A stretch of DNA of 64,000 bases from Roseobacter sp. GTDB taxonomy: Bacteria; Pseudomonadota; Alphaproteobacteria; Rhodobacterales; Rhodobacteraceae. The notes beneath the pieces are model-generated. The model was not told the DNA's origin and did no database searches. It was given only the letters and a program-made list of their open reading frames with translations. The position numbers and the translations under genes are program-made. Location: positions 1 to 64,000 of the forward strand of contig JADFAE010000016.1 of NCBI GenBank assembly GCA_015665415.1, given 5' to 3'. This document shows, piece by piece, positions 1 to 64,000 of this stretch (positions are counted from its first letter, which is position 1; the number at the start of each line of letters is the position of its first letter).

Positions 1-558
1 ATATGCTTGGCAGGTTTCCCCCCCGGCTTCGAAACGCGGTCCTGCTGGCGAAATTTGCAGTCCTGAGCGACGCGTAAGGAGCGCAGCAGTCACAGAGGTT
101 AGGCAAAGGAACGCATTGATGTTCCAAGTGCTCGCCAAGCGTGCAAAGCTCTCCCCTAATTCTTTCCTGACGCGCATTCGATTGTGGCTGCTCAAAGAGT
201 CAGACACAAATACTCTGCTCACTTCCCACACCGCCGGGTCCTGGGGGGCTGGTTCGTCAAGGATACTCAGGGGAAGATTTGGCAACAGGCCCAGCTGGGC
301 ATCCCGCAACATGTAGCTCGCGTTGACGCAATGCGCTGTCGTCGGTGTTACGCGAAAACCGCCATAGACATCCAATCCCTCGTGAACCGTGCAATAGATG
401 CTTTCCGGCGTATCATACTGATCGAATTCAAGCCCTCGGGTGTTTGGAAGATCCCAGCCCCGTGTTTCGATAAAGTGGTGATACCTCGCCCGCAAAAGCT
501 CTGTGAAAAGGGTCCCGGTTTCGCCAAAATTGTCAAAGGTGATGTCTGTCGATTGCAT
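1..558 (-). CDS. luxI: Acyl-homoserine-lactone synthase, LuxI family (3' end outside window)
   Basis: LuxI enzymes make N-acyl-homoserine lactone autoinducers from S-adenosylmethionine and acyl-ACP. The minus-strand frame stays open to base 1. From the ATG at 558 it shows R25, F29, W35, E44, D46 and D49 (in ARYHHF, GWDLP, LEFDQYD), the same spacing as the SAM-binding half of LuxI. These are followed by GGFRVTPTT and WEVSRVFVSD, the conserved Arg and E-x-S-R blocks. The C-terminal part (RRSGLQISPAGPR) also fits the family. An in-frame ATG at 636 would add 26 residues, but the family numbering favours 558. At least 186 codons are present and the stop codon lies outside the window. The gene sits downstream of a hybrid histidine kinase on the same strand. 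No luxR is seen in the window, though it could lie further left. The family call is firm; the acyl chain made is unknown. Confidence 0.88.
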   Translation of the reverse strand, partial: MQSTDITFDNFGETGTLFTELLRARYHHFIETRGWDLPNTRGLEFDQYDTPESIYCTVHEGLDVYGGFRVTPTTAHCVNASYMLRDAQLGLLPNLPLSILDEPAPQDPAVWEVSRVFVSDSLSSHNRMRVRKELGESFARLASTWNINAFLCLTSVTAALLTRRSGLQISPAGPRFEAGGETCQAY

Positions 559-692
559 GAGGTGCCTGGCCAGTTGTTTCAAGCTCCTGACGATGGAGCT
601 CGGAGTGTTCTCCGAATTTTGAAACAACCTGAACATGATTCCGTAAAATTTTCATTAACTTGAGTGGGGTTTTTGAATTTTTAGGGTTTCTA

Positions 693-711
693 TCGAGATC
701 GAAATCTTCGA
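693..711. promoter_or_regulatory. Imperfect dyad upstream of luxI, possible operator
   Basis: TCGAGAT and ATCTTCGA flank CGAA, an inverted repeat with one inserted base, about 135 bp before the 558 ATG and 57 bp before the 636 ATG. It lies in the AT-rich gap between the histidine kinase and luxI. Position and symmetry suggest a regulator site, possibly lux-box-like. This is inference only. Confidence 0.25.
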
Positions 712-767
712 GTGAAGGATTAATTATTCCAGTCACTTAGGCCTTTTTAGCCTAGTTGCGCGGTCAG

Positions 768-2534
768 CTAACCTTCCGGCTCAGGCTTTCCAGCAACGCG
801 ATCCGCCGCAACCTTGCGGATTTCCGCCAAAAGCACAGATTTTTTGACCGGCTTTGCAATGTAGCCAGCGACGCCAAGTGCGAGATAGCGTTCGCGGTCC
901 TCGGGGGCAGCGTTTGCGGTCAGCATAATGACCGGCGTTGCTGCAATCCGTCCTCCACGTCGCTTCATTTCTGCCAGTGTTTCACGCCCGTCCATCACCG
1001 GCATTTTCATGTCCAGCAAAACAAGATCTACGTGCCTGCGCCCAAGGCATTCCATTGCTTCGGCCCCATTGGTGGCCTCGATGATTTCAAATTCACTCTT
1101 TTTCAGAAACGCACGAACAACCACTCGATTTGATGCGGTGTCATCTACGAGCAAGATTGATTTGACGCCAGCTCCCTCGCTGCTGCCCTCGATTTTCTGA
1201 GGCTCAGAATGTAGAGGATCAGGTCCAGATTCCGTTTTTTCAAGGACTTTGATCTGACTGGTAAATGTGAAGCGGCTTCCCATCAAAGGGTCGGAGGTCA
1301 CAGTAATATCACCGCCCATCATGCGCGCGTAGCGGCGGGCAATGGAAAGGCCGAGGCCCGTCCCGGGAACCTTGGGCGCATCGTTGTCGTCGACTCGGTA
1401 GAAATCTGTAAACAGATGCGACACCTGCCTTGGGGTCATGCCACGGCCGCTGTCGGAAACTTCCACTGTTAAGGCAGAGTGATCATCATATGATATGCAG
1501 TGCGCTGAAATGGCGACATGTCCGGTCTCAGTGTATTTGACAGCATTTGAAACAAGATTTCCAATCACCTGACGCAGCCGCAATGCGTCGAATTCGGCGT
1601 AGTTCGGCACCCCTTCTGCGATACAGATGTCCAGCCGCAACCCCTTGTCCTGAGCTGCGGGTCGATACATTTCCGCGGCATTGGTAATTTCCAGTTCGGG
1701 CGTGGCCGCTGCAAGGCTGAGTTCGACGCTCCCGGATTCAACTTTGGCATGGTCGAGAACATCGTCCAGAATTCCGGTGAGCGCCTGCGCAGAATTACGC
1801 AGCAACTGCGTACGTTCGCGCAATGTTTCCGGATCGCTGTCTTCTTCGTCGATCAGTTCGGACATTCCGCAAATGGCATTTAGAGGCGTCCGGATTTCAT
1901 GGCTCATGGCGGCCAGAAAACGGCTCTTGGCCCGGCTCCCAGCCTCAGCGGCCCTCAGGGCATCACGCAGTCGGCTCGTGAGCCGATTGAGCGCCCACAT
2001 CCCATGCGCGATGTAGGCTGCCCCAATCACCATGATTACAACTGCAATGAAGATTTCCACCGCGCTGGCAATGGAGGAAAGATAGCTGACAATCATGTAG
2101 AGCACCGCACACAGGATTGGTACTGCAGTCAGAATGCCAAAAAACATCCAGTCGGACCGACCTACAACGCATTGGTTGAGCGCAATAAGCAGCAACATGG
2201 TCCCGGCAATCTTGGGGAACGGCTCTGGCTGCATAAAAAGCAGAAGCGGGATGGCGTTGAACACCCAGACACCAATGAATGCTGAGGCTACAAAGAGGAG
2301 GACACCGCTGGGCGTGATGCGTTGTTTAAGCTTTCGGTATACTAAAATACCCACGGCTTCGACCAAGGCATAAGACAGATAGACTGTCACTGTCGTCTGA
2401 AAGGGCAAATAGTACAGCGACAGAATTGTTACCAGCGTGATTGCAGCAAAACGATATGGCAGATCTGCGCGGACCAGCTCGTTCTGCGCGGCGACAGCCT
2501 TTCTACGATCTGGCGAAAGCATAAGCATGTGCAT
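768..2534 (-). CDS. Membrane hybrid histidine kinase with receiver domain
   Basis: This is a two-component sensor kinase that would autophosphorylate and pass phosphate to its own receiver. From the ATG at 2534 (588 aa) it has about six hydrophobic segments between residues 28 and 178. A short coiled linker leads to the HisKA H-box SHEIRTPLNA with phospho-acceptor His212. A HATPase_c domain follows (N-box VSNAVKYT, G boxes DSGRGM and GTGLGLSI), then a C-terminal receiver with phospho-acceptor Asp508 in LLDMKMPVMDG. No histidine-phosphotransfer domain follows, so a separate Hpt protein is expected. The longer frame begins with GTG at 2555. luxI lies about 200 bp downstream on the same strand, which suggests a link to quorum sensing (inference). 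The signal sensed is unknown. Confidence 0.9.
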   Translation of the reverse strand: MHMLMLSPDRRKAVAAQNELVRADLPYRFAAITLVTILSLYYLPFQTTVTVYLSYALVEAVGILVYRKLKQRITPSGVLLFVASAFIGVWVFNAIPLLLFMQPEPFPKIAGTMLLLIALNQCVVGRSDWMFFGILTAVPILCAVLYMIVSYLSSIASAVEIFIAVVIMVIGAAYIAHGMWALNRLTSRLRDALRAAEAGSRAKSRFLAAMSHEIRTPLNAICGMSELIDEEDSDPETLRERTQLLRNSAQALTGILDDVLDHAKVESGSVELSLAAATPELEITNAAEMYRPAAQDKGLRLDICIAEGVPNYAEFDALRLRQVIGNLVSNAVKYTETGHVAISAHCISYDDHSALTVEVSDSGRGMTPRQVSHLFTDFYRVDDNDAPKVPGTGLGLSIARRYARMMGGDITVTSDPLMGSRFTFTSQIKVLEKTESGPDPLHSEPQKIEGSSEGAGVKSILLVDDTASNRVVVRAFLKKSEFEIIEATNGAEAMECLGRRHVDLVLLDMKMPVMDGRETLAEMKRRGGRIAATPVIMLTANAAPEDRERYLALGVAGYIAKPVKKSVLLAEIRKVAADRVAGKPEPEG

Positions 2535-2732
2535 CGTCCCTGCGGTGACCGCCACGTCAGTATTTCAACAAGCGAACGGCGCATAAGGTAAACCTTCTCC
2601 ACCGATTTGCACAGGAGACATTCTATTTCCCTAGGGTATCTAGCCCGAGGGGACTAAAGGCTGAGAACGCCACGAAGGCAATCAGCAAGTGTTTCAAATT
2701 TGCATCTATTTATCAGCACGTTTGGAAGGAAA

Positions 2733-2810
2733 TGGCGAGCCGTGGAGGACTCGAACCCCCGACCTGAGAATTAGAAGTTCCCTGCTCTAATCCAGCTGAG
2801 CTAACGGCCC
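2733..2810 (-). tRNA. tRNA-Arg (anticodon UCU)
   Basis: The minus strand folds into a full cloverleaf: acceptor GGGCCGT with ACGGCTC (one G-U pair), D arm GCTC/GAGC, anticodon stem GGGAA/TTCTC around loop CTTCTAA (anticodon TCT), T arm GGGGG/CCTCC with loop TTCGAGT, discriminator G and an encoded CCA end. It reads AGA/AGG codons. It stands alone between the histidine kinase and a GNAT gene; the rest of the 2535-2936 gap holds nothing else I can identify. Confidence 0.96.
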
Positions 2811-2936
2811 GCATTTTCACCGCCACGTTTCCAATACAGGCGCTGCTTTGTCAACGGCCTACAAGAGGGATGCTGCAACTCTTTGTGCCCTACGACAGCG
2901 CTTGCCAATAGGGGCCCGCTGTCGGGGAACCTTGGT

Positions 2937-3410
2937 TCAGGTTGCAGAACTGAGTGGCAAGCGCATGAACGCGCTTAACGGGTCTTGCGTGTAGCCCTCA
3001 AAGGGGCCGCAGTAGTCGTAGCCCAATCGCTCGTACAGCACCCGCGCCGCGTCATACTCCGGACAAAGCGTCGATCCCGTCTCCAGGACCAGCGCGGTAA
3101 ACCCCTCCTGTGCAGCCCTCTGGGCAAGGTGATCCATCAACCTGCGGGCCACGCCGCGCCCGCGCGCCGCCTCAGAGACAAAAACCGATTTCACCTCGGC
3201 GCTGCCGTCGCTCAGGGCTTTGAAGGCCCCACAACCCAGCGGGGTCTCCGCTTCATAGGCGGCAAAGAAGCGTACATCTGGCTGGCGCAGGTCCTCGACC
3301 CCAAAGGTATGATCGCTTTCGGCATCGGTCGCCATGGCCCCATGGCTTTGGTTGCCCTCGATCAGAGGGCGCAATTCTGGTGTCGAAGGGTCTACGCGGC
3401 GGATTAGCAT
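2937..3410 (-). CDS. GNAT family N-acetyltransferase
   Basis: GNAT proteins transfer an acetyl group from acetyl-CoA to an amine. The frame carries the acetyl-CoA-binding motif A in VKSVFVSEAARGRGVARRLMDHL (R/Q-x-x-G-x-G/A loop, ARGRGVA) and a motif B-like C-terminus (LYERLGYDYCGPF). The ATG at 3410 (MLIRR, 157 aa) is preferred. The frame extends upstream to a TTG at 3446, which would overlap the preceding complex I subunit gene by 13 bp. The substrate cannot be inferred. It is probably co-transcribed with the complex I subunit gene just upstream. Confidence 0.85.
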   Translation of the reverse strand: MLIRRVDPSTPELRPLIEGNQSHGAMATDAESDHTFGVEDLRQPDVRFFAAYEAETPLGCGAFKALSDGSAEVKSVFVSEAARGRGVARRLMDHLAQRAAQEGFTALVLETGSTLCPEYDAARVLYERLGYDYCGPFEGYTQDPLSAFMRLPLSSAT

Positions 3411-3433
3411 CAGATCTGGTTCAGCAAAGGGGC

Positions 3434-3745
3434 TCAATGGGTCCAAGGTACCCGGCGATTGGTGGCAAAATTCTCGCCATAGCCACCGAGGCGCAGATTG
3501 GCCTTGCGCGGCTTGGGCTCCACCACCTCGGCATCGATGCCATGGTCCTGGGCGTATTCCAGCGCCGCTTCCTTGCTGTCAAAACGCAGGCGCACCTGGC
3601 TTTGGGTGTCACTGGAGGAGGTCCAGCCCATCAGCGGATCAACTTCGCGCGCGCTGGCCGGAGCATAGTCCAACACCCATTTTCGGGTCTTGGCCATTCC
3701 GGAGGTCATGGCATTTCGGGCTGGCCGGTAAATCCGCGCTCGCAT
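3434..3745 (-). CDS. ETC complex I accessory subunit, NDUFS4-like
   Basis: This 103-aa protein matches the conserved 'ETC complex I subunit' family, relatives of mitochondrial NDUFS4 (18 kDa) found in NADH:ubiquinone oxidoreductase of alphaproteobacteria. Typical blocks are visible: [53 protein letters not shown] and the C-terminal region ending in [12 protein letters not shown]. The ATG at 3745 follows a GGAGAG ribosome-binding site. The gene is divergent from uvrB and is unlinked to any nuo operon in the window. Confidence 0.92.
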
Positions 3746-3932
3746 CGGGCTCTCCTCGTGACTCGTCTGCGCCTATATATGCGCCGAATACCCTACTGCC
3801 ACAAGGTGACAAATCTTGCGCATTCAACTGGTTTTGCAGGAGAGCAACAGGCCAAAGCCACAAAAGGCGGCGAATGCCTCTTGAACAAGAACAAAAACAG
3901 ATCAAAATCAGCCCCGACCAAAGGAGAGTCGG

Positions 3933-6155
3933 ATGCCCTACGCCCATTCAGACAAATCTGCCGCCCAGATGAGCGAGCAGACGCCCGACAAGATGGTGGA
4001 GCGCACCCCAGCCGCCCGCCCCAAGCTCGAGGGCGGCAAGGCCTTTGTGATGCAGACCGAATTCTCCCCCGCCGGGGACCAGCCCAGCGCCATTGCCGAG
4101 CTGAGCAGCGGGGTGAAAGAGGGCGAGCGCAATCAGGTGCTGCTAGGGGCCACCGGTACCGGCAAGACCTTCACCATGGCCAAGGTGATCGAAGAAACTC
4201 AGCGCCCCGCCATCATTCTGGCCCCAAACAAGACGCTGGCAGCACAGCTTTATGGCGAATTCAAAGGCTTCTTCCCGGACAACTCGGTCGAATATTTTGT
4301 CTCCTTTTATGACTATTACCAACCCGAAGCCTATGTGGCCCGCTCTGATACCTTCATCGAGAAGGAAAGCCAGATCAACGAGCAGATCGACCGGATGCGC
4401 CACTCGGCAACGCGCGCATTGCTTGAGCGCGACGATGTGATCATCATCGCTTCGGTCTCTTGCATCTATGGCATCGGCAGCATCGAGACCTATTCCGCGA
4501 TGACCCAGGATCTGAAGGTCGGCAATGAATATGATCAGCGTCAGGTCATGGCCGATCTGGTGGCCCAGCAATATAAACGCAATGATCAGGCCTTTCAGCG
4601 CGGCTCTTTCCGGGTGCGTGGCGACACGCTGGAGATCTTTCCCGCCCACCTTGAGGACCGCGCCTGGAAGCTGTCGTTCTTTGGCGAGGAGCTGGAGGCA
4701 ATCACCGAATTCGACCCGCTGACCGGCGAACGCACGGGCACATTCGAGCAGATCCGCGTCTATGCCAATTCTCACTATGTGACGCCAAAACCCACCCTCA
4801 ATCAGGCAGTGATCTCGATCAAGGCAGAGCTGCGCCAAAGGCTGGATCAGCTGGTTGGTGAGGGCAAGTTGCTGGAGGCGCAGCGGCTGGAGCAGCGTTG
4901 CAATTTTGATCTGGAAATGCTGGAAGCCACCGGCCATTGCAACGGCATCGAGAACTACTCGCGCTATCTGACCGGCCGTGCCCCCGGTGAGCCGCCCCCC
5001 ACCCTGTTTGAATTCATCCCCGACAACGCCATTGTCTTTGCCGATGAAAGCCATGTCTCGGTGCCGCAGATCGGCGGCATGTACAAGGGCGACTACCGGC
5101 GCAAATTCACCCTGGCAGAGCACGGTTTCCGCCTGCCGTCCTGCATGGACAACCGCCCCCTCAAGTTTGAGGAATGGGACGCGATGCGCCCCCAGTCTGT
5201 CTTTGTCTCTGCCACGCCCTCAGCCTGGGAGATGGAACAATCCGGCGGCGTCTTTGCCGAACAGGTGATCCGCCCCACCGGTCTGCTGGAGCCCGAGATC
5301 GAGATCCGCCCGGTGCAGATGCAGGTGGATGACCTGTTGGATGAGATCCGCAAGGTCAGCGTCGACGGCTATCGCACTCTGGTCACCACGCTCACCAAAC
5401 GCATGGCCGAGGATCTGACAGAATACCTGCATGAACAGGGCATCAAGGTGCGCTATATGCATTCGGATATCGACACGCTGGAGCGGATCGAGATCCTGCG
5501 TGATCTGCGTCTGGGGGCCTTTGACGTGCTGATCGGCATCAACCTGCTGCGCGAAGGTCTGGATATTCCCGAATGCGGGCTGGTCGCCATTCTTGACGCC
5601 GACAAAGAGGGGTTCTTGCGCTCTGAAACCTCGCTGGTGCAGACCATTGGTCGGGCGGCGCGCAACGCCGAGGGCCGGGTGATCATGTATGCCGACAAGA
5701 TCACCGGCTCGATGGAGCGCGCCCTGAATGAGACCAACCGCCGTCGCGAGAAGCAGATTGCCTATAATCTGGAACATGGCATCACGCCCGCGACGGTGAA
5801 AAAGAACGTCGAGGACGTGTTGGCCGGTCTCTACGAGGGCGATGTCGACATGAACCGCGTCACCGCCAATATCGACAAACCGATGCATGGTGCCAACCTC
5901 GAGGCCCATCTGACCGGGCTGCGCGACGAGATGCGCAAGGCGGCCGAAAACCTCGAATTCGAAGAGGCCGCCCGCCTGCGCGACGAGGTCAAGCGCCTGG
6001 AGGCAGTGGATCTGGCGGTGTCAGACGATCCCATGGCGCGGCAATATGCGGTCGAAAAAGCCAGCGAGGCCGCGGTGAAATCCCGCGGGCGGTCAACCGC
6101 AGGCAAGGCCGGCACGCGGGCGTACCGCGGCAAATCGCAGAAGAAATTTTCGTGA
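3933..6155 (+). CDS. uvrB: Excinuclease ABC subunit UvrB
   Basis: UvrB is the DNA-damage-verifying helicase-like subunit of nucleotide excision repair and loads UvrC. The 740-aa frame has Walker A GATGTGKT at residues 72-79, the DNA-pinching beta-hairpin region ([17 protein letters not shown]), a helicase C domain ([13 protein letters not shown]-type, [12 protein letters not shown]) and a C-terminal UVR motif ([24 protein letters not shown]) for UvrC contact. The ATG at 3933 follows AAGGAGAG. A tail of about 55 residues rich in Ala, Lys and Arg follows the UVR motif. A near-match to the alphaproteobacterial LexA box (GAAC-N7-GATC) lies at 3889-3903, so SOS control is possible but unproven. 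Confidence 0.98.
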
Positions 6156-6319
6156 GGGCCAACTAGGCATCATGTTCTGTAGGTCTCTATCAGCTGCCGC
6201 TCCTTTCGCGTACAACCGAGAACAAGAGTTCAAAAGAATAATCCGATAAAGTAGAATTCATTGCAATCGTGAGGCGTTCTTGACTATGAAGCGAAAACAT
6301 AGAGTAGAAGGCTGAAATT

Positions 6320-6712
6320 ATGAAGAAAATCATCACTTTTGCGGCGTTCGCAAGCGCCCTGACTGCCTGTGCGCCAGTTTCGCCTTATGATGCATGTGTA
6401 GGATCTGCAAATTCCGAAGTCCGATCTTTAAAAAGAGAAAAAGACCATATTCTGGAAAAAATCTCACGCGGGTATGAGACAGCAGAACGAGAAGTCGCTA
6501 GGCCTGTCAAAACCGTGTGTTACAATCAGTGGATCGGCTCATACTCCTGCGAGAAAACACAGATAGTTACTGAAACATATAGTGTTCCTGTCGATCTCAC
6601 AAAGGAGAGACAGCGGCTGGAAATATTTGAAAGAGAACTTCAAAGAGCAAGACAAGTCGCAAACGCAAAAATCCAAAATTGTGAGGGCCTTTCACGTATA
6701 GTTCCTGAATAA
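6320..6712 (+). CDS. Small putative lipoprotein, unknown function
   Basis: This 130-aa protein has a short lipoprotein signal (MKKIITFAAFASALTAC) with lipobox LTAC, so Cys17 would be lipidated. The mature part is charged and helical (EVRSLKREKDHILEKISR; TKERQRLEIFERELQRARQV). It has a central segment with a likely disulfide (TVCYNQWIGSYSCEK) and a last Cys near the end. Base composition is clearly more AT-rich than that of uvrB or the YdcF gene, which suggests acquisition. A 31-nt block shared with the 26.7-kb repeats begins at its stop codon. I do not recognise the family. Confidence 0.75.
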   Translation: MKKIITFAAFASALTACAPVSPYDACVGSANSEVRSLKREKDHILEKISRGYETAEREVARPVKTVCYNQWIGSYSCEKTQIVTETYSVPVDLTKERQRLEIFERELQRARQVANAKIQNCEGLSRIVPE

Positions 6713-6758
6713 GCGCTTTCCCGGGGGGAAGGTCAGGCGCGGCCCGCTTTGCGGGCCA
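6712..6758. repeat. Copy of the repeat block found at 26.7 kb, with hairpin
   Basis: Bases 6712-6742 match 26765-26795 at 30 of 31 positions (AGCGCYTTCCCGGGG, then GGAAGGTCAGGCGCGG). The block runs straight into a 7-bp perfect hairpin, GGCCCGC-TTT-GCGGGCC. The equivalent position in each 155-bp unit also holds a GC hairpin (GGGCC-TGGC-GGCCC). It lies between the lipoprotein stop and the YdcF start, so it could also act as a terminator. Confidence 0.8.
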
Positions 6759-6786
6759 GGCCGAGACCCTGAACAGAGAGATTTCT

Positions 6787-7281
6787 ATGACCACTGCCAT
6801 CATCCTAGGCGCTGCTGTTCGATCAGATGGCAGCGCCTCGCCGACCCTGCGGCGGCGGGTCTTGCATGGGGTGGCGCTGTTCAAGGCCGCGGAGGTCTCT
6901 CAGCTGATCTGCTCTGGCGGGTTGGGTCAGCATCCGCCCAGCGAGGCGGCGGTGATGCGCGACATCTGTCTGGCCGAGGGGTTGCCACAGGATGCAATCC
7001 TGTTGGAGGACCAGTCTCGCAGTACGCTGGAAAATCTCGCCAATGCAAAACCGCTGTTGCCGGACCCTAAGGAGACCGAGGTGCTGATCGTCACCGATCA
7101 CTACCACAAAGCACGCGCGCTGTTGACCGCGCGCCATTTGGGAATTTCAGCCCGGGCCTCTTGTCCGGCGCTGCGTGGCACAGCCTGGCACCGGGTGGCA
7201 AAATCCTGGCTGCGAGAGATCCCGGCGCTGATCTACTATTGCTGGCGCTTCAGCCCTCTCAGCGGCAGACCTACCGGGTGA
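6787..7281 (+). CDS. YdcF-type DUF218 protein
   Basis: This is a 164-aa DUF218 (YdcF/SanA-like) protein. It opens with AIILGAAV, a Rossmann-like strand and loop, and carries the family blocks LICSGGLG, SEAAVMRDICLAEGLP, ILLEDQSRSTLENL and LIVTDHYHKARAL. Such proteins are tied to envelope or cell-wall processes, but no general reaction is established. There is no signal peptide. The ATG at 6787 follows an AGAGAG sequence. The 3' end overlaps the convergent gene at 7271-7660 by 11 bp. Confidence 0.88.
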   Translation: MTTAIILGAAVRSDGSASPTLRRRVLHGVALFKAAEVSQLICSGGLGQHPPSEAAVMRDICLAEGLPQDAILLEDQSRSTLENLANAKPLLPDPKETEVLIVTDHYHKARALLTARHLGISARASCPALRGTAWHRVAKSWLREIPALIYYCWRFSPLSGRPTG

Positions 7282-7660
7282 CGCTGACCCGGACATAGTC
7301 GCGCGATCCATTGTCATAGACCTTGACCCGCACCATGACGCCGCCCTGCACAATGCTGCGCCCGGCTGCCTGGGCGATGGAGCCGCGCCGGATCATGTTT
7401 TCCATGATGGCGCGATTGCCCTTATCCTGAAAAACCGGGTCCCATTCATCGCCGGGCTGCGAGATGCCAAAGCGATGATAGTTGGCCCGGTCCTGTCGCA
7501 GGATCTGCCAGGGCTCGCGCAGCCGCGCGCCTTTGGAATTGTAAAGATCATCCCGCCCGATAAAGGCCACGTAGTCGGCCAGAAGATCATCGGCCTTGGC
7601 GATAGGAGCCGACAGCGCCAGGGCAGCGGCCGCCGCCAATATCATGTTTGCGATCTTCAT
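7271..7660 (-). CDS. Small secreted protein, unknown
   Basis: This 129-aa protein has a clear Sec signal peptide (MKIANMILAAAAALALSAPIAKA, cleavage after AKA). The mature domain is about 105 residues (DDLLADYVAFIGRDDLYNS; PWQILRQDRANYHRFG; SRDYVRVSV). The ATG at 7660 is chosen because it gives the signal peptide and follows GGGAG; the frame itself extends further upstream to 7957. It is likely periplasmic. I do not recognise the family. A perfect 8-bp dyad lies 17 bp upstream of the start. Confidence 0.82.
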   Translation of the reverse strand: MKIANMILAAAAALALSAPIAKADDLLADYVAFIGRDDLYNSKGARLREPWQILRQDRANYHRFGISQPGDEWDPVFQDKGNRAIMENMIRRGSIAQAAGRSIVQGGVMVRVKVYDNGSRDYVRVSVTR

Positions 7661-7676
7661 CACGTCACTCCCAAAA

Positions 7677-7702
7677 CCTAATACGCCTGCTACTGTATTA
7701 GG
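7677..7702. promoter_or_regulatory. Perfect 8-bp inverted repeat, possible operator
   Basis: CCTAATAC and GTATTAGG are perfect inverted arms separated by 10 bp, 17 bp upstream of the start of the secreted-protein gene at 7660. The 8-10-8 geometry suits a dimeric repressor or activator site. No cognate regulator lies beside it. Confidence 0.4.
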
Positions 7703-7958
7703 CGACAGGCGCGCCGCCCTCAAAGCGCTAAATCCATTTGACCGACAGGAATTATTGTCAGGCAGAGGCCCCTCACCCTTGAGCACAACTGGCCCTTTCG
7801 CCCCGACCGGGAGAGGCCGCAGGCAGTCCCCCTTGCCCGACTCAGCCCCTCGGGCGCATACTGAACACCCCAATCCCGGGCGCCTCGGTTTCCCTGCCGC
7901 GCCCACAGCTTTCTGGCGGCAGCAGCCGGGGGGCCCTTCATCACAGGAGGACCCCACT

Positions 7959-8426
7959 ATGATCTCTGCACGCCTGAAACATCACCTCGACGCCCAGGGC
8001 CTGCCGTATGACATGGTCCGCCACCCCTATTCCGTTACCGCCTCAGAAAGCGCTGAGATGGCACATATTCCCGGCGACCATTTGGCCAAATCCGTGCTGA
8101 TCCATATGGAGGAAGGCCCGTTTCTGGCCGTGGTCCCCTCCAATCATCAGGTTGATCTGCAGGCCCTGCAGACGATGATGGATCGTCGTCTGGGCCTCGC
8201 CCCGGAATTCGAACTGGACCAGGTCTTTGACGATTGCGACACCGGGGCTGCACCCTGCGTCGGGGCGGCCTATATGCTGCCCACTGTGATCGACAACAGT
8301 CTCAGCGGGCTGGACCGGGTCTGGTTCGAGGCAGGGGATCACAAGACCCTGATCGAAATGCGCGGGGCTGATTTTGACGCCCTGATGGAACGCGCCAAAC
8401 ATGGCTCATTCTGCACCGTTCACTAG
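7959..8426 (+). CDS. YbaK/EbsC-family aminoacyl-tRNA deacylase
   Basis: YbaK/ProX-type proteins hydrolyse mischarged tRNAs. This 155-aa protein starts at the ATG at 7959 behind AGGAGG. It contains the family core with the conserved lysine (HLAKSVLI), the substrate-pocket strand (FLAVVPSNHQVDL) and the GxxP-like loop region (APCVGAAYMLPTVID). The end FDALMERAKHGSFCTVH is typical of the alphaproteobacterial YbaK subgroup. It is a free-standing editing domain without a synthetase. Whether it acts on Cys-tRNA(Pro) or Ala-tRNA(Pro) is not visible. Confidence 0.88.
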   Translation: MISARLKHHLDAQGLPYDMVRHPYSVTASESAEMAHIPGDHLAKSVLIHMEEGPFLAVVPSNHQVDLQALQTMMDRRLGLAPEFELDQVFDDCDTGAAPCVGAAYMLPTVIDNSLSGLDRVWFEAGDHKTLIEMRGADFDALMERAKHGSFCTVH

Positions 8427-8572
8427 CTTGCCGCGCAAACACCGCGTCCAGACCTGCTGTAATTGGCAGCCCAGCCTTGAGAGTTTTAGTCCCAGGGCGC
8501 GCAGGGAGTTGCCGATCTCTTGCCTCGATAGGCATTCATGCTACCCTTGCTCCTGTAGCGAGGAGAGTTTTT

Positions 8573-9193
8573 ATGAGTGTTTTTCGACGTGTCGCCACTA
8601 GCGCGGCGGTGATTGCCCTGTGCCAGACCCCTGTGCCATCTCTGGCCTACGGTGAGGGAGGAGACGGCGGGGGAACCTCCATGACAGGAGGCTCCGGCGC
8701 GTCCAGCGGGTTCACCAATGCAACCACCAAGGCGGTGGTGAAAACCCTGACGCGGGGGGGCAGCCGCTGTGCCCGACTGCCGCGTGTCTATCAATTCGAC
8801 TGCTATCGCTGGGTTTATAAACGCGCCTCGGATCAGCTGCTTGGCAATCCCTCTTATTCGGAGGCTCAAAAGGCCATGGCCCAGGTCGAACGCACTCTGG
8901 ACGCCGCGGTAAAGCAAAACCGCGACACCAGCCAGCCGGTCCGACGCCGTGCCCTGGAAACCTACAAACCCATCAAACCCGCCGCCGTGCCCCGGGTCAC
9001 CCGCCAGGCAGAGCAGGCCATGACCACCGCCGAAACCACCCTGTTGCGCTCACCTTCAAACAAGCAGGAACACTATGCCCGTATCGCCGAAGCGGTGAAT
9101 TCAAACAAGGTGCTGCTGCGCTCCGCCCTGCTGCCCGGTAGCCTGATCCGTCTCGCCAGCGCCATGCTGGCAAAACTGATCCCCCAGAGCTGA
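8573..9193 (+). CDS. Exported hypothetical protein
   Basis: This 206-aa protein has an N-terminal signal segment (VATSAAVIALCQTPVPSLAYG) followed by a Gly/Ser-rich linker (residues about 27-48). Two cysteines (SRCARL, FDCYRW) may form a disulfide in the periplasm. The rest is alpha-helical and basic. The ATG at 8573 follows AGGAGAG; a longer frame from 8477 lacks this site. I do not recognise the domain. It is a single gene between convergent and divergent neighbours. Confidence 0.8.
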   Translation: MSVFRRVATSAAVIALCQTPVPSLAYGEGGDGGGTSMTGGSGASSGFTNATTKAVVKTLTRGGSRCARLPRVYQFDCYRWVYKRASDQLLGNPSYSEAQKAMAQVERTLDAAVKQNRDTSQPVRRRALETYKPIKPAAVPRVTRQAEQAMTTAETTLLRSPSNKQEHYARIAEAVNSNKVLLRSALLPGSLIRLASAMLAKLIPQS

Positions 9194-9322
9194 CAACGGC
9201 GCGCGCCAATAAACCATATACTGCCTGCGCCCAGAAGAGCTGCCCAGGAGACCTAGCCTGGGGATCTGCCCAGCAGAACACCCTGGCGCGCGCGGTCAGA
9301 TGGGCGTGTCGTCCGGGCGGGG

Positions 9323-9730
9323 TCAACGCACGACATGCACCGCACTGGCCGCGTGGCGCACCACCTGGCTTGCGGTGGATCCCAAAAGCAGATCCTGCAT
9401 GCCGGGCCGGTGCGAGGCCATGATGATCAGATCGGGCTTGTTCTGTTCCGCCCAATCCAGGATCGAGCGCCCAGAGTGACCCTCGATGACAATACCGGTG
9501 GCATGCGGCAGGGTCTGCGCCAGACCGTCCAGCTCGCTTTCCAGTGCCTCGCGGGCCTGGGTCATGTATTCCACCGGCATATAAGAGATCGCATAGGCCG
9601 GGATCTGCTCGACCACATGCAACAAGGTGATCTTGGCCTCAGGGGTTGCCAGCAGTTTGGCAAGCTTCAGGGGCGCGGATACATCGCGATCCGGATCAAA
9701 GGAAATTGGCACGAGAATATTGTGGTACAT
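9323..9730 (-). CDS. Universal stress protein, UspA family
   Basis: This 135-aa single-domain Usp has the ATP-binding signature near its C-terminus: G-x2-G-x9-G-(S/T) is approximated by SHRPGMQDLLLGSTASQVVRHA. The start is the classic MYHNILVPISFD, and the ATG at 9730 follows a strong AGGAGG. Usp proteins bind ATP or AMP and support survival under stress; the exact role varies. It is monocistronic in this window. Confidence 0.93.
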   Translation of the reverse strand: MYHNILVPISFDPDRDVSAPLKLAKLLATPEAKITLLHVVEQIPAYAISYMPVEYMTQAREALESELDGLAQTLPHATGIVIEGHSGRSILDWAEQNKPDLIIMASHRPGMQDLLLGSTASQVVRHAASAVHVVR

Positions 9731-9874
9731 GTGAAGCCTCCTTGGCTAATCGCCTAGGAAAACCATGCCCTTTCATCACGTTGGCGACCTTGATCCAAGT
9801 CAGACAATTCACCCTTTTGCCGCCCTGCGCGGGCCACATGGCTGCGGCAATGGCCCTGTCAGTCCCTGCTCGGG

Positions 9875-10204
9875 TCAATCTGCTCCGGCAAAGGTACCAG
9901 CAACCTCATACATCACCGGCTCAAAGCTGCGACACAGCTCGTTGATCTTGCGATTGCGGGCGCGCATCTCGGGCGAGCGCAGCATTTCCATGAAATCCTC
10001 GCGACGGCGCCACTGCGAGTAATTGGCGATCCGGGTCTGCGCATCATTCACATGCAACCCCGCCGCAATGAACCCCGGCTGCTTGGAGATGAAATCGGCA
10101 TAGGCATCCTTCAAGGCATCCAAAAGGTCCTGACAGGTTCCCGGTGTCATCTCGAAGGTGGTGATAACCGTCTGGATCTCCGCGCCATCTGTGATTTTTG
10201 GCAT
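9875..10204 (-). CDS. Antibiotic biosynthesis monooxygenase (ABM) domain protein
   Basis: This 109-aa protein has a ferredoxin-like ABM fold: a first strand IQTVITTFEMTPG, then a helix LLDALKDAYADFI, QPGFIAAGLHVN, RIANYSQWRRREDFMEML and a C-terminal strand PVMYEVAGTF. Members are dimeric and include quinol monooxygenases and haem-degrading enzymes, so the substrate is open. The ATG at 10204 (MPKITDG) is chosen because it follows AGGGAGAAG; the frame continues upstream to 10342 without support. Confidence 0.85.
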   Translation of the reverse strand: MPKITDGAEIQTVITTFEMTPGTCQDLLDALKDAYADFISKQPGFIAAGLHVNDAQTRIANYSQWRRREDFMEMLRSPEMRARNRKINELCRSFEPVMYEVAGTFAGAD

Positions 10205-10344
10205 AGGCTTCTCCCTGGCTGTTGTGCTGAGTGTGTCCAGCCTACGATGGTTGCGCCAAAAAACGGACATCTTTTTGCATCGCACCATTGTCAGAGCATG
10301 CAACACACCTAAAACGAGTGTATGACAACAAGCATTCACCAAAA

Positions 10345-11049
10345 ATGATGCATCTCGCCCGTCTTCTGGCCGTGATCCTCTGCCTGAGCGCCCTGCCGCT
10401 GACAGCCTGGGCCGGAGCCTGGAAGCGCCCGGTTGACACCGGCTTTTCAGCCACGACTTTTACGCTGCGCCGGACTGAAACGGGCCTGGAAAACGAATTC
10501 GCCTTTTATCGCGATTTTGGCGTTAGCCCGCTATTTGACCTCGGCATTGATCTGAATCAGGCGGGCCTCAGCTCTGGTCACGTCATGCTCTTTGCCCGGC
10601 TGCCGCTGCGACAACAGCACAGGGGGACCCGCATCGCCACCGAACTGGCCCTGGGCACGGGCCATTCGGATCGCGGATGGAACCCGATGTACCGGTTTAC
10701 CTTGTCAGCCGGGCGCAGTTTTTCGACCAAGCGCGGCCGCATCTGGAGCAGTCTTGATCTGAACTATGAAAAACGCGGCCATGAGCCTGATCCATTGTGG
10801 AAGCTTGATGCCAGTTTCGGAGTGCAATCCGGCAGGCGCGTCGCCCCCATGCTCCAGTTTGAGACCGCTTTTGGCAGCAACAGAGATCTGAGCTATGCAG
10901 TGATCCCCTCCCTGCGCATCAAGCTGTCTGGGTTGAAGCTGCCGCAGCAAAAGCGGTTTAAAGACAGCGAAGTGACGATCGGGCTTGAATATCGCCGCGC
11001 CGCGCAGCAAAGTCTTGGCCTCAGGATTGGGCTTTGGCGCCGGTTCTAA
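10345..11049 (+). CDS. Putative outer-membrane beta-barrel protein
   Basis: This 234-aa protein has a Sec signal peptide (LLAVILCLSALPLTAWAGA). The mature part is made of alternating polar and hydrophobic strands and ends in ...LRIGLWRRF, a terminal Phe with the alternating pattern used for outer-membrane barrel assembly. Tandem strands such as MYRFTLSAGRSFS, RIWSSLDLNYE and VTIGLEYRR fit a small barrel of perhaps 8-10 strands. No enzyme motif is visible. The ATG at 10345 is used; no strong ribosome-binding site precedes it. Confidence 0.72.
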   Translation: MMHLARLLAVILCLSALPLTAWAGAWKRPVDTGFSATTFTLRRTETGLENEFAFYRDFGVSPLFDLGIDLNQAGLSSGHVMLFARLPLRQQHRGTRIATELALGTGHSDRGWNPMYRFTLSAGRSFSTKRGRIWSSLDLNYEKRGHEPDPLWKLDASFGVQSGRRVAPMLQFETAFGSNRDLSYAVIPSLRIKLSGLKLPQQKRFKDSEVTIGLEYRRAAQQSLGLRIGLWRRF

Positions 11050-11113
11050 GGCACAAGGCCCTAGCCCCTACGTTGCTGGTTCCCCCATATTTTTCAGGTT
11101 CAAAGCTGATCAC

Positions 11114-11617
11114 ATGACCGACCCTATCCGCCCCACCGACAATCAGGCCCGTGCCTTGGCGCGCAGATTGATGACCCAGGCCCGTTTTGCCGCCCTGGGT
11201 ACGGTCGACACCAAAGGCCAGCCGCTGGTCACGCGGGTGGCCTTTGGCCTGTGCCCGGAGGGGCAGCCGATCAGTCTGATCTCCAGTCTTTCGCAACACA
11301 GCCAGGTGCTGCGCAGCAACCCCGCCTGTTCGCTCCTGGTGGGAGAGCCGGGCGATAAGGGGGATCCCCTCACACATCCCCGGCTCAGCCTGGTTGGCGC
11401 GGCAAAATTTATTGACAATCAAACCCGCGCCCATCAAGTCCTGGCGGCGCATTATTTGCAGAGCCATCCAAAAGCAAAGCTCTACATCGGTTTCACGGAT
11501 TTCTTTTTTGTCCGCTTTACGCCTGACGCCGGATACCTGAACGGTGGCTTTGGCAAGGCCTTTCACCTGACGGCTGCGGATCTGGTTGCAACGGCAAATC
11601 CAGACCAGCCCGGCTAA
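11114..11617 (+). CDS. HugZ-like pyridoxamine 5'-phosphate oxidase-fold protein
   Basis: This 167-aa split-barrel flavin/haem-binding protein opens with an ARRLMTQARFAALGTVD block typical of the HugZ haem-utilisation subgroup. It continues with GQPLVTRVAFG, ISLISSLSQHSQVLRSNPACSLLVGEPG and FFFVRFTPDAGYLNGGFGKAFHL, the last with the GGFGxA signature. HugZ proteins degrade or handle haem; others in the fold are FMN-dependent oxidases. The C-terminal DUF2470 domain of full-length HugZ is absent, so function is uncertain. The ATG at 11114 is the natural start. Confidence 0.85.
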   Translation: MTDPIRPTDNQARALARRLMTQARFAALGTVDTKGQPLVTRVAFGLCPEGQPISLISSLSQHSQVLRSNPACSLLVGEPGDKGDPLTHPRLSLVGAAKFIDNQTRAHQVLAAHYLQSHPKAKLYIGFTDFFFVRFTPDAGYLNGGFGKAFHLTAADLVATANPDQPG

Positions 11618-11647
11618 GCCCTGCCAGACAGGGCCTCCCGGCGACCC

Positions 11648-13930
11648 CTAGTTATCGACCCGCATCACCAGCTGCACCTCGCCACGCAGGCTCTCGCCCC
11701 AGCTCAGGCTGATCTGGTCGCCATTGCCCCCCTGTTCAAGCTGCACATAGGGCGTCACATATCTGTTGCTGCCGCCAGAGGTCCGGATCGCGCCGATCGC
11801 CACCACCGAATCGACGGATCTGGCCCGCCCTTCAAATGGCAGCGTCCCATTGGCTGACACCGTCCAGGTGCTGGCAGCGGTGGATTGATCGTGCCGCAGA
11901 CGCAATGGGCTGGCCACCTGGGTCGAGACGTTGTGGAAGGTATTGCCCTCAAAGAACACCGATTTGCTGCGGCTGAAATCAAGATCCGCAAAACTGGTAT
12001 CCACCCGCTCGGCACGGTCGATGGTGCCATTGATCGAACGGAACTTGTTACCAGAGACGCTCACCCCGTTGAGGTAATGGCCACTGCCAAAAGGCTTGAT
12101 CACGATATAGCTGAACCAGGAGGCGACATCGCCACACAGGAACACATTGTCCGAGATCGACAGCGAACTAAAAGAAAAGCCCGAGACATCCGGGGTGGGG
12201 TCTTGCTCATTGGTCCATTCGATAAAACAGTTGTCGACATAATTGTCCGAGATGGTTGTCGCACAATAGGTCGAGGCCAGGATGATTCCAGCGGAGCGCA
12301 CGCCGCCTGCGACATTGTCGCCCTGAAAGAAATGGTTGCCAGCGATGGTATTATTTGCCCCGCCCAACAGCGCGAAATGCCGGAAATTGGTCACCCGGTT
12401 GTTGCGCAGCTTGGCATCATTGGCATTGACATTGATGGCAATACTGCTGCGATCAGAAACATCTTCGGCCTCTTCCGCCGAAAGAAACTGGCAATTGTCC
12501 ACCAAAATCCCCTGACAGCCGGTGCCAATCGAGGTGATCCCGCGATCCTTGGGCCGCGAAATGAAACAGTGATCCAGACTGAAGACAGACCCCGCCGGAG
12601 GCAGGCGCAGGGCGCTGCAATGGGAGTTGCACTGGATCTCCACTTCGGTCATGCCAAATTTGCTGAAAGAGTCAAAGCCGCTGAAATCCAGCATGTATTT
12701 GAAATCACTGAAGGTGAAATTCTGGGTCCCCGCCGCATCATAGAGCGGCGAATTCAGGGTGAGTTCGCCAGCGCCGGTGTTCTTGCTGCGCACATAGATC
12801 TCGCGGCCAACTCCTGCGCCTTCAACCAAGGCCCCCACCGGAATATTGGCAATATTGCTCACGTTGGACAACGTGCGCGAGTCGGCGGGATCATAGGTCG
12901 CCTGCTCGACCCAGGTTTTGGTGTCCCAACTGGCACTGCTGGAGGCGGTGATCTGCCCATTTCGGATTACCCGCCGGGTCGAATAGGTGTCGCGGTTGGG
13001 CACCGCCGCCTGCATGTCAACGGGCGCGGTCAGGGTGACCATCCGCCCCCCCAGATCAAAGGATTCATGATCAACTGAGTTCAACAGCGCCTGGAACCCC
13101 CTTTTGAAGCCCTCAACTTCGCTGCCAAAGGCCGCCGCATAGGTGGGAAACTCAAAACTCTTTCGCAGCAACAGCATCTGGTCCACGGGCATCCGGACTG
13201 TGCCTTCAAACTGCACCGGGTGATCCAGCGACACCGTGGAGTTCAGATAAAATTGCCCCGCCGGCACCAATATCCTGCGCCCGGCCGCAGCCGCATCCGC
13301 CGCCTCAAAGGCTGCGGTATTATCGGTCACATCATCACCGATAGCCCCATAATCCGTTACATCCACCAGGCTCATCATGTCGCGCAGAAAAGCACTGGTG
13401 ATATCGATAATCTCAATATCATCGACCCGCACCACGCCACCATTGGGGCCGATCAGATCAAGCCCGAAATGCCCGTAGACCGCCTCCAGCCCCCAGGCCA
13501 TGTCGACGCCGCTGCGGGCCCCGGTGCCGATGATGGCCGTGACCTCGACCACCGACCCATAGGCTGTCAGCGTAGTGCTGGCACCGACCTCGGTCACGCC
13601 CGCCACATGTGTGTCACTGTCATCGCCAGCCCAGCCCGCAATGCGCACCGTAGGCAGCGCACCGCTGACCGCCTTGACGCGGGCCTTCACCTGCAGATAG
13701 CAGCCCGGCAACAGCGGGGTCTTGCCCATGTAGCGCAGCTTTTGGGTGGTCTCCAGCTTTTGCAGTTCGAGGCAGCCGGCAAAATCAGCGTCTGCAACCA
13801 CGATCGCGGCATTGGCAGCACCGTCATAGGTATCAGATCCCGGCGTCCCATCGCCGCTCGACCAGACATCCAGGCCAGCTTCAAATTCCGGCGGCATCAG
13901 ATCCAGCCCCGCAGTAATCACCTTATTCAT
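11648..13930 (-). CDS. Right-handed beta-helix (pectate-lyase-like) protein, tailspike-like
   Basis: This 760-aa protein has three visible parts. First is a jelly-roll-like N-terminal domain (MNKVITAGLDLMPPEFEAG; VWSSGDGTPGSDTYDGA; LRYMGKTPLLPGCYL). Next is the entry to a pectate-lyase/GH28-type helix (VTDYGAIGDDVTDNTAAFEAADAAA, residues about 190-215). Then comes a long parallel beta-helix with NNTIAGNHFF and LSISDNVF-type coils. There is no signal peptide. This layout is that of phage or gene-transfer-agent tail and head spikes, and of a conserved Rhodobacteraceae family. No other phage gene is nearby. The ATG at 13930 follows GGAAAGGG. Confidence 0.85.
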   Translation of the reverse strand: MNKVITAGLDLMPPEFEAGLDVWSSGDGTPGSDTYDGAANAAIVVADADFAGCLELQKLETTQKLRYMGKTPLLPGCYLQVKARVKAVSGALPTVRIAGWAGDDSDTHVAGVTEVGASTTLTAYGSVVEVTAIIGTGARSGVDMAWGLEAVYGHFGLDLIGPNGGVVRVDDIEIIDITSAFLRDMMSLVDVTDYGAIGDDVTDNTAAFEAADAAAAGRRILVPAGQFYLNSTVSLDHPVQFEGTVRMPVDQMLLLRKSFEFPTYAAAFGSEVEGFKRGFQALLNSVDHESFDLGGRMVTLTAPVDMQAAVPNRDTYSTRRVIRNGQITASSSASWDTKTWVEQATYDPADSRTLSNVSNIANIPVGALVEGAGVGREIYVRSKNTGAGELTLNSPLYDAAGTQNFTFSDFKYMLDFSGFDSFSKFGMTEVEIQCNSHCSALRLPPAGSVFSLDHCFISRPKDRGITSIGTGCQGILVDNCQFLSAEEAEDVSDRSSIAINVNANDAKLRNNRVTNFRHFALLGGANNTIAGNHFFQGDNVAGGVRSAGIILASTYCATTISDNYVDNCFIEWTNEQDPTPDVSGFSFSSLSISDNVFLCGDVASWFSYIVIKPFGSGHYLNGVSVSGNKFRSINGTIDRAERVDTSFADLDFSRSKSVFFEGNTFHNVSTQVASPLRLRHDQSTAASTWTVSANGTLPFEGRARSVDSVVAIGAIRTSGGSNRYVTPYVQLEQGGNGDQISLSWGESLRGEVQLVMRVDN

Positions 13931-14244
13931 CCCAAAACCCTTTCCAGCAGCGCGCACGCCTATCGCCAGTCAGAGCTACCGATCCAAGCTTAAGACCCGG
14001 CGACCCGGGCGCGCGCCCTCCCTGCACCCCGCCTGCTTTGCTTTGGAGCCGCCCTTCGCCTGAGGACCGCCCGGCAGGGGCGGCAGAGGCAGACAGGCCA
14101 AATCGCCGAGGGCCCCCGCCCGCAGGGAGGGGAGGCGGCTATTTTGCTTGGGCAGCAGCTGCCACCTCTGCCAGGACCTCAATCAGGCAAAGGGCAGCTC
14201 CAAATGTTTTGCTTGGGCGGGTTCCGAAGCTGGAAACAGCTCAA

Positions 14245-14272
14245 ACAAAAAGAGCGCCCAAAGGGCGCTCTT
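14245..14272 (-). terminator. Rho-independent terminator of lysK
   Basis: On the minus strand a 10-bp perfect stem (AAGAGCGCCC / GGGCGCTCTT, loop of 3) is followed by TTTTTG, just past the lysK stop. The rest of the 13931-14297 gap is GC-rich and holds no gene I can support. Confidence 0.85.
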
Positions 14273-14297
14273 CAATTTCAAGGTCCAAGGTACGACC

Positions 14298-15935
14298 CTA
14301 GTCTTGGGCCAAGGCTTTGTCGATCAACTGAATAGTTTCCTCGACGCCGTAAAGCGCGATAAAGCCGCCAAAGCGTGGCCCCTGGCTAGCCCCCAAAAGC
14401 ACCTCGTAGATGGCTGTGAACCAATCCCGCAGCGGCTCAAACCCATGGATCTTGCCAATGGCAAAGACCACGGATTGCAGGAACTCCTCATTGGCAAAAT
14501 CGGCCTCAGGCAAGGGATCTTCATTGCCGACAAGCGCGTTTTTCTTGGCAATCGCTGACAGTGCTGCCTCGGATGATTTCAGCGCGTCCGCCAAATCCTG
14601 CAGCGCCAGCCGTTCCTGATCGCTTGGCGCGCGGAAGACTTTGGTCGGCTTTACCTTGTCGTTGAAATAGGCCACCGCAAAACCTGCAGCCTGATCCATG
14701 GTCGGGTTGCTTTCGGGCGTCGCGTCGGGTGCATATTTGTTGATAAAGCCCCACATGGTGGCCTTGTCCTCTGCACTGGAGGCCGAGGCCAGGTTCAACA
14801 GCATGCTGAAGGGCACCACCATGTCCGACTGCGGCACCGTTCCGCCGTGGATGTGCCAGACCGGATTGTTGAGCTGCGCCTTCAGATCCTGGGTCGCATA
14901 AGCGCGCAGCTGCTGGTGATATTCATCCACCGCCTTGGGGATCACATCAAAATGCATCCGCTTGGCAGTTTTGGGCTTTTGATACATGAAATAGGACAGG
15001 CTTTCGGCGCTGGCATAGGTCAGCCACTCGTCGATCGAAATCCCATTGCCCGAGGTCTTGGAGATCTTCTGACCATTGGCATCCAGAAACAATTCATAGG
15101 TGAAATGATCCGGTGCGCGATGGCCCAGAATGCGGCAGATCTTGTCATAGATCGGGGTGTTGGTGGAGTGATCCTTGCCATACATCTCGAAATCGACCTC
15201 AAGCGCGGCCCAGCGCGCGCCAAAATCCGGCTTCCACTGCAGCTTGACGTTGCCGCCGGTGACCGGGACGGTCCATTCCTTGCCGTCCAGATCATCAAAG
15301 GTGATGCTGTGGGTCTCGGCGCAGACCTTCTTCATCGGCACATACAGCACCTGCCCGGTTTCGGGATGAAAGGGCAGAAAGATCGAATAGGTGGCCGCGC
15401 GCTCTTCGCGCAGAGAGGCCAGCATGACCTCCATGATCTCATCGTATTTCTCGACCGCGCGCTTCAGCACCGCATCGAACTGGCCGGAGCCATAGAATTC
15501 GGTGGCGGAATAGAACTCATACTCAAAACCAAAGGTATCGAGAAAGCGACGCAGCATGGCATTATTGTGGTGCCCAAAGCTCTCATGGGTGCCAAAGGGA
15601 TCCGGCACCGAGGTCAGCGGCTTTTGCAGATGCTCGGTCAGGCTTTCGGCGTTGGGCACATTGCCCGGCACCTTGCGCATGCCGTCCAGGTCATCAGAAA
15701 AACACACCAACTTGGTGGGGATATCGCTGATCACCTCAAAGGCGGTCTTGATCATTGTGGTACGGGCGACCTCGCCAAAGGTGCCGATATGCGGCAGGCC
15801 CGAGGGACCATAGCCGGTTTCAAACAGTACAAAGCCCTTTTGCGGCGCGCCCTTGGCATAGCGTTTGAGCACCCGACGGGCTTCTTCAAACGGCCAGGCC
15901 TTGCTCTTCAGAGCGGTGTCGCGCAGTTCAGACAT
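14298..15935 (-). CDS. lysK: Lysyl-tRNA synthetase, class I
   Basis: It charges tRNA-Lys with lysine. The 545-aa protein is the class I form, known from archaea, spirochaetes and alphaproteobacteria, and is unrelated to the common class II LysS. The HIGH-type signature is [11 protein letters not shown] (residues 43-53) and the KMSKS-type loop is KISKTSGNG (about residue 290). The [15 protein letters not shown] block and the C-terminal helical anticodon domain are typical. The ATG at 15935 (MSELRD) starts the family's usual N-terminus. It is single, with its own strong terminator. Confidence 0.97.
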
Positions 15936-16062
15936 TGCTGTTCTCCATCAGCGGCCCCTATGGCCGCCCAAATCCAGTCCCGCTGCCCCATGCAGCAGGT
16001 CGGCCCGGTCTATTGCGCAGATGCAGCATGAGTCAATGAAGAGCGCAGCCTCAGAGAGGGTT

Positions 16063-16956
16063 TCAGCCCTCTAAATCGGCCTTTTCGACAATCCAGTCGA
16101 GAATTTCACCGACATCCCCCTTTGCCGCGGCCCCATCGCGCAGCGCGACAAAATAGCCCCGCGCCGAGGTGGTGGTCGGGGCCTGCAGCCGCAACAGCGC
16201 CCCGGTCTGCAAAAAACTGTCCAGAACACCGCCCCAGGCAAGAAACACGCCCTGCCCCGCCAGACCCGCATTGACCAACATGGCATAAGAGCTGAAATCC
16301 AGCACCCGGGCCCTGTCCGGCATCGCCTGACCTGCGGATTTGAACCAGCTCGGCCAATCATGCCACTGGCTGCGCGCGGCCTCCATGGTGAGGAAGGTCA
16401 TGCGGGAAAAATCATAGCCCTCGGCTGTCATACCCAACCGCGACAGATAGAGCGGGCTCACTGCCGCATAGACCTCATCGCTCAGCAGGCGTCGCTCTTC
16501 CTCGCCGCCACCGCCCGGCAGGCCAAAGCGGATCACCAGGTCGCCGGGACGCACCGCCTCTCCATACTCCTGACTTATGATACGAATCGTAACATCCGGG
16601 AAAGCTTGCTCCAGCTCTCCCAAGTGCGGAATCAGCCAAAACCCAACAAATCCGGATGGGGCGGTCACCGTCACAACGCGGGTTTCTGCCGCTTTTCGGA
16701 TTTGCGAAACCGCATCTTCAATCTGACCAAAGCCACTGTGCAGGGCCTGCAAAAGATCTTTACCTGACTGGGTTATCCGCGCCGGTTTGTGGCTACGATC
16801 AAACAAGGCGCTGCCCAGATCTGCCTCCAGTGTCGCGATCCGACGCGAGACTGCCGGTTGCGAGACATTCAGCTCCTGGGCGGCCGCAGTCAGAGTGCCA
16901 TGGCGGGCCGCCGCATAAAAGGCGGTGAGCCCCGAAAAACCTGGAAGACGCTCCAT
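16063..16956 (-). CDS. LysR-family transcriptional regulator, divergent from dddW
   Basis: This 297-aa LysR-type regulator has an N-terminal winged helix (LTAFYAAARHGTLTAAAQELNVSQPAVSRRIATLEADLG) and a substrate-binding domain of the GcvA-like subgroup. It is transcribed away from the cupin gene at 17074 across a 117-bp gap that holds a perfect 8-bp dyad 3 bp in front of this start. In Ruegeria pomeroyi the DMSP lyase gene dddW is controlled by a divergent LysR regulator, and this pair has the same layout. Autoregulation and DMSP- or acrylate-responsive control of dddW are inferred. Confidence 0.9.
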   Translation of the reverse strand: MERLPGFSGLTAFYAAARHGTLTAAAQELNVSQPAVSRRIATLEADLGSALFDRSHKPARITQSGKDLLQALHSGFGQIEDAVSQIRKAAETRVVTVTAPSGFVGFWLIPHLGELEQAFPDVTIRIISQEYGEAVRPGDLVIRFGLPGGGGEEERRLLSDEVYAAVSPLYLSRLGMTAEGYDFSRMTFLTMEAARSQWHDWPSWFKSAGQAMPDRARVLDFSSYAMLVNAGLAGQGVFLAWGGVLDSFLQTGALLRLQAPTTTSARGYFVALRDGAAAKGDVGEILDWIVEKADLEG

Positions 16957-16958
16957 CT

Positions 16959-16984
16959 ATCATAACCTCATCGTATGTTATGAT
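16959..16984. promoter_or_regulatory. LysR-type operator dyad in the dddW/lysR gap
   Basis: ATCATAAC and GTTATGAT are perfect arms 10 bp apart, with the left arm 3 bp from the LysR ATG and the right arm about 90 bp from the dddW ATG. This is where a LysR regulator would autoregulate and activate the divergent gene. Confidence 0.55.
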
Positions 16985-17073
16985 GCAGCTTTATCCTATT
17001 GAGTGAAACGGGAGAAGACCCTTATCTGAGTGCAGTTTCAAATCGTAGCTCAAAACCACGGAGGCCCTCACAT

Positions 17074-17556
17074 ATGCAACTGGATCACACCCTGGAAATC
17101 ACCAGTCTTGCCAGCGATCTTGGCGATGCCGAACCGCTGAACCTGGCCTCCAACCTGCCCCATGCCCCACAGGACAGCCCGCTGGTGGTGGATGCTGCAC
17201 AGGTGCCCCTGAACGGTGGCACCGATCCCGCCTATGGCGAGGTGCGCTGGCGGACCCTGATCAACAGCAGTTCCGAGAATTCCCGTGACATGGTTCTGGG
17301 CATTGCCGAGTTCGAGCCCCAGGGGCGTCTGCTGCCCCATCGCCATGACCCGGCGGAATTCTATTTCGGCCTTGAGGGCAGCGGCGTTGTCACCATTGAC
17401 GGCACCCCGCATGAGATCCGCCCCGGTGTTGCCATCTATGTGCCCGCAGGCGCCGAACACGGCACCCAGGCCGGCGATGAAGGGCTGCGCTTTGCCTATG
17501 GATTTGCCGAACCCAGCTTTGAGCAGATTGACTATCGCTTCTCGGCACAGAACTGA
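17074..17556 (+). CDS. dddW: Cupin DMSP lyase, DddW candidate
   Basis: DddW cleaves dimethylsulfoniopropionate to dimethyl sulfide and acrylate using a metal held by a cupin. The 160-aa protein has cupin motif 1 in PHRHDPAEFYFGLEGSG and motif 2 in IYVPAGAEHG, giving ligands H89, H91, E95, H129 and the catalytic-type Y97. As I recall, R. pomeroyi DddW (152 aa) uses H81, H83, E87, Y89 and H121. The spacing here is identical, shifted by 8. The divergent LysR gene matches the known dddW arrangement. The ATG at 17074 follows GGAGG. A generic metal cupin of unknown substrate remains possible. Confidence 0.72.
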   Translation: MQLDHTLEITSLASDLGDAEPLNLASNLPHAPQDSPLVVDAAQVPLNGGTDPAYGEVRWRTLINSSSENSRDMVLGIAEFEPQGRLLPHRHDPAEFYFGLEGSGVVTIDGTPHEIRPGVAIYVPAGAEHGTQAGDEGLRFAYGFAEPSFEQIDYRFSAQN

Positions 17557-17715
17557 CCGACTACTGTCCCCCTGTGGTGGGACCGGCCTCGGCCCATTCC
17601 CGCCGGTTTCTTGCAAATGCCCGGTTTCAGACAAATGCATCGGGCCCAGGTGTTGAACCGGGCCCCTGCCATCCCTATCCTGAACTCAACACCTTAGGCG
17701 TAAAAAGGATAGCCC

Positions 17716-18138
17716 ATGCCCGCGCAAGATCCCCATTCGATGTCCCCTCAGGATTGCCTCGTGGCAGTGATGGTGGCGGTTTCGGCCTCGGACGAGAATA
17801 TCCGCACCGCCGAGCTGGTGAAGATCCAGTCAGCGGTCAACATGCTGCCGGTCTTTGCGGATTACGACATCGACCGCATGACGCGGATCTCCAAAACCGT
17901 GCTGGATCTGTTTGAGCAGGTCGACGGGCTGGCGGCACTCTTTGGCCTGATCCGCGATGATCTGCCGGAGCGCCTCTATGAAACCGCCTATGCCCTGGCC
18001 TGTGATGTGGCCGCCGCGGATGGCAAACTGGCCGAGACCGAGCTCGAGTTCCTCGCCGAAGTCCGCTATGAGCTCAACATCGACAGGCTGCATGCCGCCG
18101 CCATCGAGCGCGGCGCACGGGCCCGTCACATCGTCTAG
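17716..18138 (+). CDS. TerB-domain protein
   Basis: This 140-aa all-helical protein has the TerB fold. DCLVAVMVAVSASDENIRTAELVKIQ and YALACDVAAADGKLAETELEFLAEV carry the paired acidic D-x-x-I/L-x-x-x-E motifs that bind metal in this family. TerB belongs to tellurite-resistance operons, but many stand-alone TerB proteins have no tellurite link, and no ter gene is nearby. It is cytoplasmic. The ATG at 17716 follows AAAGGAT. Confidence 0.85.
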   Translation: MPAQDPHSMSPQDCLVAVMVAVSASDENIRTAELVKIQSAVNMLPVFADYDIDRMTRISKTVLDLFEQVDGLAALFGLIRDDLPERLYETAYALACDVAAADGKLAETELEFLAEVRYELNIDRLHAAAIERGARARHIV

Positions 18139-18327
18139 GACAGCCTCAGGAAAGCTGGCACAGGAAGTCTGGACAGGCGACCTAGCCAGACGAGTTGGAC
18201 TGGCGAGTTGGACTGGCAAGCGACCAATTCGGCAAAATTGGTCTGCTCATTTTATTCGGTTTTGGCGCTTAGCGCCAAGACCACTTTGACGATAACATGG
18301 GCTCCAGCCACAGTTCCCGGAGCCATC

Positions 18328-20376
18328 ATGAACAGCCAACAAGACATCCGCACCCTGCCCTCGGTCTGCCCACTGGACTGCCCCGACACCTGCAGTCTCA
18401 ACGTCCAAGTGCAGGGCGACACCCTGGTCGCGGTCAAAGGCTCAGCAGCGAACCCCTTTACGGACAGCGTGATCTGCAACAAAGTGGCGCGCTACTACCC
18501 TGAATTCGTGCATGGCAAGGCCCGTCTCACCCATCCATTGAAACGGGTGGGGCCACGCGGCGCGGGTCAATTTGAGCGCATCGGTTGGGAAGAGGCCCTG
18601 GACATGGTGCATGCGGGCTTCACCCGGGCAATCAAGTCTCATGGGCCCGAAAGCGTGCTGCCCTTCAACTATGCAGGCCCCCACGGTGAGCTGGCGGGCG
18701 GCTCGATGGATCGGCGGTTCTTTTACCAGATGGGCGCCAGCTTGCTGGATCGCGGCCCGCTGTGTGGCGGGGTACGTGGCGGGGCCTATACCAGTGTCTT
18801 TGGCAACGCGCCGGGTATGCCACCGGTGCAGGTGGTCCACTCTGATCTGGTGCTGGTCTGGGGCAACAATGTCACCGTCTCGAATCTGCATCTGGCGCCG
18901 TTGCTGAAAAAGATGCGCGCCAAGGGCGGCAAATTGGTGGTGATCGACCCCAAGCGGATCAAGATTGCTGAGCAATGCGACCTGCATCTGCAGATCAAAC
19001 CGGGCACCGATGTGGTGCTGGCCATGGGGCTGGCCGCAGAGCTCGAGCGGCGCGCTGCCTTGGACCATGAATTTATTGCCGAATGGGTCAGCGGATTTAC
19101 CCCTTATATGGCGCAGGCGCGGCTTTACGGGCTGACTGAGGTCATCGAAATCTGCGGTATCAGCGAGGGTGAGTTCCACGCCCTGGCCGACCTGATGATC
19201 GCCGCCAAGACCATGGCCTGCGCCTTTGGCAATGGGATCGAACGTGGCCGCTCGGGCGGGTCCGGCCTGCGCGCCGCAATGGTTTTGCCCGCGCTGCTCG
19301 GCCACCACGGACGTCTGGGGGCCGGAGTGCTGGCCAAATCCGGTGTCGCCACCCCCAAGACCGCCGCGCGGCTGCAGGGCGAACAGCTGATCAAACCGGG
19401 CACTCGGAAATTCAATATCGTCGACATCGCTGAAAAGCTGCAGGACGACAGTCTGGATGTGCCGATCAAGGCGACGATGATCTACAACCACAACCCGGTG
19501 GCGACGCATCCGGATCAGACCAACCTGATGCGCGCGCTGATGCGCGAGGATCTGTTCATTGCGGGCTGCGATGTGGTGATGACCGACAGCATGGCCTATT
19601 GCGATGTCATCCTGCCAGCAGCCTCGCATTTCGAATTCGACGACATCTATGGCGCCTATGGTCAGAACTATCTGCAACGGGCAAGGCCAGTGATCCCCTG
19701 CGTTGGTGAGAGCCTGCCCAACACAGAAATCTTTCGCCGCCTGGCCGCGCGCTTTGGCTATGACGATGACCTCTTCAAAGCCAGTGATACCCAACTGATG
19801 GATGAGGCCATCGATGCCTCGCACCCGCAGCTTGAGGGGATGCGCCCCAGTGAAATCCCACTGGATCGCGCCATCGAGATGATGGCCGTGGATGGCGAGC
19901 CGCTGATCATGTGCAAGACCGTTACCCCCGCCACACGGTCGGGACGGATCGAGCTGTTCAGCCAGGATCTTGAGGATCGCTATGGCTATGGCGTGCCGCG
20001 CTATGAAGCAGTGCCGCAAGAGCTGCCCCTGGTGCTGATCTCTCCCAGCTCCGCCAAGCGGACCAATGCCACCTTTGGCAGCAACCCCGCCTCGCAGGGG
20101 CCTGAGGAGTTGGAGATGCACCCGAGAGACGCCAAGGCCCGTGGCCTGTCAAATGGCGATCTGGTTCTGGTCTGGAACGCGCGTGCAGAGGTCGAGCTGC
20201 AGCTCAAGGTGACGGAGGCCACCCGCCCTGGTGTGCTCTACTCCCCCAAGGGCACCTGGCGCGCCAGTTCGCGCACCGGGGTCACCGTCAATGCGCTGAT
20301 TCCGGCGGATATCCGCACGGATATCGAAGCCGGGGCCTGCTATCATGAAACCTTTGTCGAGGTAAAACCAGCGTAG
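18328..20376 (+). CDS. Molybdopterin-dependent oxidoreductase (formate-dehydrogenase-like)
   Basis: This 682-aa member of the DMSO reductase/formate dehydrogenase superfamily has an N-terminal [4Fe-4S] motif at C14, C18 and C22 (SVCPLDCPDTCSLNV) plus a fourth Cys in VICNK. The molybdopterin-binding regions follow (LVWGNNVTVSNLHLAP; VVIDPKRIKIAEQCD), then a C-terminal molydopterin dinucleotide-binding domain (SSAKRTNATFGSNPASQG; LEMHPRDAKARGLSNGDLV). There is no Tat signal, so it is cytoplasmic. The substrate is not evident; the residue after LLDRGPLCGG may be a Cys-type ligand. The ATG at 18328 is used. It is monocistronic. Confidence 0.9.
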   Translation: MNSQQDIRTLPSVCPLDCPDTCSLNVQVQGDTLVAVKGSAANPFTDSVICNKVARYYPEFVHGKARLTHPLKRVGPRGAGQFERIGWEEALDMVHAGFTRAIKSHGPESVLPFNYAGPHGELAGGSMDRRFFYQMGASLLDRGPLCGGVRGGAYTSVFGNAPGMPPVQVVHSDLVLVWGNNVTVSNLHLAPLLKKMRAKGGKLVVIDPKRIKIAEQCDLHLQIKPGTDVVLAMGLAAELERRAALDHEFIAEWVSGFTPYMAQARLYGLTEVIEICGISEGEFHALADLMIAAKTMACAFGNGIERGRSGGSGLRAAMVLPALLGHHGRLGAGVLAKSGVATPKTAARLQGEQLIKPGTRKFNIVDIAEKLQDDSLDVPIKATMIYNHNPVATHPDQTNLMRALMREDLFIAGCDVVMTDSMAYCDVILPAASHFEFDDIYGAYGQNYLQRARPVIPCVGESLPNTEIFRRLAARFGYDDDLFKASDTQLMDEAIDASHPQLEGMRPSEIPLDRAIEMMAVDGEPLIMCKTVTPATRSGRIELFSQDLEDRYGYGVPRYEAVPQELPLVLISPSSAKRTNATFGSNPASQGPEELEMHPRDAKARGLSNGDLVLVWNARAEVELQLKVTEATRPGVLYSPKGTWRASSRTGVTVNALIPADIRTDIEAGACYHETFVEVKPA

Positions 20377-20478
20377 GTGTGCCCCTGAGGGGTCCACATA
20401 CCCGTCCTTACATACCGGTCCTTACATACCCGCCCTTTTGCCCGACCCGGCTGCGCCTGATCGGAACCCAAGGTTTGA

Positions 20479-21972
20479 TCAGGCGTCGTAGGTCTGGCCC
20501 CAACGCTCGATCAGTTGCTGCTGCAACCGCTTGGCTCTTTTGTTCCAGGCCTTGGCCCCCTGCGGGCGCTCGCGCTCAGCCCGACTGAGGCGAGCGCGTG
20601 CTTTGGTATCAGCGGTAAAGATGGCAAAGGCCAGTTCCGCCCCCCCCGGCGTGGTGAGAAAACCGCCCAAACCCGAGACAAAATTCAGCGTTCCGGTCTT
20701 GGCCGCAACCTTGATCGGGTGGGTCTTGATCACCCGCCCATTGGCGTCGCGCATCGGAAAATTCTTCAACAACGGCTTCAGCGCACCTGCCCGATTGGCA
20801 GCCACTAGCACCGACAGCAAAGCATTGGGCGTCACCCGCGATGCCTCGCCCAGTCCCGAATGATCCACCATGCGGATCGAAGTGACACCATATTTAGCCT
20901 TGGCCCAACGCGACATCACGGCCGCCGAATCCTTAAGCCCCTTGGGGCGCTGCCCACGCGCTGCTGTGGCGGCCATGCCGATCATCTCGGCCATCAAGTT
21001 GTTGGAATATTTCAGCATGCCCTTCAGCATCAGATCCAGCGGTGGGCTGTTATGATGCGCCAGCAGCGTGGTATTGGCTGGCAAACGGTCGATCGTCTTG
21101 GCCGCCTTCAGCTTGATCCCGTGAGCGCGTACCATGGTGCGAAACACATCCGCCGCATAATCAGCAGGACGACGCACCGGCAACCAGCGCGAGCCACCTT
21201 TGCCCAATGCCTTGCTGGCCACGGTCCAGTGATCCACGCCGCCGCGATCTGCATAGGTGTAGACAGGCAGCGCCCGATTGACGACCTTCATCCGCGCCAT
21301 GCTCACCTCGGGGCGGTATTTCTCGGTGCGCGCATCCATGTTGACCGCCCAGCTCTGGCCCGCCCGTTTCCATTCAAAATGCACCCGATTGAAATTCAGC
21401 GCCAGACCCGAGACCGCCGGACTATAGCCAACGTGATCCGGTTGCTCCTGATCAATGCTGCGCACCCGTGGCAGTGCCCCATCCCAGACCCGAAAACTGC
21501 CACGCACCTCACGGACCCCAGCATTTTTGAGCGAGCGCGCCAATTGCGCCAGGTGATCGGAATTGAGCATCGGATCGCCGCCACCGGCCAGGATCAGATC
21601 CCCCTTCAGCACACCGCCGCTCAGGCTGCCACTGGTCAGGATGCGGGTGGTGAAACGATGCCCCGCGCCAAGGGTGTCCAGCGCATATAGCGCCGTCAGC
21701 GCCTTGGCCACACTGGCCGGCGGCAGGGCGCTTTCGCCGCCATGCGACTCCAGCGGCTTACCGCTACCCACCTCGGCCACGGCGCAGGCCACCTGCCCCG
21801 ACAGGCCAGACCGCGCCAACAGCGCCTTGAGCCCCGCTGCTGAGCCCGCTGCGGAGGGACGTGCCGCGACCCGAGCATTGGGCCGCAACGAGATGCGCGG
21901 CGCATTGGCCAGCGCCGCCGGAGCAGTAAGGGCCGCCGCAGCAGCCGTCAGGAAGGATCGTCTCGAAAACAT
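20479..21972 (-). CDS. dacB: D-alanyl-D-alanine carboxypeptidase/endopeptidase, PBP4 class
   Basis: This penicillin-binding protein trims peptidoglycan peptides. The 497-aa frame has a Tat-type signal (FSRRSFLTAAAAALTAPAALA), the active-site SxxK in PPASVAKALTAL, SxN in KYSNNLMAEM and KTG in AAKTGTLNF. The large inserted domain typical of class C type 4 PBPs lies between SxxK and SxN (GDLILAGGGDPML is the hallmark). The ATG at 21972 is preferred over the TTG at 21981; neither has a strong ribosome-binding site. nadD lies upstream on the same strand. Confidence 0.95.
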   Translation of the reverse strand: MFSRRSFLTAAAAALTAPAALANAPRISLRPNARVAARPSAAGSAAGLKALLARSGLSGQVACAVAEVGSGKPLESHGGESALPPASVAKALTALYALDTLGAGHRFTTRILTSGSLSGGVLKGDLILAGGGDPMLNSDHLAQLARSLKNAGVREVRGSFRVWDGALPRVRSIDQEQPDHVGYSPAVSGLALNFNRVHFEWKRAGQSWAVNMDARTEKYRPEVSMARMKVVNRALPVYTYADRGGVDHWTVASKALGKGGSRWLPVRRPADYAADVFRTMVRAHGIKLKAAKTIDRLPANTTLLAHHNSPPLDLMLKGMLKYSNNLMAEMIGMAATAARGQRPKGLKDSAAVMSRWAKAKYGVTSIRMVDHSGLGEASRVTPNALLSVLVAANRAGALKPLLKNFPMRDANGRVIKTHPIKVAAKTGTLNFVSGLGGFLTTPGGAELAFAIFTADTKARARLSRAERERPQGAKAWNKRAKRLQQQLIERWGQTYDA

Positions 21973-22171
21973 ATCAGTCAATATCTATTAAAATTGCTAC
22001 CAAACGACAAACAAGGCCCGTGAGCAAGACATGAAAGTCCCTCTGCCTCATATGCGGCCCTGCAGCATTCCACGTCTTCCGCCCACTTTGGGGCAGCCTG
22101 ACGCCACTAAAATGTAGCGCTGCAAAGGGCCGACAAAAAGGCATATCTGGGATCATTTTCGGCGCAGCGCG

Positions 22172-22783
22172 TTAAACCAGCGTCTCCGACCAGCCGCCCT
22201 TGGCCCGGATCGCGGTTGAGCTGGCCGCCACCATCGGCACATTGACAAAACACCAGGCCGGGGCAGTTGCGCGCGCCAAAAGCTGGCTTTGGCTGTCTTT
22301 CAGCATCTGCCCGCGATAGATCCGCGCCGCGCGCGACAGCCGCGCCGAGATCCTGTCGCCGGGGCGGGCCAGCACTCCGATGGGCACGGTTTCCATGATC
22401 TGCTGCCAATCTTTCCAGCGGTGAAAATGCGCCAGATTATCCGCTCCCATCAGCCAGACAAAGCGCACCCCCGGGTGCCGTCGGCGCAGATGTCGCAGGG
22501 TCTGGGCAGTATAGCGCGTGCCCAGCTGGGCCTCGATGTCGCTGATCTGGACGCGTGGGTTTGTGACCAGCGCCGCGCTCGCCGCAATCCGGCGCTGCAA
22601 GGGCGCGGGTTGGCGGGATTTCAGAGGGTTGCCGGGCGAGACCAGCCAGACCAGATGATCCAACCCAAAGCGCTGCATAGCGGCCTCAGAGATCGCCGCA
22701 TGACCCTGATGCGGCGGGTCAAAGGACCCTCCCAGCAGCCCGACACTTTGGCCCGGGCGGATATGCGGCAATCTGCAAACCAT
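22172..22783 (-). CDS. nadD: Nicotinate-nucleotide adenylyltransferase
   Basis: NadD converts nicotinate mononucleotide and ATP to deamido-NAD. The 203-aa protein has the nucleotidyltransferase motif [11 protein letters not shown] near the start, the substrate motif [16 protein letters not shown] and the second ATP motif near the C-terminus ([14 protein letters not shown], an SSTxIR variant). Of several in-frame ATGs, 22783 is chosen because it follows CAAGG and puts the GGSFDPPH block at the usual distance. The nearby nadE (39.4 kb) acts two steps on in the same pathway. Confidence 0.95.
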
Positions 22784-22891
22784 AACGGCCTTGATGCACA
22801 TAGTTTTTCGGGAAATCAATCGGCTACTTACAGGTCCGATACCTTTCGCAACCAACATCTTGAACAGCAAAAAGGCCCCGGCGGGAAAGGA

Positions 22892-23752
22892 TCATACAAA
22901 GGGTATATTAGATTTATCCAAGCGTGGAAAATCACACCGGTGCATAAAGAAATACCCTTTCAAATACCGATTGATCTTCGCCACATCGACATTGGGACCA
23001 GCCAAGATACACTTTATTCCTAGTGGGTAGGCCAGGTCCTTATAGATCTCATCCCCATGCAAACTGAGCAGCAGTTTCTTTCGAAACTCGCCTCCCACTT
23101 CTGCAAAGCATCCGATTCTCCGATCTAGCGAGCCAAAACCACCGGCACATACCATTCGAGATTCTTCTTCCTCTCGAAAATACCAATTTTTCTGAAACCA
23201 TATATACTTACGAAGTCGTTCGACCCATTCAGAATGGGCTTTAGCATTCAACTCAGCCCCCAACAGCGCATTGCCCAACTGAGGTACAGGTCCGCTTTCG
23301 TATGCGACATCTTTCGGTCCTTCAAACCCCGAAGCCTTCGCAAGTGTGCTCAGATCACTCTCGTTGAACCCGATTGCAACTGGCATACCACCATTGCCAA
23401 GTTTCCCGTACCCTCGCCACATAGACAAACTATCCTTGGCGCAGGAGAAACTCACGACCTGACCGTTCAGCCGCGTTTCGAGATCCATCAGAATCCCCTC
23501 TTCAAAGGCAATCAATTCAGTGGTTTTCCGATCAGTTGATATACTCCCCTCCCCATAGAATTTCCTCAAGGTAGAGAGGCCTGTGCGGAATTCATTTCTG
23601 TCGTTGAGCGCTTCGAAATCACTTGCCAACAGGGACTTCGACTGCAAAATCTGGGTCAACGTCTCGAACGTGGTGTAGTGCCAAAGGATTTTATTGTCTG
23701 TCACCTGATCTGTCCTGATTGCAAAAATCCAAGGAATGGAAGTGCGATTCAT
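22892..23752 (-). CDS. DUF2971 family protein, accessory
   Basis: This protein of about 286 aa matches DUF2971. LWHYTTFETLTQILQSKSLLASDFEALNDRNEF is the family hallmark (H-Y-T, then S-L-L-x-S, then L-N-D-x-x-E), and VVSFSCAKDSLSMWRGYG and MPVAIGFNES follow in the usual order. The family's biochemical role is unknown; such genes are often found in variable genome regions. Codon use and AT content differ from neighbouring nadD and ettA, suggesting acquisition. The ATG at 23752 follows GAGAG; another ATG at 23797 and a TTG at 23803 are alternatives. Confidence 0.82.
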   Translation of the reverse strand: MNRTSIPWIFAIRTDQVTDNKILWHYTTFETLTQILQSKSLLASDFEALNDRNEFRTGLSTLRKFYGEGSISTDRKTTELIAFEEGILMDLETRLNGQVVSFSCAKDSLSMWRGYGKLGNGGMPVAIGFNESDLSTLAKASGFEGPKDVAYESGPVPQLGNALLGAELNAKAHSEWVERLRKYIWFQKNWYFREEEESRMVCAGGFGSLDRRIGCFAEVGGEFRKKLLLSLHGDEIYKDLAYPLGIKCILAGPNVDVAKINRYLKGYFFMHRCDFPRLDKSNIPFV

Positions 23753-24092
23753 ACTCTCAACCAAAATCAGAGCAATCACTTTCCCCTTGCATCCCATCTC
23801 CAAACAAAAAATCTGCGCCTAACTATCAGAGGGCTAATAGCGCCTGCATTCGCCAATGCCCGTGCACAGCACGGGCAGCGCCCGAACCGCCCCCACGGGG
23901 CGGGCGCTTAGCGCCCTTCCCTCGGTTCGGTCGCAGGGGGCATGGCACCCGCCGCAGGATAGGAGTGCACTGGTGGTGTACGGAGGGTGCATCCCGATCA
24001 CCCCAGCTCTGCGCTGCATCCTGCATTGCCCCCTGCCCCCGCATCCGCTATCACACCAGCCAGCACGAATTCCCCCATCATGGAGCAGTCAC
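23753..24092. other. Intergenic region with GC hairpins before ettA
   Basis: I see no gene in this stretch. It changes sharply from AT-rich (to about 23850) to GC-rich. It holds the hairpin CCCGTG-CACAG-CACGGG-type at about 23860-23875 and palindromes such as GCGCTTAGCGC near 23910. These may mark the edge of inserted DNA. Confidence 0.5.
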
Positions 24093-25760
24093 ATGGCCGC
24101 CTATCAATACGTCTACCACATGCAGGGTGTCTCCAAGACCTACCCCGGTGGCAAGAAATGCTTTGAAAACATCCACCTCTCCTTTCTGCCCGGCGTGAAA
24201 ATCGGTGTGGTCGGGGTCAACGGCGCTGGTAAATCCACCCTGATGAAGATCATGGCCGGCCTCGACAAGGATTTCACCGGCGAGGCCTGGGCCGCCGAGG
24301 GCGCCAAAGTCGGCTATTTGCCGCAGGAGCCCAAGCTGGACGAGAGCCTGACAGTGCGTGAAAACGTCATGCTCGGCGTCAAGGACAAGAAAGACAAGGT
24401 CGACCGGTTCAACCAGATCGCCGTCGAGATGGCGGAGAACTACACCGACGAGCTGATGGAAGAGATGACCGCGCTGCAGGACGCCATCGATGCGGAAAAC
24501 CTCTGGGATCTGGACAGCCAGATCGACATCTCCATGGAAGCCCTGCGCTGCCCCCCAGATGACGCCGCGATCGCCAATCTCTCGGGCGGTGAAAAACGCC
24601 GGGTGGCCCTGTGCAAACTGTTGCTCGAAGCGCCAGAGATGCTGCTGCTTGATGAGCCGACCAACCACCTGGACGCCGAGACCATCGCCTGGCTGCAACA
24701 GCACCTGATCGACTACAAAGGCACCATCCTCTGCGTCACCCACGACCGCTATTTCCTGGATGACATCACCAGCTGGATCCTCGAGCTCGACCGCGGCAAG
24801 GGCATCCCCTACGAGGGCAACTACTCTGCCTGGCTGGAGCAAAAGGCCAAGCGCCTGGAGCAGGAGGCCCGCGAGGACAAATCCAAGCAGCAGACCCTGC
24901 AGCGCGAACTCGACTGGATGCGCCAGGGCGCCAAGGCCCGCCAGGCCAAATCCAAGGCCCGGATCAACGCCTATAACGATCTGGCCGAACAGTCAGAGCG
25001 CGAAAAGCTGACCCGTGCCCAGATCGTCATCCCCAATGGCCCACGTCTGGGCAGCAAGGTGATCGAGGTCGAAGGTCTGGCCAAGCATTATGGCGACAAG
25101 CAGCTGGTCGAGGGCCTCTCCTTTGATCTGCCCCCAGGCGGCATCGTCGGCGTCATCGGCCCCAACGGCGCCGGTAAATCCACCCTGTTCCGCATGCTGA
25201 CCGGCCAGGAACAGCCCGACAGCGGCTCTGTCTCTTATGGCGACACCGTCAAACTGTCCTATGTGGATCAGTCCCGCGATGATCTGAAAGACAATGAAAC
25301 CGTCTGGGAAGCCATCTCTGGGGGGGCCGAAATCATCGAGCTGGGCGACGCACAGGTGAATTCGCGCGCCTATTGCTCCTCGTTCAACTTCAAGGGCGGC
25401 GATCAGCAGAAACCGCTGAACCTGCTGTCGGGTGGTGAGCGAAACCGCGTGCACATGGCGCGTCTGCTGAAAGAGGGCGGCAACGTGCTGCTGCTCGATG
25501 AGCCGACCAACGATCTGGACGTGGAAACCCTGCGCGCCCTCGAAGATGCGCTGGTGGATTTTGCCGGCTGCGCCGTGGTGATCTCTCACGACCGTTTCTT
25601 CCTCGACCGGATCTGCACCCATATGCTGGCCTTTGAAGGCGACGCCCATGTGGAGTGGTTCGAAGGCAACTTTGAGGACTACGAGGAAGACAAGAAGCGT
25701 CGTTTGGGTGCCGACGCGCTGGAGCCCAAGCGCCTGAAGCACAAGAAGTTTGTGCGGTAA
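24093..25760 (+). CDS. ettA: Energy-dependent translational throttle protein EttA (ABC-F ATPase)
   Basis: EttA binds the ribosomal E site and couples translation to the ATP/ADP ratio. The 555-aa frame is a twin ABC-F ATPase: first Walker A GVNGAGKST, signature NLSGGEKRRVALCK, Walker B LLLDEPTNHLD. A linker of charged helices (KRLEQEAREDKSKQQTLQREL) precedes the second set, GPNGAGKST, LLSGGERNRVHMARLL and LLLDEPTNDLDVE. The ATG at 24093 gives the usual MAAYQYVYHMQGV start. Length and the lack of membrane segments fit EttA. AT-rich accessory genes flank it on both sides. Confidence 0.95.
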   Translation: MAAYQYVYHMQGVSKTYPGGKKCFENIHLSFLPGVKIGVVGVNGAGKSTLMKIMAGLDKDFTGEAWAAEGAKVGYLPQEPKLDESLTVRENVMLGVKDKKDKVDRFNQIAVEMAENYTDELMEEMTALQDAIDAENLWDLDSQIDISMEALRCPPDDAAIANLSGGEKRRVALCKLLLEAPEMLLLDEPTNHLDAETIAWLQQHLIDYKGTILCVTHDRYFLDDITSWILELDRGKGIPYEGNYSAWLEQKAKRLEQEAREDKSKQQTLQRELDWMRQGAKARQAKSKARINAYNDLAEQSEREKLTRAQIVIPNGPRLGSKVIEVEGLAKHYGDKQLVEGLSFDLPPGGIVGVIGPNGAGKSTLFRMLTGQEQPDSGSVSYGDTVKLSYVDQSRDDLKDNETVWEAISGGAEIIELGDAQVNSRAYCSSFNFKGGDQQKPLNLLSGGERNRVHMARLLKEGGNVLLLDEPTNDLDVETLRALEDALVDFAGCAVVISHDRFFLDRICTHMLAFEGDAHVEWFEGNFEDYEEDKKRRLGADALEPKRLKHKKFVR

Positions 25761-25776
25761 GGGTTGCGTTGAAAAA

Positions 25777-25827
25777 CTGACACCACATATGTTTGTTGCT
25801 AAATAAACTCTAATTATGTGGTGTCAG
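25777..25827. repeat. 13-bp perfect inverted repeat ahead of an orphan gene
   Basis: CTGACACCACATA (25777-25789) and TATGTGGTGTCAG (25815-25827) are perfect inverted arms around a 25-bp AT-rich loop, 17 bp after the ettA stop. The right arm ends 2 bp before the TTG taken as the next gene's start. It could be a terminator without a T-run, an operator, or the end of an inserted segment. Confidence 0.6.
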
Positions 25828-25829
25828 TA

Positions 25830-26717
25830 TTGGGCGAAGCCAAACGCAGAAAAGACAGTGACCCTTATTATGGGAAGATACCGAAGTCTGGAAAAGGCCT
25901 TATAATCAGCCCTCCAATGGAAATAGACGGCACTCGCATTTTCATTCGAAACTCAGAACTAGATCCTATTGAACTCCGACGCAGCATTCTATTTTGGGAC
26001 AGACTTGTTTGGCCACAAAACAACGGCCTACATTTGGCAAACTCCATTGAAGCCGACTTTCTCGAAGCGGCCAACATTCTTGAACGCCCCGAGTATCGAC
26101 TCAATGGGGATGTAGCCACGGGGATAGCGGAGAGCTTCCTGCACTCATATTTTGAGAAGGAAAGACGCGAACCCGGCCAATGGTCGCTTTCGACCGGTGA
26201 CAACTCGCTTGTGTTAAAATCGCAAAACATTTCTACTGGACGCGGCGCATCCGTCGATCTTTTCCGTTCGATCCCAATTCCAGAGCATGACGTTCCCTTA
26301 GAGGAAATCCTTAGGTTCAAAGATCAGCGACTCAGTGAAGTCAGGTGTTTGGTAGTGGCCATTGATGAGTTCTATTCCAGTTGGACTAGTGCTGAGGACA
26401 AAGCTCATCAGTTAGACTTGGCAAAACGCAAAATTGAACAAGCCTGTATAGACATGGTGAAGGTTGCCAAAGAAGACCAAAACAAGTTTCGACTTTCAAA
26501 CTGGAAAGTGGGATTTGGCCTGAATGCACTGGGTATTTTGGGTGCAGCAGAAATAGGTGGTAGAATTGGTCAGAACTTTGGCTTTGAAGGGCTTGGGCAG
26601 ATACTAGGTGGTGCAGCTTCAACAATGTCTCTTTCTAATGACATTGGTTTCAAAAATCAGAGAGATTCCAGTTCTCCATTCAAATTCGCAGCCTCACTGG
26701 AACTTGATACTATCTGA
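25830..26717 (+). CDS. Orphan protein of unknown function, accessory
   Basis: From the TTG at 25830 (295 aa) the protein begins MGEAKRRKDSDPYYGK, an N-terminus seen in several uncharacterised bacterial families. A longer reading from GTG at 25818 would start inside the inverted repeat. The body continues KGLIISPPMEIDG, FIRNSELDPIELRRSILFWDRLVWP (reminiscent of DUF6236, not certain) and mixed helices. The last 70 residues are Gly-rich and hydrophobic (VGFGLNALGILGAAEIGGRIG; GLGQILGGAAS), which might insert in membranes. It is AT-richer than all neighbours. Three 155-bp repeats follow. Confidence 0.72.
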   Translation: MGEAKRRKDSDPYYGKIPKSGKGLIISPPMEIDGTRIFIRNSELDPIELRRSILFWDRLVWPQNNGLHLANSIEADFLEAANILERPEYRLNGDVATGIAESFLHSYFEKERREPGQWSLSTGDNSLVLKSQNISTGRGASVDLFRSIPIPEHDVPLEEILRFKDQRLSEVRCLVVAIDEFYSSWTSAEDKAHQLDLAKRKIEQACIDMVKVAKEDQNKFRLSNWKVGFGLNALGILGAAEIGGRIGQNFGFEGLGQILGGAASTMSLSNDIGFKNQRDSSSPFKFAASLELDTI

Positions 26718-26741
26718 TTTCAACCTCTTGATAAGGCCCGT

Positions 26742-26791
26742 GCCTGACCTTGGGGAGGTGCAAAAGCGCCTTCCCGGGGGGAAGGTCAGGC
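26742..26791. repeat. Inverted half-copy making a hairpin at the left edge of the repeats
   Basis: GCCTGACCTT (26742-26751) is the exact reverse complement of AAGGTCAGGC (26782-26791) at the start of the first 155-bp unit. A possible inner stem AAGCGCCTTCCC / GGGAAGG lies between. This can act as a terminator for the orphan gene or mark the repeat boundary. Confidence 0.6.
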
Positions 26792-27245
26792 GCGGGCCTG
26801 GCGGCCCAGGGACATGCCCGCAACCGTCGCCTTCCAAAGCAACCTGCACCAGCGTTGGGCTCCGCCTGTCCACACTTCAAACAGTGTCCCACACTGTTTG
26901 TCCCTGCGGGAACCAGCGTGAACTCCACGGGGGGGGAAGGTCAGGCGCGGGCCGTGCGGCCCAGGTACATGCCCGCAGCCGTCACCTTCCAAAGTAGCCT
27001 GCACCAGCGAAGGGCTCCGCCCGTCCACACTTCAAACAGTGTCCCACAATGTTTGTCCCTGCGGGAACCAGTGCGAACTCCACGGGGGGGGAAGGTCAGG
27101 CGCGGGCCTGGCGGCCCAGGGACAAGCCCGTAACCGTCACCTTCCAAAGCAGCCTGCGCCAGCGAAGGGCTCCGCCCGTTTGAACCTCAAACAGTGCCCC
27201 GCACTGTTTGCCGCTGCGCGGACCGGTTCCAACTCCACGCCGGAG
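26781..27245. repeat. Three tandem 155-bp repeats with conserved hairpins
   Basis: Units begin with GAAGGTCAGGCGCGGGCC at exactly 26781, 26936 and 27091, so the period is 155 bp twice; the third copy decays at its end near 27245. Each unit has a GC hairpin (GGGCC-TGGC-GGCCC or GGGCCG-TG-CGGCCC). Each also has a hairpin AAACAGTGT-CCC-ACACTGTTT, which becomes AAACAGTGC-CCC-GCACTGTTT in copy 3, a compensatory pair change. TCCC-TGC-GGGA follows in copies 1 and 2. The period is not a multiple of three, so no protein can span the units. It is probably a non-coding structured repeat. Confidence 0.9.
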
Positions 27246-27369
27246 GCAAACCTGCATTCCGACCACCTTTACCCATCCACAAAACCCGACAATTTGCCTT
27301 TTCGCCGCCCTGCGTTACCCTGCCAGTGTTCCTGTTACCCAGTTCATTCCTGTGTTTGAAAGGCCCCCC

Positions 27370-27744
27370 ATGCCCATATCCGAAGCAGACATCACCACCA
27401 AGGTCGAAGCCACCAAGGGCAAAAAGGCCAAGCGCAAAAAGCTGACAACCGCGCCCGAGGGCACCAAGGGGCGCAAACTGCCCGGTGATCTGCGCAAGGG
27501 ACTTGAGGCGCATTTCTCCAGCGCCAAGCTGGCGCGGGTTCAGGTGCATGTGGGCGGTAATGCCAAGGAGCTCTGCAAAGAGCTGAAAGCCAAGGCCTTT
27601 ACCATCGGCAATGATATCTATTTTGCCAAACCCGGAGATGCCAAGAACACCGACCGGCTGGTGCATGAGCTCGCCCATGTGTTGCAGCAGGGCCGCGGTA
27701 AGATGCCCAAGCCAAAGGAGGGCGAAGCGCTGGTGTCAAAGTGA
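27370..27744 (+). CDS. Small DUF4157 (eCIS-core) metalloprotease-like protein
   Basis: This 124-aa protein has a basic N-terminal third (KGKKAKRKKLTTAPEGTKGRK) followed by a compact DUF4157 domain. LEAHFSSAKLARVQVHVGG, KAKAFTIGNDIYFAKPGD and RLVHELAHVLQQG are seen, with zinc-peptidase motif HELAH. DUF4157 is enriched near extracellular contractile injection systems and polymorphic toxins, where it probably acts as a self-processing peptidase. Here it stands alone with no toxin or tail genes. The ATG at 27370 follows GAAAGG. Short length suggests a minimal or remnant form. Confidence 0.85.
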   Translation: MPISEADITTKVEATKGKKAKRKKLTTAPEGTKGRKLPGDLRKGLEAHFSSAKLARVQVHVGGNAKELCKELKAKAFTIGNDIYFAKPGDAKNTDRLVHELAHVLQQGRGKMPKPKEGEALVSK

Positions 27745-27935
27745 CCCGCCACAGATCTGCTAGAGGCCAGCTGCCGCCCCGTCAGGCGAAACAGGCCACC
27801 TAAAACAAGCAGGTTTCAGCCGCCCTGCCCCCATCTTTCAAGGTTTGAACAAAATCTTAACTTTTTCTTCCTGTAGTAAAGCCTCGGACCAGCGTTAGGC
27901 TGGACCCGCGTCCTGACCCCAGAGGGAGAGAAGCC

Positions 27936-28163
27936 TTGGCCTTTGTTGGCATCATGTTTGGATCACTTGTTGGCCTGATCTCGGCCGTGACAGGCTTTGC
28001 ACTCTTTGATCTGAGCCTCGGGCACAGCCTGGTGGTCTATGCGACGACCGGCGTTGGATTCGCGCTGCTAACCATCCTGGCGCTGCTGTTGCGCCCACCT
28101 TCTGGGCCAAAATCGAAAATCCCAGCCGATCATCCTGTCAGCTATGTTCCCAGCCCTGCCTAA
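27936..28163 (+). CDS. Small two-helix membrane protein
   Basis: This 75-aa protein starts with TTG at 27936 behind a strong GGGAGAG. It has two hydrophobic helices (IMFGSLVGLISAVTGFALF and LVVYATTGVGFALLTILALLL) and a short polar, Pro-rich tail. It is probably an inner-membrane protein. I do not recognise a family. It converges with trxC, leaving a gap of 4 bp. Confidence 0.7.
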   Translation: MAFVGIMFGSLVGLISAVTGFALFDLSLGHSLVVYATTGVGFALLTILALLLRPPSGPKSKIPADHPVSYVPSPA

Positions 28164-28167
28164 GACC

Positions 28168-28596
28168 CTATAGCGCCTTTACCCAGGCGGAAATCTGGCC
28201 TTCGCGCAGCGCGCCCGACTGGCGCTTTTTCTCCTTGCCGCGCACAAACCCCACCAGCGTCGGGATACCCTTGATCCGATACCGCGCCCCGGTAGAGCCA
28301 TGGCGCTGCGTGTCCAATTTGACCAAGCGCGCCTGTCCTGTCAGCTTTTTTGCTGCCTTGGCGTACTCCGGCCCCATCATCTTGCAAGGGCCACACCAGG
28401 GTGCCCAAAAATCCACCACCAGCGGCAGATCGTCATTTTGCATCGCTTTTTGCAACACTGCCGGATCCACATCAACCGGCTGCCTGGACAGCAGTGACGC
28501 TCCACAGCTGCCGCATTTGGCCCCCGACATCAACTTGTCCTCTGGTACCCGGTTCAGCTGGGCACAGCTCAGACAGGTGAGCGTTTTTGCTCCCAT
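28168..28596 (-). CDS. trxC: Thioredoxin 2 (TrxC)
   Basis: TrxC is a zinc-binding thioredoxin that reduces protein disulfides and is often induced by oxidative stress. The 142-aa protein has an N-terminal zinc ribbon (CLSC and CGSC) and the thioredoxin active site WAPWCGPCKMM, then the cis-Pro loop GIPTLVGF. The ATG at 28596 follows GGAG. All four zinc cysteines and both active-site cysteines are present. Confidence 0.95.
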   Translation of the reverse strand: MGAKTLTCLSCAQLNRVPEDKLMSGAKCGSCGASLLSRQPVDVDPAVLQKAMQNDDLPLVVDFWAPWCGPCKMMGPEYAKAAKKLTGQARLVKLDTQRHGSTGARYRIKGIPTLVGFVRGKEKKRQSGALREGQISAWVKAL

Positions 28597-28730
28597 AGTG
28601 GATCTCCAGTTACTTGACCCCGCCGGATATAAGGCCCCAGAGCCAGACCGCAAGACATGACCCATGCTTGACCCACAGCCACCTGCGACGCAAACTGGAT
28701 GTATTCAATGTTCCTTACCGTGAGGCCCAG

Positions 28731-29306
28731 ATGTTTTCGCGCCGCGCATTTACCACAACTGCCCTTGCGGCCCTTTCCACCACATCCGTGACCGGGCTGT
28801 CGGCTCCGGCCCTGGCCAAAGCCATCCCGGAATTTGATCCAACGCCGCAATTTGTTCGGATAAAAAAGCAATTCCTGCCGGGGGAGCTGTTGATCCTGCC
28901 GCAATCCTACTACCTGTATTTTGTCACCGAGAAACGTAAGGCCATCCGTTATGGCGTTGGTGTTGGCAAGGCCGGGCTGGAATTCACCGGCTCTGCCATT
29001 ATCGAACGCAAACGGGAATGGCCCAGCTGGCGCCCGACCCAAGAGATGATCGAGCGCAGCCCCAGGACCTATGGCCGCTTTGCCGACAATGACTACATAC
29101 AACCCGGTGGCCCCAAGAACCCATTGGGGGCCCGCGCGCTCTATCTGTACAAAAACGGCGTCGACACCTATTTCCGCATCCATGGCACCACCCAGCCCGA
29201 AACCATCGGCTCGTCCGCCTCAAACGGGTGCATCCGGATGCTGAACGAACATGTCATCGATCTCTATGAACGGGTGCCTTTGGGCACCAAGGTCACCGTG
29301 CTCTAG
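28731..29306 (+). CDS. L,D-transpeptidase (YkuD family)
   Basis: YkuD enzymes form 3-3 cross-links in peptidoglycan or attach proteins to it. The 191-aa protein has a Tat-like signal (FSRRAFTTTALAAL ... APALA). The catalytic motif is HGTTQPETIG followed by SSASNGCIRM, with the nucleophilic Cys in S-x-G-C-I/V-R. It is periplasmic. The ATG at 28731 gives the signal peptide; upstream in-frame sequence has none. With dacB and rodA/mrdA it belongs to the wall-building set of this window. Confidence 0.93.
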   Translation: MFSRRAFTTTALAALSTTSVTGLSAPALAKAIPEFDPTPQFVRIKKQFLPGELLILPQSYYLYFVTEKRKAIRYGVGVGKAGLEFTGSAIIERKREWPSWRPTQEMIERSPRTYGRFADNDYIQPGGPKNPLGARALYLYKNGVDTYFRIHGTTQPETIGSSASNGCIRMLNEHVIDLYERVPLGTKVTVL

Positions 29307-29583
29307 ACTGGCCCCGGTCGCCGCAACCAAATGCAGCTAGGCGACATCTCCAAGGGCAAAGACCCGCAAAACCACAGCTGCTAGTCGACTTTCGGTTCCG
29401 GACGCGACATTTTCCCCGCGAATTTTTCTTGCGTGACGCGGTCTTCTGTCCAATGCTGTCCTCGCCAGGGGATGAAACTGTTCGCATGCCTCCCTGTTTG
29501 CAGGGACTTGCCAGCAGATTGCCCAGGCCAGACTGTCGCATGTTGCGGGCAGCCCTTGAGAGAAGAGACTAGGAGAAGAGACG

Positions 29584-29790
29584 ATGGCTACTGGCACCGT
29601 CAAGTGGTTCAACACAACAAAAGGCTTCGGCTTTATCGCCCCCGATGATGGCGGCAAGGACGTATTTGTTCACATTTCCGCCGTCGAGCGATCTGGCCTG
29701 ACCGGCCTCGCAGACAACCAAAAAGTAAGCTACGAAATGCAACCCGGTCGGGATGGCCGTGAATCCGCCGTGGACCTCGCGCTGCTCTAA
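29584..29790 (+). CDS. Cold-shock protein, CspA family
   Basis: This 68-aa single-strand RNA/DNA-binding OB-fold protein has RNP1 KGFGFI and RNP2 VFVHIS. It acts as an RNA chaperone. The ATG at 29584 follows AGGAGAAGAG. The 277 bp upstream (29307-29583) hold no gene and could include the long 5' leader usual for cold-shock mRNAs. A strong terminator follows. Confidence 0.96.
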   Translation: MATGTVKWFNTTKGFGFIAPDDGGKDVFVHISAVERSGLTGLADNQKVSYEMQPGRDGRESAVDLALL

Positions 29791-29813
29791 GCTGCCAGGA
29801 TTTACCCCTTCTG

Positions 29814-29840
29814 GCGGCCCCTGTTCTTGGGGCCGCTTTT
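29814..29840 (+). terminator. Rho-independent terminator of the cold-shock gene
   Basis: An 8-bp perfect stem GCGGCCCC / GGGGCCGC with a 7-nt loop is followed by TTTT, 24 bp past the stop codon. Confidence 0.88.
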
Positions 29841-29900
29841 GCATGCGCCCGAGCAATGCAAACGAGGGTTTGCGGGCAAAGAGGCAGCTTGCCCGAGGGC

Positions 29901-30557
29901 TCAGGGCTCTTGCGAAATACGTTCTGCCAATTGCAGAATCACGGGCCCCAAGGCCGCGACATTCAACGCTACCCCTTTGGCATTTGGATGAATATTGTCG
30001 GCCTGCATATAGGCCTGGGCTGCAGCTGGGTCGGTCCCTGCAACAGCGCGAATACCGGCAAAGGCATCGCGGTGTAAAAGCGCGTTGAACTCTGCCGCCA
30101 GATCTCCATAGATCGCATCAAAATTCTCTTTGTATTCAGGTCCGTAATTGCCCGGCGCCTGCATCCCGATCAACAAGATCTCAATGCCTTTGCCTTGGGT
30201 TGTCTGCAGAATGCGGCGCAGGTTGGCCTCTGCCTGATCGGGCTGCAACCCGCGCAGCATGTCATTGCCCCCCAACAGTACAATCAGCCCCTGCGGCTGA
30301 TCCGCCAGGGTCCAGTCAATCCGGGCGGCACCGCCCGCAGTGGTATCGCCCGAGACCCCGGCATTGCTCAGCGTCAAGTCCAGCCCCTGCGCCTGCGCCC
30401 ACTGATCCAACTGCGGCACCAGACCCTCGCCCTGTGCCAGCCCATAGCCCTGCACCAAACTGTCGCCAAAAACGGTCACCCTCAGGCTTTCGGCCCGTAC
30501 CGGCACCGCCACCGCAACAAAAATAAAAATTCCCAACAGGGCCCAAACCTTGCGCAT
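29901..30557 (-). CDS. tesA: TesA-like arylesterase/lysophospholipase (SGNH hydrolase)
   Basis: This is a periplasmic SGNH hydrolase acting on acyl esters and thioesters. The 218-aa protein has a Sec signal peptide (VWALLGIFIFVAVAVPVRA). Block I is VFGDSLVQGYG (catalytic Ser), block II Gly is in GVSGDTTAGG, block III is LGGNDMLRG (Asn), and block V is DNIHPN (Asp and His). The gene is divergent from ybbA-ybbP, the same neighbourhood as in Escherichia coli. Confidence 0.93.
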   Translation of the reverse strand: MRKVWALLGIFIFVAVAVPVRAESLRVTVFGDSLVQGYGLAQGEGLVPQLDQWAQAQGLDLTLSNAGVSGDTTAGGAARIDWTLADQPQGLIVLLGGNDMLRGLQPDQAEANLRRILQTTQGKGIEILLIGMQAPGNYGPEYKENFDAIYGDLAAEFNALLHRDAFAGIRAVAGTDPAAAQAYMQADNIHPNAKGVALNVAALGPVILQLAERISQEP

Positions 30558-30607
30558 CGCCGCAAATGCTCCATATCCGATAGAGTATAATCAACAGGCG
30601 CGGCTTC

Positions 30608-31339
30608 ATGACTGAAACAGATCACCCCGTTCTTCACCTCAAAGATGCGTCTTTGACCCTGAATGGCAATACCGGGCCTGTACGAATTTTGCAGGATATT
30701 TCGCTGGAGGTCACCAAAGGTGAGACCCTGGGCCTGATTGGCCCCTCGGGTTCGGGGAAATCCTCGCTGCTGATGCTGATGGGAGGGTTGGAACTGGCCA
30801 CCGGTGGGCAGATCACCGCCCTGGGACAGGATCTGACCCGAATGGACGAAGATGCGCTGGCACGGTTTCGTCGCGACCACATGGGCGTCGTCTTCCAAAG
30901 CTTTCACCTGATCCCCACCATGACCGCCCTGGAAAATGTCGCCACCCCACTAGAGCTTGCCGGGCGGCGCGATGCCTTTGACATCGCCCAGGCCGAACTC
31001 GAAGCCGTGGGGCTGGGCCATCGGGCCGGCCATTTCCCGGCCCAACTGTCGGGCGGAGAGCAACAGCGCGTGGCCCTGGCGCGCGCCCTCGCCCCACGGC
31101 CGGCGATCCTGCTGGCGGATGAACCCACCGGAAATCTCGACGAGGCCAATGGCGCTGCGGTGATGGATCTGCTCTTTGGTCTGCGCGACCGCTACGAGGC
31201 CACCCTGATCATGGTCACCCATGCGCCGGAACTGGCGGCCCGCTGTGACCGGGTGGTCCGCCTGCGCGATGGCCGCCTGAGCGAAGCGGACGAGCCGCCT
31301 CACATCGCAACCGGGACCGCTACTGAGGCGGCCGAATGA
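30608..31339 (+). CDS. ybbA: ABC transporter ATP-binding protein, YbbA type
   Basis: This 243-aa ATPase of the LolD/MacB-like group has Walker [12 protein letters not shown], signature [15 protein letters not shown], Walker [13 protein letters not shown] and the His switch in VTHAPELA. With the next gene it forms a MacB-like mechanotransmission pair rather than a classical importer. The stop overlaps the ybbP start by 4 bp (ATGA), so translation is coupled. The substrate is unknown. Confidence 0.94.
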
Positions 31340-33918
31340 CGGCCCAATCCGGCGCGCCAGCCGAGCCCCCCCAAACCTCCAAGCCCCAGATGTCGACTGG
31401 CACCTCTTTTCGCCTGGCCTGGCGCTTTGCGCTGCGCGAATTGCGCGGCGGCGTCAAAGGGTTCCGCATCTTCCTCGCCTGCCTTGCCCTGGGCGTTGCC
31501 GTTATTGCCGCCATCGGTTCCATCCGCGCCTCGATTGAGGCCGGGCTGACTCAGGAAGGAGCCAGCTTGCTGGGCGGCGACGCGGAAATGACATTCACCT
31601 ATCGTTTTGCCAATGACGAAGAACGCGCCTGGATGGCGGACCACGCCCTTGCGGTCTCTGAGGTGGTGGAGTTCCGCTCTATGGCCACCCTCGGTGATGA
31701 GCGTGGCCTGACTCAGGTCAAAGCCGTGGATACCGCCTATCCGCTGGCGGGTACGCTGCGTCTTGAACCCGACATGCCCCTGAGTGACGCATTGGCTGGC
31801 GACGGCACCTTACCCGGTGTGGCAATGATGCCGGTGCTGGCCGATCGCCTCGGCCTGTCTCCCGGCGACACTGTTCGGTTCGGCACCCAGGATTTTGTGC
31901 TGATGGCCACCATCAAGACAGAACCCGACGCCGCCGCTTCCGGCTTTGCCCTGGGGCCGCGCACCCTGGTTGCTTTGCCTGCCCTTGAAAATTCCGGCCT
32001 GCTGGCACCCGGTTCGCTGTTTTCCACAAAATACCGCCTCACCCTGCCCTCAGAGACCGATCTCGACGCGCTTCAGACCGAGGCCCGGGCCCAGTTCGAA
32101 GACAACGGCATGCGCTGGCGCGATGCCCGCAACGGGGCCCCGGGGATTGCCACTTTTGTTGAACGTCTGGGAGGATTTTTGGTGCTGGTTGGACTGTCCA
32201 GTCTGGCCGTGGGTGGTGTTGGTGTCTCGGCTGCGGTGCGCGCCTATCTGGCCACCAAAACCGAGACCATCGCCACGCTGCGCACATTGGGGGCCGAACG
32301 GCAGGTGATCTTTCTCACCTATTTTCTGCAGATTGGTGCATTGACCCTTTTGGGCGTCACCCTGGGGCTGATCCTGGGTGGATTGGGCCCTGTGTTTCTG
32401 GGACCACTGATTGCGGCGCAACTGCCCTTCCCTGCCGTCTTCTCGCTCTATCCCTCGACACTGCTGGAGGCCGCACTCTACGGCTTTCTCACCGCCTTCA
32501 TCTTTGCGCTATGGCCCCTGGCCCGGGCGGAGCGCATCCGTGCCGCCTCACTGTTTCGCGGTGCCATGGGCGATGTCAGCCGCTTGCCCGCCCTGCGATA
32601 TGTGCTGACCACGGTGCTGGCTCTGGCGGTTCTGGTTGGCTCCGCCGCTTGGTTCTCCGGCTCGGCTGAACTGACGCTCTGGACCGCTGGCGGCCTGATG
32701 GGCGCCCTGGCTGTGCTGCTGGTGGCGGCCCTGGGCCTGGGCTGGCTGGCACGGCGCGGTACAACTGCCACCCGGGGCCGCCCCGCCCTGCGCTGGGCCC
32801 TGGCCGCCATTGGCACCTCTCGCGATGGCGCAGTGCCTGCGGTGCTGGCCTTGGGGCTTGGACTGACCGTACTGGCCGCCATTGGTCAGATTGATGGCAA
32901 TATGCGCCGCGCCATTGCGGGCAACCTGCCCGATGTCGCGCCCTCCTACTTCTTTGTCGACATCCAGCGCGATCAGATGCCCGACTTCCTCAATCGGGTA
33001 GAAAATGATCCCGCCGTCAGCAAAGTGGAAAGCGCTCCGATGTTGCGCGCGGTGATCACCAAGATCAACGGCACCCCGGCGCAAGAGGTCGCAGGCGATC
33101 ACTGGGTTGTACGGGGGGATCGCGGTGTCACCTATGCCGCGGCCCAGCCCAAAGGCACCGAAGTGGTGGCCGGCAGCTGGTGGCCCGAGGATTACACCGG
33201 CCCGCCCCAAGTCAGCTTTGCCGCTGAGGAAGCCGAAGAACTGGGGCTAAGCCTTGGCGACACCATCACTCTCAATGTGTTGGGGCGTGATATCCAGGCC
33301 AAGATCACCAGTTTTCGCAATGTCGATTTCTCCACTGCGGGCATGGGTTTTGTGCTGACCCTGAATGAGGCCGCCCTGGCCGGAGCACCGCATAGTTTCA
33401 TCGCCACGGTCTATGCCGAAGCCAGCTCGGAGGCGCAGATCCTGCGTGATCTGGCCCGCCAGATGCCCAATATCACCGCCATCCGGGTGCGCGATGCCAT
33501 TGACCGGGTTTCGGATATTCTGCGCCAACTGGCCGCCGCCACCGGCTATGGGGCCGCCGCCACGCTGCTCACCGGGTTTCTGGTTCTATTGGGCACCGCC
33601 GCAGCAGGCGAGCCTGCCCGCCGCTATGAGGCTGCCCTGCTGAAAACCCTGGGAGCCTCGCGCAGTCGGATCCTGGCCAGCTTTGCCCTGCGTTCGATCA
33701 TTCTGGGGGCCGGTGCTGGCTGTGTCGCTCTCAGCGCTGGTATCGCCGGAGCCTGGGCCGTCAATCTCTATGTGTTTGAAACGGCTTACGTGGTGATCTG
33801 GCCCAATGCGCTTGCAGTCATTTCAGGCGGGGTGATGGTCACGCTGCTGGCCGGGTTGATCTTTGCCTGGCGCCCCCTGGCTGCCCGCCCGGCCCGCATC
33901 CTGCGCGCCCGCGAATAG
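31336..33918 (+). CDS. ybbP: ABC transporter permease, YbbP type (FtsX-like)
   Basis: This 860-aa inner-membrane protein is built from two FtsX-type permease units. There is an N-terminal helix (ACLALGVAVIAAIGS), a first large periplasmic domain, transmembrane segments around residues 280-520, a second periplasmic domain (RNVDFSTAGMGFVLTLNEA) and a C-terminal transmembrane bundle ending near residue 850. It partners YbbA. The order tesA, ybbA, ybbP is conserved widely and suggests a role near lipid or lipoprotein metabolism, still undefined. Confidence 0.93.
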   Translation: MTAQSGAPAEPPQTSKPQMSTGTSFRLAWRFALRELRGGVKGFRIFLACLALGVAVIAAIGSIRASIEAGLTQEGASLLGGDAEMTFTYRFANDEERAWMADHALAVSEVVEFRSMATLGDERGLTQVKAVDTAYPLAGTLRLEPDMPLSDALAGDGTLPGVAMMPVLADRLGLSPGDTVRFGTQDFVLMATIKTEPDAAASGFALGPRTLVALPALENSGLLAPGSLFSTKYRLTLPSETDLDALQTEARAQFEDNGMRWRDARNGAPGIATFVERLGGFLVLVGLSSLAVGGVGVSAAVRAYLATKTETIATLRTLGAERQVIFLTYFLQIGALTLLGVTLGLILGGLGPVFLGPLIAAQLPFPAVFSLYPSTLLEAALYGFLTAFIFALWPLARAERIRAASLFRGAMGDVSRLPALRYVLTTVLALAVLVGSAAWFSGSAELTLWTAGGLMGALAVLLVAALGLGWLARRGTTATRGRPALRWALAAIGTSRDGAVPAVLALGLGLTVLAAIGQIDGNMRRAIAGNLPDVAPSYFFVDIQRDQMPDFLNRVENDPAVSKVESAPMLRAVITKINGTPAQEVAGDHWVVRGDRGVTYAAAQPKGTEVVAGSWWPEDYTGPPQVSFAAEEAEELGLSLGDTITLNVLGRDIQAKITSFRNVDFSTAGMGFVLTLNEAALAGAPHSFIATVYAEASSEAQILRDLARQMPNITAIRVRDAIDRVSDILRQLAAATGYGAAATLLTGFLVLLGTAAAGEPARRYEAALLKTLGASRSRILASFALRSIILGAGAGCVALSAGIAGAWAVNLYVFETAYVVIWPNALAVISGGVMVTLLAGLIFAWRPLAARPARILRARE

Positions 33919-33930
33919 GCACAGGTCAAT

Positions 33931-33970
33931 CGCAAAACAAGACCCCAGGCCCATCGGGACCTGGGGCAAT
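33931..33970 (-). terminator. Terminator between ybbP and the Rrf2 gene
   Basis: CCCCAGG / CCTGGGG arms around a 10-nt loop are followed, on the minus strand, by CTTGTTTTGCG. It may act in both directions for the convergent genes. Confidence 0.6.
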
Positions 33971-34001
33971 TCTGTCGCACTCACTCAGTGTGGAATACAG
34001 A

Positions 34002-34472
34002 TCAAGCGGCAGTCGTAGCGGTCACGCGGCTCCCGCAGGCCACCGGTTGCAGAATGCGCATCAGATCGAAATTGTCACAGACCAGCGATTCCAGAGTGAT
34101 GTCATCCAGGGATGCATAAAAGGCCTGCGCCGCCTTTGACAGTGCCTCCTTTAGACGGCAGGCGTCGGACAGGGGGCAGGTGTTATCCGCATCGGCAAAA
34201 CACTCCACCATCGGCAAAGCCCCCTCGACATGGCGAAAGACATCACCAATCTGGATATCCGTCGGTGCACGGCCCAGGCTCATGCCACCATTGCGGCCGC
34301 GCTGGGTGTGCAGATAGCCAAGCTGGCTCAGCTGGTTGATCACCTGCGCCAGATGATTTTCGGAGATATTGCAGCATTCGGCGATCTCGGCTTTGGTGAC
34401 CAGACGATCCGCATTGGCCGCGCAATACATCAGCAGCCGGACGGCGATATTGGTCCTTTTGGTAATGCGCAT
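34002..34472 (-). CDS. Rrf2-family Fe-S regulator, NsrR/RirA-like
   Basis: This 156-aa winged-helix regulator (MRITKRTNIAVRLLMYCAA; ENHLAQVINQLSQLGYL; RGRNGGMSLG) carries three cysteines, C91, C99 and C105 (ECFADADNTCPLSDACRLK), that would hold a [4Fe-4S] or [3Fe-4S] cluster. The helix and effector regions resemble NsrR, a nitric-oxide sensor, but the Cys spacing x7/x5 equals that of the iron regulator RirA. The ATG at 34472 is chosen because MRITK is the family start. Targets are unknown; a small dyad sits 20 bp upstream. Confidence 0.88.
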   Translation of the reverse strand: MRITKRTNIAVRLLMYCAANADRLVTKAEIAECCNISENHLAQVINQLSQLGYLHTQRGRNGGMSLGRAPTDIQIGDVFRHVEGALPMVECFADADNTCPLSDACRLKEALSKAAQAFYASLDDITLESLVCDNFDLMRILQPVACGSRVTATTAA

Positions 34473-34492
34473 GCTCTGACCCTCGTAACATT

Positions 34493-34507
34493 TAAGATCA
34501 TGTCTTA
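34493..34507. promoter_or_regulatory. Possible Rrf2 operator dyad
   Basis: TAAGA-TCATG-TCTTA is a symmetric 15-bp site 20 bp upstream of the Rrf2 gene start, in the gap to the divergent GGCT-like gene. Autoregulation is inferred. Confidence 0.3.
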
Positions 34508-34579
34508 TTGCACAGCCCTTCAAAAAGCGGTTTGACATACATCAATAGGCAAGGTTTCAAAAAACGGAATGACGATCAA

Positions 34580-35143
34580 ATGATGCCCCCTCCATATTTC
34601 TTTGGCTATGGCAGCCTGGTGAACACCGCCACCCATGACTACAGCGACCCACAGCCAGCGCGGCTGGCGGGTTGGCAGCGCAGCTGGTGCCACACCGCGC
34701 TGCGAGAGGTTGCCTTTCTATCAGCCGTGCCCGCCCGTGGTGTGACCATCGACGGTCTGATTGCCTCGGTCCCCGGCGCCGACTGGGAGGCGCTGGATGC
34801 CCGCGAATTTGCCTATCAACGGATCCCAACCCAATCCGTGGAGCACCCGCTGGCCACCACCCCCGAGATCTCGGTGTATTCTGTCCCTCAGGCCAATCAG
34901 GACCAGGGCAGCACCCGTCATCCTATCCTGCTCAGCTATCTTGATGTTGTGGTACAGGGTTACCACAGGGTCTTTGGCGAAAGCGGTGTTGCGGATTTCT
35001 TTGCCACCACCTCCGGCTGGGACTGCCCCATCCTGAATGATCGCGCCGCGCCTCGATATCCTCGGCATCAGCTGCTCACCCAAATGGAAACAACACTGGT
35101 GGATCACCACCTCAGCCAGCTTGATGCCCATATTCTGGAGTGA
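34580..35143 (+). CDS. Gamma-glutamylcyclotransferase-like (AIG2) protein
   Basis: This 187-aa protein begins with the fold's substrate-loop motif YFFGYGSL and continues ARLAGWQRSWCH and the DGLIASVPGADWEALDARE block with conserved acidic residues. Such proteins remove gamma-glutamyl groups or act in related amine chemistry. The ATG at 34580 puts the motif at the usual position. It is divergent from the Rrf2 regulator, which may control it. Confidence 0.8.
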   Translation: MMPPPYFFGYGSLVNTATHDYSDPQPARLAGWQRSWCHTALREVAFLSAVPARGVTIDGLIASVPGADWEALDAREFAYQRIPTQSVEHPLATTPEISVYSVPQANQDQGSTRHPILLSYLDVVVQGYHRVFGESGVADFFATTSGWDCPILNDRAAPRYPRHQLLTQMETTLVDHHLSQLDAHILE

Positions 35144-35297
35144 GGGCGCTTAAAGCGGGCTGACATCAACCTTCGGTGCCGCGCCGGGTACAGCCCGGCG
35201 CCAGGCCCAACTGTGATGTTCCATTCCGTGAATGGAGCCGAACAGGCGGGAGCCCCCCTGCTCCCGTACACTACAGGGCGACAAATACCAGGATGAA

Positions 35298-35330
35298 ACA
35301 AAACAGGGCGACCCGCTGCCGGATCGCCCC
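35298..35330 (-). terminator. Probable terminator of gltX
   Basis: On the minus strand GGCGATCC-GGCAGC-GGGTCGCC forms a stem of about 8 bp with one mismatch, followed by CTGTTTTG, 27 bp past the gltX stop. The remaining bases of 35144-35356 show nothing else. Confidence 0.6.
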
Positions 35331-35356
35331 AAATAGTTACGCCCTGCCGCAAAGCC

Positions 35357-36682
35357 TCAGCCGCGGGCGCGCACCACAGTCATCAGCGACAACAACACGC
35401 TCATGTCAGGACCACGCTCCATACCGGTCACCGCCTTGCGAAGAGGCATGAACAACCCCTTGCCTTTGCGGCCGGTGGCCTCTTTCACGGCGCCGGTCCA
35501 GCTTTTCCAGCTGTCGGCCCCATAGGGGCCTTCGGGCAACAAGGTCATCGCCTCGGCGATGAAGTCCTTATCCTCATCCGCGATCAGCGGCTCGGCCCCG
35601 TTCTGGCAAAGATCCCACCAGCCCGCCAGATCCTTCAACGTGGAGATGTTTTCCTTGGCCATGGCCCAGAAAGCATCCTGCTTGTCGCTCGGCACATCCA
35701 GCGCCTCGATATGCGGTTTCACATCCGCCAGCGTCAGCGACTGCAAATAACGCGCCGTCAGCGGATACAGATCCTCGACGTCAAATTTGGTCGGGGCGGC
35801 GCCAAAGCGGTTGATGTCAAAGCCCTCGATCAGCTCCGCCATCTGGCTGCGCACTTCAACTGGATCCGAAGACCCCAGGCGCGCCATCAGCGACAACAAT
35901 GCCATCGGCTGCACCCCGGCCTCGCGCAGATCACGCAGCGCCAAGGTGCCCAGACGTTTGGACAGCGCCTCGCCCTGCGGCCCGGTCAACAGCGAGTGAT
36001 GGGCAAATTCGGGCACCTTGCCGCCCAGGGCTTCGATGATCTGGATCTGGGTTGCGGTATTGGTCACATGATCAGAGCCCCGCACCACATTGGTGACCCC
36101 CATCTCGGTGTCATCAACAACAGAGGCCAGCGTATACAAAAACTGACCGTCGCCGCGGATCAGAACCGGGTCCGAAACCGATGCAGCATCGATCGAGATA
36201 TCGCCCAGAACACCGTCGTTCCATTCGATCCGGGCCTGATTCAGTTTGAACCGCCAGACCCCGTCGCCACGCGCGGCCCGCAGCTCGGCTTTTTCAGCCT
36301 CCGACAGCGCCAGCGCGGCACGATCATAGACCGGAGGCTTGCCCATATTGAGCTGCTTCTTGCGCTTCAGGTCCAGCTCTGTCGGAGTCTCAAAGGCCTC
36401 ATAGAACCGGTCAATGCTGCGCAGCTGATCAGCGGCGGCCACATAGCGATCCAGGCGCTCGGACTGGCGCTCGACGCGATCCCAGGTCAGGCCAAGCCAT
36501 TCCAGGTCCTGTTTGATCGCATCGACATATTCTTCCTTGGACCGCTCCGGGTCGGTGTCATCGATACGCAAGATGAAGGTGCCGCCTGCCTTGCGGGCGA
36601 TCAGATAGTTCATCAGTGCGGTGCGCAAATTGCCGACATGGATATAGCCGGTGGGCGAGGGTGCAAAACGAGTAGTGGTCAT
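35357..36682 (-). CDS. gltX: Glutamyl-tRNA synthetase
   Basis: It charges tRNA-Glu. The 441-aa class I synthetase has the HIGH motif as FAPSPTGYIHVGNLRTAL, the zinc-less middle region, the ARGDGVWRF block and the KMSKS motif as ALSKRLG. The short length fits the GltX1-type paralog of Rhodobacteraceae, which usually carry a second copy. The start is the ATG at 36682 behind AGGAG; a GTG just upstream (36685) is an alternative. Confidence 0.96.
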   Translation of the reverse strand: MTTTRFAPSPTGYIHVGNLRTALMNYLIARKAGGTFILRIDDTDPERSKEEYVDAIKQDLEWLGLTWDRVERQSERLDRYVAAADQLRSIDRFYEAFETPTELDLKRKKQLNMGKPPVYDRAALALSEAEKAELRAARGDGVWRFKLNQARIEWNDGVLGDISIDAASVSDPVLIRGDGQFLYTLASVVDDTEMGVTNVVRGSDHVTNTATQIQIIEALGGKVPEFAHHSLLTGPQGEALSKRLGTLALRDLREAGVQPMALLSLMARLGSSDPVEVRSQMAELIEGFDINRFGAAPTKFDVEDLYPLTARYLQSLTLADVKPHIEALDVPSDKQDAFWAMAKENISTLKDLAGWWDLCQNGAEPLIADEDKDFIAEAMTLLPEGPYGADSWKSWTGAVKEATGRKGKGLFMPLRKAVTGMERGPDMSVLLSLMTVVRARG

Positions 36683-36955
36683 CACGGATCTCCTGTTGCA
36701 TTGCCCTTCTCACATGGGCGGCGATTTGTCCAGTTTGCAGCCCGGACCACTCCGGAGTTGCGCCCGTCTTTCTGCCTGATGGGCTAGGGGCAAATCATCG
36801 CCACCTATGCAGGTGCCGCAATCATCTATACAACCCAGTGAATGCTAGTCTGCGAAACCCTCGCCTAAAAGATACATGCAACTCTTGGCGCATAGATCGG
36901 TCAGGCCTGAAAATAGGACGCGCGAACACGTCCTGCCAACAGAGAGGAATTCCAC

Positions 36956-37882
36956 ATGACCCTGAAATTCACCCGTCGCACGGCCCTGGTCGGAGCAGCA
37001 GCCTTGCCTTTGGCTGCGACCACTCTCGGCGCCAGCGCCGCTCATTCCTCGGCCCCGGCGCCCCACGCACGCAGCTTCAAACTGGGGGCCTTTACCATCA
37101 CCGCCCTGCTGGACGGCAGTCGTCAGGTTGGCGATTCCAAAGCCATTTTTGGCGGCGGAGCCTCGGACGCCGATTTTGCCGCGGTTTCGGCACAGAATTT
37201 CATCGCCGCCGATTCAGCTCAGTTTTTCTTTACTCCCAGTCTGGTTGAAACCGCGCAGCAAAAAATCCTGTTTGATACCGGATTGGGCAAGGGCGGCATT
37301 CAAATGGCCCTGGCAGAGGTCGGCCTGACACCTGCGGACATCGACTTGGTGGTGATCACCCATATGCATCCCGATCACATTGGCGGGCTGACCACGGATG
37401 GAGCCGAGACCTTTGCCAAGGCCCGCTATGTCACTGGACGCCGGGAATTCGACTTCTGGCGCGGTATGGAGGCTGGCAACCGGATTGTTGATCTCATGGC
37501 CGCCAAACTCACCCCCTTTGCCGAAAAGCTCACCTTTCTCGAAGATCAGGGCTCGGTTGCGTCAGGCATCACCGCTTTGGCCAGCCATGGCCATACCCCC
37601 GGCCACATGAGCTATCGTCTGGAGAGTGAGGGGCAACAACTGGTGTTGACCGCAGATCTGGCCAACCACTACGTCTGGTCTTTTGCCCATCCCGAATGGG
37701 AAATCAAATTCGACATGGACAAGGCTGCCGCCACCGCCGCGCGCCGTCAGGTTCTTGGCATGCTGGCCGCCGACAAGATCCCGATGATCGGCTATCATAT
37801 GCCCTTCCCGGCAGCGGGGTTTGTCGAGACCCGGGGGGCGGGCTTTCGTTTTGTCCCGGTCAGCTATCAGATGATGGGCTAG
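36956..37882 (+). CDS. Exported metallo-beta-lactamase-fold hydrolase
   Basis: This 308-aa protein has a Tat-type signal (FTRRTALVGAAALPLAATTLGASA). The metal-binding motif is ITHMHPDHIGG (HxHxDH), with further ligands in ASHGHTPGHMSY and LTADLANHYV. The PSLVETAQQKILFDTGLGK segment is typical of MBL hydrolases near AHL lactonases and quinone-like hydrolases. The substrate is unknown. An AHL lactonase role is conceivable given the luxI gene in this window but is unsupported. The ATG at 36956 follows AGAGAGGA. Confidence 0.9.
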   Translation: MTLKFTRRTALVGAAALPLAATTLGASAAHSSAPAPHARSFKLGAFTITALLDGSRQVGDSKAIFGGGASDADFAAVSAQNFIAADSAQFFFTPSLVETAQQKILFDTGLGKGGIQMALAEVGLTPADIDLVVITHMHPDHIGGLTTDGAETFAKARYVTGRREFDFWRGMEAGNRIVDLMAAKLTPFAEKLTFLEDQGSVASGITALASHGHTPGHMSYRLESEGQQLVLTADLANHYVWSFAHPEWEIKFDMDKAAATAARRQVLGMLAADKIPMIGYHMPFPAAGFVETRGAGFRFVPVSYQMMG

Positions 37883-37933
37883 GCAATGGTCGATCGTGGC
37901 CCAGGATGCAGTGCACTAGGGCCACCTGGCAGG

Positions 37934-39241
37934 CTAGCTGCCAAAGCGGGACAGTCGGAAATCATGCGGATCTACGATGGGTTTGTCCCCCGTGACCAGA
38001 TCTGCAGTCAATCGCCCGGCCGCCGGACCGATCCCAAAGCCATGACCGCTATAGCCGGTCGACACAAAAAGCCCTGGCAGATCATCAACCTGCGAGATCA
38101 CCGGCACGCCATCCGGCGTCACGTCGATCATGCCGCCCCAGCTTTGCACCACATCTGCGCCTTGCAGCACCGGAAAGCCTTTTTGGGCCGCTTCCCAGGC
38201 CTGCTTGATGGCTTTTTGCGAAGGGGCAACATCCAGCACCCGGCATTTTTCAAACGGCGTTCGTTGATGCGGGTCCCAGCGCCGGTCCTGCGCCGCCTCC
38301 TCGCGCCAACGGCCAGAGCCGGAAAGGCGGAATTGCAAAGACCGCCATTCCTTTAGATAGCTGGGCAGGAACTTCCAGCCCAGGCGCAGGCTGTCTGGCA
38401 CGATATCAACGAGATTCTCAGTTCCATTGGCGATGGTATAGCCCCCATCCAGCCGTTTGCGCAGCGAGAACCCCTTGGTCCACAGTGCCACCTCCGGCCC
38501 CTCTGGGACTGCCGAGGTACGCAACACCGAATTCAACACTTTCAACTGCGGCAATGAGACCCCGGCATTGCCCAGGAACAAGCGTGACCAGGCCCCGCCT
38601 GCAACCACCACGGCGGAACAGGCCACACGGCCCCGTTCCGTCATCACGCCACTGATGCGCCCCGCTTCGGTTTCGACCGAGCGCACCGCGCATTCCGTCA
38701 TCACCCGCGCCCCTGCGGCCTGCGCAGCCGTGGCGATGGCATGGGTCGCCAGCTGTGGTTCTGCACGCCCGTCCAGAGGGGTGTAATAACCCGCAATGGT
38801 CTTGGTCTGATGCCCCGGCATCACCTGTTGCAGCAAATCTCCCCGCAGCATCTGCCCCGGCAAGCCCATCTCTGCCAACTGCGGGGCCCAGGCTTCCAGT
38901 CTGGCCTCTTCGCGGCCGCGCTCTGCGGTATAGACGATGCCCGAGCGCTGATAGCCGGTGGGCTGTCCAGTGCGCGCATCCAACCCGTCCCAGATCTTCA
39001 TCGCCTCAGCCATCAATGGCAGCTCACGCGGGTCGCGCTGCGAAATCCGCACCCAGCCCCAGTTGCGCGAGCTTTGTTCACCGGCGATCTGCCCTTTTTC
39101 ACAGAGCAGGACCGAACACCCGCGCTCGGCCAGTTCAAGGGCAGTGGAAGCACCAATGATGCCACCGCCAACAACAACCGCGTCAACGCGTTTGGGCAGA
39201 GCAAGATCGGCTTGGAAATGGGGCAGCTTAGGTCCAGGCAT
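37934..39241 (-). CDS. FAD-dependent oxidoreductase, D-amino-acid/sarcosine oxidase type
   Basis: This 435-aa DAO-family flavoprotein has the Rossmann dinucleotide motif VVVGGGIIGASTALELAERG near the start, a GYYTPLDGRAEPQ substrate-domain motif and the C-terminal FAD-binding stretch LFVSTGYSGHGFGIGPAAG. Such enzymes oxidise N-methyl or primary amines of small amino acids. The exact substrate is unknown. The ATG at 39241 is chosen over the GTG at 39271. The gene is single and convergent with the MBL gene. Confidence 0.9.
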   Translation of the reverse strand: MPGPKLPHFQADLALPKRVDAVVVGGGIIGASTALELAERGCSVLLCEKGQIAGEQSSRNWGWVRISQRDPRELPLMAEAMKIWDGLDARTGQPTGYQRSGIVYTAERGREEARLEAWAPQLAEMGLPGQMLRGDLLQQVMPGHQTKTIAGYYTPLDGRAEPQLATHAIATAAQAAGARVMTECAVRSVETEAGRISGVMTERGRVACSAVVVAGGAWSRLFLGNAGVSLPQLKVLNSVLRTSAVPEGPEVALWTKGFSLRKRLDGGYTIANGTENLVDIVPDSLRLGWKFLPSYLKEWRSLQFRLSGSGRWREEAAQDRRWDPHQRTPFEKCRVLDVAPSQKAIKQAWEAAQKGFPVLQGADVVQSWGGMIDVTPDGVPVISQVDDLPGLFVSTGYSGHGFGIGPAAGRLTADLVTGDKPIVDPHDFRLSRFGS

Positions 39242-39433
39242 GGGATGCTCTATGCCGCGCGATCTGCGCACGGTCCAGTAGACAAAATGGCCCCCAGCAC
39301 AAGCTGGAACAAAATGTGATCTTTGGGTCGCATCTATGGCCCGTCTGCTTGAAAAATTTTAAATTTACTGGTTAAAAAACAATGGGAAAGACCAAGATCC
39401 CTTGGCTCCTGTCTCGTTTCGTTTGGCGAACCC

Positions 39434-41092
39434 TCAGGAGGGGTCGCGAAAACGATTGACAATTGGATAGCGTCGATCAAGCCAGAAGGCACGCGGGCTG
39501 AGGCGTGCACCAGGGGCCGATTGAAAGCGCTTGTATTCGCTGATGTAGATCAGATGCTCTACCCGTTTGACTGTTTCGCGCGCGAAACCCGCAGTGACAC
39601 AATCGGCAACAGAGCCTTCCTGATCGATGAGGATTTCCAATATAGCGTCCAACTCCGGGTAGTCCGGCAGACTGTCGCTGTCTTTTTGATCCTCGCGCAG
39701 CTCTGCGGTGGGCGGCTTGTCGATGACATTGGGGAGGATCACCTCCCCGGCCGGGCCCATCATCCAGGGGCGATGATTGGCATTGCGCCAGCGGCAGGTC
39801 TCGAACACCCGGGTTTTATACATGTCCTTGATCGGGTTATAGCCGCCATTCATGTCGCCATAGATGGTGGCATAGCCCACAGCGACCTCGGATTTATTGC
39901 CGGTGGTCAGCAGCATTTCGCCAAATTTGTTCGACATCGCCATCAGCAGCAATCCTCGCAAGCGGGACTGTATGTTTTCCTCGGTGACGTCGGCCTCGCG
40001 CCCGGCAAACAAGGGTGCCAGCGTGTTCGAGATCGCGCTGCGCCCCTCAGAGATCGGCACGTAATCGTAATGCACGCCCAGCGCCTTTGCCACGGCCTCT
40101 GCGTCATCCAGCGACTCCCGGCTGGTATATTCCGAGGGCAGCATCACGCAGCGCACATTCTCGGCACCGATGGCATCCACCGCAATTGCAGCAACGATGG
40201 CAGAATCCACCCCGCCGGACAGGCCCAGCAGCGCCTTTTTGAAGCCGGTTTTACCCATGTAGTCACGCAGGGATTCGGCCATCACCCGGTAGTCCTGCTC
40301 CCAGGCATCCGGCAAATGGGCCTTGTCGCCCTCAACCGCGCGCCAGCCCTGATCCGTCCGTTCCAGATCCAACTGGGTGATCACCTCGTCAAAGACCGGC
40401 ATCTGCAGCGCCAAAGCCCCGTTCGGATTAAGTACAAAGGAACCGCCGTCAAAAACCTGATCGTCCTGACCGCCCACCATGTTGAGATAGATCACCGGCA
40501 ATCCGGTCTCCACGGCGCGGGCCACCATATGGTTCTGCCGCACTTCCATCTTGTTGCGAAAATAGGGCGAGCCATTGGGAATCAACAGGAATTCAGCACC
40601 GGTCTCTTCCAGTGTTTCGGCAACATCCTCGTGCCAGGCGTCCTCGCAGATCGGCGAGCCGATCCGGGTACCTTCCACCGCATAGGGGCCCCCAAGCGGT
40701 CCGACATCAAAGATGCGCACCTCATCAAAGACCGTCTCGTTGGGCAGGTGATGTTTCAGACAGCGCGAGGCAATCTTGCCGCCCTTGAGGATCAGATAAG
40801 CGTTGTATAGCTTGCCGCCCTCGACCCAGGGACAACCGATGGCCAGGGCTGGTCCCTCGGCGCAGTCCTTGGCCAGCTGCTCTGCCTGCTTCATCGCCTC
40901 CTGATGGAACACTGGCTTCATCACCAGATCCTGAGCGTTGTAGCCGGTGAGGAACATCTCCGGCAGCGCCACCAGATCGGCATTGGCCGCACGCCCCGCC
41001 TGCCAGGCCACGACGGCCTTGGCCGCATTGCCCGCAAGATCCCCAACGGTGGGGTTCATCTGTGCCAGTGTCACCCGGAAACGATCTGCCAT
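39434..41092 (-). CDS. nadE: Glutamine-dependent NAD+ synthetase
   Basis: NadE makes NAD from deamido-NAD, with ammonia from glutamine. The 552-aa frame joins a CN-hydrolase (nitrilase) amidase domain (catalytic Glu in LVALPEMFLTGY, Lys in LKHHLPNE, Cys in SPICEDAWH) to a synthetase domain with the PP-loop LLGLSGGVDSAIVAAIA. The ATG at 41092 (MADRF) is preferred to a GTG at 41101. It complements nadD at 22.2 kb. Confidence 0.96.
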   Translation of the reverse strand: MADRFRVTLAQMNPTVGDLAGNAAKAVVAWQAGRAANADLVALPEMFLTGYNAQDLVMKPVFHQEAMKQAEQLAKDCAEGPALAIGCPWVEGGKLYNAYLILKGGKIASRCLKHHLPNETVFDEVRIFDVGPLGGPYAVEGTRIGSPICEDAWHEDVAETLEETGAEFLLIPNGSPYFRNKMEVRQNHMVARAVETGLPVIYLNMVGGQDDQVFDGGSFVLNPNGALALQMPVFDEVITQLDLERTDQGWRAVEGDKAHLPDAWEQDYRVMAESLRDYMGKTGFKKALLGLSGGVDSAIVAAIAVDAIGAENVRCVMLPSEYTSRESLDDAEAVAKALGVHYDYVPISEGRSAISNTLAPLFAGREADVTEENIQSRLRGLLLMAMSNKFGEMLLTTGNKSEVAVGYATIYGDMNGGYNPIKDMYKTRVFETCRWRNANHRPWMMGPAGEVILPNVIDKPPTAELREDQKDSDSLPDYPELDAILEILIDQEGSVADCVTAGFARETVKRVEHLIYISEYKRFQSAPGARLSPRAFWLDRRYPIVNRFRDPS

Positions 41093-41277
41093 CCTGCACA
41101 CGCCCTTTGCAAAACATCTTCATTGTCGTTTATCAGATCAGGAGCCAAGGAAAAGGGGCGCGCCGCAAAAGACATTGCGACGATGTGTTTGCTCGCTTAG
41201 TTTCCCAGCAAGTAACCCATTGGCAGAAGCAATTCCCGCATTTGGCCTTAACCCGCCTGCGGCAGACAGAGGTTTTC

Positions 41278-42741
41278 ATGACCGGTTTCAGCAGAACGTT
41301 TGCGACACTCTCCCTTCTGGCCCTGACAGCGCCTCTTGGCGCACCGGTATGGGCCCAGGACGACGCCATCATCACCAAACAGGATGAGATCGGCGGCGTC
41401 TACGAGGGCACGTTCCGAGGCGGGCTGCAGCATGGCACCGGCACCTATCGATTGCCCAATGGCTATGAATACTCCGGCGACTGGGTCGATGGAGAGATTC
41501 GCGGCCAGGGGGTCGCCCGTTTCCCCAATGGATCAATCTATGAAGGCGACTTCATCAAGGGAAAACCCGAGGGTCTGGGCAAAATCACTTTCTCGGACGG
41601 GGGCACCTATGAGGGCGAGTGGTTGGCCGGCATTATCAACGGCCAGGGTGTTGCGGTCTATGCCAATGGGGTGCGCTATGAAGGCGGCTTTGTGCAGGGG
41701 CAACACCAGGGCAAAGGCGTATTACAAATTCCTGGCGGCTATGAATATAATGGCGATTGGATCGAGGGTCGCAAGGAGGGCAATGCGACCATCACCTATT
41801 CGGACGGCGACACCTATCAGGGTGAAATCGCCGATGGGCTGCTGCACGGCAAAGGCACACTTCAGATGTCGGATGGGGTCCATTATGAGGGGGACTGGGT
41901 CAACAATCAGATGCATGGCATAGGCACTTTGACCCAACCCAATGGCGACACCTATACCGGCCCGCTGGATCAGGGTCGCCGTCAGGGCATCGGCACCCAG
42001 ACCCATGCCAATGGCGATACCTACGAGGGCATGTTTCAGGACGATCTGCGTCACGGCACCGGCACTTTCACCAAGACCGACGGCTATAGCTATACCGGAG
42101 ACTGGCTTGCCGGGCAGATCGAAGGCACGGGTCGCGTCACCTACCCGGACGGTTCAGTCTATGAGGGACAGTTTCAGGATGACCTGTCGCATGGGACCGG
42201 CAAGATCACCTATCCCGATGGGTCCACCTATGAAGGCGACTGGATTGCCGGTGTGATCGAGGGCACCGGCACCGCCACCTACCCCAATGGGGTCACCTAT
42301 ACCGGGGCCTTTCAGAATGCCCGCAACCACGGGCATGGCGTGATGACAGATGCCAGCGGCTATCGCTACGAGGGCGGCTGGCAGGATGGCCAGCGCCATG
42401 GCGAGGCTCAAGTCACCTATGCGGATGGTGCGGTCTATACCGGCAGTTTCGTGAACAGTCAGCGCCAGGGCCAGGGCAAGATCGAAATGCCCGGTGGGCT
42501 GATCTACGAGGGGGACTGGACCGAGGGCAAGATCACCGGCCAGGGCAAGGCCACCTATGCCAATGGCGATGTCTACGTTGGCGCCTTTGTGAACGGCAAA
42601 CGCCAGGGCCCCGGCACCCTGACCTATACCAGCGGCCAGGAGGTCAGCGGCGAATGGACCAATGGCGCACCCCCAAGCCCCGATGGCGCTGCGGCAGACC
42701 CCGAAACCTCCGAAGACGTGACAACGGGCGACAGCAACTGA
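41278..42741 (+). CDS. Exported MORN-repeat protein (18 repeats)
   Basis: This 487-aa protein has a Sec signal peptide (LSLLALTAPLGAPVWA). It is then almost entirely MORN repeats of exactly 23 residues (69 bp) in the pattern Y-x-G-x-W/F-x5-x-G-x-G-x3-Y-x-D/N-G. I count 18 full copies and a partial nineteenth before an acidic tail (PDGAAADPETSEDVT). MORN arrays form elongated beta-sheets that bind lipids or proteins. It is exported, so it probably lies at the periplasmic or outer surface. A terminator follows at 42777. Confidence 0.95.
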   Translation: MTGFSRTFATLSLLALTAPLGAPVWAQDDAIITKQDEIGGVYEGTFRGGLQHGTGTYRLPNGYEYSGDWVDGEIRGQGVARFPNGSIYEGDFIKGKPEGLGKITFSDGGTYEGEWLAGIINGQGVAVYANGVRYEGGFVQGQHQGKGVLQIPGGYEYNGDWIEGRKEGNATITYSDGDTYQGEIADGLLHGKGTLQMSDGVHYEGDWVNNQMHGIGTLTQPNGDTYTGPLDQGRRQGIGTQTHANGDTYEGMFQDDLRHGTGTFTKTDGYSYTGDWLAGQIEGTGRVTYPDGSVYEGQFQDDLSHGTGKITYPDGSTYEGDWIAGVIEGTGTATYPNGVTYTGAFQNARNHGHGVMTDASGYRYEGGWQDGQRHGEAQVTYADGAVYTGSFVNSQRQGQGKIEMPGGLIYEGDWTEGKITGQGKATYANGDVYVGAFVNGKRQGPGTLTYTSGQEVSGEWTNGAPPSPDGAAADPETSEDVTTGDSN

Positions 42742-42776
42742 CGCCCTCTGCTGTCGTCGCAGACCAAAACGCAGTC

Positions 42777-42801
42777 AGGCGGCCCCAGGGCCGCCTATTT
42801 T
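42777..42801 (+). terminator. Terminator after the MORN gene
   Basis: AGGCGGCC-CCAG-GGCCGCCT is an 8-bp perfect stem followed by ATTTTCG, 35 bp after the stop. The convergent MFS gene ends 25 bp further on. Confidence 0.8.
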
Positions 42802-42825
42802 CGTCTAGGGATGACTTAAGCTGCT

Positions 42826-44016
42826 TCAGGCCATCTCGATCCGAGACAATTGCCGACGGGCTGCCAGCACTGCAACACAGCACACCACCGCCATGCTGAC
42901 CGTCAGAACCACGGTTTCGACCCCCAGATGCTCTACCATTGCGCCCATCGCAAAGGTGCCAAGGGTGGCCAACCCCCAGAACGCTGTCTGCTCCACCGCG
43001 ATCAACACCCCGCGCGCGGGCGCCGGGCTGTTGTGCAGGTAGCGCCCATAGACCAGAGCCTTGCCCAGTTTGGCACCGCCCATCACCATCGTCACCAGAC
43101 ACATCTGCCAGAAGCTTTGCGCCAATAGCAAAAGCCCCAGCAGCACGGCCCAGACCAGCCAGACCAGCAGCGCCAACCGCCCCGGATGGCGCAGATGCGC
43201 CGCATAGCGGCCTGCAACCCCTGTCACCGCAATCGCTCCTACCCATGAGCTGATAAAAAGCAGCGCCATCCACCCGCCTGCGTCAGGAAACCGCTCGCGC
43301 AACAACAGCGGCCAGAGAATATAGCCAACCGGCACGATCAGCAGTCCTAGCATGGCACTGGACAGCAAGATGTCAAAATTCTCGGGGCAAGTGCGATAGT
43401 GTTGCAGAATTCCGATCCGCTGCGGCTTGCTACGCGCCGCAACCGGCCTTGGTTCAGATACCCCGAGCTTGGCCCGAAAATGCAGCCGCAGCATCAGCAC
43501 GCTCACCCCCATCAGCAGCGCATTCAGGCCAAATCCCCCCAGCGCCAGCAACCAAGGCAGCAATAGCCCGCTCAGCGTGCCTGCCAATTTGGCGATATTA
43601 TGGGCCGTGGCTGCCATCAGGGCATTGGCCTGGGCACTGCGCGGCGTTGCCTGCGGGATGAATGTATCGATGGCCGGGTTGGAGATCGCACTGGTGATCC
43701 CGGCTGCCAGGCAATAGGCAAAAAACGCCCCCGGCAAAAAGCCGCCCAGATGATCTGCCATGCCATACCCCGCCAGGACAAGCGCAAAACACAGGGTCGA
43801 CCATCTATAACTGCGACCAGCGCCAATCCGGTCACTCAAGGCCCCGCCCGCAATGGTGAAGATCAGAAAAGGGGACAGAACCAGCGCCTGGTAAAACCCG
43901 ATTTGCACCGCAGACAGGCCGGCGTGAAAGGTCATGTACCAGGTAAAGAGAACGGTCTGCAGCCCCTCCCCCCAATGCCAGAACCCATAGGCGCGAAAGA
44001 AAGGCGAGCGGAACAT
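42826..44016 (-). CDS. Major facilitator superfamily transporter
   Basis: This 396-aa inner-membrane carrier has about 12 hydrophobic helices. The N-terminus MFRSPFFRAYGFWHWGEGLQ and a loop 2-3 motif GGALSDRIGAGRSYRW fit the HcaT/nucleoside-symporter-like MFS_1 group. The substrate is unknown. It is divergent from an XRE-cupin regulator across a 93-bp AT-rich gap with two similar 31-bp tandem elements, so repression by that regulator is likely (inference). Confidence 0.88.
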   Translation of the reverse strand: MFRSPFFRAYGFWHWGEGLQTVLFTWYMTFHAGLSAVQIGFYQALVLSPFLIFTIAGGALSDRIGAGRSYRWSTLCFALVLAGYGMADHLGGFLPGAFFAYCLAAGITSAISNPAIDTFIPQATPRSAQANALMAATAHNIAKLAGTLSGLLLPWLLALGGFGLNALLMGVSVLMLRLHFRAKLGVSEPRPVAARSKPQRIGILQHYRTCPENFDILLSSAMLGLLIVPVGYILWPLLLRERFPDAGGWMALLFISSWVGAIAVTGVAGRYAAHLRHPGRLALLVWLVWAVLLGLLLLAQSFWQMCLVTMVMGGAKLGKALVYGRYLHNSPAPARGVLIAVEQTAFWGLATLGTFAMGAMVEHLGVETVVLTVSMAVVCCVAVLAARRQLSRIEMA

Positions 44017-44035
44017 GCAATCATCCTTACAGGTA

Positions 44036-44097
44036 TTTATCTGAATTTGAATATCGATTATGATTCTTTATCTCAATTTGTTTATCAAAATTATGAT
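44036..44097. promoter_or_regulatory. Two tandem AT-rich elements in the MFS/XRE gap
   Basis: TTTATCTGAATTTG ... ATTATGAT (44036-44064) and TTTATCTCAATTTG ... ATTATGAT (44067-44097) are imperfect direct repeats about 31 bp apart, close to three helical turns. They cover the shared promoter region of the divergent genes and look like paired operator sites. Confidence 0.5.
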
Positions 44098-44109
44098 GAG
44101 TCAAGCCAG

Positions 44110-44703
44110 ATGACAAAACCCACTCCAAAACCTGCCACACGCGAAACCCAGGCAATCATCGGCCAGCGCATGCGTGAGCTGCGCAAGGCAAAGGGTCTGA
44201 CGCTAAAACAACTGGCAGCATCCACGGATCTGTCGATTGGCTATCTCAGCCAGTTGGAGCGCCAGGACGCAGACCCTTCCATTCGCGCGCTCAATGTCAT
44301 CGGCAAAGCCCTGGGCGTCGGCATCAACTGGTTCTTTCCCGACCCGGATGCCGCAGAGAACCCCGAGACCGGATATGTCGTACGGGCAGACCGACGTCGC
44401 GCTTTGCGCTTTGCATCAGGCCTCAGGGATGAGCTGCTCAGCCCATCGCTGGCGGGTCAACTTGAAATGGTTCTCACCACGTTTGAGCCCGGTGCCAGCT
44501 CAGGCGAGGAACTTTATTCGCACAAAGGCGAAGAAGCCGGTTTTGTTGTCGAGGGCCAGTTGGAGGTCACGCTGGCCGACCAGGTGTTTTTGTTGGGTCC
44601 CGGTGACACCATCCAGTTCCCCTCGGAACGGCCGCATCGCTATCGCAATCCCGGCCCCGGCCCAACCCGGCTGATCTGGGCGGTGACGCCGCCGCATTAT
44701 TGA
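44110..44703 (+). CDS. XRE-cupin transcriptional regulator
   Basis: This 197-aa protein has an N-terminal HTH_3 domain (IGQRMRELRKAKGLTLKQLA; DLSIGYLSQLERQDADPS) and a C-terminal cupin (GEEAGFVVEGQLEVTL; PGDTIQFPSERPHRYRNPG) that would bind a small ligand. Such regulators control uptake and use of amines, sugars or similar compounds. The ATG at 44110 gives the usual start. The divergent MFS gene is the likely target. Confidence 0.92.
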   Translation: MTKPTPKPATRETQAIIGQRMRELRKAKGLTLKQLAASTDLSIGYLSQLERQDADPSIRALNVIGKALGVGINWFFPDPDAAENPETGYVVRADRRRALRFASGLRDELLSPSLAGQLEMVLTTFEPGASSGEELYSHKGEEAGFVVEGQLEVTLADQVFLLGPGDTIQFPSERPHRYRNPGPGPTRLIWAVTPPHY

Positions 44704-44771
44704 AATTGTCCCACGTCTGCCCCACGCCTGCAGGGAGTGAAATTCTCTCTTTTCATTCACCACTGCCTCTG

Positions 44772-44778
44772 TATAAAT
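44772..44778 (+). promoter_or_regulatory. Putative -10 box for the leuL-leuA leader
   Basis: TATAAAT lies 6 bp before the leader ATG at 44785, so transcription would begin at or near that A and the leader message would be leaderless. No strong -35 is visible (CTTTTC around 44749). Confidence 0.5.
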
Positions 44779-44784
44779 CACCGC

Positions 44785-44871
44785 ATGACACGTCTCGCAG
44801 ATATCCCAATGACCGACGCCACAGCCCGTGGCGCGTCTCTGCGTGCCCTACTGCTCCTAATCCGCCTCTGA
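44785..44871 (+). CDS. leuL: Leucine-rich leader peptide (leuL type)
   Basis: This 28-codon frame between the -10 box and leuA ends in LRALLLLIRL, with six Leu codons in its last ten, including two rare CTA. Its TGA lies inside the left arm of a 10-bp hairpin. A ribosome waiting at the Leu codons would leave that arm free, while one that reaches the stop would cover it, as in classical attenuation. There is no ribosome-binding site, consistent with a leaderless start. Position directly before leuA makes a control role very likely. Confidence 0.82.
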   Translation: MTRLADIPMTDATARGASLRALLLLIRL

Positions 44872-44900
44872 GCGTGCCATTCGGCGCGTCCGCTCAGAGG
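44865..44900 (+). promoter_or_regulatory. Attenuator hairpin before leuA
   Basis: CCTCTGAGCG (44865-44874) and CGCTCAGAGG (44891-44900) form a perfect 10-bp stem. GGCGCG occurs at 44830 and again at 44883, and both can pair with CGCGCC at 44912-44917, so alternative folds are available. No T-run follows closely, so the exact terminator is unclear. Confidence 0.6.
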
Positions 44901-44955
44901 AGACAGGTTTTCGCGCCACAGATGGACCTAGGACAGAATTCAGAAAGCTACAGAC

Positions 44956-46530
44956 ATGACCAACTCGATTGACAAAGATCGCGTATTGATCTTCGACACC
45001 ACCCTGCGCGATGGCGAGCAGAGCCCCGGTGCCACCATGACCCATGACGAAAAGCTCGAGATTGCCGAGCTGCTCGACGAGATGGGCGTCGACATTATCG
45101 AAGCCGGGTTTCCGATTGCCTCCGAGGGTGATTTCAAAGCGGTGAGCGAGATCGCCGAACGCTCCAAGAACTCGGTGATCTGCGGATTGGCACGGGCCAA
45201 TTTCAAGGATATCGACCGCTGCGCCGAGGCCGTACGCAACGCGGCAAAGCCCCGGATACACACCTTTATCGGCACCTCGGCCCTGCATCGCGCCATTCCC
45301 AATCTCACCATGGATGAGATGGCCGACCGCATCCACGAAACCGTCACCCATGCCCGCAATCTGGTCGACAATGTGCAATGGTCGCCGATGGATGCCACCC
45401 GCACCGAATGGGACTATCTGTGCCGGGTGATCGAAATCGCCATCAAGGCCGGGGCCACCACCATCAATATCCCCGATACCGTCGGCTACACTGCCCCGGC
45501 CGAAAGCGCCGATCTGATCAAGCGCCTGATCGAAACCGTGCCCGGCGCCGACGAGGTGATCTTTGCCACCCATTGCCACAACGATCTTGGCATGGCGACC
45601 GCCAACTCGCTGGCCGCAGTTGCGGGCGGCGCGCGTCAGATCGAATGCACCATCAATGGCCTGGGTGAGCGAGCAGGCAACACCGCGCTGGAAGAGGTGG
45701 TGATGGCGCTGAAAGTGCGCAATGACATCATGCCCTGGAAGACCGGCATCGACACCAAAAAGATCATGCATATCTCGCGCCGCGTCGCCACGGTCTCCGG
45801 CTTCAACGTGCAGTTCAACAAGGCCATCGTCGGCAAGAATGCCTTTGCCCATGAAAGCGGCATCCACCAGGATGGCATGCTCAAGAACAAAGAGACCTTT
45901 GAAATCATGCGCCCCGAGGACGTGGGGCTCTCTGGCACGTCGCTGCCGCTGGGCAAACACTCGGGCCGGGCTGCGCTGCGCGACAAGCTCAACACCTTGG
46001 GCTTCGAGGTTGGCGACAACCAGCTCAAGGACCTGTTTGTGCGCTTCAAGGAACTGGCCGATCGCAAAAAGGAAGTCTTCGACGACGACATCGTGGCGCT
46101 GATGCGCTCTGGTGAGGACGCAGAGAATGACTACCTGCAACTGGTCTCGATGAAAGTGGTCTGCGGCACCGGCGGTCCGGCCGAAGCCACCGTCGAGATG
46201 GAGATCGAAGGCAAGGACATCAGCGCCACCGAAAGTGGCGATGGTCCGGTGGATGCAACCTTTAGGGCCATTCGTCAGATCCACCCGAACACCGCCCGCC
46301 TGCAGCTCTATCAGGTTCAGGCCGTGACCGAAGGCACCGATGCCCAGGCCACCGTCTCGGTCCGCCTCGAGGAAGACGGCAATATCGCCACCGGCGAATC
46401 CGCAGATACAGATACGGTGTTGGCCTCGGCCAAGGCCTATGTGCACGCATTGAACCGCCTGATCGTGCGGCGTGACAAAGTCGGAGAAGGCGCGGATTCG
46501 CGCGAGATCTCTTACAAGGACGTCACCTGA
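44956..46530 (+). CDS. leuA: 2-isopropylmalate synthase
   Basis: It condenses acetyl-CoA with 2-ketoisovalerate in the first committed step of leucine synthesis. The 524-aa protein has the HMGL-like TIM barrel (LIFDTTLRDGEQSPGATM, metal site HCHNDLGMATANSLAAV) and a C-terminal LeuA regulatory domain (from about residue 390) that gives leucine feedback inhibition. The ATG at 44956 (MTNSIDKD) is used. A leucine leader and hairpin precede it and a strong terminator follows, so it is monocistronic. Confidence 0.97.
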   Translation: MTNSIDKDRVLIFDTTLRDGEQSPGATMTHDEKLEIAELLDEMGVDIIEAGFPIASEGDFKAVSEIAERSKNSVICGLARANFKDIDRCAEAVRNAAKPRIHTFIGTSALHRAIPNLTMDEMADRIHETVTHARNLVDNVQWSPMDATRTEWDYLCRVIEIAIKAGATTINIPDTVGYTAPAESADLIKRLIETVPGADEVIFATHCHNDLGMATANSLAAVAGGARQIECTINGLGERAGNTALEEVVMALKVRNDIMPWKTGIDTKKIMHISRRVATVSGFNVQFNKAIVGKNAFAHESGIHQDGMLKNKETFEIMRPEDVGLSGTSLPLGKHSGRAALRDKLNTLGFEVGDNQLKDLFVRFKELADRKKEVFDDDIVALMRSGEDAENDYLQLVSMKVVCGTGGPAEATVEMEIEGKDISATESGDGPVDATFRAIRQIHPNTARLQLYQVQAVTEGTDAQATVSVRLEEDGNIATGESADTDTVLASAKAYVHALNRLIVRRDKVGEGADSREISYKDVT

Positions 46531-46575
46531 TCTGATAGAACACTCCAGCGGTCCAGACCGGTCCGCCAAGGTTCA

Positions 46576-46618
46576 AACCGCCCGCCCCTGTTGACCCGGA
46601 GGCGGGCGGTTTCTTTTT
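46576..46618 (+). terminator. Rho-independent terminator of leuA
   Basis: An 11-bp perfect stem AACCGCCCGCC / GGCGGGCGGTT with a 14-nt loop is followed by TCTTTTT, 45 bp past the stop. Confidence 0.9.
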
Positions 46619-46718
46619 GGCCACCCAGCATAGATCAATTTTGAGCTGTTTCTTCACGCGGTAGAAAGATGGCGATGTTAGGCTGCTCGCGTTGTTCTCA
46701 GCCGGATTGGCAAGTGCC

Positions 46719-48146
46719 ATGCTCCCTCCGCCCAGTGCCAAACAGTTATCGCCAGCGGAATTTGACCGAAGCCTCTATGAACCGTTGCTCCAGCGCGGCA
46801 AGTTTCAGGATGTTCTGATTGCCCTGCAACCCCTGGTCGCTGGTGGACCACCGGACCCGCTGCTCTTGGGCCTGGTTGCGGATTGCTACTTTGGCCTCGG
46901 GCGGGTGGCGCGCGGCCTTCAGGTACTGGAAGCCATTGTCGCCCATTGGCCCATGGACCTGCAGGCCTGGGGCAGGCTTGGCAGCCATCGTTTGCAGCAG
47001 GGTGACAGGTCTGGGGCCGCCGCCGCCTTTGAAGCCATATTGACGCAACAGCCGCGGGCGGTCCTGGCACTCAGCGCTCTGTACATCGCTGCGCCCTATT
47101 CCTGGGACAGCCCCCATGCCGCGCAGCTTCGCCAACTGGTGGCATCTGGCACGCTACCGCAGGCGGAAAAGATAAGCGCCAACAATACGCTGGGCAAAAT
47201 TGCTGCCAGCGCCGGGCTACCCGATCTCGCCTTTGCACACTTCCAAACCTCCAAGGCGGCGACATCCGGCGACCATGACCCGAAGGCTTTGCCCGCCACC
47301 GTTGCCGATCAGATCAACAGTTTCGATCCGCAAACCCTGCCGCAGATCGCCCTGAGCGGCGACGGTCCGCAGACGCTGTTTCTGGTTGGCTTGCCGGGGT
47401 CCGGCATGGATCTTTTGGAATCCCTGCTGCTGCCCCACCCCGACATCTGCACTCTGGGTGAAAGCCCAAACCTGATCCAGACCCGCCAGGCACTACAGCA
47501 TCTCATTTGCAAAACCACCCCCCAGAGCCAGGATTGGACCTGGTGCAGCGACACAACCCCCAAACTGGCCCGCGCCGCGCGCCATGCCTATTTCAACCTC
47601 CTGCCAGCGGACAAGATCGGCAACGCCGGGATTGCCATCGACAAACTGCCGCAGAATCTGTTCGAGATGGGCTTTGCCCGGATGATCCTGCCAGAGGCCC
47701 GTTTTGTCTTTTTGATGCATCACCCGCTGGATCTGGGCCTGACACTGTTTGCCAGCCATTTCCACAGCGGCCACAGCTACAGCCATCAATTGGACTGGAT
47801 CGGCCAGATGATCCGCACCAGCTATGCGGCCCTGGACGATTATATCCCCAAACTGGACACCCGGCTTCGACTGCAATCCTATCGCCTGTTGATCGAGCAA
47901 CCCGAGGCACAGATGCGCGCTGTGCTGGCCCATCTTGATCTCGACTGGGAGCCTGCTTGCCTCAGCCCAACGGAGGGGGCGGCGCTGATCACCACGGCCT
48001 CACTGCTGCAGCCCCCGCAGGAGAATGCGCCTTCCGGCCTTGGCATCTGGCGGCGGTTCGAGACCCAGCTTATGCCACTGGTCGAGGCCTTGGGAGGCTG
48101 GGACTGGATCCACGCCTGGGAGGCCCGCGACGCCGCACTGGATTGA
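46719..48146 (+). CDS. TPR-sulfotransferase fusion protein
   Basis: This 475-aa protein has N-terminal TPR-like helices (residues about 15-135: RGKFQDVLIALQPLV; DLQAWGRLGSHRLQQGDRSG). A sulfotransferase-like domain follows, starting at LFLVGLPGSGMDLLESLLLPHPDI. In active enzymes the 5'-phosphosulfate loop reads G-x-P-R-S-G-T-T/S; here R and T are replaced (PGSGMD), so PAPS binding may be weak or lost. The 3'-phosphate region (RFVFLMHHPLDLGLTL; usually R-N/D-P) also lacks the Arg. It may be inactive or have another role. The ATG at 46719 is chosen over TTG at 46692. Confidence 0.8.
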   Translation: MLPPPSAKQLSPAEFDRSLYEPLLQRGKFQDVLIALQPLVAGGPPDPLLLGLVADCYFGLGRVARGLQVLEAIVAHWPMDLQAWGRLGSHRLQQGDRSGAAAAFEAILTQQPRAVLALSALYIAAPYSWDSPHAAQLRQLVASGTLPQAEKISANNTLGKIAASAGLPDLAFAHFQTSKAATSGDHDPKALPATVADQINSFDPQTLPQIALSGDGPQTLFLVGLPGSGMDLLESLLLPHPDICTLGESPNLIQTRQALQHLICKTTPQSQDWTWCSDTTPKLARAARHAYFNLLPADKIGNAGIAIDKLPQNLFEMGFARMILPEARFVFLMHHPLDLGLTLFASHFHSGHSYSHQLDWIGQMIRTSYAALDDYIPKLDTRLRLQSYRLLIEQPEAQMRAVLAHLDLDWEPACLSPTEGAALITTASLLQPPQENAPSGLGIWRRFETQLMPLVEALGGWDWIHAWEARDAALD

Positions 48147-48187
48147 ACCGCACAGAACAAGCGTTGCAACAGCCCCAAAGGGCAGGC

Positions 48188-48985
48188 TCAGCCCGCGCGC
48201 TGCATCCGGGCAAACAGCTGGTCGAGGCGCGTGCATTCGTCCTGGGCACCAAAGGGCGCATTGACCACAAACATGCCAGATCCGATCATCCGATGCCCCT
48301 CGCGCACCGGCGGAAAGCGCACCTCATGCCGCAATGCGCCGGGCAGCCCCTGGTTTTCCAGCGCCTTCAACATCGGCCCATGGCTGCCATCCTTGAGGAT
48401 CGGATACCACAGAGCGATCACGCCGACGTTCCATTTGCGATGCAGGTTGGCAATGATGCCGGGAATGCGACCATAGTCGCTTTTGATCTCATAGCTTGGA
48501 TCGATCAGCAAAAGCCCGCGCCGCGGCGTTGGCGGGGCCAACGATAGCGCCAGCTCAAAGCCGTCTTGTTGATGAAGCTTGGCCCGTCCGCGCGGTAGCG
48601 CGTTGCGTAGGGCCACATGTTCGCCCGGGTGCAGCTCGGCAAAATGCAGACTGTCCTGCGGGCGCAACAGATGGGCGGCAATCAAAGGCGATCCGGGATA
48701 GCTGGTGGCGCCATGGGTCTGTTTGCAGGCCGCAAGCGCCTGCAGCAGCGGGTGAGCGTCAGGCAGGCCATGCGTCTCCAGGACCCGGTCGATCCCGGCA
48801 GCCGCCTCGCCGGTCTTGACCGCTTCGGGCGCATCCAGATGATAGAGGCCACGCCCGGCATGGGACTCGATATAGCTGACCGGCTTGTCCTTGCGGGTGA
48901 GGTAAGACAGCATCCAGGCCAGCAGAGCGTGTTTTTGCACATCGGCCAGATTTCCGGCGTGATAGATATGTTGATAGGACAGCAT
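48188..48985 (-). CDS. rlmJ: 23S rRNA (adenine-2030-N6)-methyltransferase RlmJ
   Basis: RlmJ methylates A2030 of 23S rRNA. The 265-aa protein starts with the typical MLSYQHIYHAGNLADVQKHALL. It has SYIESHAGRGLYHLD, the SAM-binding region and the amino-methyltransferase motif IV as LLLIDPSYE (D-P-x-Y/F type). The ATG at 48985 is the family start; the frame continues upstream without support. The 48986-49254 gap before mreB holds no other gene I can support. Confidence 0.95.
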   Translation of the reverse strand: MLSYQHIYHAGNLADVQKHALLAWMLSYLTRKDKPVSYIESHAGRGLYHLDAPEAVKTGEAAAGIDRVLETHGLPDAHPLLQALAACKQTHGATSYPGSPLIAAHLLRPQDSLHFAELHPGEHVALRNALPRGRAKLHQQDGFELALSLAPPTPRRGLLLIDPSYEIKSDYGRIPGIIANLHRKWNVGVIALWYPILKDGSHGPMLKALENQGLPGALRHEVRFPPVREGHRMIGSGMFVVNAPFGAQDECTRLDQLFARMQRAG

Positions 48986-49158
48986 GGGGTTCGCAGTAGC
49001 GCGAATTGGAGCCGCTTGAAACCACAAACTATTTGCCCGCCACACCTGCAGAGCCAGAGACTCAGGGCTGCCCTGCGCGTTCGCTGTGCCTGACAAAAGC
49101 ACAAGCCCCAAGCGTGACCCGCTCTCTGCGCCGGCGAAAAGGCGCTAGTTGGTCATAA

Positions 49159-50304
<1,146 letters not shown>

Positions 50305-50363
50305 ACCCGCTTTGCCCCTGCCCCAGCGGCGGCGGGCGATGACAGGCGCCTGAAAGGAGCCCC

Positions 50364-51305
50364 TTGGCCAAAGACCGCTCCCAGCGCGAAGACTATACCA
50401 CCCCGCTGCGCCGCCTTTTGGTTGCGGTGCTCTGTCTGCTGCTAGCCGCCCTGTTTCTGGTCTGGCGAATCGACAGCCCCCGGGTGGAGCGGTTTCGGGC
50501 CCAGGTCATTGATGCGGTGGTGCCCAACATGGATTGGGCCATGGCACCTGTGACCGGAACCATAAATCTGTTTCGCGATTTCCAAAGCTATCAGCGCCTG
50601 GCTGACCAGAACCGCGAGCTGCGCTCTGAGCTGCGGCAGATGCGGGCCTGGAAAGAGGCCGCCCTGCAGCTGGAGCAGGAAAACGCCCGACTTCTCGACC
50701 TCAACAATGTGCGCCTCGACCCCAAGTTGACCTTTATCACCGGGGTGGTCATGGCCGACAGCGGTTCGCCGTTTCGCCAGTCGGTCATTTTGAATGTGGG
50801 GGCGCGTGACGGCATTCAGGACGGCTGGGCCACCATGGATGGCATCGGGCTGGTCGGGCGCATTTCCGGCACCGGGCGCAATACCGCACGGGTGGTTCTG
50901 CTAACCGATGCGGCCAGCGCGGTGCCGGTCACCATCCAGCCTTCAGGCCAGACCGCATTGGTGACCGGCGACAATAGCGCCGCGCCGCTGTTGGCCTTTC
51001 TGGAAAACGCCGATCTGGTGCGACCCGGCGATCGGGTTGTGACCTCTGGCGATGGCGATGTCTTTCCCGCCGGACTGCTGGTCGGTCAGGTGACCGAGGA
51101 TCGCAGCGGCCGGATCCGGGTGCGCCTGTCGGCAGATTACGAACGTCTGGAATACCTTCGGGTGCTGCGCCACCACGGCACCCAGGTAATCCGCGACCCC
51201 GGCGGGCTGATTGTCCCTGCGCCTGGGGCCACCACCCCGCGTGCGCGTCCCAACTCCCTGGATCTTGGCACCGCGGCACCAGCCCCCGAGGCCGACAATG
51301 GCTGA
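50364..51305 (+). CDS. mreC: Rod-shape protein MreC
   Basis: This is the periplasmic scaffold of the elongasome that binds PBP2. The 313-aa protein starts with TTG at 50364 behind AAAGGAG. It has one membrane helix (LLVAVLCLLLAALFLVW), a coiled coil (residues about 65-100: LRSELRQMRAWKEAALQLEQE) and two beta domains (GVVMADSGSPFRQSVILNVG; GLLVGQVTEDRSG). The 3' end overlaps mreD by 8 bp. Confidence 0.96.
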   Translation: MAKDRSQREDYTTPLRRLLVAVLCLLLAALFLVWRIDSPRVERFRAQVIDAVVPNMDWAMAPVTGTINLFRDFQSYQRLADQNRELRSELRQMRAWKEAALQLEQENARLLDLNNVRLDPKLTFITGVVMADSGSPFRQSVILNVGARDGIQDGWATMDGIGLVGRISGTGRNTARVVLLTDAASAVPVTIQPSGQTALVTGDNSAAPLLAFLENADLVRPGDRVVTSGDGDVFPAGLLVGQVTEDRSGRIRVRLSADYERLEYLRVLRHHGTQVIRDPGGLIVPAPGATTPRARPNSLDLGTAAPAPEADNG

Positions 51306-51837
51306 AGTCACCCCTGCCAGAATCCACAGCATGCGGGCCTGCTTTGCCGGGCTGGCCTGTCTGGTGATCTTTTTCCGGCTGCTGCCGCTTGAGACAGTGA
51401 CCCGTACCTGGGCCCCGCCGGATCTGTTGATTGCGCTCGCCATGGCCTGGTCGCTGCGCCGCCCCGACTATGTCCCTGCCATTTTGCTGGCGCTGGTGTT
51501 TCTGGCCGCAGATCTGTTGTTTCATCGCCCGCCGGGTCTGCTGGCCCTGCTGGCAGTTCTGGGGTGCGAATTCCTGCAATCGCGCACCCATCCACAATAT
51601 GAGACCACATTTGCCGCGGAGTGGCTCTCGGTTGCGCTGACAATTACCGCTATAACCATGGTGAACCGCTTTACCCTGTCGATGTTTGCAGTGGAGCAGG
51701 CCCCGCTAAGCCTGTCGATGATCGAGATGCTGGCGACCATTCTGGCCTATCCTCTGGTGGCGCTGTTCAGTCAGTCGGTGCTGGGGGTGCGCAAGCTCTC
51801 TCCGGCTGAGGCCGAAGCCCTGGGAGCCCGCGGATGA
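51298..51837 (+). CDS. mreD: Rod-shape protein MreD
   Basis: This 179-aa inner-membrane protein of the elongasome has about five hydrophobic helices (ACFAGLACLVIFFRLL; LLIALAMAW; ILLALVFLAADLLF and others). The ATG at 51298 lies inside the end of mreC, and the stop overlaps mrdA by 4 bp, so translation is coupled across the operon. Confidence 0.93.
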   Translation: MAEVTPARIHSMRACFAGLACLVIFFRLLPLETVTRTWAPPDLLIALAMAWSLRRPDYVPAILLALVFLAADLLFHRPPGLLALLAVLGCEFLQSRTHPQYETTFAAEWLSVALTITAITMVNRFTLSMFAVEQAPLSLSMIEMLATILAYPLVALFSQSVLGVRKLSPAEAEALGARG

Positions 51838-53780
51838 AACGCAATTCACAAGAGCTGGAAGGCGCCCACCGAAAGCTGAGCCGCCGCGCGCTGCTGCTGG
51901 GGGGGCTGCAACTGGGATTTGCTGGCGCGCTGGCCGCACGGATGCGCTATCTGCAGGTGGATCAGGCCGATCAGTTCCGCCTGCTGGCCGAAGAAAACCG
52001 CATCAACATCCGCCTGCTGGCCCCGGCCCGTGGAGAGATTTTTGACCGCAATGGTCTGTCTCTGGCACAGAATTCGCCCTCCTACCGGATCATTCTGGTT
52101 CCCGAAGATGCCGGTGATGTGGAACAGGTGATCGCCAAGCTGTCGCAGCTGATCACATTGCCGCCGGAGGATATTGAACGCGCCCGCACCGAGATCAGCC
52201 GGAACCGTCCATTTCTTCCCATCACCCTGGCAGACCAGTTGAACTGGGAAGACATCTCCAAGGTTGCCGTGAATGCTCCGGCTTTGCCCGGCATCACGCC
52301 AGAGGTCGGCCTCACTCGACTGTATCCGCAAAAAGACGATTTTGCCCATGTGGTCGGCTATGTCGGCCCGGTCTCGGATTATGACCTCAGCAAACTCGAG
52401 GCCCCGGACCCGATCCTGCGAATCCCGCGCTTTCAAATCGGCAAGGTTGGATTTGAGGCCAAGCGCGAGGACAAGCTGCGCGGCACCGCTGGGGCCAAAC
52501 GGATAGAGGTCAACGCCGGTGGCCGTGTGATGCGCGAGCTGGACCGGCGCGAAGGTGAGCCCGGCGCCGATATGCAGCTGACGGTCGATGCGGACCTGCA
52601 GAACTACACCCAGGCGCGGCTTGGCACCGAAAGCGCTGCTGTAGTTGTCGTAGACTGCGACACTGGCGATTTGCGCGCCATCGCCTCCGCCCCCAGCTTT
52701 GACCCAAACCTCTTTGTGCGTGGCATCTCGGTCGCCGACTACAGCCTGCTGACCGAAGACCCCTATCGCCCCCTGGCCAACAAGACAGTGCAGGGCACCT
52801 ATCCGCCCGGCTCCACCTTCAAGATGGTCACGGTGATGGCGGCGCTGGAAGAGGGGCTGATCGGGCCCGGTGAAACCGTTTGGTGCCCCGGTCATCTCGA
52901 AGTGTCAGGGCGGCGCTTTCATTGCTGGAAGCGGGCCGGCCACGGTCATGTCGACCTCAATACCTCGCTGAAACAATCCTGCGATGTCTATTACTACGAT
53001 CTGGCCATCAAGGTCGGCATTGACAAGATCTCTGCCATGGCCAACCGGCTGGGGCTGGGGATCCGCCACGATCTGCCGATGTCAGCGGTGGCCAGCGGTT
53101 TGGCACCAAATCGGGAGTGGAAGTCACGGGTGCGCGGCCAGGACTGGTTGGTGGGCGATACCGTCAACGCCTCGATTGGTCAGGGCTTCATTCTGGCCTC
53201 ACCGCTGCAACTGGCAGTGATGACCGCGCGTCTGGCCACGGGCCGCAGCATCGCACCGCGGCTGATCAAATCCATCGATGGTGTCGAGCAGCCCTCGGGC
53301 GCAGGCGAGTCGCTGGATTTGAACGAGAACAATCTGCGCATGGTGCGACGTGGCATGTATTCTGTCAGCAACGACCGCCGTGGCACCGGATACCGGTCGC
53401 GCATTATCGCCGAAGGCATGCGCATGGGCGGCAAAAGCGGCACCAGCCAGGTCCGCAATATCACCGCCGCCGAACGCGCCGCGGGGGTGATCAGCAACAA
53501 GGACCTGCCCTGGGAGCGCCGCGACCACGCGCTCTACGTTTGCTTTGCCCCTTTCGACAAACCCAAATATGCAATTTCGGTGATTGTCGAGCACGGCGGC
53601 GGCGGCTCCAAAGCTGCAGCCCCAATCGCCCGGGATGTGATGCTGCAAGCGCTCTATGACGGCACGCCGCCGCTAGAGGCCTACCCCAAGGGGGACCGCA
53701 GTCGCATCAAGGCGCAACAGGAACGACTGGAGCGCGAACGCATCAAGCGCGCGCAGAACCAGGACAGTGACCGCGCATGA
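51834..53780 (+). CDS. mrdA: Penicillin-binding protein 2 (elongasome transpeptidase)
   Basis: This is the peptidoglycan transpeptidase of lateral wall growth. The 648-aa protein has an N-terminal membrane anchor, a dimerisation domain (ENRINIRLLAPARGEIFDRNG) and a transpeptidase domain with SxxK in YPPGSTFKMVTVM, SxN in KQSCDVYYYD and KSG in GGKSGTSQ. An Arg/Lys-rich tail follows. It works with RodA, encoded 4 bp overlapping downstream. Confidence 0.97.
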   Translation: MKRNSQELEGAHRKLSRRALLLGGLQLGFAGALAARMRYLQVDQADQFRLLAEENRINIRLLAPARGEIFDRNGLSLAQNSPSYRIILVPEDAGDVEQVIAKLSQLITLPPEDIERARTEISRNRPFLPITLADQLNWEDISKVAVNAPALPGITPEVGLTRLYPQKDDFAHVVGYVGPVSDYDLSKLEAPDPILRIPRFQIGKVGFEAKREDKLRGTAGAKRIEVNAGGRVMRELDRREGEPGADMQLTVDADLQNYTQARLGTESAAVVVVDCDTGDLRAIASAPSFDPNLFVRGISVADYSLLTEDPYRPLANKTVQGTYPPGSTFKMVTVMAALEEGLIGPGETVWCPGHLEVSGRRFHCWKRAGHGHVDLNTSLKQSCDVYYYDLAIKVGIDKISAMANRLGLGIRHDLPMSAVASGLAPNREWKSRVRGQDWLVGDTVNASIGQGFILASPLQLAVMTARLATGRSIAPRLIKSIDGVEQPSGAGESLDLNENNLRMVRRGMYSVSNDRRGTGYRSRIIAEGMRMGGKSGTSQVRNITAAERAAGVISNKDLPWERRDHALYVCFAPFDKPKYAISVIVEHGGGGSKAAAPIARDVMLQALYDGTPPLEAYPKGDRSRIKAQQERLERERIKRAQNQDSDRA

Positions 53781-54916
53781 GCTATCTAGAGTACCACGCC
53801 AAAAGCACCCCCCGAGGTTTGCGCAAGATCCTTTACCTCAACTGGCCGCTGACCCTGCTCTTGGCCTCGGTTGCGGGCGTGGGATTTCTGATGCTCTATT
53901 CCGTGGCGGGTGGGTCGTTTTCTCCCTGGGCCGAACCCCAGTTCAAACGGTTCCTCTTGGGCATGAGTGTGATGCTCGTGGTGGCCATGGTGCCGATCTG
54001 GTTCTGGCGCAATATCTCGATCCTCGCCTATCTGATCTCCGTCGTACTGCTGCTCGCCGTTGAGTTCTTTGGCACCGTCGGCATGGGCGCGCAGCGCTGG
54101 ATCGACCTCGGCTTTATGCGGCTGCAACCCTCGGAGCTGATGAAGATCACCTCGGTGATGCTACTGGCCGCCTATTACGACTGGCTGCCACCTGAGCGCA
54201 GCTCGCGCCCGCTTTGGGTGCTGCTGCCGGTGCTGATGATCCTGTTTCCGACCTTTCTGGTGCTGCGCCAACCCGATCTTGGCACCTCGATCCTGTTGAT
54301 GGCCGCAGGCGGCGGGGTGATGTTTCTGGCCGGCGTGCACTGGGCCTATTTTGCCGCCGTGATTGCCGCTGCCGTGGGCGTGGTCACCGCCGTATTCCAA
54401 AGCCGTGGCAGCGACTGGCAATTGCTGAAAGATTACCAGTACCGCCGCATCGATACCTTCCTTGACCCTTCGCAGGATCCCCTGGGCGCGGGCTATCACA
54501 TCACCCAATCCAAGATCGCCTTGGGCTCGGGCGGCTGGTCCGGGCGTGGCTATATGCAGGGCACCCAGTCACGGCTGAACTTTCTGCCGGAAAAACATAC
54601 CGATTTCATCTTTACCACCCTGGCTGAGGAATTTGGCTTTATTGGCGGCATTACCCTGCTCAGCCTCTATATCCTGATCATCGTCTTTTGTGTCGCCACC
54701 GCGCTGGCCGCCCGCGATCGGTTTTCCTCACTGGTGACGCTGGGTGTGGCAATCACCTTCTTTTTGTTCTTTGCCGTCAACATGTCGATGGTCATGGGCC
54801 TGGCCCCGGTGGTCGGCGTGCCGCTGCCGCTGGTCTCTTACGGCGGTTCTGCGATGCTGGTGCTGCTGGCGGCCTTTGGCCTGGTCCAAAGCGCCAATAT
54901 CCACCGGCCCCGCTAG
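53777..54916 (+). CDS. rodA: Rod-shape glycosyltransferase RodA (SEDS)
   Basis: This peptidoglycan polymerase of the SEDS family pairs with PBP2. The 379-aa protein has about ten membrane helices. Conserved blocks are LRQPDLGTSILLMAAG (with the family's catalytic-region Asp in QPDLGT), RINAFLDP-like YRRIDTFLDPSQDPLGAGYH and KHTDFIFTTLAEEFGF. It ends the mre operon. Confidence 0.97.
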   Translation: MSYLEYHAKSTPRGLRKILYLNWPLTLLLASVAGVGFLMLYSVAGGSFSPWAEPQFKRFLLGMSVMLVVAMVPIWFWRNISILAYLISVVLLLAVEFFGTVGMGAQRWIDLGFMRLQPSELMKITSVMLLAAYYDWLPPERSSRPLWVLLPVLMILFPTFLVLRQPDLGTSILLMAAGGGVMFLAGVHWAYFAAVIAAAVGVVTAVFQSRGSDWQLLKDYQYRRIDTFLDPSQDPLGAGYHITQSKIALGSGGWSGRGYMQGTQSRLNFLPEKHTDFIFTTLAEEFGFIGGITLLSLYILIIVFCVATALAARDRFSSLVTLGVAITFFLFFAVNMSMVMGLAPVVGVPLPLVSYGGSAMLVLLAAFGLVQSANIHRPR

Positions 54917-54942
54917 TAGGGCCAGGCCCCAGGACCAGACGC

Positions 54943-55788
54943 CTAGCGCGCCTCGCCCTCCGCCAGGATCTTTTGCACCAGCCGCAACATCGGACTGCGG
55001 CCATCGCGGCTCCAGCTGAGCAGCCCCAACTCGCGGTAGACCCCCTCTATCGGGGTGAAAACGGCATCAGGCGCGTGACGTCCCATCGAGGCCCATCTGG
55101 GTAAGACCGACCAGCCCAGCCCATCCGAAACCATCTGCGCAATGCTCTCAAGCGCATCCATTTCCGCCAGAACGCGGGGACCCGATGTCTGTGTTTGCAA
55201 GGCCTGCCAGCATTGTTCCCCGCCCCAGGCCTCACGACTGTATCGGATCAACGGCAGCTCAGCACAGGGCGTTCCAACAGGACAAAGCCAACCAACCTGT
55301 TGTTGTGCCAAACAGGTGAAATGCATGGACTTGGGCAGCTCAAAGCCCGGTTTGACGATCACTGCCGCATCCAGCCCCCCGGCCTCAAAAGTCTCAAACA
55401 GCGCATGCGAGGCCCCAGGGATCAACTGCAGCTCCACCTCGGGGGCCGCTGCGCGCAGCTGCCCCACCACATGTGCCGCATGATCCCCGATCACCGTCGA
55501 GATCGCCCCCAATCGCAGCGCACCTTGCAGCACCTCAGCCTGCAGGTCTCTCTTCAGCGCCACTTCATCGCGCAACAGCTGGCGCAACCGAGGCAGGATA
55601 ACCCGGCACTCGGGCGTCGGCTGCATCACCCGCCCGGCCCGCAGCAATAGCCTGACCTGCAACTGCGCTTCCAATGCTGCCACCCGTTGCGTCACCGCCG
55701 CAGGCGTGATCCCACCACGCCGCGCCGCCGCCGCCATAGAGCCTTCGTCAATCACTGCAATCAAGCTGGAGACAAACCGCAAATCCAT
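54943..55788 (-). CDS. LysR-family transcriptional regulator
   Basis: This 281-aa LysR-type regulator has the N-terminal HTH (FVSSLIAVIDEGSMAAAARRGGITPAAVTQRVAALEAQL) and an effector domain. It is divergent, across a 91-bp gap, from the VOC-ghrA pair and probably controls it. Its inducer is unknown. The ATG at 55788 starts MDLRFVSSL, as expected. Confidence 0.92.
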   Translation of the reverse strand: MDLRFVSSLIAVIDEGSMAAAARRGGITPAAVTQRVAALEAQLQVRLLLRAGRVMQPTPECRVILPRLRQLLRDEVALKRDLQAEVLQGALRLGAISTVIGDHAAHVVGQLRAAAPEVELQLIPGASHALFETFEAGGLDAAVIVKPGFELPKSMHFTCLAQQQVGWLCPVGTPCAELPLIRYSREAWGGEQCWQALQTQTSGPRVLAEMDALESIAQMVSDGLGWSVLPRWASMGRHAPDAVFTPIEGVYRELGLLSWSRDGRSPMLRLVQKILAEGEAR

Positions 55789-55879
55789 AGTATTTCTTAT
55801 GTCTGAAGATAGAAAACAAAGCTATGCCTTTCTTTTCTTTGCCCTTAGATCAGGCCAGACAGAAAAAGGAACACAGACT

Positions 55880-56290
55880 ATGAGCATTTTCCACCTCGCC
55901 TATCATGTGGATGATCTGGACAAGGCCCGCGCCTTTTATGGCAAAACACTGGGATGCATCGAGGGGCGCAGCACCAATACCTGGGTGGATTTCAATTTCT
56001 TTGGCCATCAGATCTCACTGCACCTTGGCACCCCCTTTGCCACCAGCAACACCGGCAAAGTGGGGGCTCATATGGTGGCGATGCCCCATCTTGGCGTCGT
56101 CTTGCCGCAGCCCCAGTGGCAAGAGCTGGCAGAAAGGCTGACGCAGGCCGGGGTTGACTTTATTCTGCCCCCCACCACACGGTTCGCCAATGAGCCCGGC
56201 GAGCAAAGCACCATGTTCTTTTCTGATCCCGCCGGCAATCCGATCGAAATCAAGGGGTTCAAAGACATGGCCGGAGTATTCGCAACATGA
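55880..56290 (+). CDS. VOC-superfamily (glyoxalase-like) protein
   Basis: This 136-aa single-domain vicinal-oxygen-chelate protein has two beta-alpha-beta-beta-beta modules, FHLAYHVDDLDKARAFYGKTLG and TMFFSDPAGNPIEIKGF. Metal ligands His and Glu are present in the usual places. The substrate is unknown; family members include dioxygenases and glyoxalases. It overlaps ghrA by 4 bp, so the two act together, perhaps in hydroxy-acid metabolism. Confidence 0.88.
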   Translation: MSIFHLAYHVDDLDKARAFYGKTLGCIEGRSTNTWVDFNFFGHQISLHLGTPFATSNTGKVGAHMVAMPHLGVVLPQPQWQELAERLTQAGVDFILPPTTRFANEPGEQSTMFFSDPAGNPIEIKGFKDMAGVFAT

Positions 56291-57213
56291 TCAAGGTTCA
56301 ATTCGCCGCCCGGGCCGAGCGCTGGGACAGCTACGAGACCCCCTTGAACAGCGCGTTTCTACAGGCGGGCCTCGACGTGGACCTGCGTCAGGACCACCCT
56401 GCGCAAGAGGTGGACTATGTGGTCTATGCGCCAAATTCGGATCTGCAGGATTTCACCCGGCACAGCGCCTGCAAGGCTGTTCTCAGCCTTTGGGCCGGAG
56501 TCGAAAAGATCACCGGCAATCCCACACTCACCATGCCGCTGTGCCGCATGGTGGACCCGGGCCTGACCGCGGGAATGGTGGAATGGGTCACAGGTCATGT
56601 GTTGCGCTATCATCTGGATATCGACCACAGCCTCGCCACCCAGGATCGCTGGGCACCAAAGATTCCACCGCTGGCGCAGGAACGCCCAGTGACGATCCTT
56701 GGCCTCGGCGCTTTGGGCTCCGCCTGCGCCAGCGCCCTGACGGCGCTTGGCTTTCCCGTGACCGGCTGGTCTCGGGCGCCAAAACAGCGCGACAACATAA
56801 CATGCGAACACGGGGCCAAGGGGCTGCAGCGCGCCCTTAGCACCGCCGAAATCCTGGTCCTGTTGCTCCCCGACACCCCGGACACAGAAAATACCCTGCG
56901 AGCCGAGACCCTGGCGTTGCTGCCCAGGGGCGCGCGGATCATCAATCCCGGTCGCGGGCCACTTATCGACGATGACGCCCTGCTGGCGGCCCTGGACAGC
57001 GGCCAGGTCGGCCACGCCACCCTGGATGTATTTCGGCAAGAACCGCTACCGCTGAACCACCCCTATTGGGCCCACCCGGGGGTAACGGTTACGCCCCATA
57101 TCGCCGCCGAGACCCGGGCTGTGACCGCGGCGCAGATGATCGCCGAAAACATCCGGCGCGGCGAGACTGGCGCGCCCTTTCTCAATCAGGTCGACCGAAA
57201 ATTGGGCTATTAG
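56287..57213 (+). CDS. ghrA: Glyoxylate/hydroxypyruvate reductase, GhrA type
   Basis: This 308-aa D-2-hydroxyacid dehydrogenase has the NAD(P) Rossmann motif ILGLGALGSACASALTALGF, the catalytic Arg in LLLPDTPDTENTL / RGARIINPGRGPLIDDDAL, Glu in FRQEPLP and the terminal His in PHIAAET. The order, length and LYH-type N-terminus match GhrA, which reduces glyoxylate to glycolate. It is translationally coupled to the VOC gene. Confidence 0.92.
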   Translation: MIKVQFAARAERWDSYETPLNSAFLQAGLDVDLRQDHPAQEVDYVVYAPNSDLQDFTRHSACKAVLSLWAGVEKITGNPTLTMPLCRMVDPGLTAGMVEWVTGHVLRYHLDIDHSLATQDRWAPKIPPLAQERPVTILGLGALGSACASALTALGFPVTGWSRAPKQRDNITCEHGAKGLQRALSTAEILVLLLPDTPDTENTLRAETLALLPRGARIINPGRGPLIDDDALLAALDSGQVGHATLDVFRQEPLPLNHPYWAHPGVTVTPHIAAETRAVTAAQMIAENIRRGETGAPFLNQVDRKLGY

Positions 57214-57283
57214 CCCCCCCCAAAAAAAGGGCAGCGCATCCCCGTTTTCATTTGGCCTCAAATATCCCGGGGGAGGTCGCAGA

Positions 57284-57365
57284 CCGGGGGCAGAGCCCCC
57301 TTGTTCTCGCAGAAACCGGCAGAGCCAAAGCCTGACATTCAATAGTCAGGTTCGGGCTCTGCCCC
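57284..57365. repeat. Intergenic GC repeat with long hairpin
   Basis: The 57214-57387 gap holds no gene. A hairpin at 57318-57363 pairs GGCAGAGCC with GGCTCTGCC and CCTGAC with GTCAGG. An outer pairing of GGGGCAGAGCCC (57284 region) with GGGCTCTGCCCC is an alternative. The CAAATATCCCGGGGG stretch at 57258-57275 resembles a sequence I recall from many Rhodobacteraceae intergenic regions. Confidence 0.6.
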
Positions 57366-57387
57366 TGTCGCCCCCTGTCATCTCGCC

Positions 57388-59403
57388 TTATTCGGCAGCC
57401 AATCCCCGCCCCTTGAGCAAGGCCTCAACCCCCGGCAATCGCCCCCGGAACGCAGTATAAAGCTCGGCCGGGTCCCGTGAGCCCCCGGTCGACAGAACAT
57501 GCGTCTCCAAGGCTTGGGCACGCTCGGGATCAAAGGCCCCTCCGGCCTCCTCAAAGGCGGCAAAGGCATCCGCGTCCATCACCTCGGACCACATGTAACT
57601 GTAGTAGCCGGAGGCATAGCCATCGCCGGAGAACACATGGGCAAACTGGGGTGTGGCATGGCGCATGGTGATGGCCGAGGGCATCCCGATCGCGGCCAGC
57701 ACCTCAGCCTGGGTCGCCATGACATCGCGAGGTGGCGCGCCTTCGTGAAAGGCCAGATCAACCAGCGCCGAGGCGACATATTCCACGGTCTGAAACCCCA
57801 TGTCAAAACTCGAAGCACCCAGCACCTTTTTCAGCAACTCAGCTGGCATGGCTTCGCCGGTATCCGCATGGGTGGCAAAGGCGCTCAGCACCTCAGGCAC
57901 TTCCAGCCAATGCTCATAAAGCTGGCTGGGCAGTTCGACAAAATCGCGCGCCACAGAGGTGCCAGAGATGCTCTCGTAGCTGACGTCGGACAACATCTGA
58001 TGCAGCGCATGGCCAAATTCATGGAACAGGGTGCGGGCATCATCCCAGGACAACAGCGCCGGATCGCCCTTGGCAAAATTACAGACGTTGATCACCACCG
58101 GGGTCTGATTGGCCGGGCGTTTTGCCTGCGCCCGCATCGCCGAGCACCAGGCACCGGACCGTTTCGAGCCACGGGCAAAATAATCGCCGATAAAGACCGC
58201 CAGATGCGCGCCATTGCGTGTCACCTCCCAGGCGCGGCAATCTTCATGGTAAAGCGGCACCTCCAGAGCTGTGAACTCCAGCCCAAACAGACGCTTGGCA
58301 CAGGCAAAACTGGCCTCGATCATCCGGTCGAGCTGCAGATAAGGCTTCAGCTCCGCCTCATCGAGATCATGCTCAGCCTTGCGCCGTTTCTCAGCGTAGT
58401 AGCGCCAGTCCCAGGGCTCAAGCGCCCCATTGATACCATCGTCGCGCATCATCGCCGTCAGGATCTCCGCATCCGCATCGGCGCGCGCCTTGGCCGGTTT
58501 CCAAACATCCATCAACAGGTCCCGCACCGCCGCTGGGGTCTTGGCCATTTCGGTTTCCAACTTGTAGTCGGCAAAACTGTCATAGCCCAACAGCGCGGCC
58601 CGTTCCGCCCGCAGTGCCAGGGTCTCTGCCGCTATCGCGCGATTGTCCGTCTCGCCGCCATTGGCCCCGCGTGCGGCCCAGGCCTCAAAGGCCTTTTGCC
58701 GCAGATCGCGCCGGGCTGAGAATTGCAAAAACGGCGTGATAACAGAGCGTGACAGCGTGACAACCGGCCCCTTTGCGCCTTTTTCCTCGCCCGCCGCTCG
58801 GGTCGCGTCGATCACAAAACCTGGCAGGCCTTCCAGGTCCGCTTCTGCCAGCTCCATCGACCACTCGCGCTCATCCGCCAGCAGGTTCTGAGTGAAATTG
58901 GTGCCGAGAACCGCCAGCCGCCCCTTGATCTCCTGCATGCGGGTGTCGGCACTGCCTTCCAATGCGGCACCACCGCGAACAAAACCACGGTGGGTCAGCA
59001 TCAGCACTCTTTGCTGCTCTGTGGTCAAATCCAGTGTGTCGCGCTGATCCCAGACCGCTTTCACCCGCGCATACAATGCCTTATTGGCGGTGATGGCAGA
59101 AAAATGCGCCGCCAATTTGGGTGAAAATTCCCGCTGCAAGGACTCGCGTGCCGGATTGCTATCGGCCCCGGCCACGGTGAAGAACACCGAGAGCACCTGC
59201 TCCAGCGCCTGGCAGGGGGTCTCCAGCGCTTCGATCACATTGCCAAATGTGGCGGGCGCGGAATTGCCTGCTATGTCATCAATCTGTGCTGCATGATCCA
59301 TCAGTGCCTGATCAAGTGCCGGGGCAAAATCCGCATCCGAAATCCGATCAAACGGGGCAATTTCAAAAGCGGTGTCCCATTGGACCAAGAGGGGGTTTGT
59401 CAT
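57388..59403 (-). CDS. M3-family metallopeptidase (oligopeptidase A/Dcp type)
   Basis: This cytoplasmic zinc oligopeptidase of the thimet family degrades short peptides. The 671-aa protein has the zinc motif HEFGHALHQ in LFHEFGHALHQML and the downstream Glu in ASSFDMGFQTVEY. It has the all-helical shape and length of PrlC/Dcp, and the two cannot be separated by eye. The ATG at 59403 (MTNPLLVQW) follows AAAGGAGA; the frame extends further upstream to 59481 without support. Confidence 0.95.
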   Translation of the reverse strand: MTNPLLVQWDTAFEIAPFDRISDADFAPALDQALMDHAAQIDDIAGNSAPATFGNVIEALETPCQALEQVLSVFFTVAGADSNPARESLQREFSPKLAAHFSAITANKALYARVKAVWDQRDTLDLTTEQQRVLMLTHRGFVRGGAALEGSADTRMQEIKGRLAVLGTNFTQNLLADEREWSMELAEADLEGLPGFVIDATRAAGEEKGAKGPVVTLSRSVITPFLQFSARRDLRQKAFEAWAARGANGGETDNRAIAAETLALRAERAALLGYDSFADYKLETEMAKTPAAVRDLLMDVWKPAKARADADAEILTAMMRDDGINGALEPWDWRYYAEKRRKAEHDLDEAELKPYLQLDRMIEASFACAKRLFGLEFTALEVPLYHEDCRAWEVTRNGAHLAVFIGDYFARGSKRSGAWCSAMRAQAKRPANQTPVVINVCNFAKGDPALLSWDDARTLFHEFGHALHQMLSDVSYESISGTSVARDFVELPSQLYEHWLEVPEVLSAFATHADTGEAMPAELLKKVLGASSFDMGFQTVEYVASALVDLAFHEGAPPRDVMATQAEVLAAIGMPSAITMRHATPQFAHVFSGDGYASGYYSYMWSEVMDADAFAAFEEAGGAFDPERAQALETHVLSTGGSRDPAELYTAFRGRLPGVEALLKGRGLAAE

Positions 59404-59587
59404 CGACGATATCTCCTTTGGCCAAAGGGTAGCTGCGAAGCCAGGGACCCGCAATCCGCCAGACCACAACTGGTTCATCAAAGCGTAACATCAGGGGCAA
59501 AGGAAGGGCTCCCGCCAGCGCCAGCAGCATCAAAGATGCACCTTTGCTGTTGGGCCAGGCCGCGCGCCCAAGCGCGCGGCGGTTGCG

Positions 59588-60013
59588 TCAGGACATCCAC
59601 TTTGCCGAATGAACTTCCTGAACTTGAACCATCTCAACGTCCAAAAATCTACAGGCAACAAAAAGGCAACCCGCCATAAACAGAACAAGTCCTGCGAGCA
59701 AGGATACGACGCCAAAATGCTGCCACCTATTTGCTACGGAGTAGTCGGCACCCTGCCCTCTTTCAACTAGATCAACATAGCGTGCATTGTAAAACCCGCA
59801 AAGCCAAGACATGACGCCGCAACCCACACCAAAGACAAACAAAATAAATGCAATCCCAATTGACCTAGCCCCTACTGCAGGAAGCAATGAAGATGTTTGG
59901 CTCAATAGCGCAACAGCAGCACCACTGTTTATCAAGACAATAGTCCGCATGGCTCCTTGAGCGTATCCCTGAGAAATCTCTCTGTAGTCAGCCAAATCAA
60001 TTCCCCCCCCCAC
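59588..60013 (-). CDS. Small membrane protein, start uncertain
   Basis: This protein of about 141 aa has three or more hydrophobic helices (TIVLINSGAAVALLSQ; IAFILFVFGVGCGVMSWL; VSLLAGLVLFMAGCLFVAC). The N-terminal block DYREISQGYAQGAMRTIVL suggests a start upstream of it. GTG at 60013 (overlapping moeB by 17 bp) is used; TTG at 59995 and ATG at 59950 are alternatives. The gene is more AT-rich than moeB. A nine-G run sits at the junction. Confidence 0.6.
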   Translation of the reverse strand: MGGGIDLADYREISQGYAQGAMRTIVLINSGAAVALLSQTSSLLPAVGARSIGIAFILFVFGVGCGVMSWLCGFYNARYVDLVERGQGADYSVANRWQHFGVVSLLAGLVLFMAGCLFVACRFLDVEMVQVQEVHSAKWMS

Positions 60014-61052
60014 AGACCAAACAGCCTGCACGTGGTGACAGGCGGATCTTGCGGCTCTCGCCATAAAGTGCGTCATAGATCAGCATCTCGCCCTGCAGTG
60101 TTGCCCCTGCTCCGGTGATCTGCTTGACCGCCTCTACCGCCATCATCGCGCCGACCACACCCGGCAGCGGGCCGATCACCCCGGCCTCGGAACAGGAGGG
60201 CGCCAGACCGGCCGCCGGGGCCTCGGGGAAGATACATTGATAACAAGGGCCGCCTTTGGCGGGATGGAACAGGCTCAGCTGGCCTTCCCACTGCGACAGC
60301 GCCCCAGAGATCAGGGGCTTGCCCAGTTTGACCGCGACGCGATTGACCAAATAGCGGGTGTCAAAATTATCGGTACCATCCAGGATCAGGTCATAATCGG
60401 CAAAGAGATCCTCGGCGATCTCCTCGCTCAGGCGGCGGTGATAGGGGCGTACCTCCACATGAGGGTTCTGCGCCCGCATAGCGGCCTCCGCCGAGAACAC
60501 CTTGGGCATGCCGATGTCCTGATCGCGGTGGATCACCTGTCGCTGCAGGTTGGCGTTTTCCACCTCATCGTCATCAATTACGCCGATCACTCCCACGCCG
60601 GCGGCGGCCAGATATTGCAGCGCAGGGGCCCCCAGCCCGCCGGCACCAATGACCAGCACCTTGGCCTGTTTCATCTTTTTCTGACCGGGGCCACCCAGCT
60701 CTCGCAGCACGATATGGCGGGCATAGCGGTTCAGCTCGATCTCGGAAAACAACGGAGCGGGTTGGGAAGACGGGTCTGACATGGTGTTGGCTTTCGGTTG
60801 CGCGCGTGCCTTGAGCCCTGAGATAATCCGGCCATAGCCCGCCGCCAAGAGGCCAAATCCGCCCAGCATCAACCAAAGTTCGGCTGAGCCCCCGGTGGCC
60901 TGACGCAGCCCGTGGCCCTCGGGCAGGGTCAGCTGCAGGGACAAAACCGCCAGAAACAACAGCCCCAGCAGCGCAAGCCGCAAGGCGCGGGGCAACTGCA
61001 AAAACCGCCCGCCCCACCAGATCAGCGCAGCCACAAACAAAACCCCCAGCAT
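59997..61052 (-). CDS. moeB: MoeB/ThiF-type adenylyltransferase with N-terminal membrane domain
   Basis: MoeB adenylates the C-terminus of MoaD for molybdopterin synthesis. The E1-like domain starts at residue about 91 (MSDPSSQPAPLFSEIELNRYARH) with nucleotide motif VIGAGGLGAPALQYLAAAGVG and zinc CxxC pairs CYQC and CLVC. It is preceded, in frame, by about 90 residues with several hydrophobic helices (LGLLFLAVLSLQLTL; LWLMLGGFGLLAAGYG). An internal ATG at 60782 would give a normal-length MoeB. The molybdopterin oxidoreductase at 18 kb could use the cofactor. Confidence 0.9.
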   Translation of the reverse strand: MLGVLFVAALIWWGGRFLQLPRALRLALLGLLFLAVLSLQLTLPEGHGLRQATGGSAELWLMLGGFGLLAAGYGRIISGLKARAQPKANTMSDPSSQPAPLFSEIELNRYARHIVLRELGGPGQKKMKQAKVLVIGAGGLGAPALQYLAAAGVGVIGVIDDDEVENANLQRQVIHRDQDIGMPKVFSAEAAMRAQNPHVEVRPYHRRLSEEIAEDLFADYDLILDGTDNFDTRYLVNRVAVKLGKPLISGALSQWEGQLSLFHPAKGGPCYQCIFPEAPAAGLAPSCSEAGVIGPLPGVVGAMMAVEAVKQITGAGATLQGEMLIYDALYGESRKIRLSPRAGCLVCGGGN

Positions 61053-61507
61053 CAGCCGATCCCGGTGGAGCCAAAGCCCCCCTCGCCACGAGCCGTCTCG
61101 TCGAGGGCATCAACCAAAGAGATCTGCGCCTGCACCACCGGAGCCACCACCATCTGCGCAATCCGGTCGCCATGGCTGATCTCAAATGGCGCTTCACCGG
61201 CATTCATCACGATCACTCCCAAAGGGCCGCGATAGTCGCTGTCAATGGTGCCGGGACTGTTGGGCAGGGTGATCCCATGTTTCAGGGCCAAGCCTGAGCG
61301 GGGCCGGAGTTGCACCTCATAGCCCGTGGGGATCTCCAGCCGCAGCCCTGTTGGCACCAGGGCGCGCGCACCGGGCTGCAGCGTCAGACACCCCCGATCC
61401 GGCAGATTAGCCCGCAGATCTGCCCCGGCGGCCCCGGTGGTTTCATAGGCAGGCAGCGGCACATCCCGATCGGCCCCCTCCTCGTGACACAGGCGGATGA
61501 CGACCAT
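61052..61507 (-). CDS. dut: Deoxyuridine 5'-triphosphate nucleotidohydrolase
   Basis: Dut hydrolyses dUTP to dUMP and keeps uracil out of DNA. The 151-aa trimeric-type enzyme has motif I ([13 protein letters not shown]), II ([13 protein letters not shown]), III ([17 protein letters not shown]), IV ([10 protein letters not shown]) and V ([10 protein letters not shown]) in order. The ATG at 61507 follows GGGGAG. The stop overlaps the moeB start (TGATG). Confidence 0.97.
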
Positions 61508-61544
61508 CACCGCTCCCCTTTCATCTTTCTGGAAATACGCAATC

Positions 61545-62741
61545 TCAGCCAGCCAACGCGGTGGCAATACGCGCAGCAAGCCTGTGCGCCACCTCATCCT
61601 TGCCCATCCGGGGCCAGTCCTCAGCTCCGCTCTCCGAGATCAGGATCACCGCATTCTCGGTGCCCCCCATGATGCCTGTCGCCGGAGAGACGTCATTGGC
61701 CACAATCCAATCACAGCCCTTGCGCAGGCGTTTGGCAGTGGCGTTCTGCACCACATCATTGGTCTCGGCAGCAAATCCCACCACCAGGCCCGGTCGCCCC
61801 TCGCCCATCTGCGACACCCCTTTCAGAATGTCCGGGTTCTCTGCGAATTCCAACACCGGCAAACCGTCCTTGGATTTCTTCAGCTTGCGATCCGACGCAC
61901 TGGAGACACGCCAATCCGCAACAGCGGCGGCAAAAACTCCGGCATCCACCGGCAAGGCCGCCTGCACCGCCGCCTCCATCTCGCGCGCGCTTTGCACCGG
62001 CACGACCTCCACCCCCTCGGGGGGCCGGACCTCCGCCGGGCCCGTGATAAACACCACCTCCGCACCCTGATCGCGCAGAGCACGGGCAATTGCGGTGCCC
62101 TGCGCCCCGGATGAGCGGTTGGCGATGTAGCGCACCGGATCAATCGGTTCATGCGTCGGCCCGGAGGTGACCAGGATACGCCGCCCGCTCAGCGCTCCGG
62201 CTTTGAATGTCCCGGCAATGGCCGCCACCAATTCATCCGGTTCCGCCATACGCCCAGGGCCATATTCACCGCAGGCCATGCCGCCCTCGTTGGGGCCGAC
62301 AAACTGCACCCCATCGCCACGCAAAGTTGCAACATTTCGCTGTGTGGCGGCATGCTCCCACATCCGTACATTCATGGCTGGGGCCAGCAACACCGGAGTA
62401 TCGGTTGCCAGCAGCAGGGTTGTGGCCAGATCATTGGCATGGCCTTGCGCCATCTTGGCCATCAAATCGGCCGTAGCAGGTGCCACCACCACCAGATCGG
62501 CGCTGCGCGACAGCTGGATATGCCCCATCTCGGCCTCAGCCGTCAGATCAAAAAGATCCCGGTGCACCGCCTGCCCGGCCAGCGCCGAAACCGACAGCGG
62601 GGTCACAAACTCTTCCCCGGCCCGCGTCAACACCGGGGTGACAGCGGCCCCCTGATCCTGCAGACGCCGGATCAGCTCCAGTGACTTATAGGCCGCTATG
62701 CCGCCGCCAATGATCAGTAGAATCTGTTTTCCAGCCAGCAT
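61545..62741 (-). CDS. coaBC: Phosphopantothenoylcysteine synthetase/decarboxylase CoaBC
   Basis: This bifunctional enzyme of coenzyme A synthesis joins an N-terminal FMN decarboxylase domain ([37 protein letters not shown]) to a C-terminal synthetase domain ([27 protein letters not shown]). The ATG at 62741 lies 9 nt after AAAGGA; the first ATG at 62750 is an alternative. About 398 aa is usual length. It is probably co-transcribed with dut 37 bp downstream. Confidence 0.97.
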
Positions 62742-62871
62742 CTTGCCCATTCCTTTGCGGTCTCAAACCTCGGGCAACCCTACTGCCATCCCGACAAAGA
62801 GGGAATGGCCTTTGCACAGCAAGGGCAGCGTTGCAGACAAGGCCAGACACAGGCAGCCACCGCCGACCAGA

Positions 62872-63768
62872 CTAGTCCGATGTGCGAAAGGCCAGACAGG
62901 GATCCGGGCGCACCACGGCGGGGCTGGAATAGGTGACATCAAAGTCGCCCTCGATTTGCTCCGCTTCCATCTGTCCCAAAGTCAGCACCCTCAGCTCCGG
63001 AGCCGCCCGATGCAGATAGACCACCAACCCGCGATCCCTGCGGGCATGGCCATTGCCGGTGATCACCACCACCGGACCGCCAGTCTGGCGCCAGGCCTGT
63101 TCTGCCGCTGCGGCAAGACTGGCATCCCGCAGGCGCTGAAAATCAACCAGCATCGGCAACATCTCATCCGGCATGGCGTTGCAGTGATTGGCCTTCTGGT
63201 CCGCTTCTCGCTGCGCCTGCTCGGCCTGTGGCAAGGCTTGATCCAGACCGAAGCGCGCGGCATCCGCACCAAAATGGCGGGCCACCCCGGTCGCCAAGGC
63301 GGCCTGTGCCTCGGCACGCGGCACCAAGGCGCCAAACTGCTGCGCCAGGGCTGCGGCCTCAAACACCGGCGCGTAAAGCGCAAACTCTGGCCAGCCCGAA
63401 CCCTCCCAATCCAGCGCTTTGGCCGTGGCTTCGGGGCTTTGCAACAAATCTGAGCTGAGGGTCTCGGCCTGCGCATGGGTCATCATCTCCCAGACCACGG
63501 CCCTGGGCGACAGCGCCTTGATCAGCTCCGCCTGGATTTGGTGATGCGCGCCATTGTCGTGCAATTCCCCGAGGACAATCACATCCGCCCCGGACAACAG
63601 CCCAGCGAGATTCTCCGGTTTCTGTGCCTCAACGGATGTCACCGTGCTCGCATTTGTCACTGCGCCCGCATTGGCTGCAGGCGCCGGTACTGCAAATGGG
63701 ATCACCGCCAATGCAGCTGCAATAACAGGGGCAATCAAATACCTTACTAAAAAACTATGCCTGTTCAT
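62872..63768 (-). CDS. ChaN-family (haem-binding-like) exported protein
   Basis: This 298-aa protein has a Sec signal segment (LIAPVIAAALAVIPFAVPAPAANA). The ChaN/Tiki-like domain follows: VIVLGELHDNGAHHQIQAELIKAL, VVWEMMTHAQ and VVVITGNGHARRDRGL, with the conserved G-E-x-H and G-x-x-H metal or haem residues. ChaN is linked to haem-iron handling; activity here is unproven. The start overlaps the sigma-factor gene by 4 bp, so the two are co-translated. Confidence 0.88.
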   Translation of the reverse strand: MNRHSFLVRYLIAPVIAAALAVIPFAVPAPAANAGAVTNASTVTSVEAQKPENLAGLLSGADVIVLGELHDNGAHHQIQAELIKALSPRAVVWEMMTHAQAETLSSDLLQSPEATAKALDWEGSGWPEFALYAPVFEAAALAQQFGALVPRAEAQAALATGVARHFGADAARFGLDQALPQAEQAQREADQKANHCNAMPDEMLPMLVDFQRLRDASLAAAAEQAWRQTGGPVVVITGNGHARRDRGLVVYLHRAAPELRVLTLGQMEAEQIEGDFDVTYSSPAVVRPDPCLAFRTSD

Positions 63769-64000
63769 GAAAGCAGCTTTTGCACTTCCCGTGAGCGTCT
63801 TTCAAGCGCCTTTCGCATTTTCAAAAAGGCCCCGGCCTCGAGCTGACGCACCCGCTCTTTTGACAGCTGCAGCTCGCGCCCCAGGTCCTCCAGCGTGCGT
63901 GGCGTGTCTTTCAATTTACGCGCCACAACAATCAGTCTTTCGCGCTCAGTCAGATCCTGCATCGCCTCGACCAACCATTTCCGCAATTGGCGGCGATCAT
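63765..64000 (-). CDS. rpoH: Sigma-32-type RNA polymerase sigma factor, C-terminal part
   Basis: The last 78 codons of a sigma factor are present, and the frame is open at base 64000. Region 4 is complete (LTERERLIVVARKL; TLEDLGRELQLSKERVRQLE), with the helix-turn-helix and the RpoH-like ending FLKMRKALERRSREV. Rhodobacteraceae usually carry two RpoH paralogs; which one cannot be told, though RpoHII is plausible. The stop overlaps the ChaN gene by 4 bp. Confidence 0.8.
   Translation of the reverse strand, partial: DRRQLRKWLVEAMQDLTERERLIVVARKLKDTPRTLEDLGRELQLSKERVRQLEAGAFLKMRKALERRSREVQKLLS

Follow-up and report, generated by a model that had tools for sequence, protein, structure and literature searches.

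Folded palindromic repeats bordering a slot for cargo genes downstream of ettA and of parE in Rhodobacteraceae

Introduction

What is a threefold tandem repeat doing behind ettA, the gene for the ABC-F ATPase called the energy-dependent translational throttle protein, in a Roseobacter genome? The repeat lies in a window of 64,000 nt—the whole stretch of DNA that was analyzed, contig JADFAE010000016.1, positions 1 to 64,000—and a preliminary description, made from the letters alone, took the interval 26742–27245 for a structured RNA or a mobile non-coding element. The meaningful feature is wider than that interval, and begins at the stop codon of ettA, at 25760. On balance we lean, by a little, toward the view that the array is a mosaic of palindromes, similar to BIMEs, that forms the right edge of a slot behind ettA, and that the 'cargo' genes in this slot are exchanged by homologous recombination. 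Position, fold and cargo turnover are the firmest parts of this account; how the turnover comes about, and whether the array serves a purpose, are the weakest. Among the top-ranked open-licence literature we found no account of the repeat, or of an ettA/parE cargo slot, in Rhodobacteraceae.

The array and its parts

The repeats had been described as three copies with an exact period of 155 bp, and Tandem Repeats Finder and repeat finding bear this out. The 155-nt units start at 26781, 26936 and 27091, spaced exactly 155 nt apart. Tandem Repeats Finder reports a period of 155, 3.0 copies, 88% matches, no indels and a score of 711; repeat finding places the copies at 26776, 26931 and 27086, with the later two 92 and 84% identical to the first. 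Agreement across the three units is far above chance. Ahead of them, at 26734–26751, is an 18-nt inverted copy of the unit start—the inverted half-copy noted earlier at the left end—and 26734–26799 is thus a 66-nt palindrome, which we call the cap. Its outer arms (26734–26751 and 26782–26799; 18 nt each, 94% complementary) enclose a nested hairpin, and by palindrome, folding and alignment it is the left border of the array, on the forward strand. It folds more stably than its shuffles (z −7.6 as RNA, −6.7 as DNA); for the complete array, as RNA, z is −3.2.

Two elements that can occur apart make up each unit: half A, of 76 nt, which starts as the right arm of the cap, and half B, of about 79 nt. 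Both are on the forward strand, A at 26781–26856, 26936–27011 and 27091–27166, and B at 26857–26935, 27012–27090 and 27167–27239. Within B is a hairpin, P2 (26878–26900, 27033–27055 and 27188–27210), and the third copy of B has the top covariance-model score in the genome, 95.9 bits. In relatives the halves occur as A-B-A, as B-A, or as B alone, and A varies in length. The fold of half A (26781–26856) is no more stable than that of shuffled versions of it (z 0.5 as RNA, 0.0 as DNA).

To the left of the cap is the slot. Its left edge is ettA, a core gene (24093–25760, forward strand; NCBIfam TIGR03719, 944 bits against a cutoff of 807), and it extends from the ettA stop codon to the cap (25761–26733; 973 nt, GC 0.45). 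One AT-rich gene lies within it, placing the array 3′ of ettA with a single gene between: a forward-strand ORF of 299 aa at 25818–26717 that belongs to DUF6236 (Pfam PF19749, E 4.6e-19).

A fold conserved by compensatory changes

The P2 pairs are as the preliminary description had them: the closing pair is T-A in copy 1 and C-G in copy 3, and in copy 2 one pair is broken. The pattern extends beyond the window, to an alignment of 38 B copies, 35 of them distinct, from this genome and its relatives. Given this alignment as its only input, RNAalifold draws a three-way junction preceded by a short hairpin, and eight of the pairs have changed on both sides; the second small GC hairpin, also said to keep its fold, covaries here too. 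B comprises about 71 nt, 23 pairs and four helices, and in the named, slightly longer structure pairing holds in 94.8% of cells. The covariation score is 0.290, compared with a shuffled mean of 0.127, a value that none of 500 shuffles reaches, and it is 0.055 or lower when partners are slid. Two simpler counts do not clearly exceed the shuffles: 10 double-change pairs (reached by 47 of 500) and 16 further pair types (reached by 499 of 500). Because the B sequences are related, none of these shuffle counts is a probability. The three copies in the window have RNA fold z values of −1.9, −0.6 and −4.0; copies 2 and 3 alone give the junction, and the optimal RNA fold of copy 1 alone is a different one.

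Covariation need not imply RNA. Compensatory changes can also be produced by template-switch repair of palindromes, and the fold of B may serve in RNA or in single-stranded DNA. In Rfam, a tRNA is the sole match in the window, and a scan of 26700–27300 returns one chance match of 6.2 bits, against a cutoff of 50 bits (E 4.8). Covarying B is a class of palindrome absent from Rfam 15, and one for which there is now a usable covariance model.

Position behind ettA and parE

One more array, and no third, was found in this genome: on contig C4, from 215080 to ∼215400, it follows parE (TIGR01055, above cutoff). Its layout is the same, with a DUF2971 gene as the AT-rich gene ahead of it. The unit was matched in 11 of 12 genomes of the genus and in nine of 394 of the family, this genome counted in both and two candidates scored per genome in the latter. 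Twenty-two loci with arrays or array remnants were compared, two of them from this genome; nine are behind ettA and 13 behind parE, and in all 22 the array is on the same strand as the core gene. Two further unit matches (G265 and G152) are inside genes that appear, by eye, to be of IS256 type.

The fixed orientation, along with the fold and covariation of B, could mean that the array is transcribed as a 3′ structured RNA on the ettA and parE messages—an mRNA 3′-end stabilizer, a terminator or an array of small RNAs—and tandem structured RNAs are known. We think this unlikely. A consensus scan of the array finds neither an intrinsic, U-tract terminator nor a sigma-70-type promoter, and the fold has no Rfam family. 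In five slots, moreover (L045, L048, L049, L052 and L063), a hairpin-plus-T sequence resembling a terminator can be seen by eye directly after ettA, ahead of the cargo. The intrinsic terminator was dropped as an identity for the array on the result of the same scan.

The cap has a wider distribution than the array. Named genomes were scanned for the core of the cap by an exact pattern that diverged caps escape, and this returned 50 stretches with 51 caps, in records that include Leisingera, Phaeobacter, Tritonibacter and Pseudophaeobacter. Thirty-one of these caps have ettA (13) or parE (18) directly upstream. Neither was detected directly upstream of the other 20, five of which have less than 700 nt of upstream sequence. 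Two of the 20 are probably parE loci: L085 carries the cargo of a known parE locus, and in L114 the gene that follows parE is found, by eye, downstream. The remainder lie behind other genes, and an AT-rich gene is present at some of them and lacking at others. A strong B (at least 40 bits) lies beside 18 of the 31 ettA/parE caps, leaving 13 with none adjacent, and in the other group beside only L085, L093 and L114; L093 has a B array and cargo, and the core gene is absent from the stretch examined.

Several observations belong beside these counts. In the window itself, an AT-rich gene for a lipoprotein-like protein of 130 aa (6320–6712, GC 0.44) comes after a gene that appears, by eye, to be uvrB, and a half-cap palindrome (6711–6760) ends it, a further instance of the gene-plus-cap layout. 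Upstream of ettA, a reverse-strand gene of 303 aa (22892–23803) adjoins what looks by eye like nadD; it resembles DUF2971 by eye, has no match in NCBIfam, and may be another cargo gene of defense type. One record, JAHVJD010000002.1, is titled Nocardioides marinus, and inside it is a Rhodobacteraceae parE slot (L073); the title is probably wrong.

Contents of the slot

Slots were compared at 45 loci: the 22 above, and 23 of the 31 ettA/parE caps in named genomes (the other eight are duplicates). From stop codon to cap they measure 58–1715 nt, with a median of 799 nt and a median GC of 0.46, and 42 contain an ORF of 90 aa or more, for a total of 45 ORFs. The gene in the slot is low in GC and usually different between species. 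By blastp, only 11 of the 990 pairs of cargo ORFs match (E 1e-4), and elsewhere at the same loci only four of 461 windows of 600 nt fall below GC 0.50. Between genomes, homology ends at the stop codon of the core gene unless the cargo is common to both. The right junction is sharp at the cap, where homology resumes in close pairs such as L057/L059, L052/L054, L056/L058 and L053/L061; in some pairs it returns only past the array. The cargo usually differs between species, and both edges are kept. The border depends on neither the presence of the cargo nor its strand: the cargo is reversed in four of 42 slots, with the border still oriented like the core gene, and L045 has a gap of 58 nt, no cargo, and a border nonetheless. 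The array is one boundary of the slot for cargo genes behind ettA, and of its counterpart behind parE.

Over the 45 cargo ORFs, Pfam finds 19 families (E 0.001). DUF2971 occurs in three, and DUF4238 and DUF4357 in two each. Domains that occur once include GmrSD_N, HEPN, putAbiC, RelA_SpoT, SduA (Shedu), AHJR-like and RusA, and also Imm11, DMP19, DUF7946/7947, a nucleoside deoxyribosyltransferase-like domain, DUF6236 and others. Several are of defense-type families—Shedu, NsnA/GmrSD, AbiP-like, TIR-like and RelA/SpoT. Many others have no family; in one scanned set, nine of ten had none above the cutoff. PADLOC assigns nine of 30 cargo proteins scanned singly (of the 45) to its classes (NsnA/PD-T4-2, AbiP, TIR effector, SduA and candidate classes), compared with two of 20 neighboring proteins, a modest excess that is no more than suggestive of a link with defense.

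Individual cargo genes have scattered distributions. The DUF6236 gene in the window has homologues in two of 383 other genomes searched in the family. Among 20 homologues examined of a DUF4357 gene that lies behind ettA, the best and third best are behind ettA as well, in other genera. The stretches with the other 18 contain neither core gene, and several of these are, by eye, between moaC- and moeA-like genes.

Tandem structured repeats that adjoin toxin-like or defense-like genes also bring to mind type III toxin–antitoxin systems, in which RNA repeats that belong to a single toxin gene precede it; the array would then be an antitoxin or decoy RNA for the cargo. We find this hardly credible here. 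The same kind of border accompanies unrelated cargo, cargo on either strand, and an empty slot, and the array is downstream of most cargo, that in the window included; on such grounds the type III antitoxin was ruled out.

The slot itself is more widely distributed than the array. In genera negative for the array by profile, 56 parE and ettA loci with at least 450 nt downstream were collected, two loci of our own and two truncated ones having been dropped. The first 600 nt after the stop codon are at least 10 GC points lower than the core gene in 21 of 56, as against three of 55 upstream (Fisher p 5e-5), and the three upstream cases are low downstream, too. Fifteen of these loci were read, and in most an AT-rich ORF comes after the core gene. 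A slot evidently does not need the array, since AT-rich slots are found in genera that have none.

Copies elsewhere

Neither element is specific to the slot by itself, and this counts against the reading that we favor: 20 of the 51 caps, as above, lack a detected ettA or parE immediately upstream, and the covariance model of B finds 10 matches in this genome, six of them outside both arrays. The cap occurs at ∼8 places in the genome, some partial. At E 0.01 the model matches all 12 genomes of the genus; at E 0.001 it matches 63 of 198 in the family. In a class-wide sample it matches three of 289—this genome and two others of its family. So far as was searched, the cap/A and B palindromes appear confined to Rhodobacteraceae. 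All 18 genus matches listed above 85 bits (G340:C24 among them) are at the ettA/parE slot, and weaker ones are elsewhere. Outside the genus, a copy of 93 bits is in an IS256-type gene (G020); G080 has one of 89 bits and G098 one of 85.

Some copies are inside genes. B is in frame in IS256-type genes of L277 and L018 and in a DUF6330 gene of L302, and frameshifted in L017. In L302 (2965–3237), on the conjugative Sulfitobacter plasmid NZ_CP085148.1, it is an insert of ∼21–23 residues, and the Pfam match to DUF6330 spans the part of the protein that comes after it. Among plasmids, 59 records from Rhodobacterales genera match part of the array and none covers 80% of the query; among the matches listed, ten records cover 15% each. 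A phage collection gave no match to the array. No Y1 transposase of the RAYT type (PF01797) was found in this genome, by a search that was positive in five of 14 control genomes.

B-like elements also occur in tandem, four times with a period of 152 in G145 (L269), four times at ∼71 in G066 (L270) and five times at 72 in G058 (L271). In G340 and G188, B-like hairpins, identical within each genome, are beside or inside what appear by eye to be IS3-type transposase genes (L265, L266, L267 and L268). The same B-like repeat occurs at two places in G000 (L262, C2:31200–34700, and L263, C2:126400–129900) with identical flanking ORFs as far as visible; this is a duplicated block, or a duplication in the assembly.

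Because cap and B occur elsewhere, B even in frame within genes, the array is best regarded as a mosaic of Rhodobacteraceae palindromes. Exclusivity to ettA and parE was dropped as an idea, the cap alone being dispersed and B present in IS elements and plasmid genes. The original reading, a structured RNA or a mobile non-coding element, is partly supported. The fold is conserved, and covariation among homologues as well as further copies, two of the things whose lack was to count against it, were found; mobility is indicated on comparative evidence, since the non-coding repeats are dispersed in the genome, some of them inside genes.

Could it be, then, that these are selfish or relic palindromes, akin to REPs, that accumulate at an intergenic place tolerant of them, with the slot independent of them and the array of no function to it? 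The dispersal of B and cap, the tandem copies elsewhere, the in-frame insertions (two in IS256-type transposase genes, one in a DUF6330 gene), and the AT-rich slots that lack an array all speak for this. The concentration at the ettA/parE slot of all 18 listed genus matches above 85 bits does not, nor does an orientation that follows the core gene in 22 of 22 loci. Nor do the compensatory changes that keep the fold, although repair of quasi-palindromes by template switching can yield these. We hold this reading to be possible, with more doubt than confidence, and it is compatible with the account of the slot given by the BIME-like mosaic.

It is quite improbable, we think, that the cargo travels in a mobile unit of attC-like or MITE-like kind, with cap and array at one of its ends and its recombinase encoded elsewhere. 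An AT-rich gene with a cap does occur behind other genes (L074, L075, L079, L108, and window 6320–6760), and the right junction is sharp. But no conserved left end was seen, by eye, after the stop codon of the core gene in the slots compared; the border stays when there is no cargo, and is indifferent to cargo strand; and the Y1 (RAYT-type) transposase is absent from this genome.

Signs of recombination

On the reading that we favor, a new cargo gene would enter when imported DNA recombines by homology with the chromosome of the recipient, with the conserved core gene as the left arm, and the border and the conserved DNA downstream as the right. Some alignments have this look. L010 and L053 share their cargo, and are 79–92% identical over the body of parE, 95% at its 3′ end, and 90–97% in the cargo; identity then drops to 86 and 59% through the array, and beyond it is 61–87%, with 13 of 18 windows at 71–84%. 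In L057/L059 and L053/L061 the cargo differ, and identity is 91–97% in parE near the stop codon, 89–97% directly past the array, and mostly lower farther out. High identity in the right flank is absent from L052/L054.

The core genes tell a similar story when divided into sixths and compared at the third positions of same-residue codons. Within the genus the last sixth is the most alike, both in parE (0.75, versus 0.65–0.71; last above first in 28 of 28 pairs) and in ettA (0.82, versus 0.72–0.78; 14 of 21 pairs). Between genera it is not the highest, and the last exceeds the first in 30 of 45 and 113 of 253 pairs. These gradients are support, not proof, because the pairs are few and non-independent and the genes differ in constraint. 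Together they suggest, from alignments, that cargo turns over by homologous recombination.

A precedent exists in the double homologous recombination, at core genes that flank hotspots free of mobile elements, that is described in the part of PMC5635113 concerned with such hotspots. The donor DNA could come from gene transfer agents (GTAs), or from other transfer of short fragments; GTA genes are well conserved in Rhodobacterales, according to the relevant part of PMC9836097, and GTAs might be suppliers of slot DNA. The palindromes, for their part, would be retained, in the manner of REPs, at places where an insertion does no harm, and may shield or terminate the transcripts of the slot. A bolder proposal, and in our opinion a rather improbable one, is that the border is an active docking site, at which the folded single strand, or the repeats as recombination arms, would raise the rate of capture and exchange of single defense genes behind ettA and parE. 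Were it true, cassettes would be taken up here without a dedicated integrase, from DNA brought in by GTAs or a similar transfer of short fragments.

Comparison with known systems

With REPs and BIMEs the array shares dispersed palindromes that form clusters, here with A and B alternating. It differs in that B is a four-helix element of ∼71 nt rather than a single palindrome of 20–40 bp, and in its link to a cargo slot. Rickettsia palindromic elements lie within protein genes, too, in frame, as B does in three of four cases (L277, L018 and L302); the likeness noted here is one of insertion habit, and the strongest B copies of the genus, in contrast, are in intergenic arrays. CcsR or 'cuckoo' RNAs, whose hairpin loops are CU-rich and of anti-Shine–Dalgarno type, were ruled out: the loops of P2 are TCCCA, CCCCG and similar, and there is no Rfam match.

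CGTC-tagged palindromes, as portrayed in the part of PMC3733652 devoted to them, are short, dispersed, extragenic REPs, often 3′ of genes and also grouped in tandem; the CGTC type is the prevalent one in alphaproteobacteria, and a dedicated transposase seems to be absent. Of the 38 B sequences, 23 have CGTC at positions 11–14 and 11 have CGTT, between helices and not at an end. A RAYT-mobilized GTAG REP was ruled out, there being no Y1 transposase and no terminal GTAG on B. STAXI, in the account given in part of PMC2864571, is a structured motif in two or three tandem repeats, whose active form might be RNA or single-stranded DNA; it is a pseudoknot near genes for DNA manipulation, whereas B folds as a three-way junction and is found behind ettA and parE.

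As regards the slot, hotspots without a recognized mobile element have the same rapid turnover of cargo beside conserved core genes. Here, however, there is mostly one gene per slot, the family has two slots that recur, and the border is an array of structured repeats. The core defense hotspots of Pseudomonas aeruginosa keep defense-type genes at a set chromosomal place, in the portion of PMC10250203 that treats them, and differ from ours, as there portrayed, in our single-gene contents and palindrome border. Integrons, which have an integrase in cis and one attC per cassette, and Tn7-like elements, which use a core-gene attachment site and carry tns genes between paired ends, were considered and seem unlikely. 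No integrase was apparent by eye among the ORFs of window 22000–32000, and each slot has one border, retained when the slot is empty; the slots are 58–1715 nt long, and by eye their left end is not conserved. Mentions of parE in one paper on Tn7 cargo (PMC8649781) refer, where they occur in the text available, to the ParE toxin.

What the slot offers

Unless we misread the evidence, then, the slot has the ettA stop codon as its left edge and the array as its right, and a twin behind parE. The interest of this is mainly in the slot rather than the repeat. What began as a repeat curiosity becomes a map coordinate: a short, predictable slot behind ettA and parE in Rhodobacteraceae, occupied mostly by one gene, of a defense-type or unnamed family, and, in many cases, easy to locate by the sequence of the cap. 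How hotspots without an integrase swap their contents, and whether structured repeats at the edge help, can now be put to the test, and the slots are a route to candidate single-gene phage defenses of marine bacteria.
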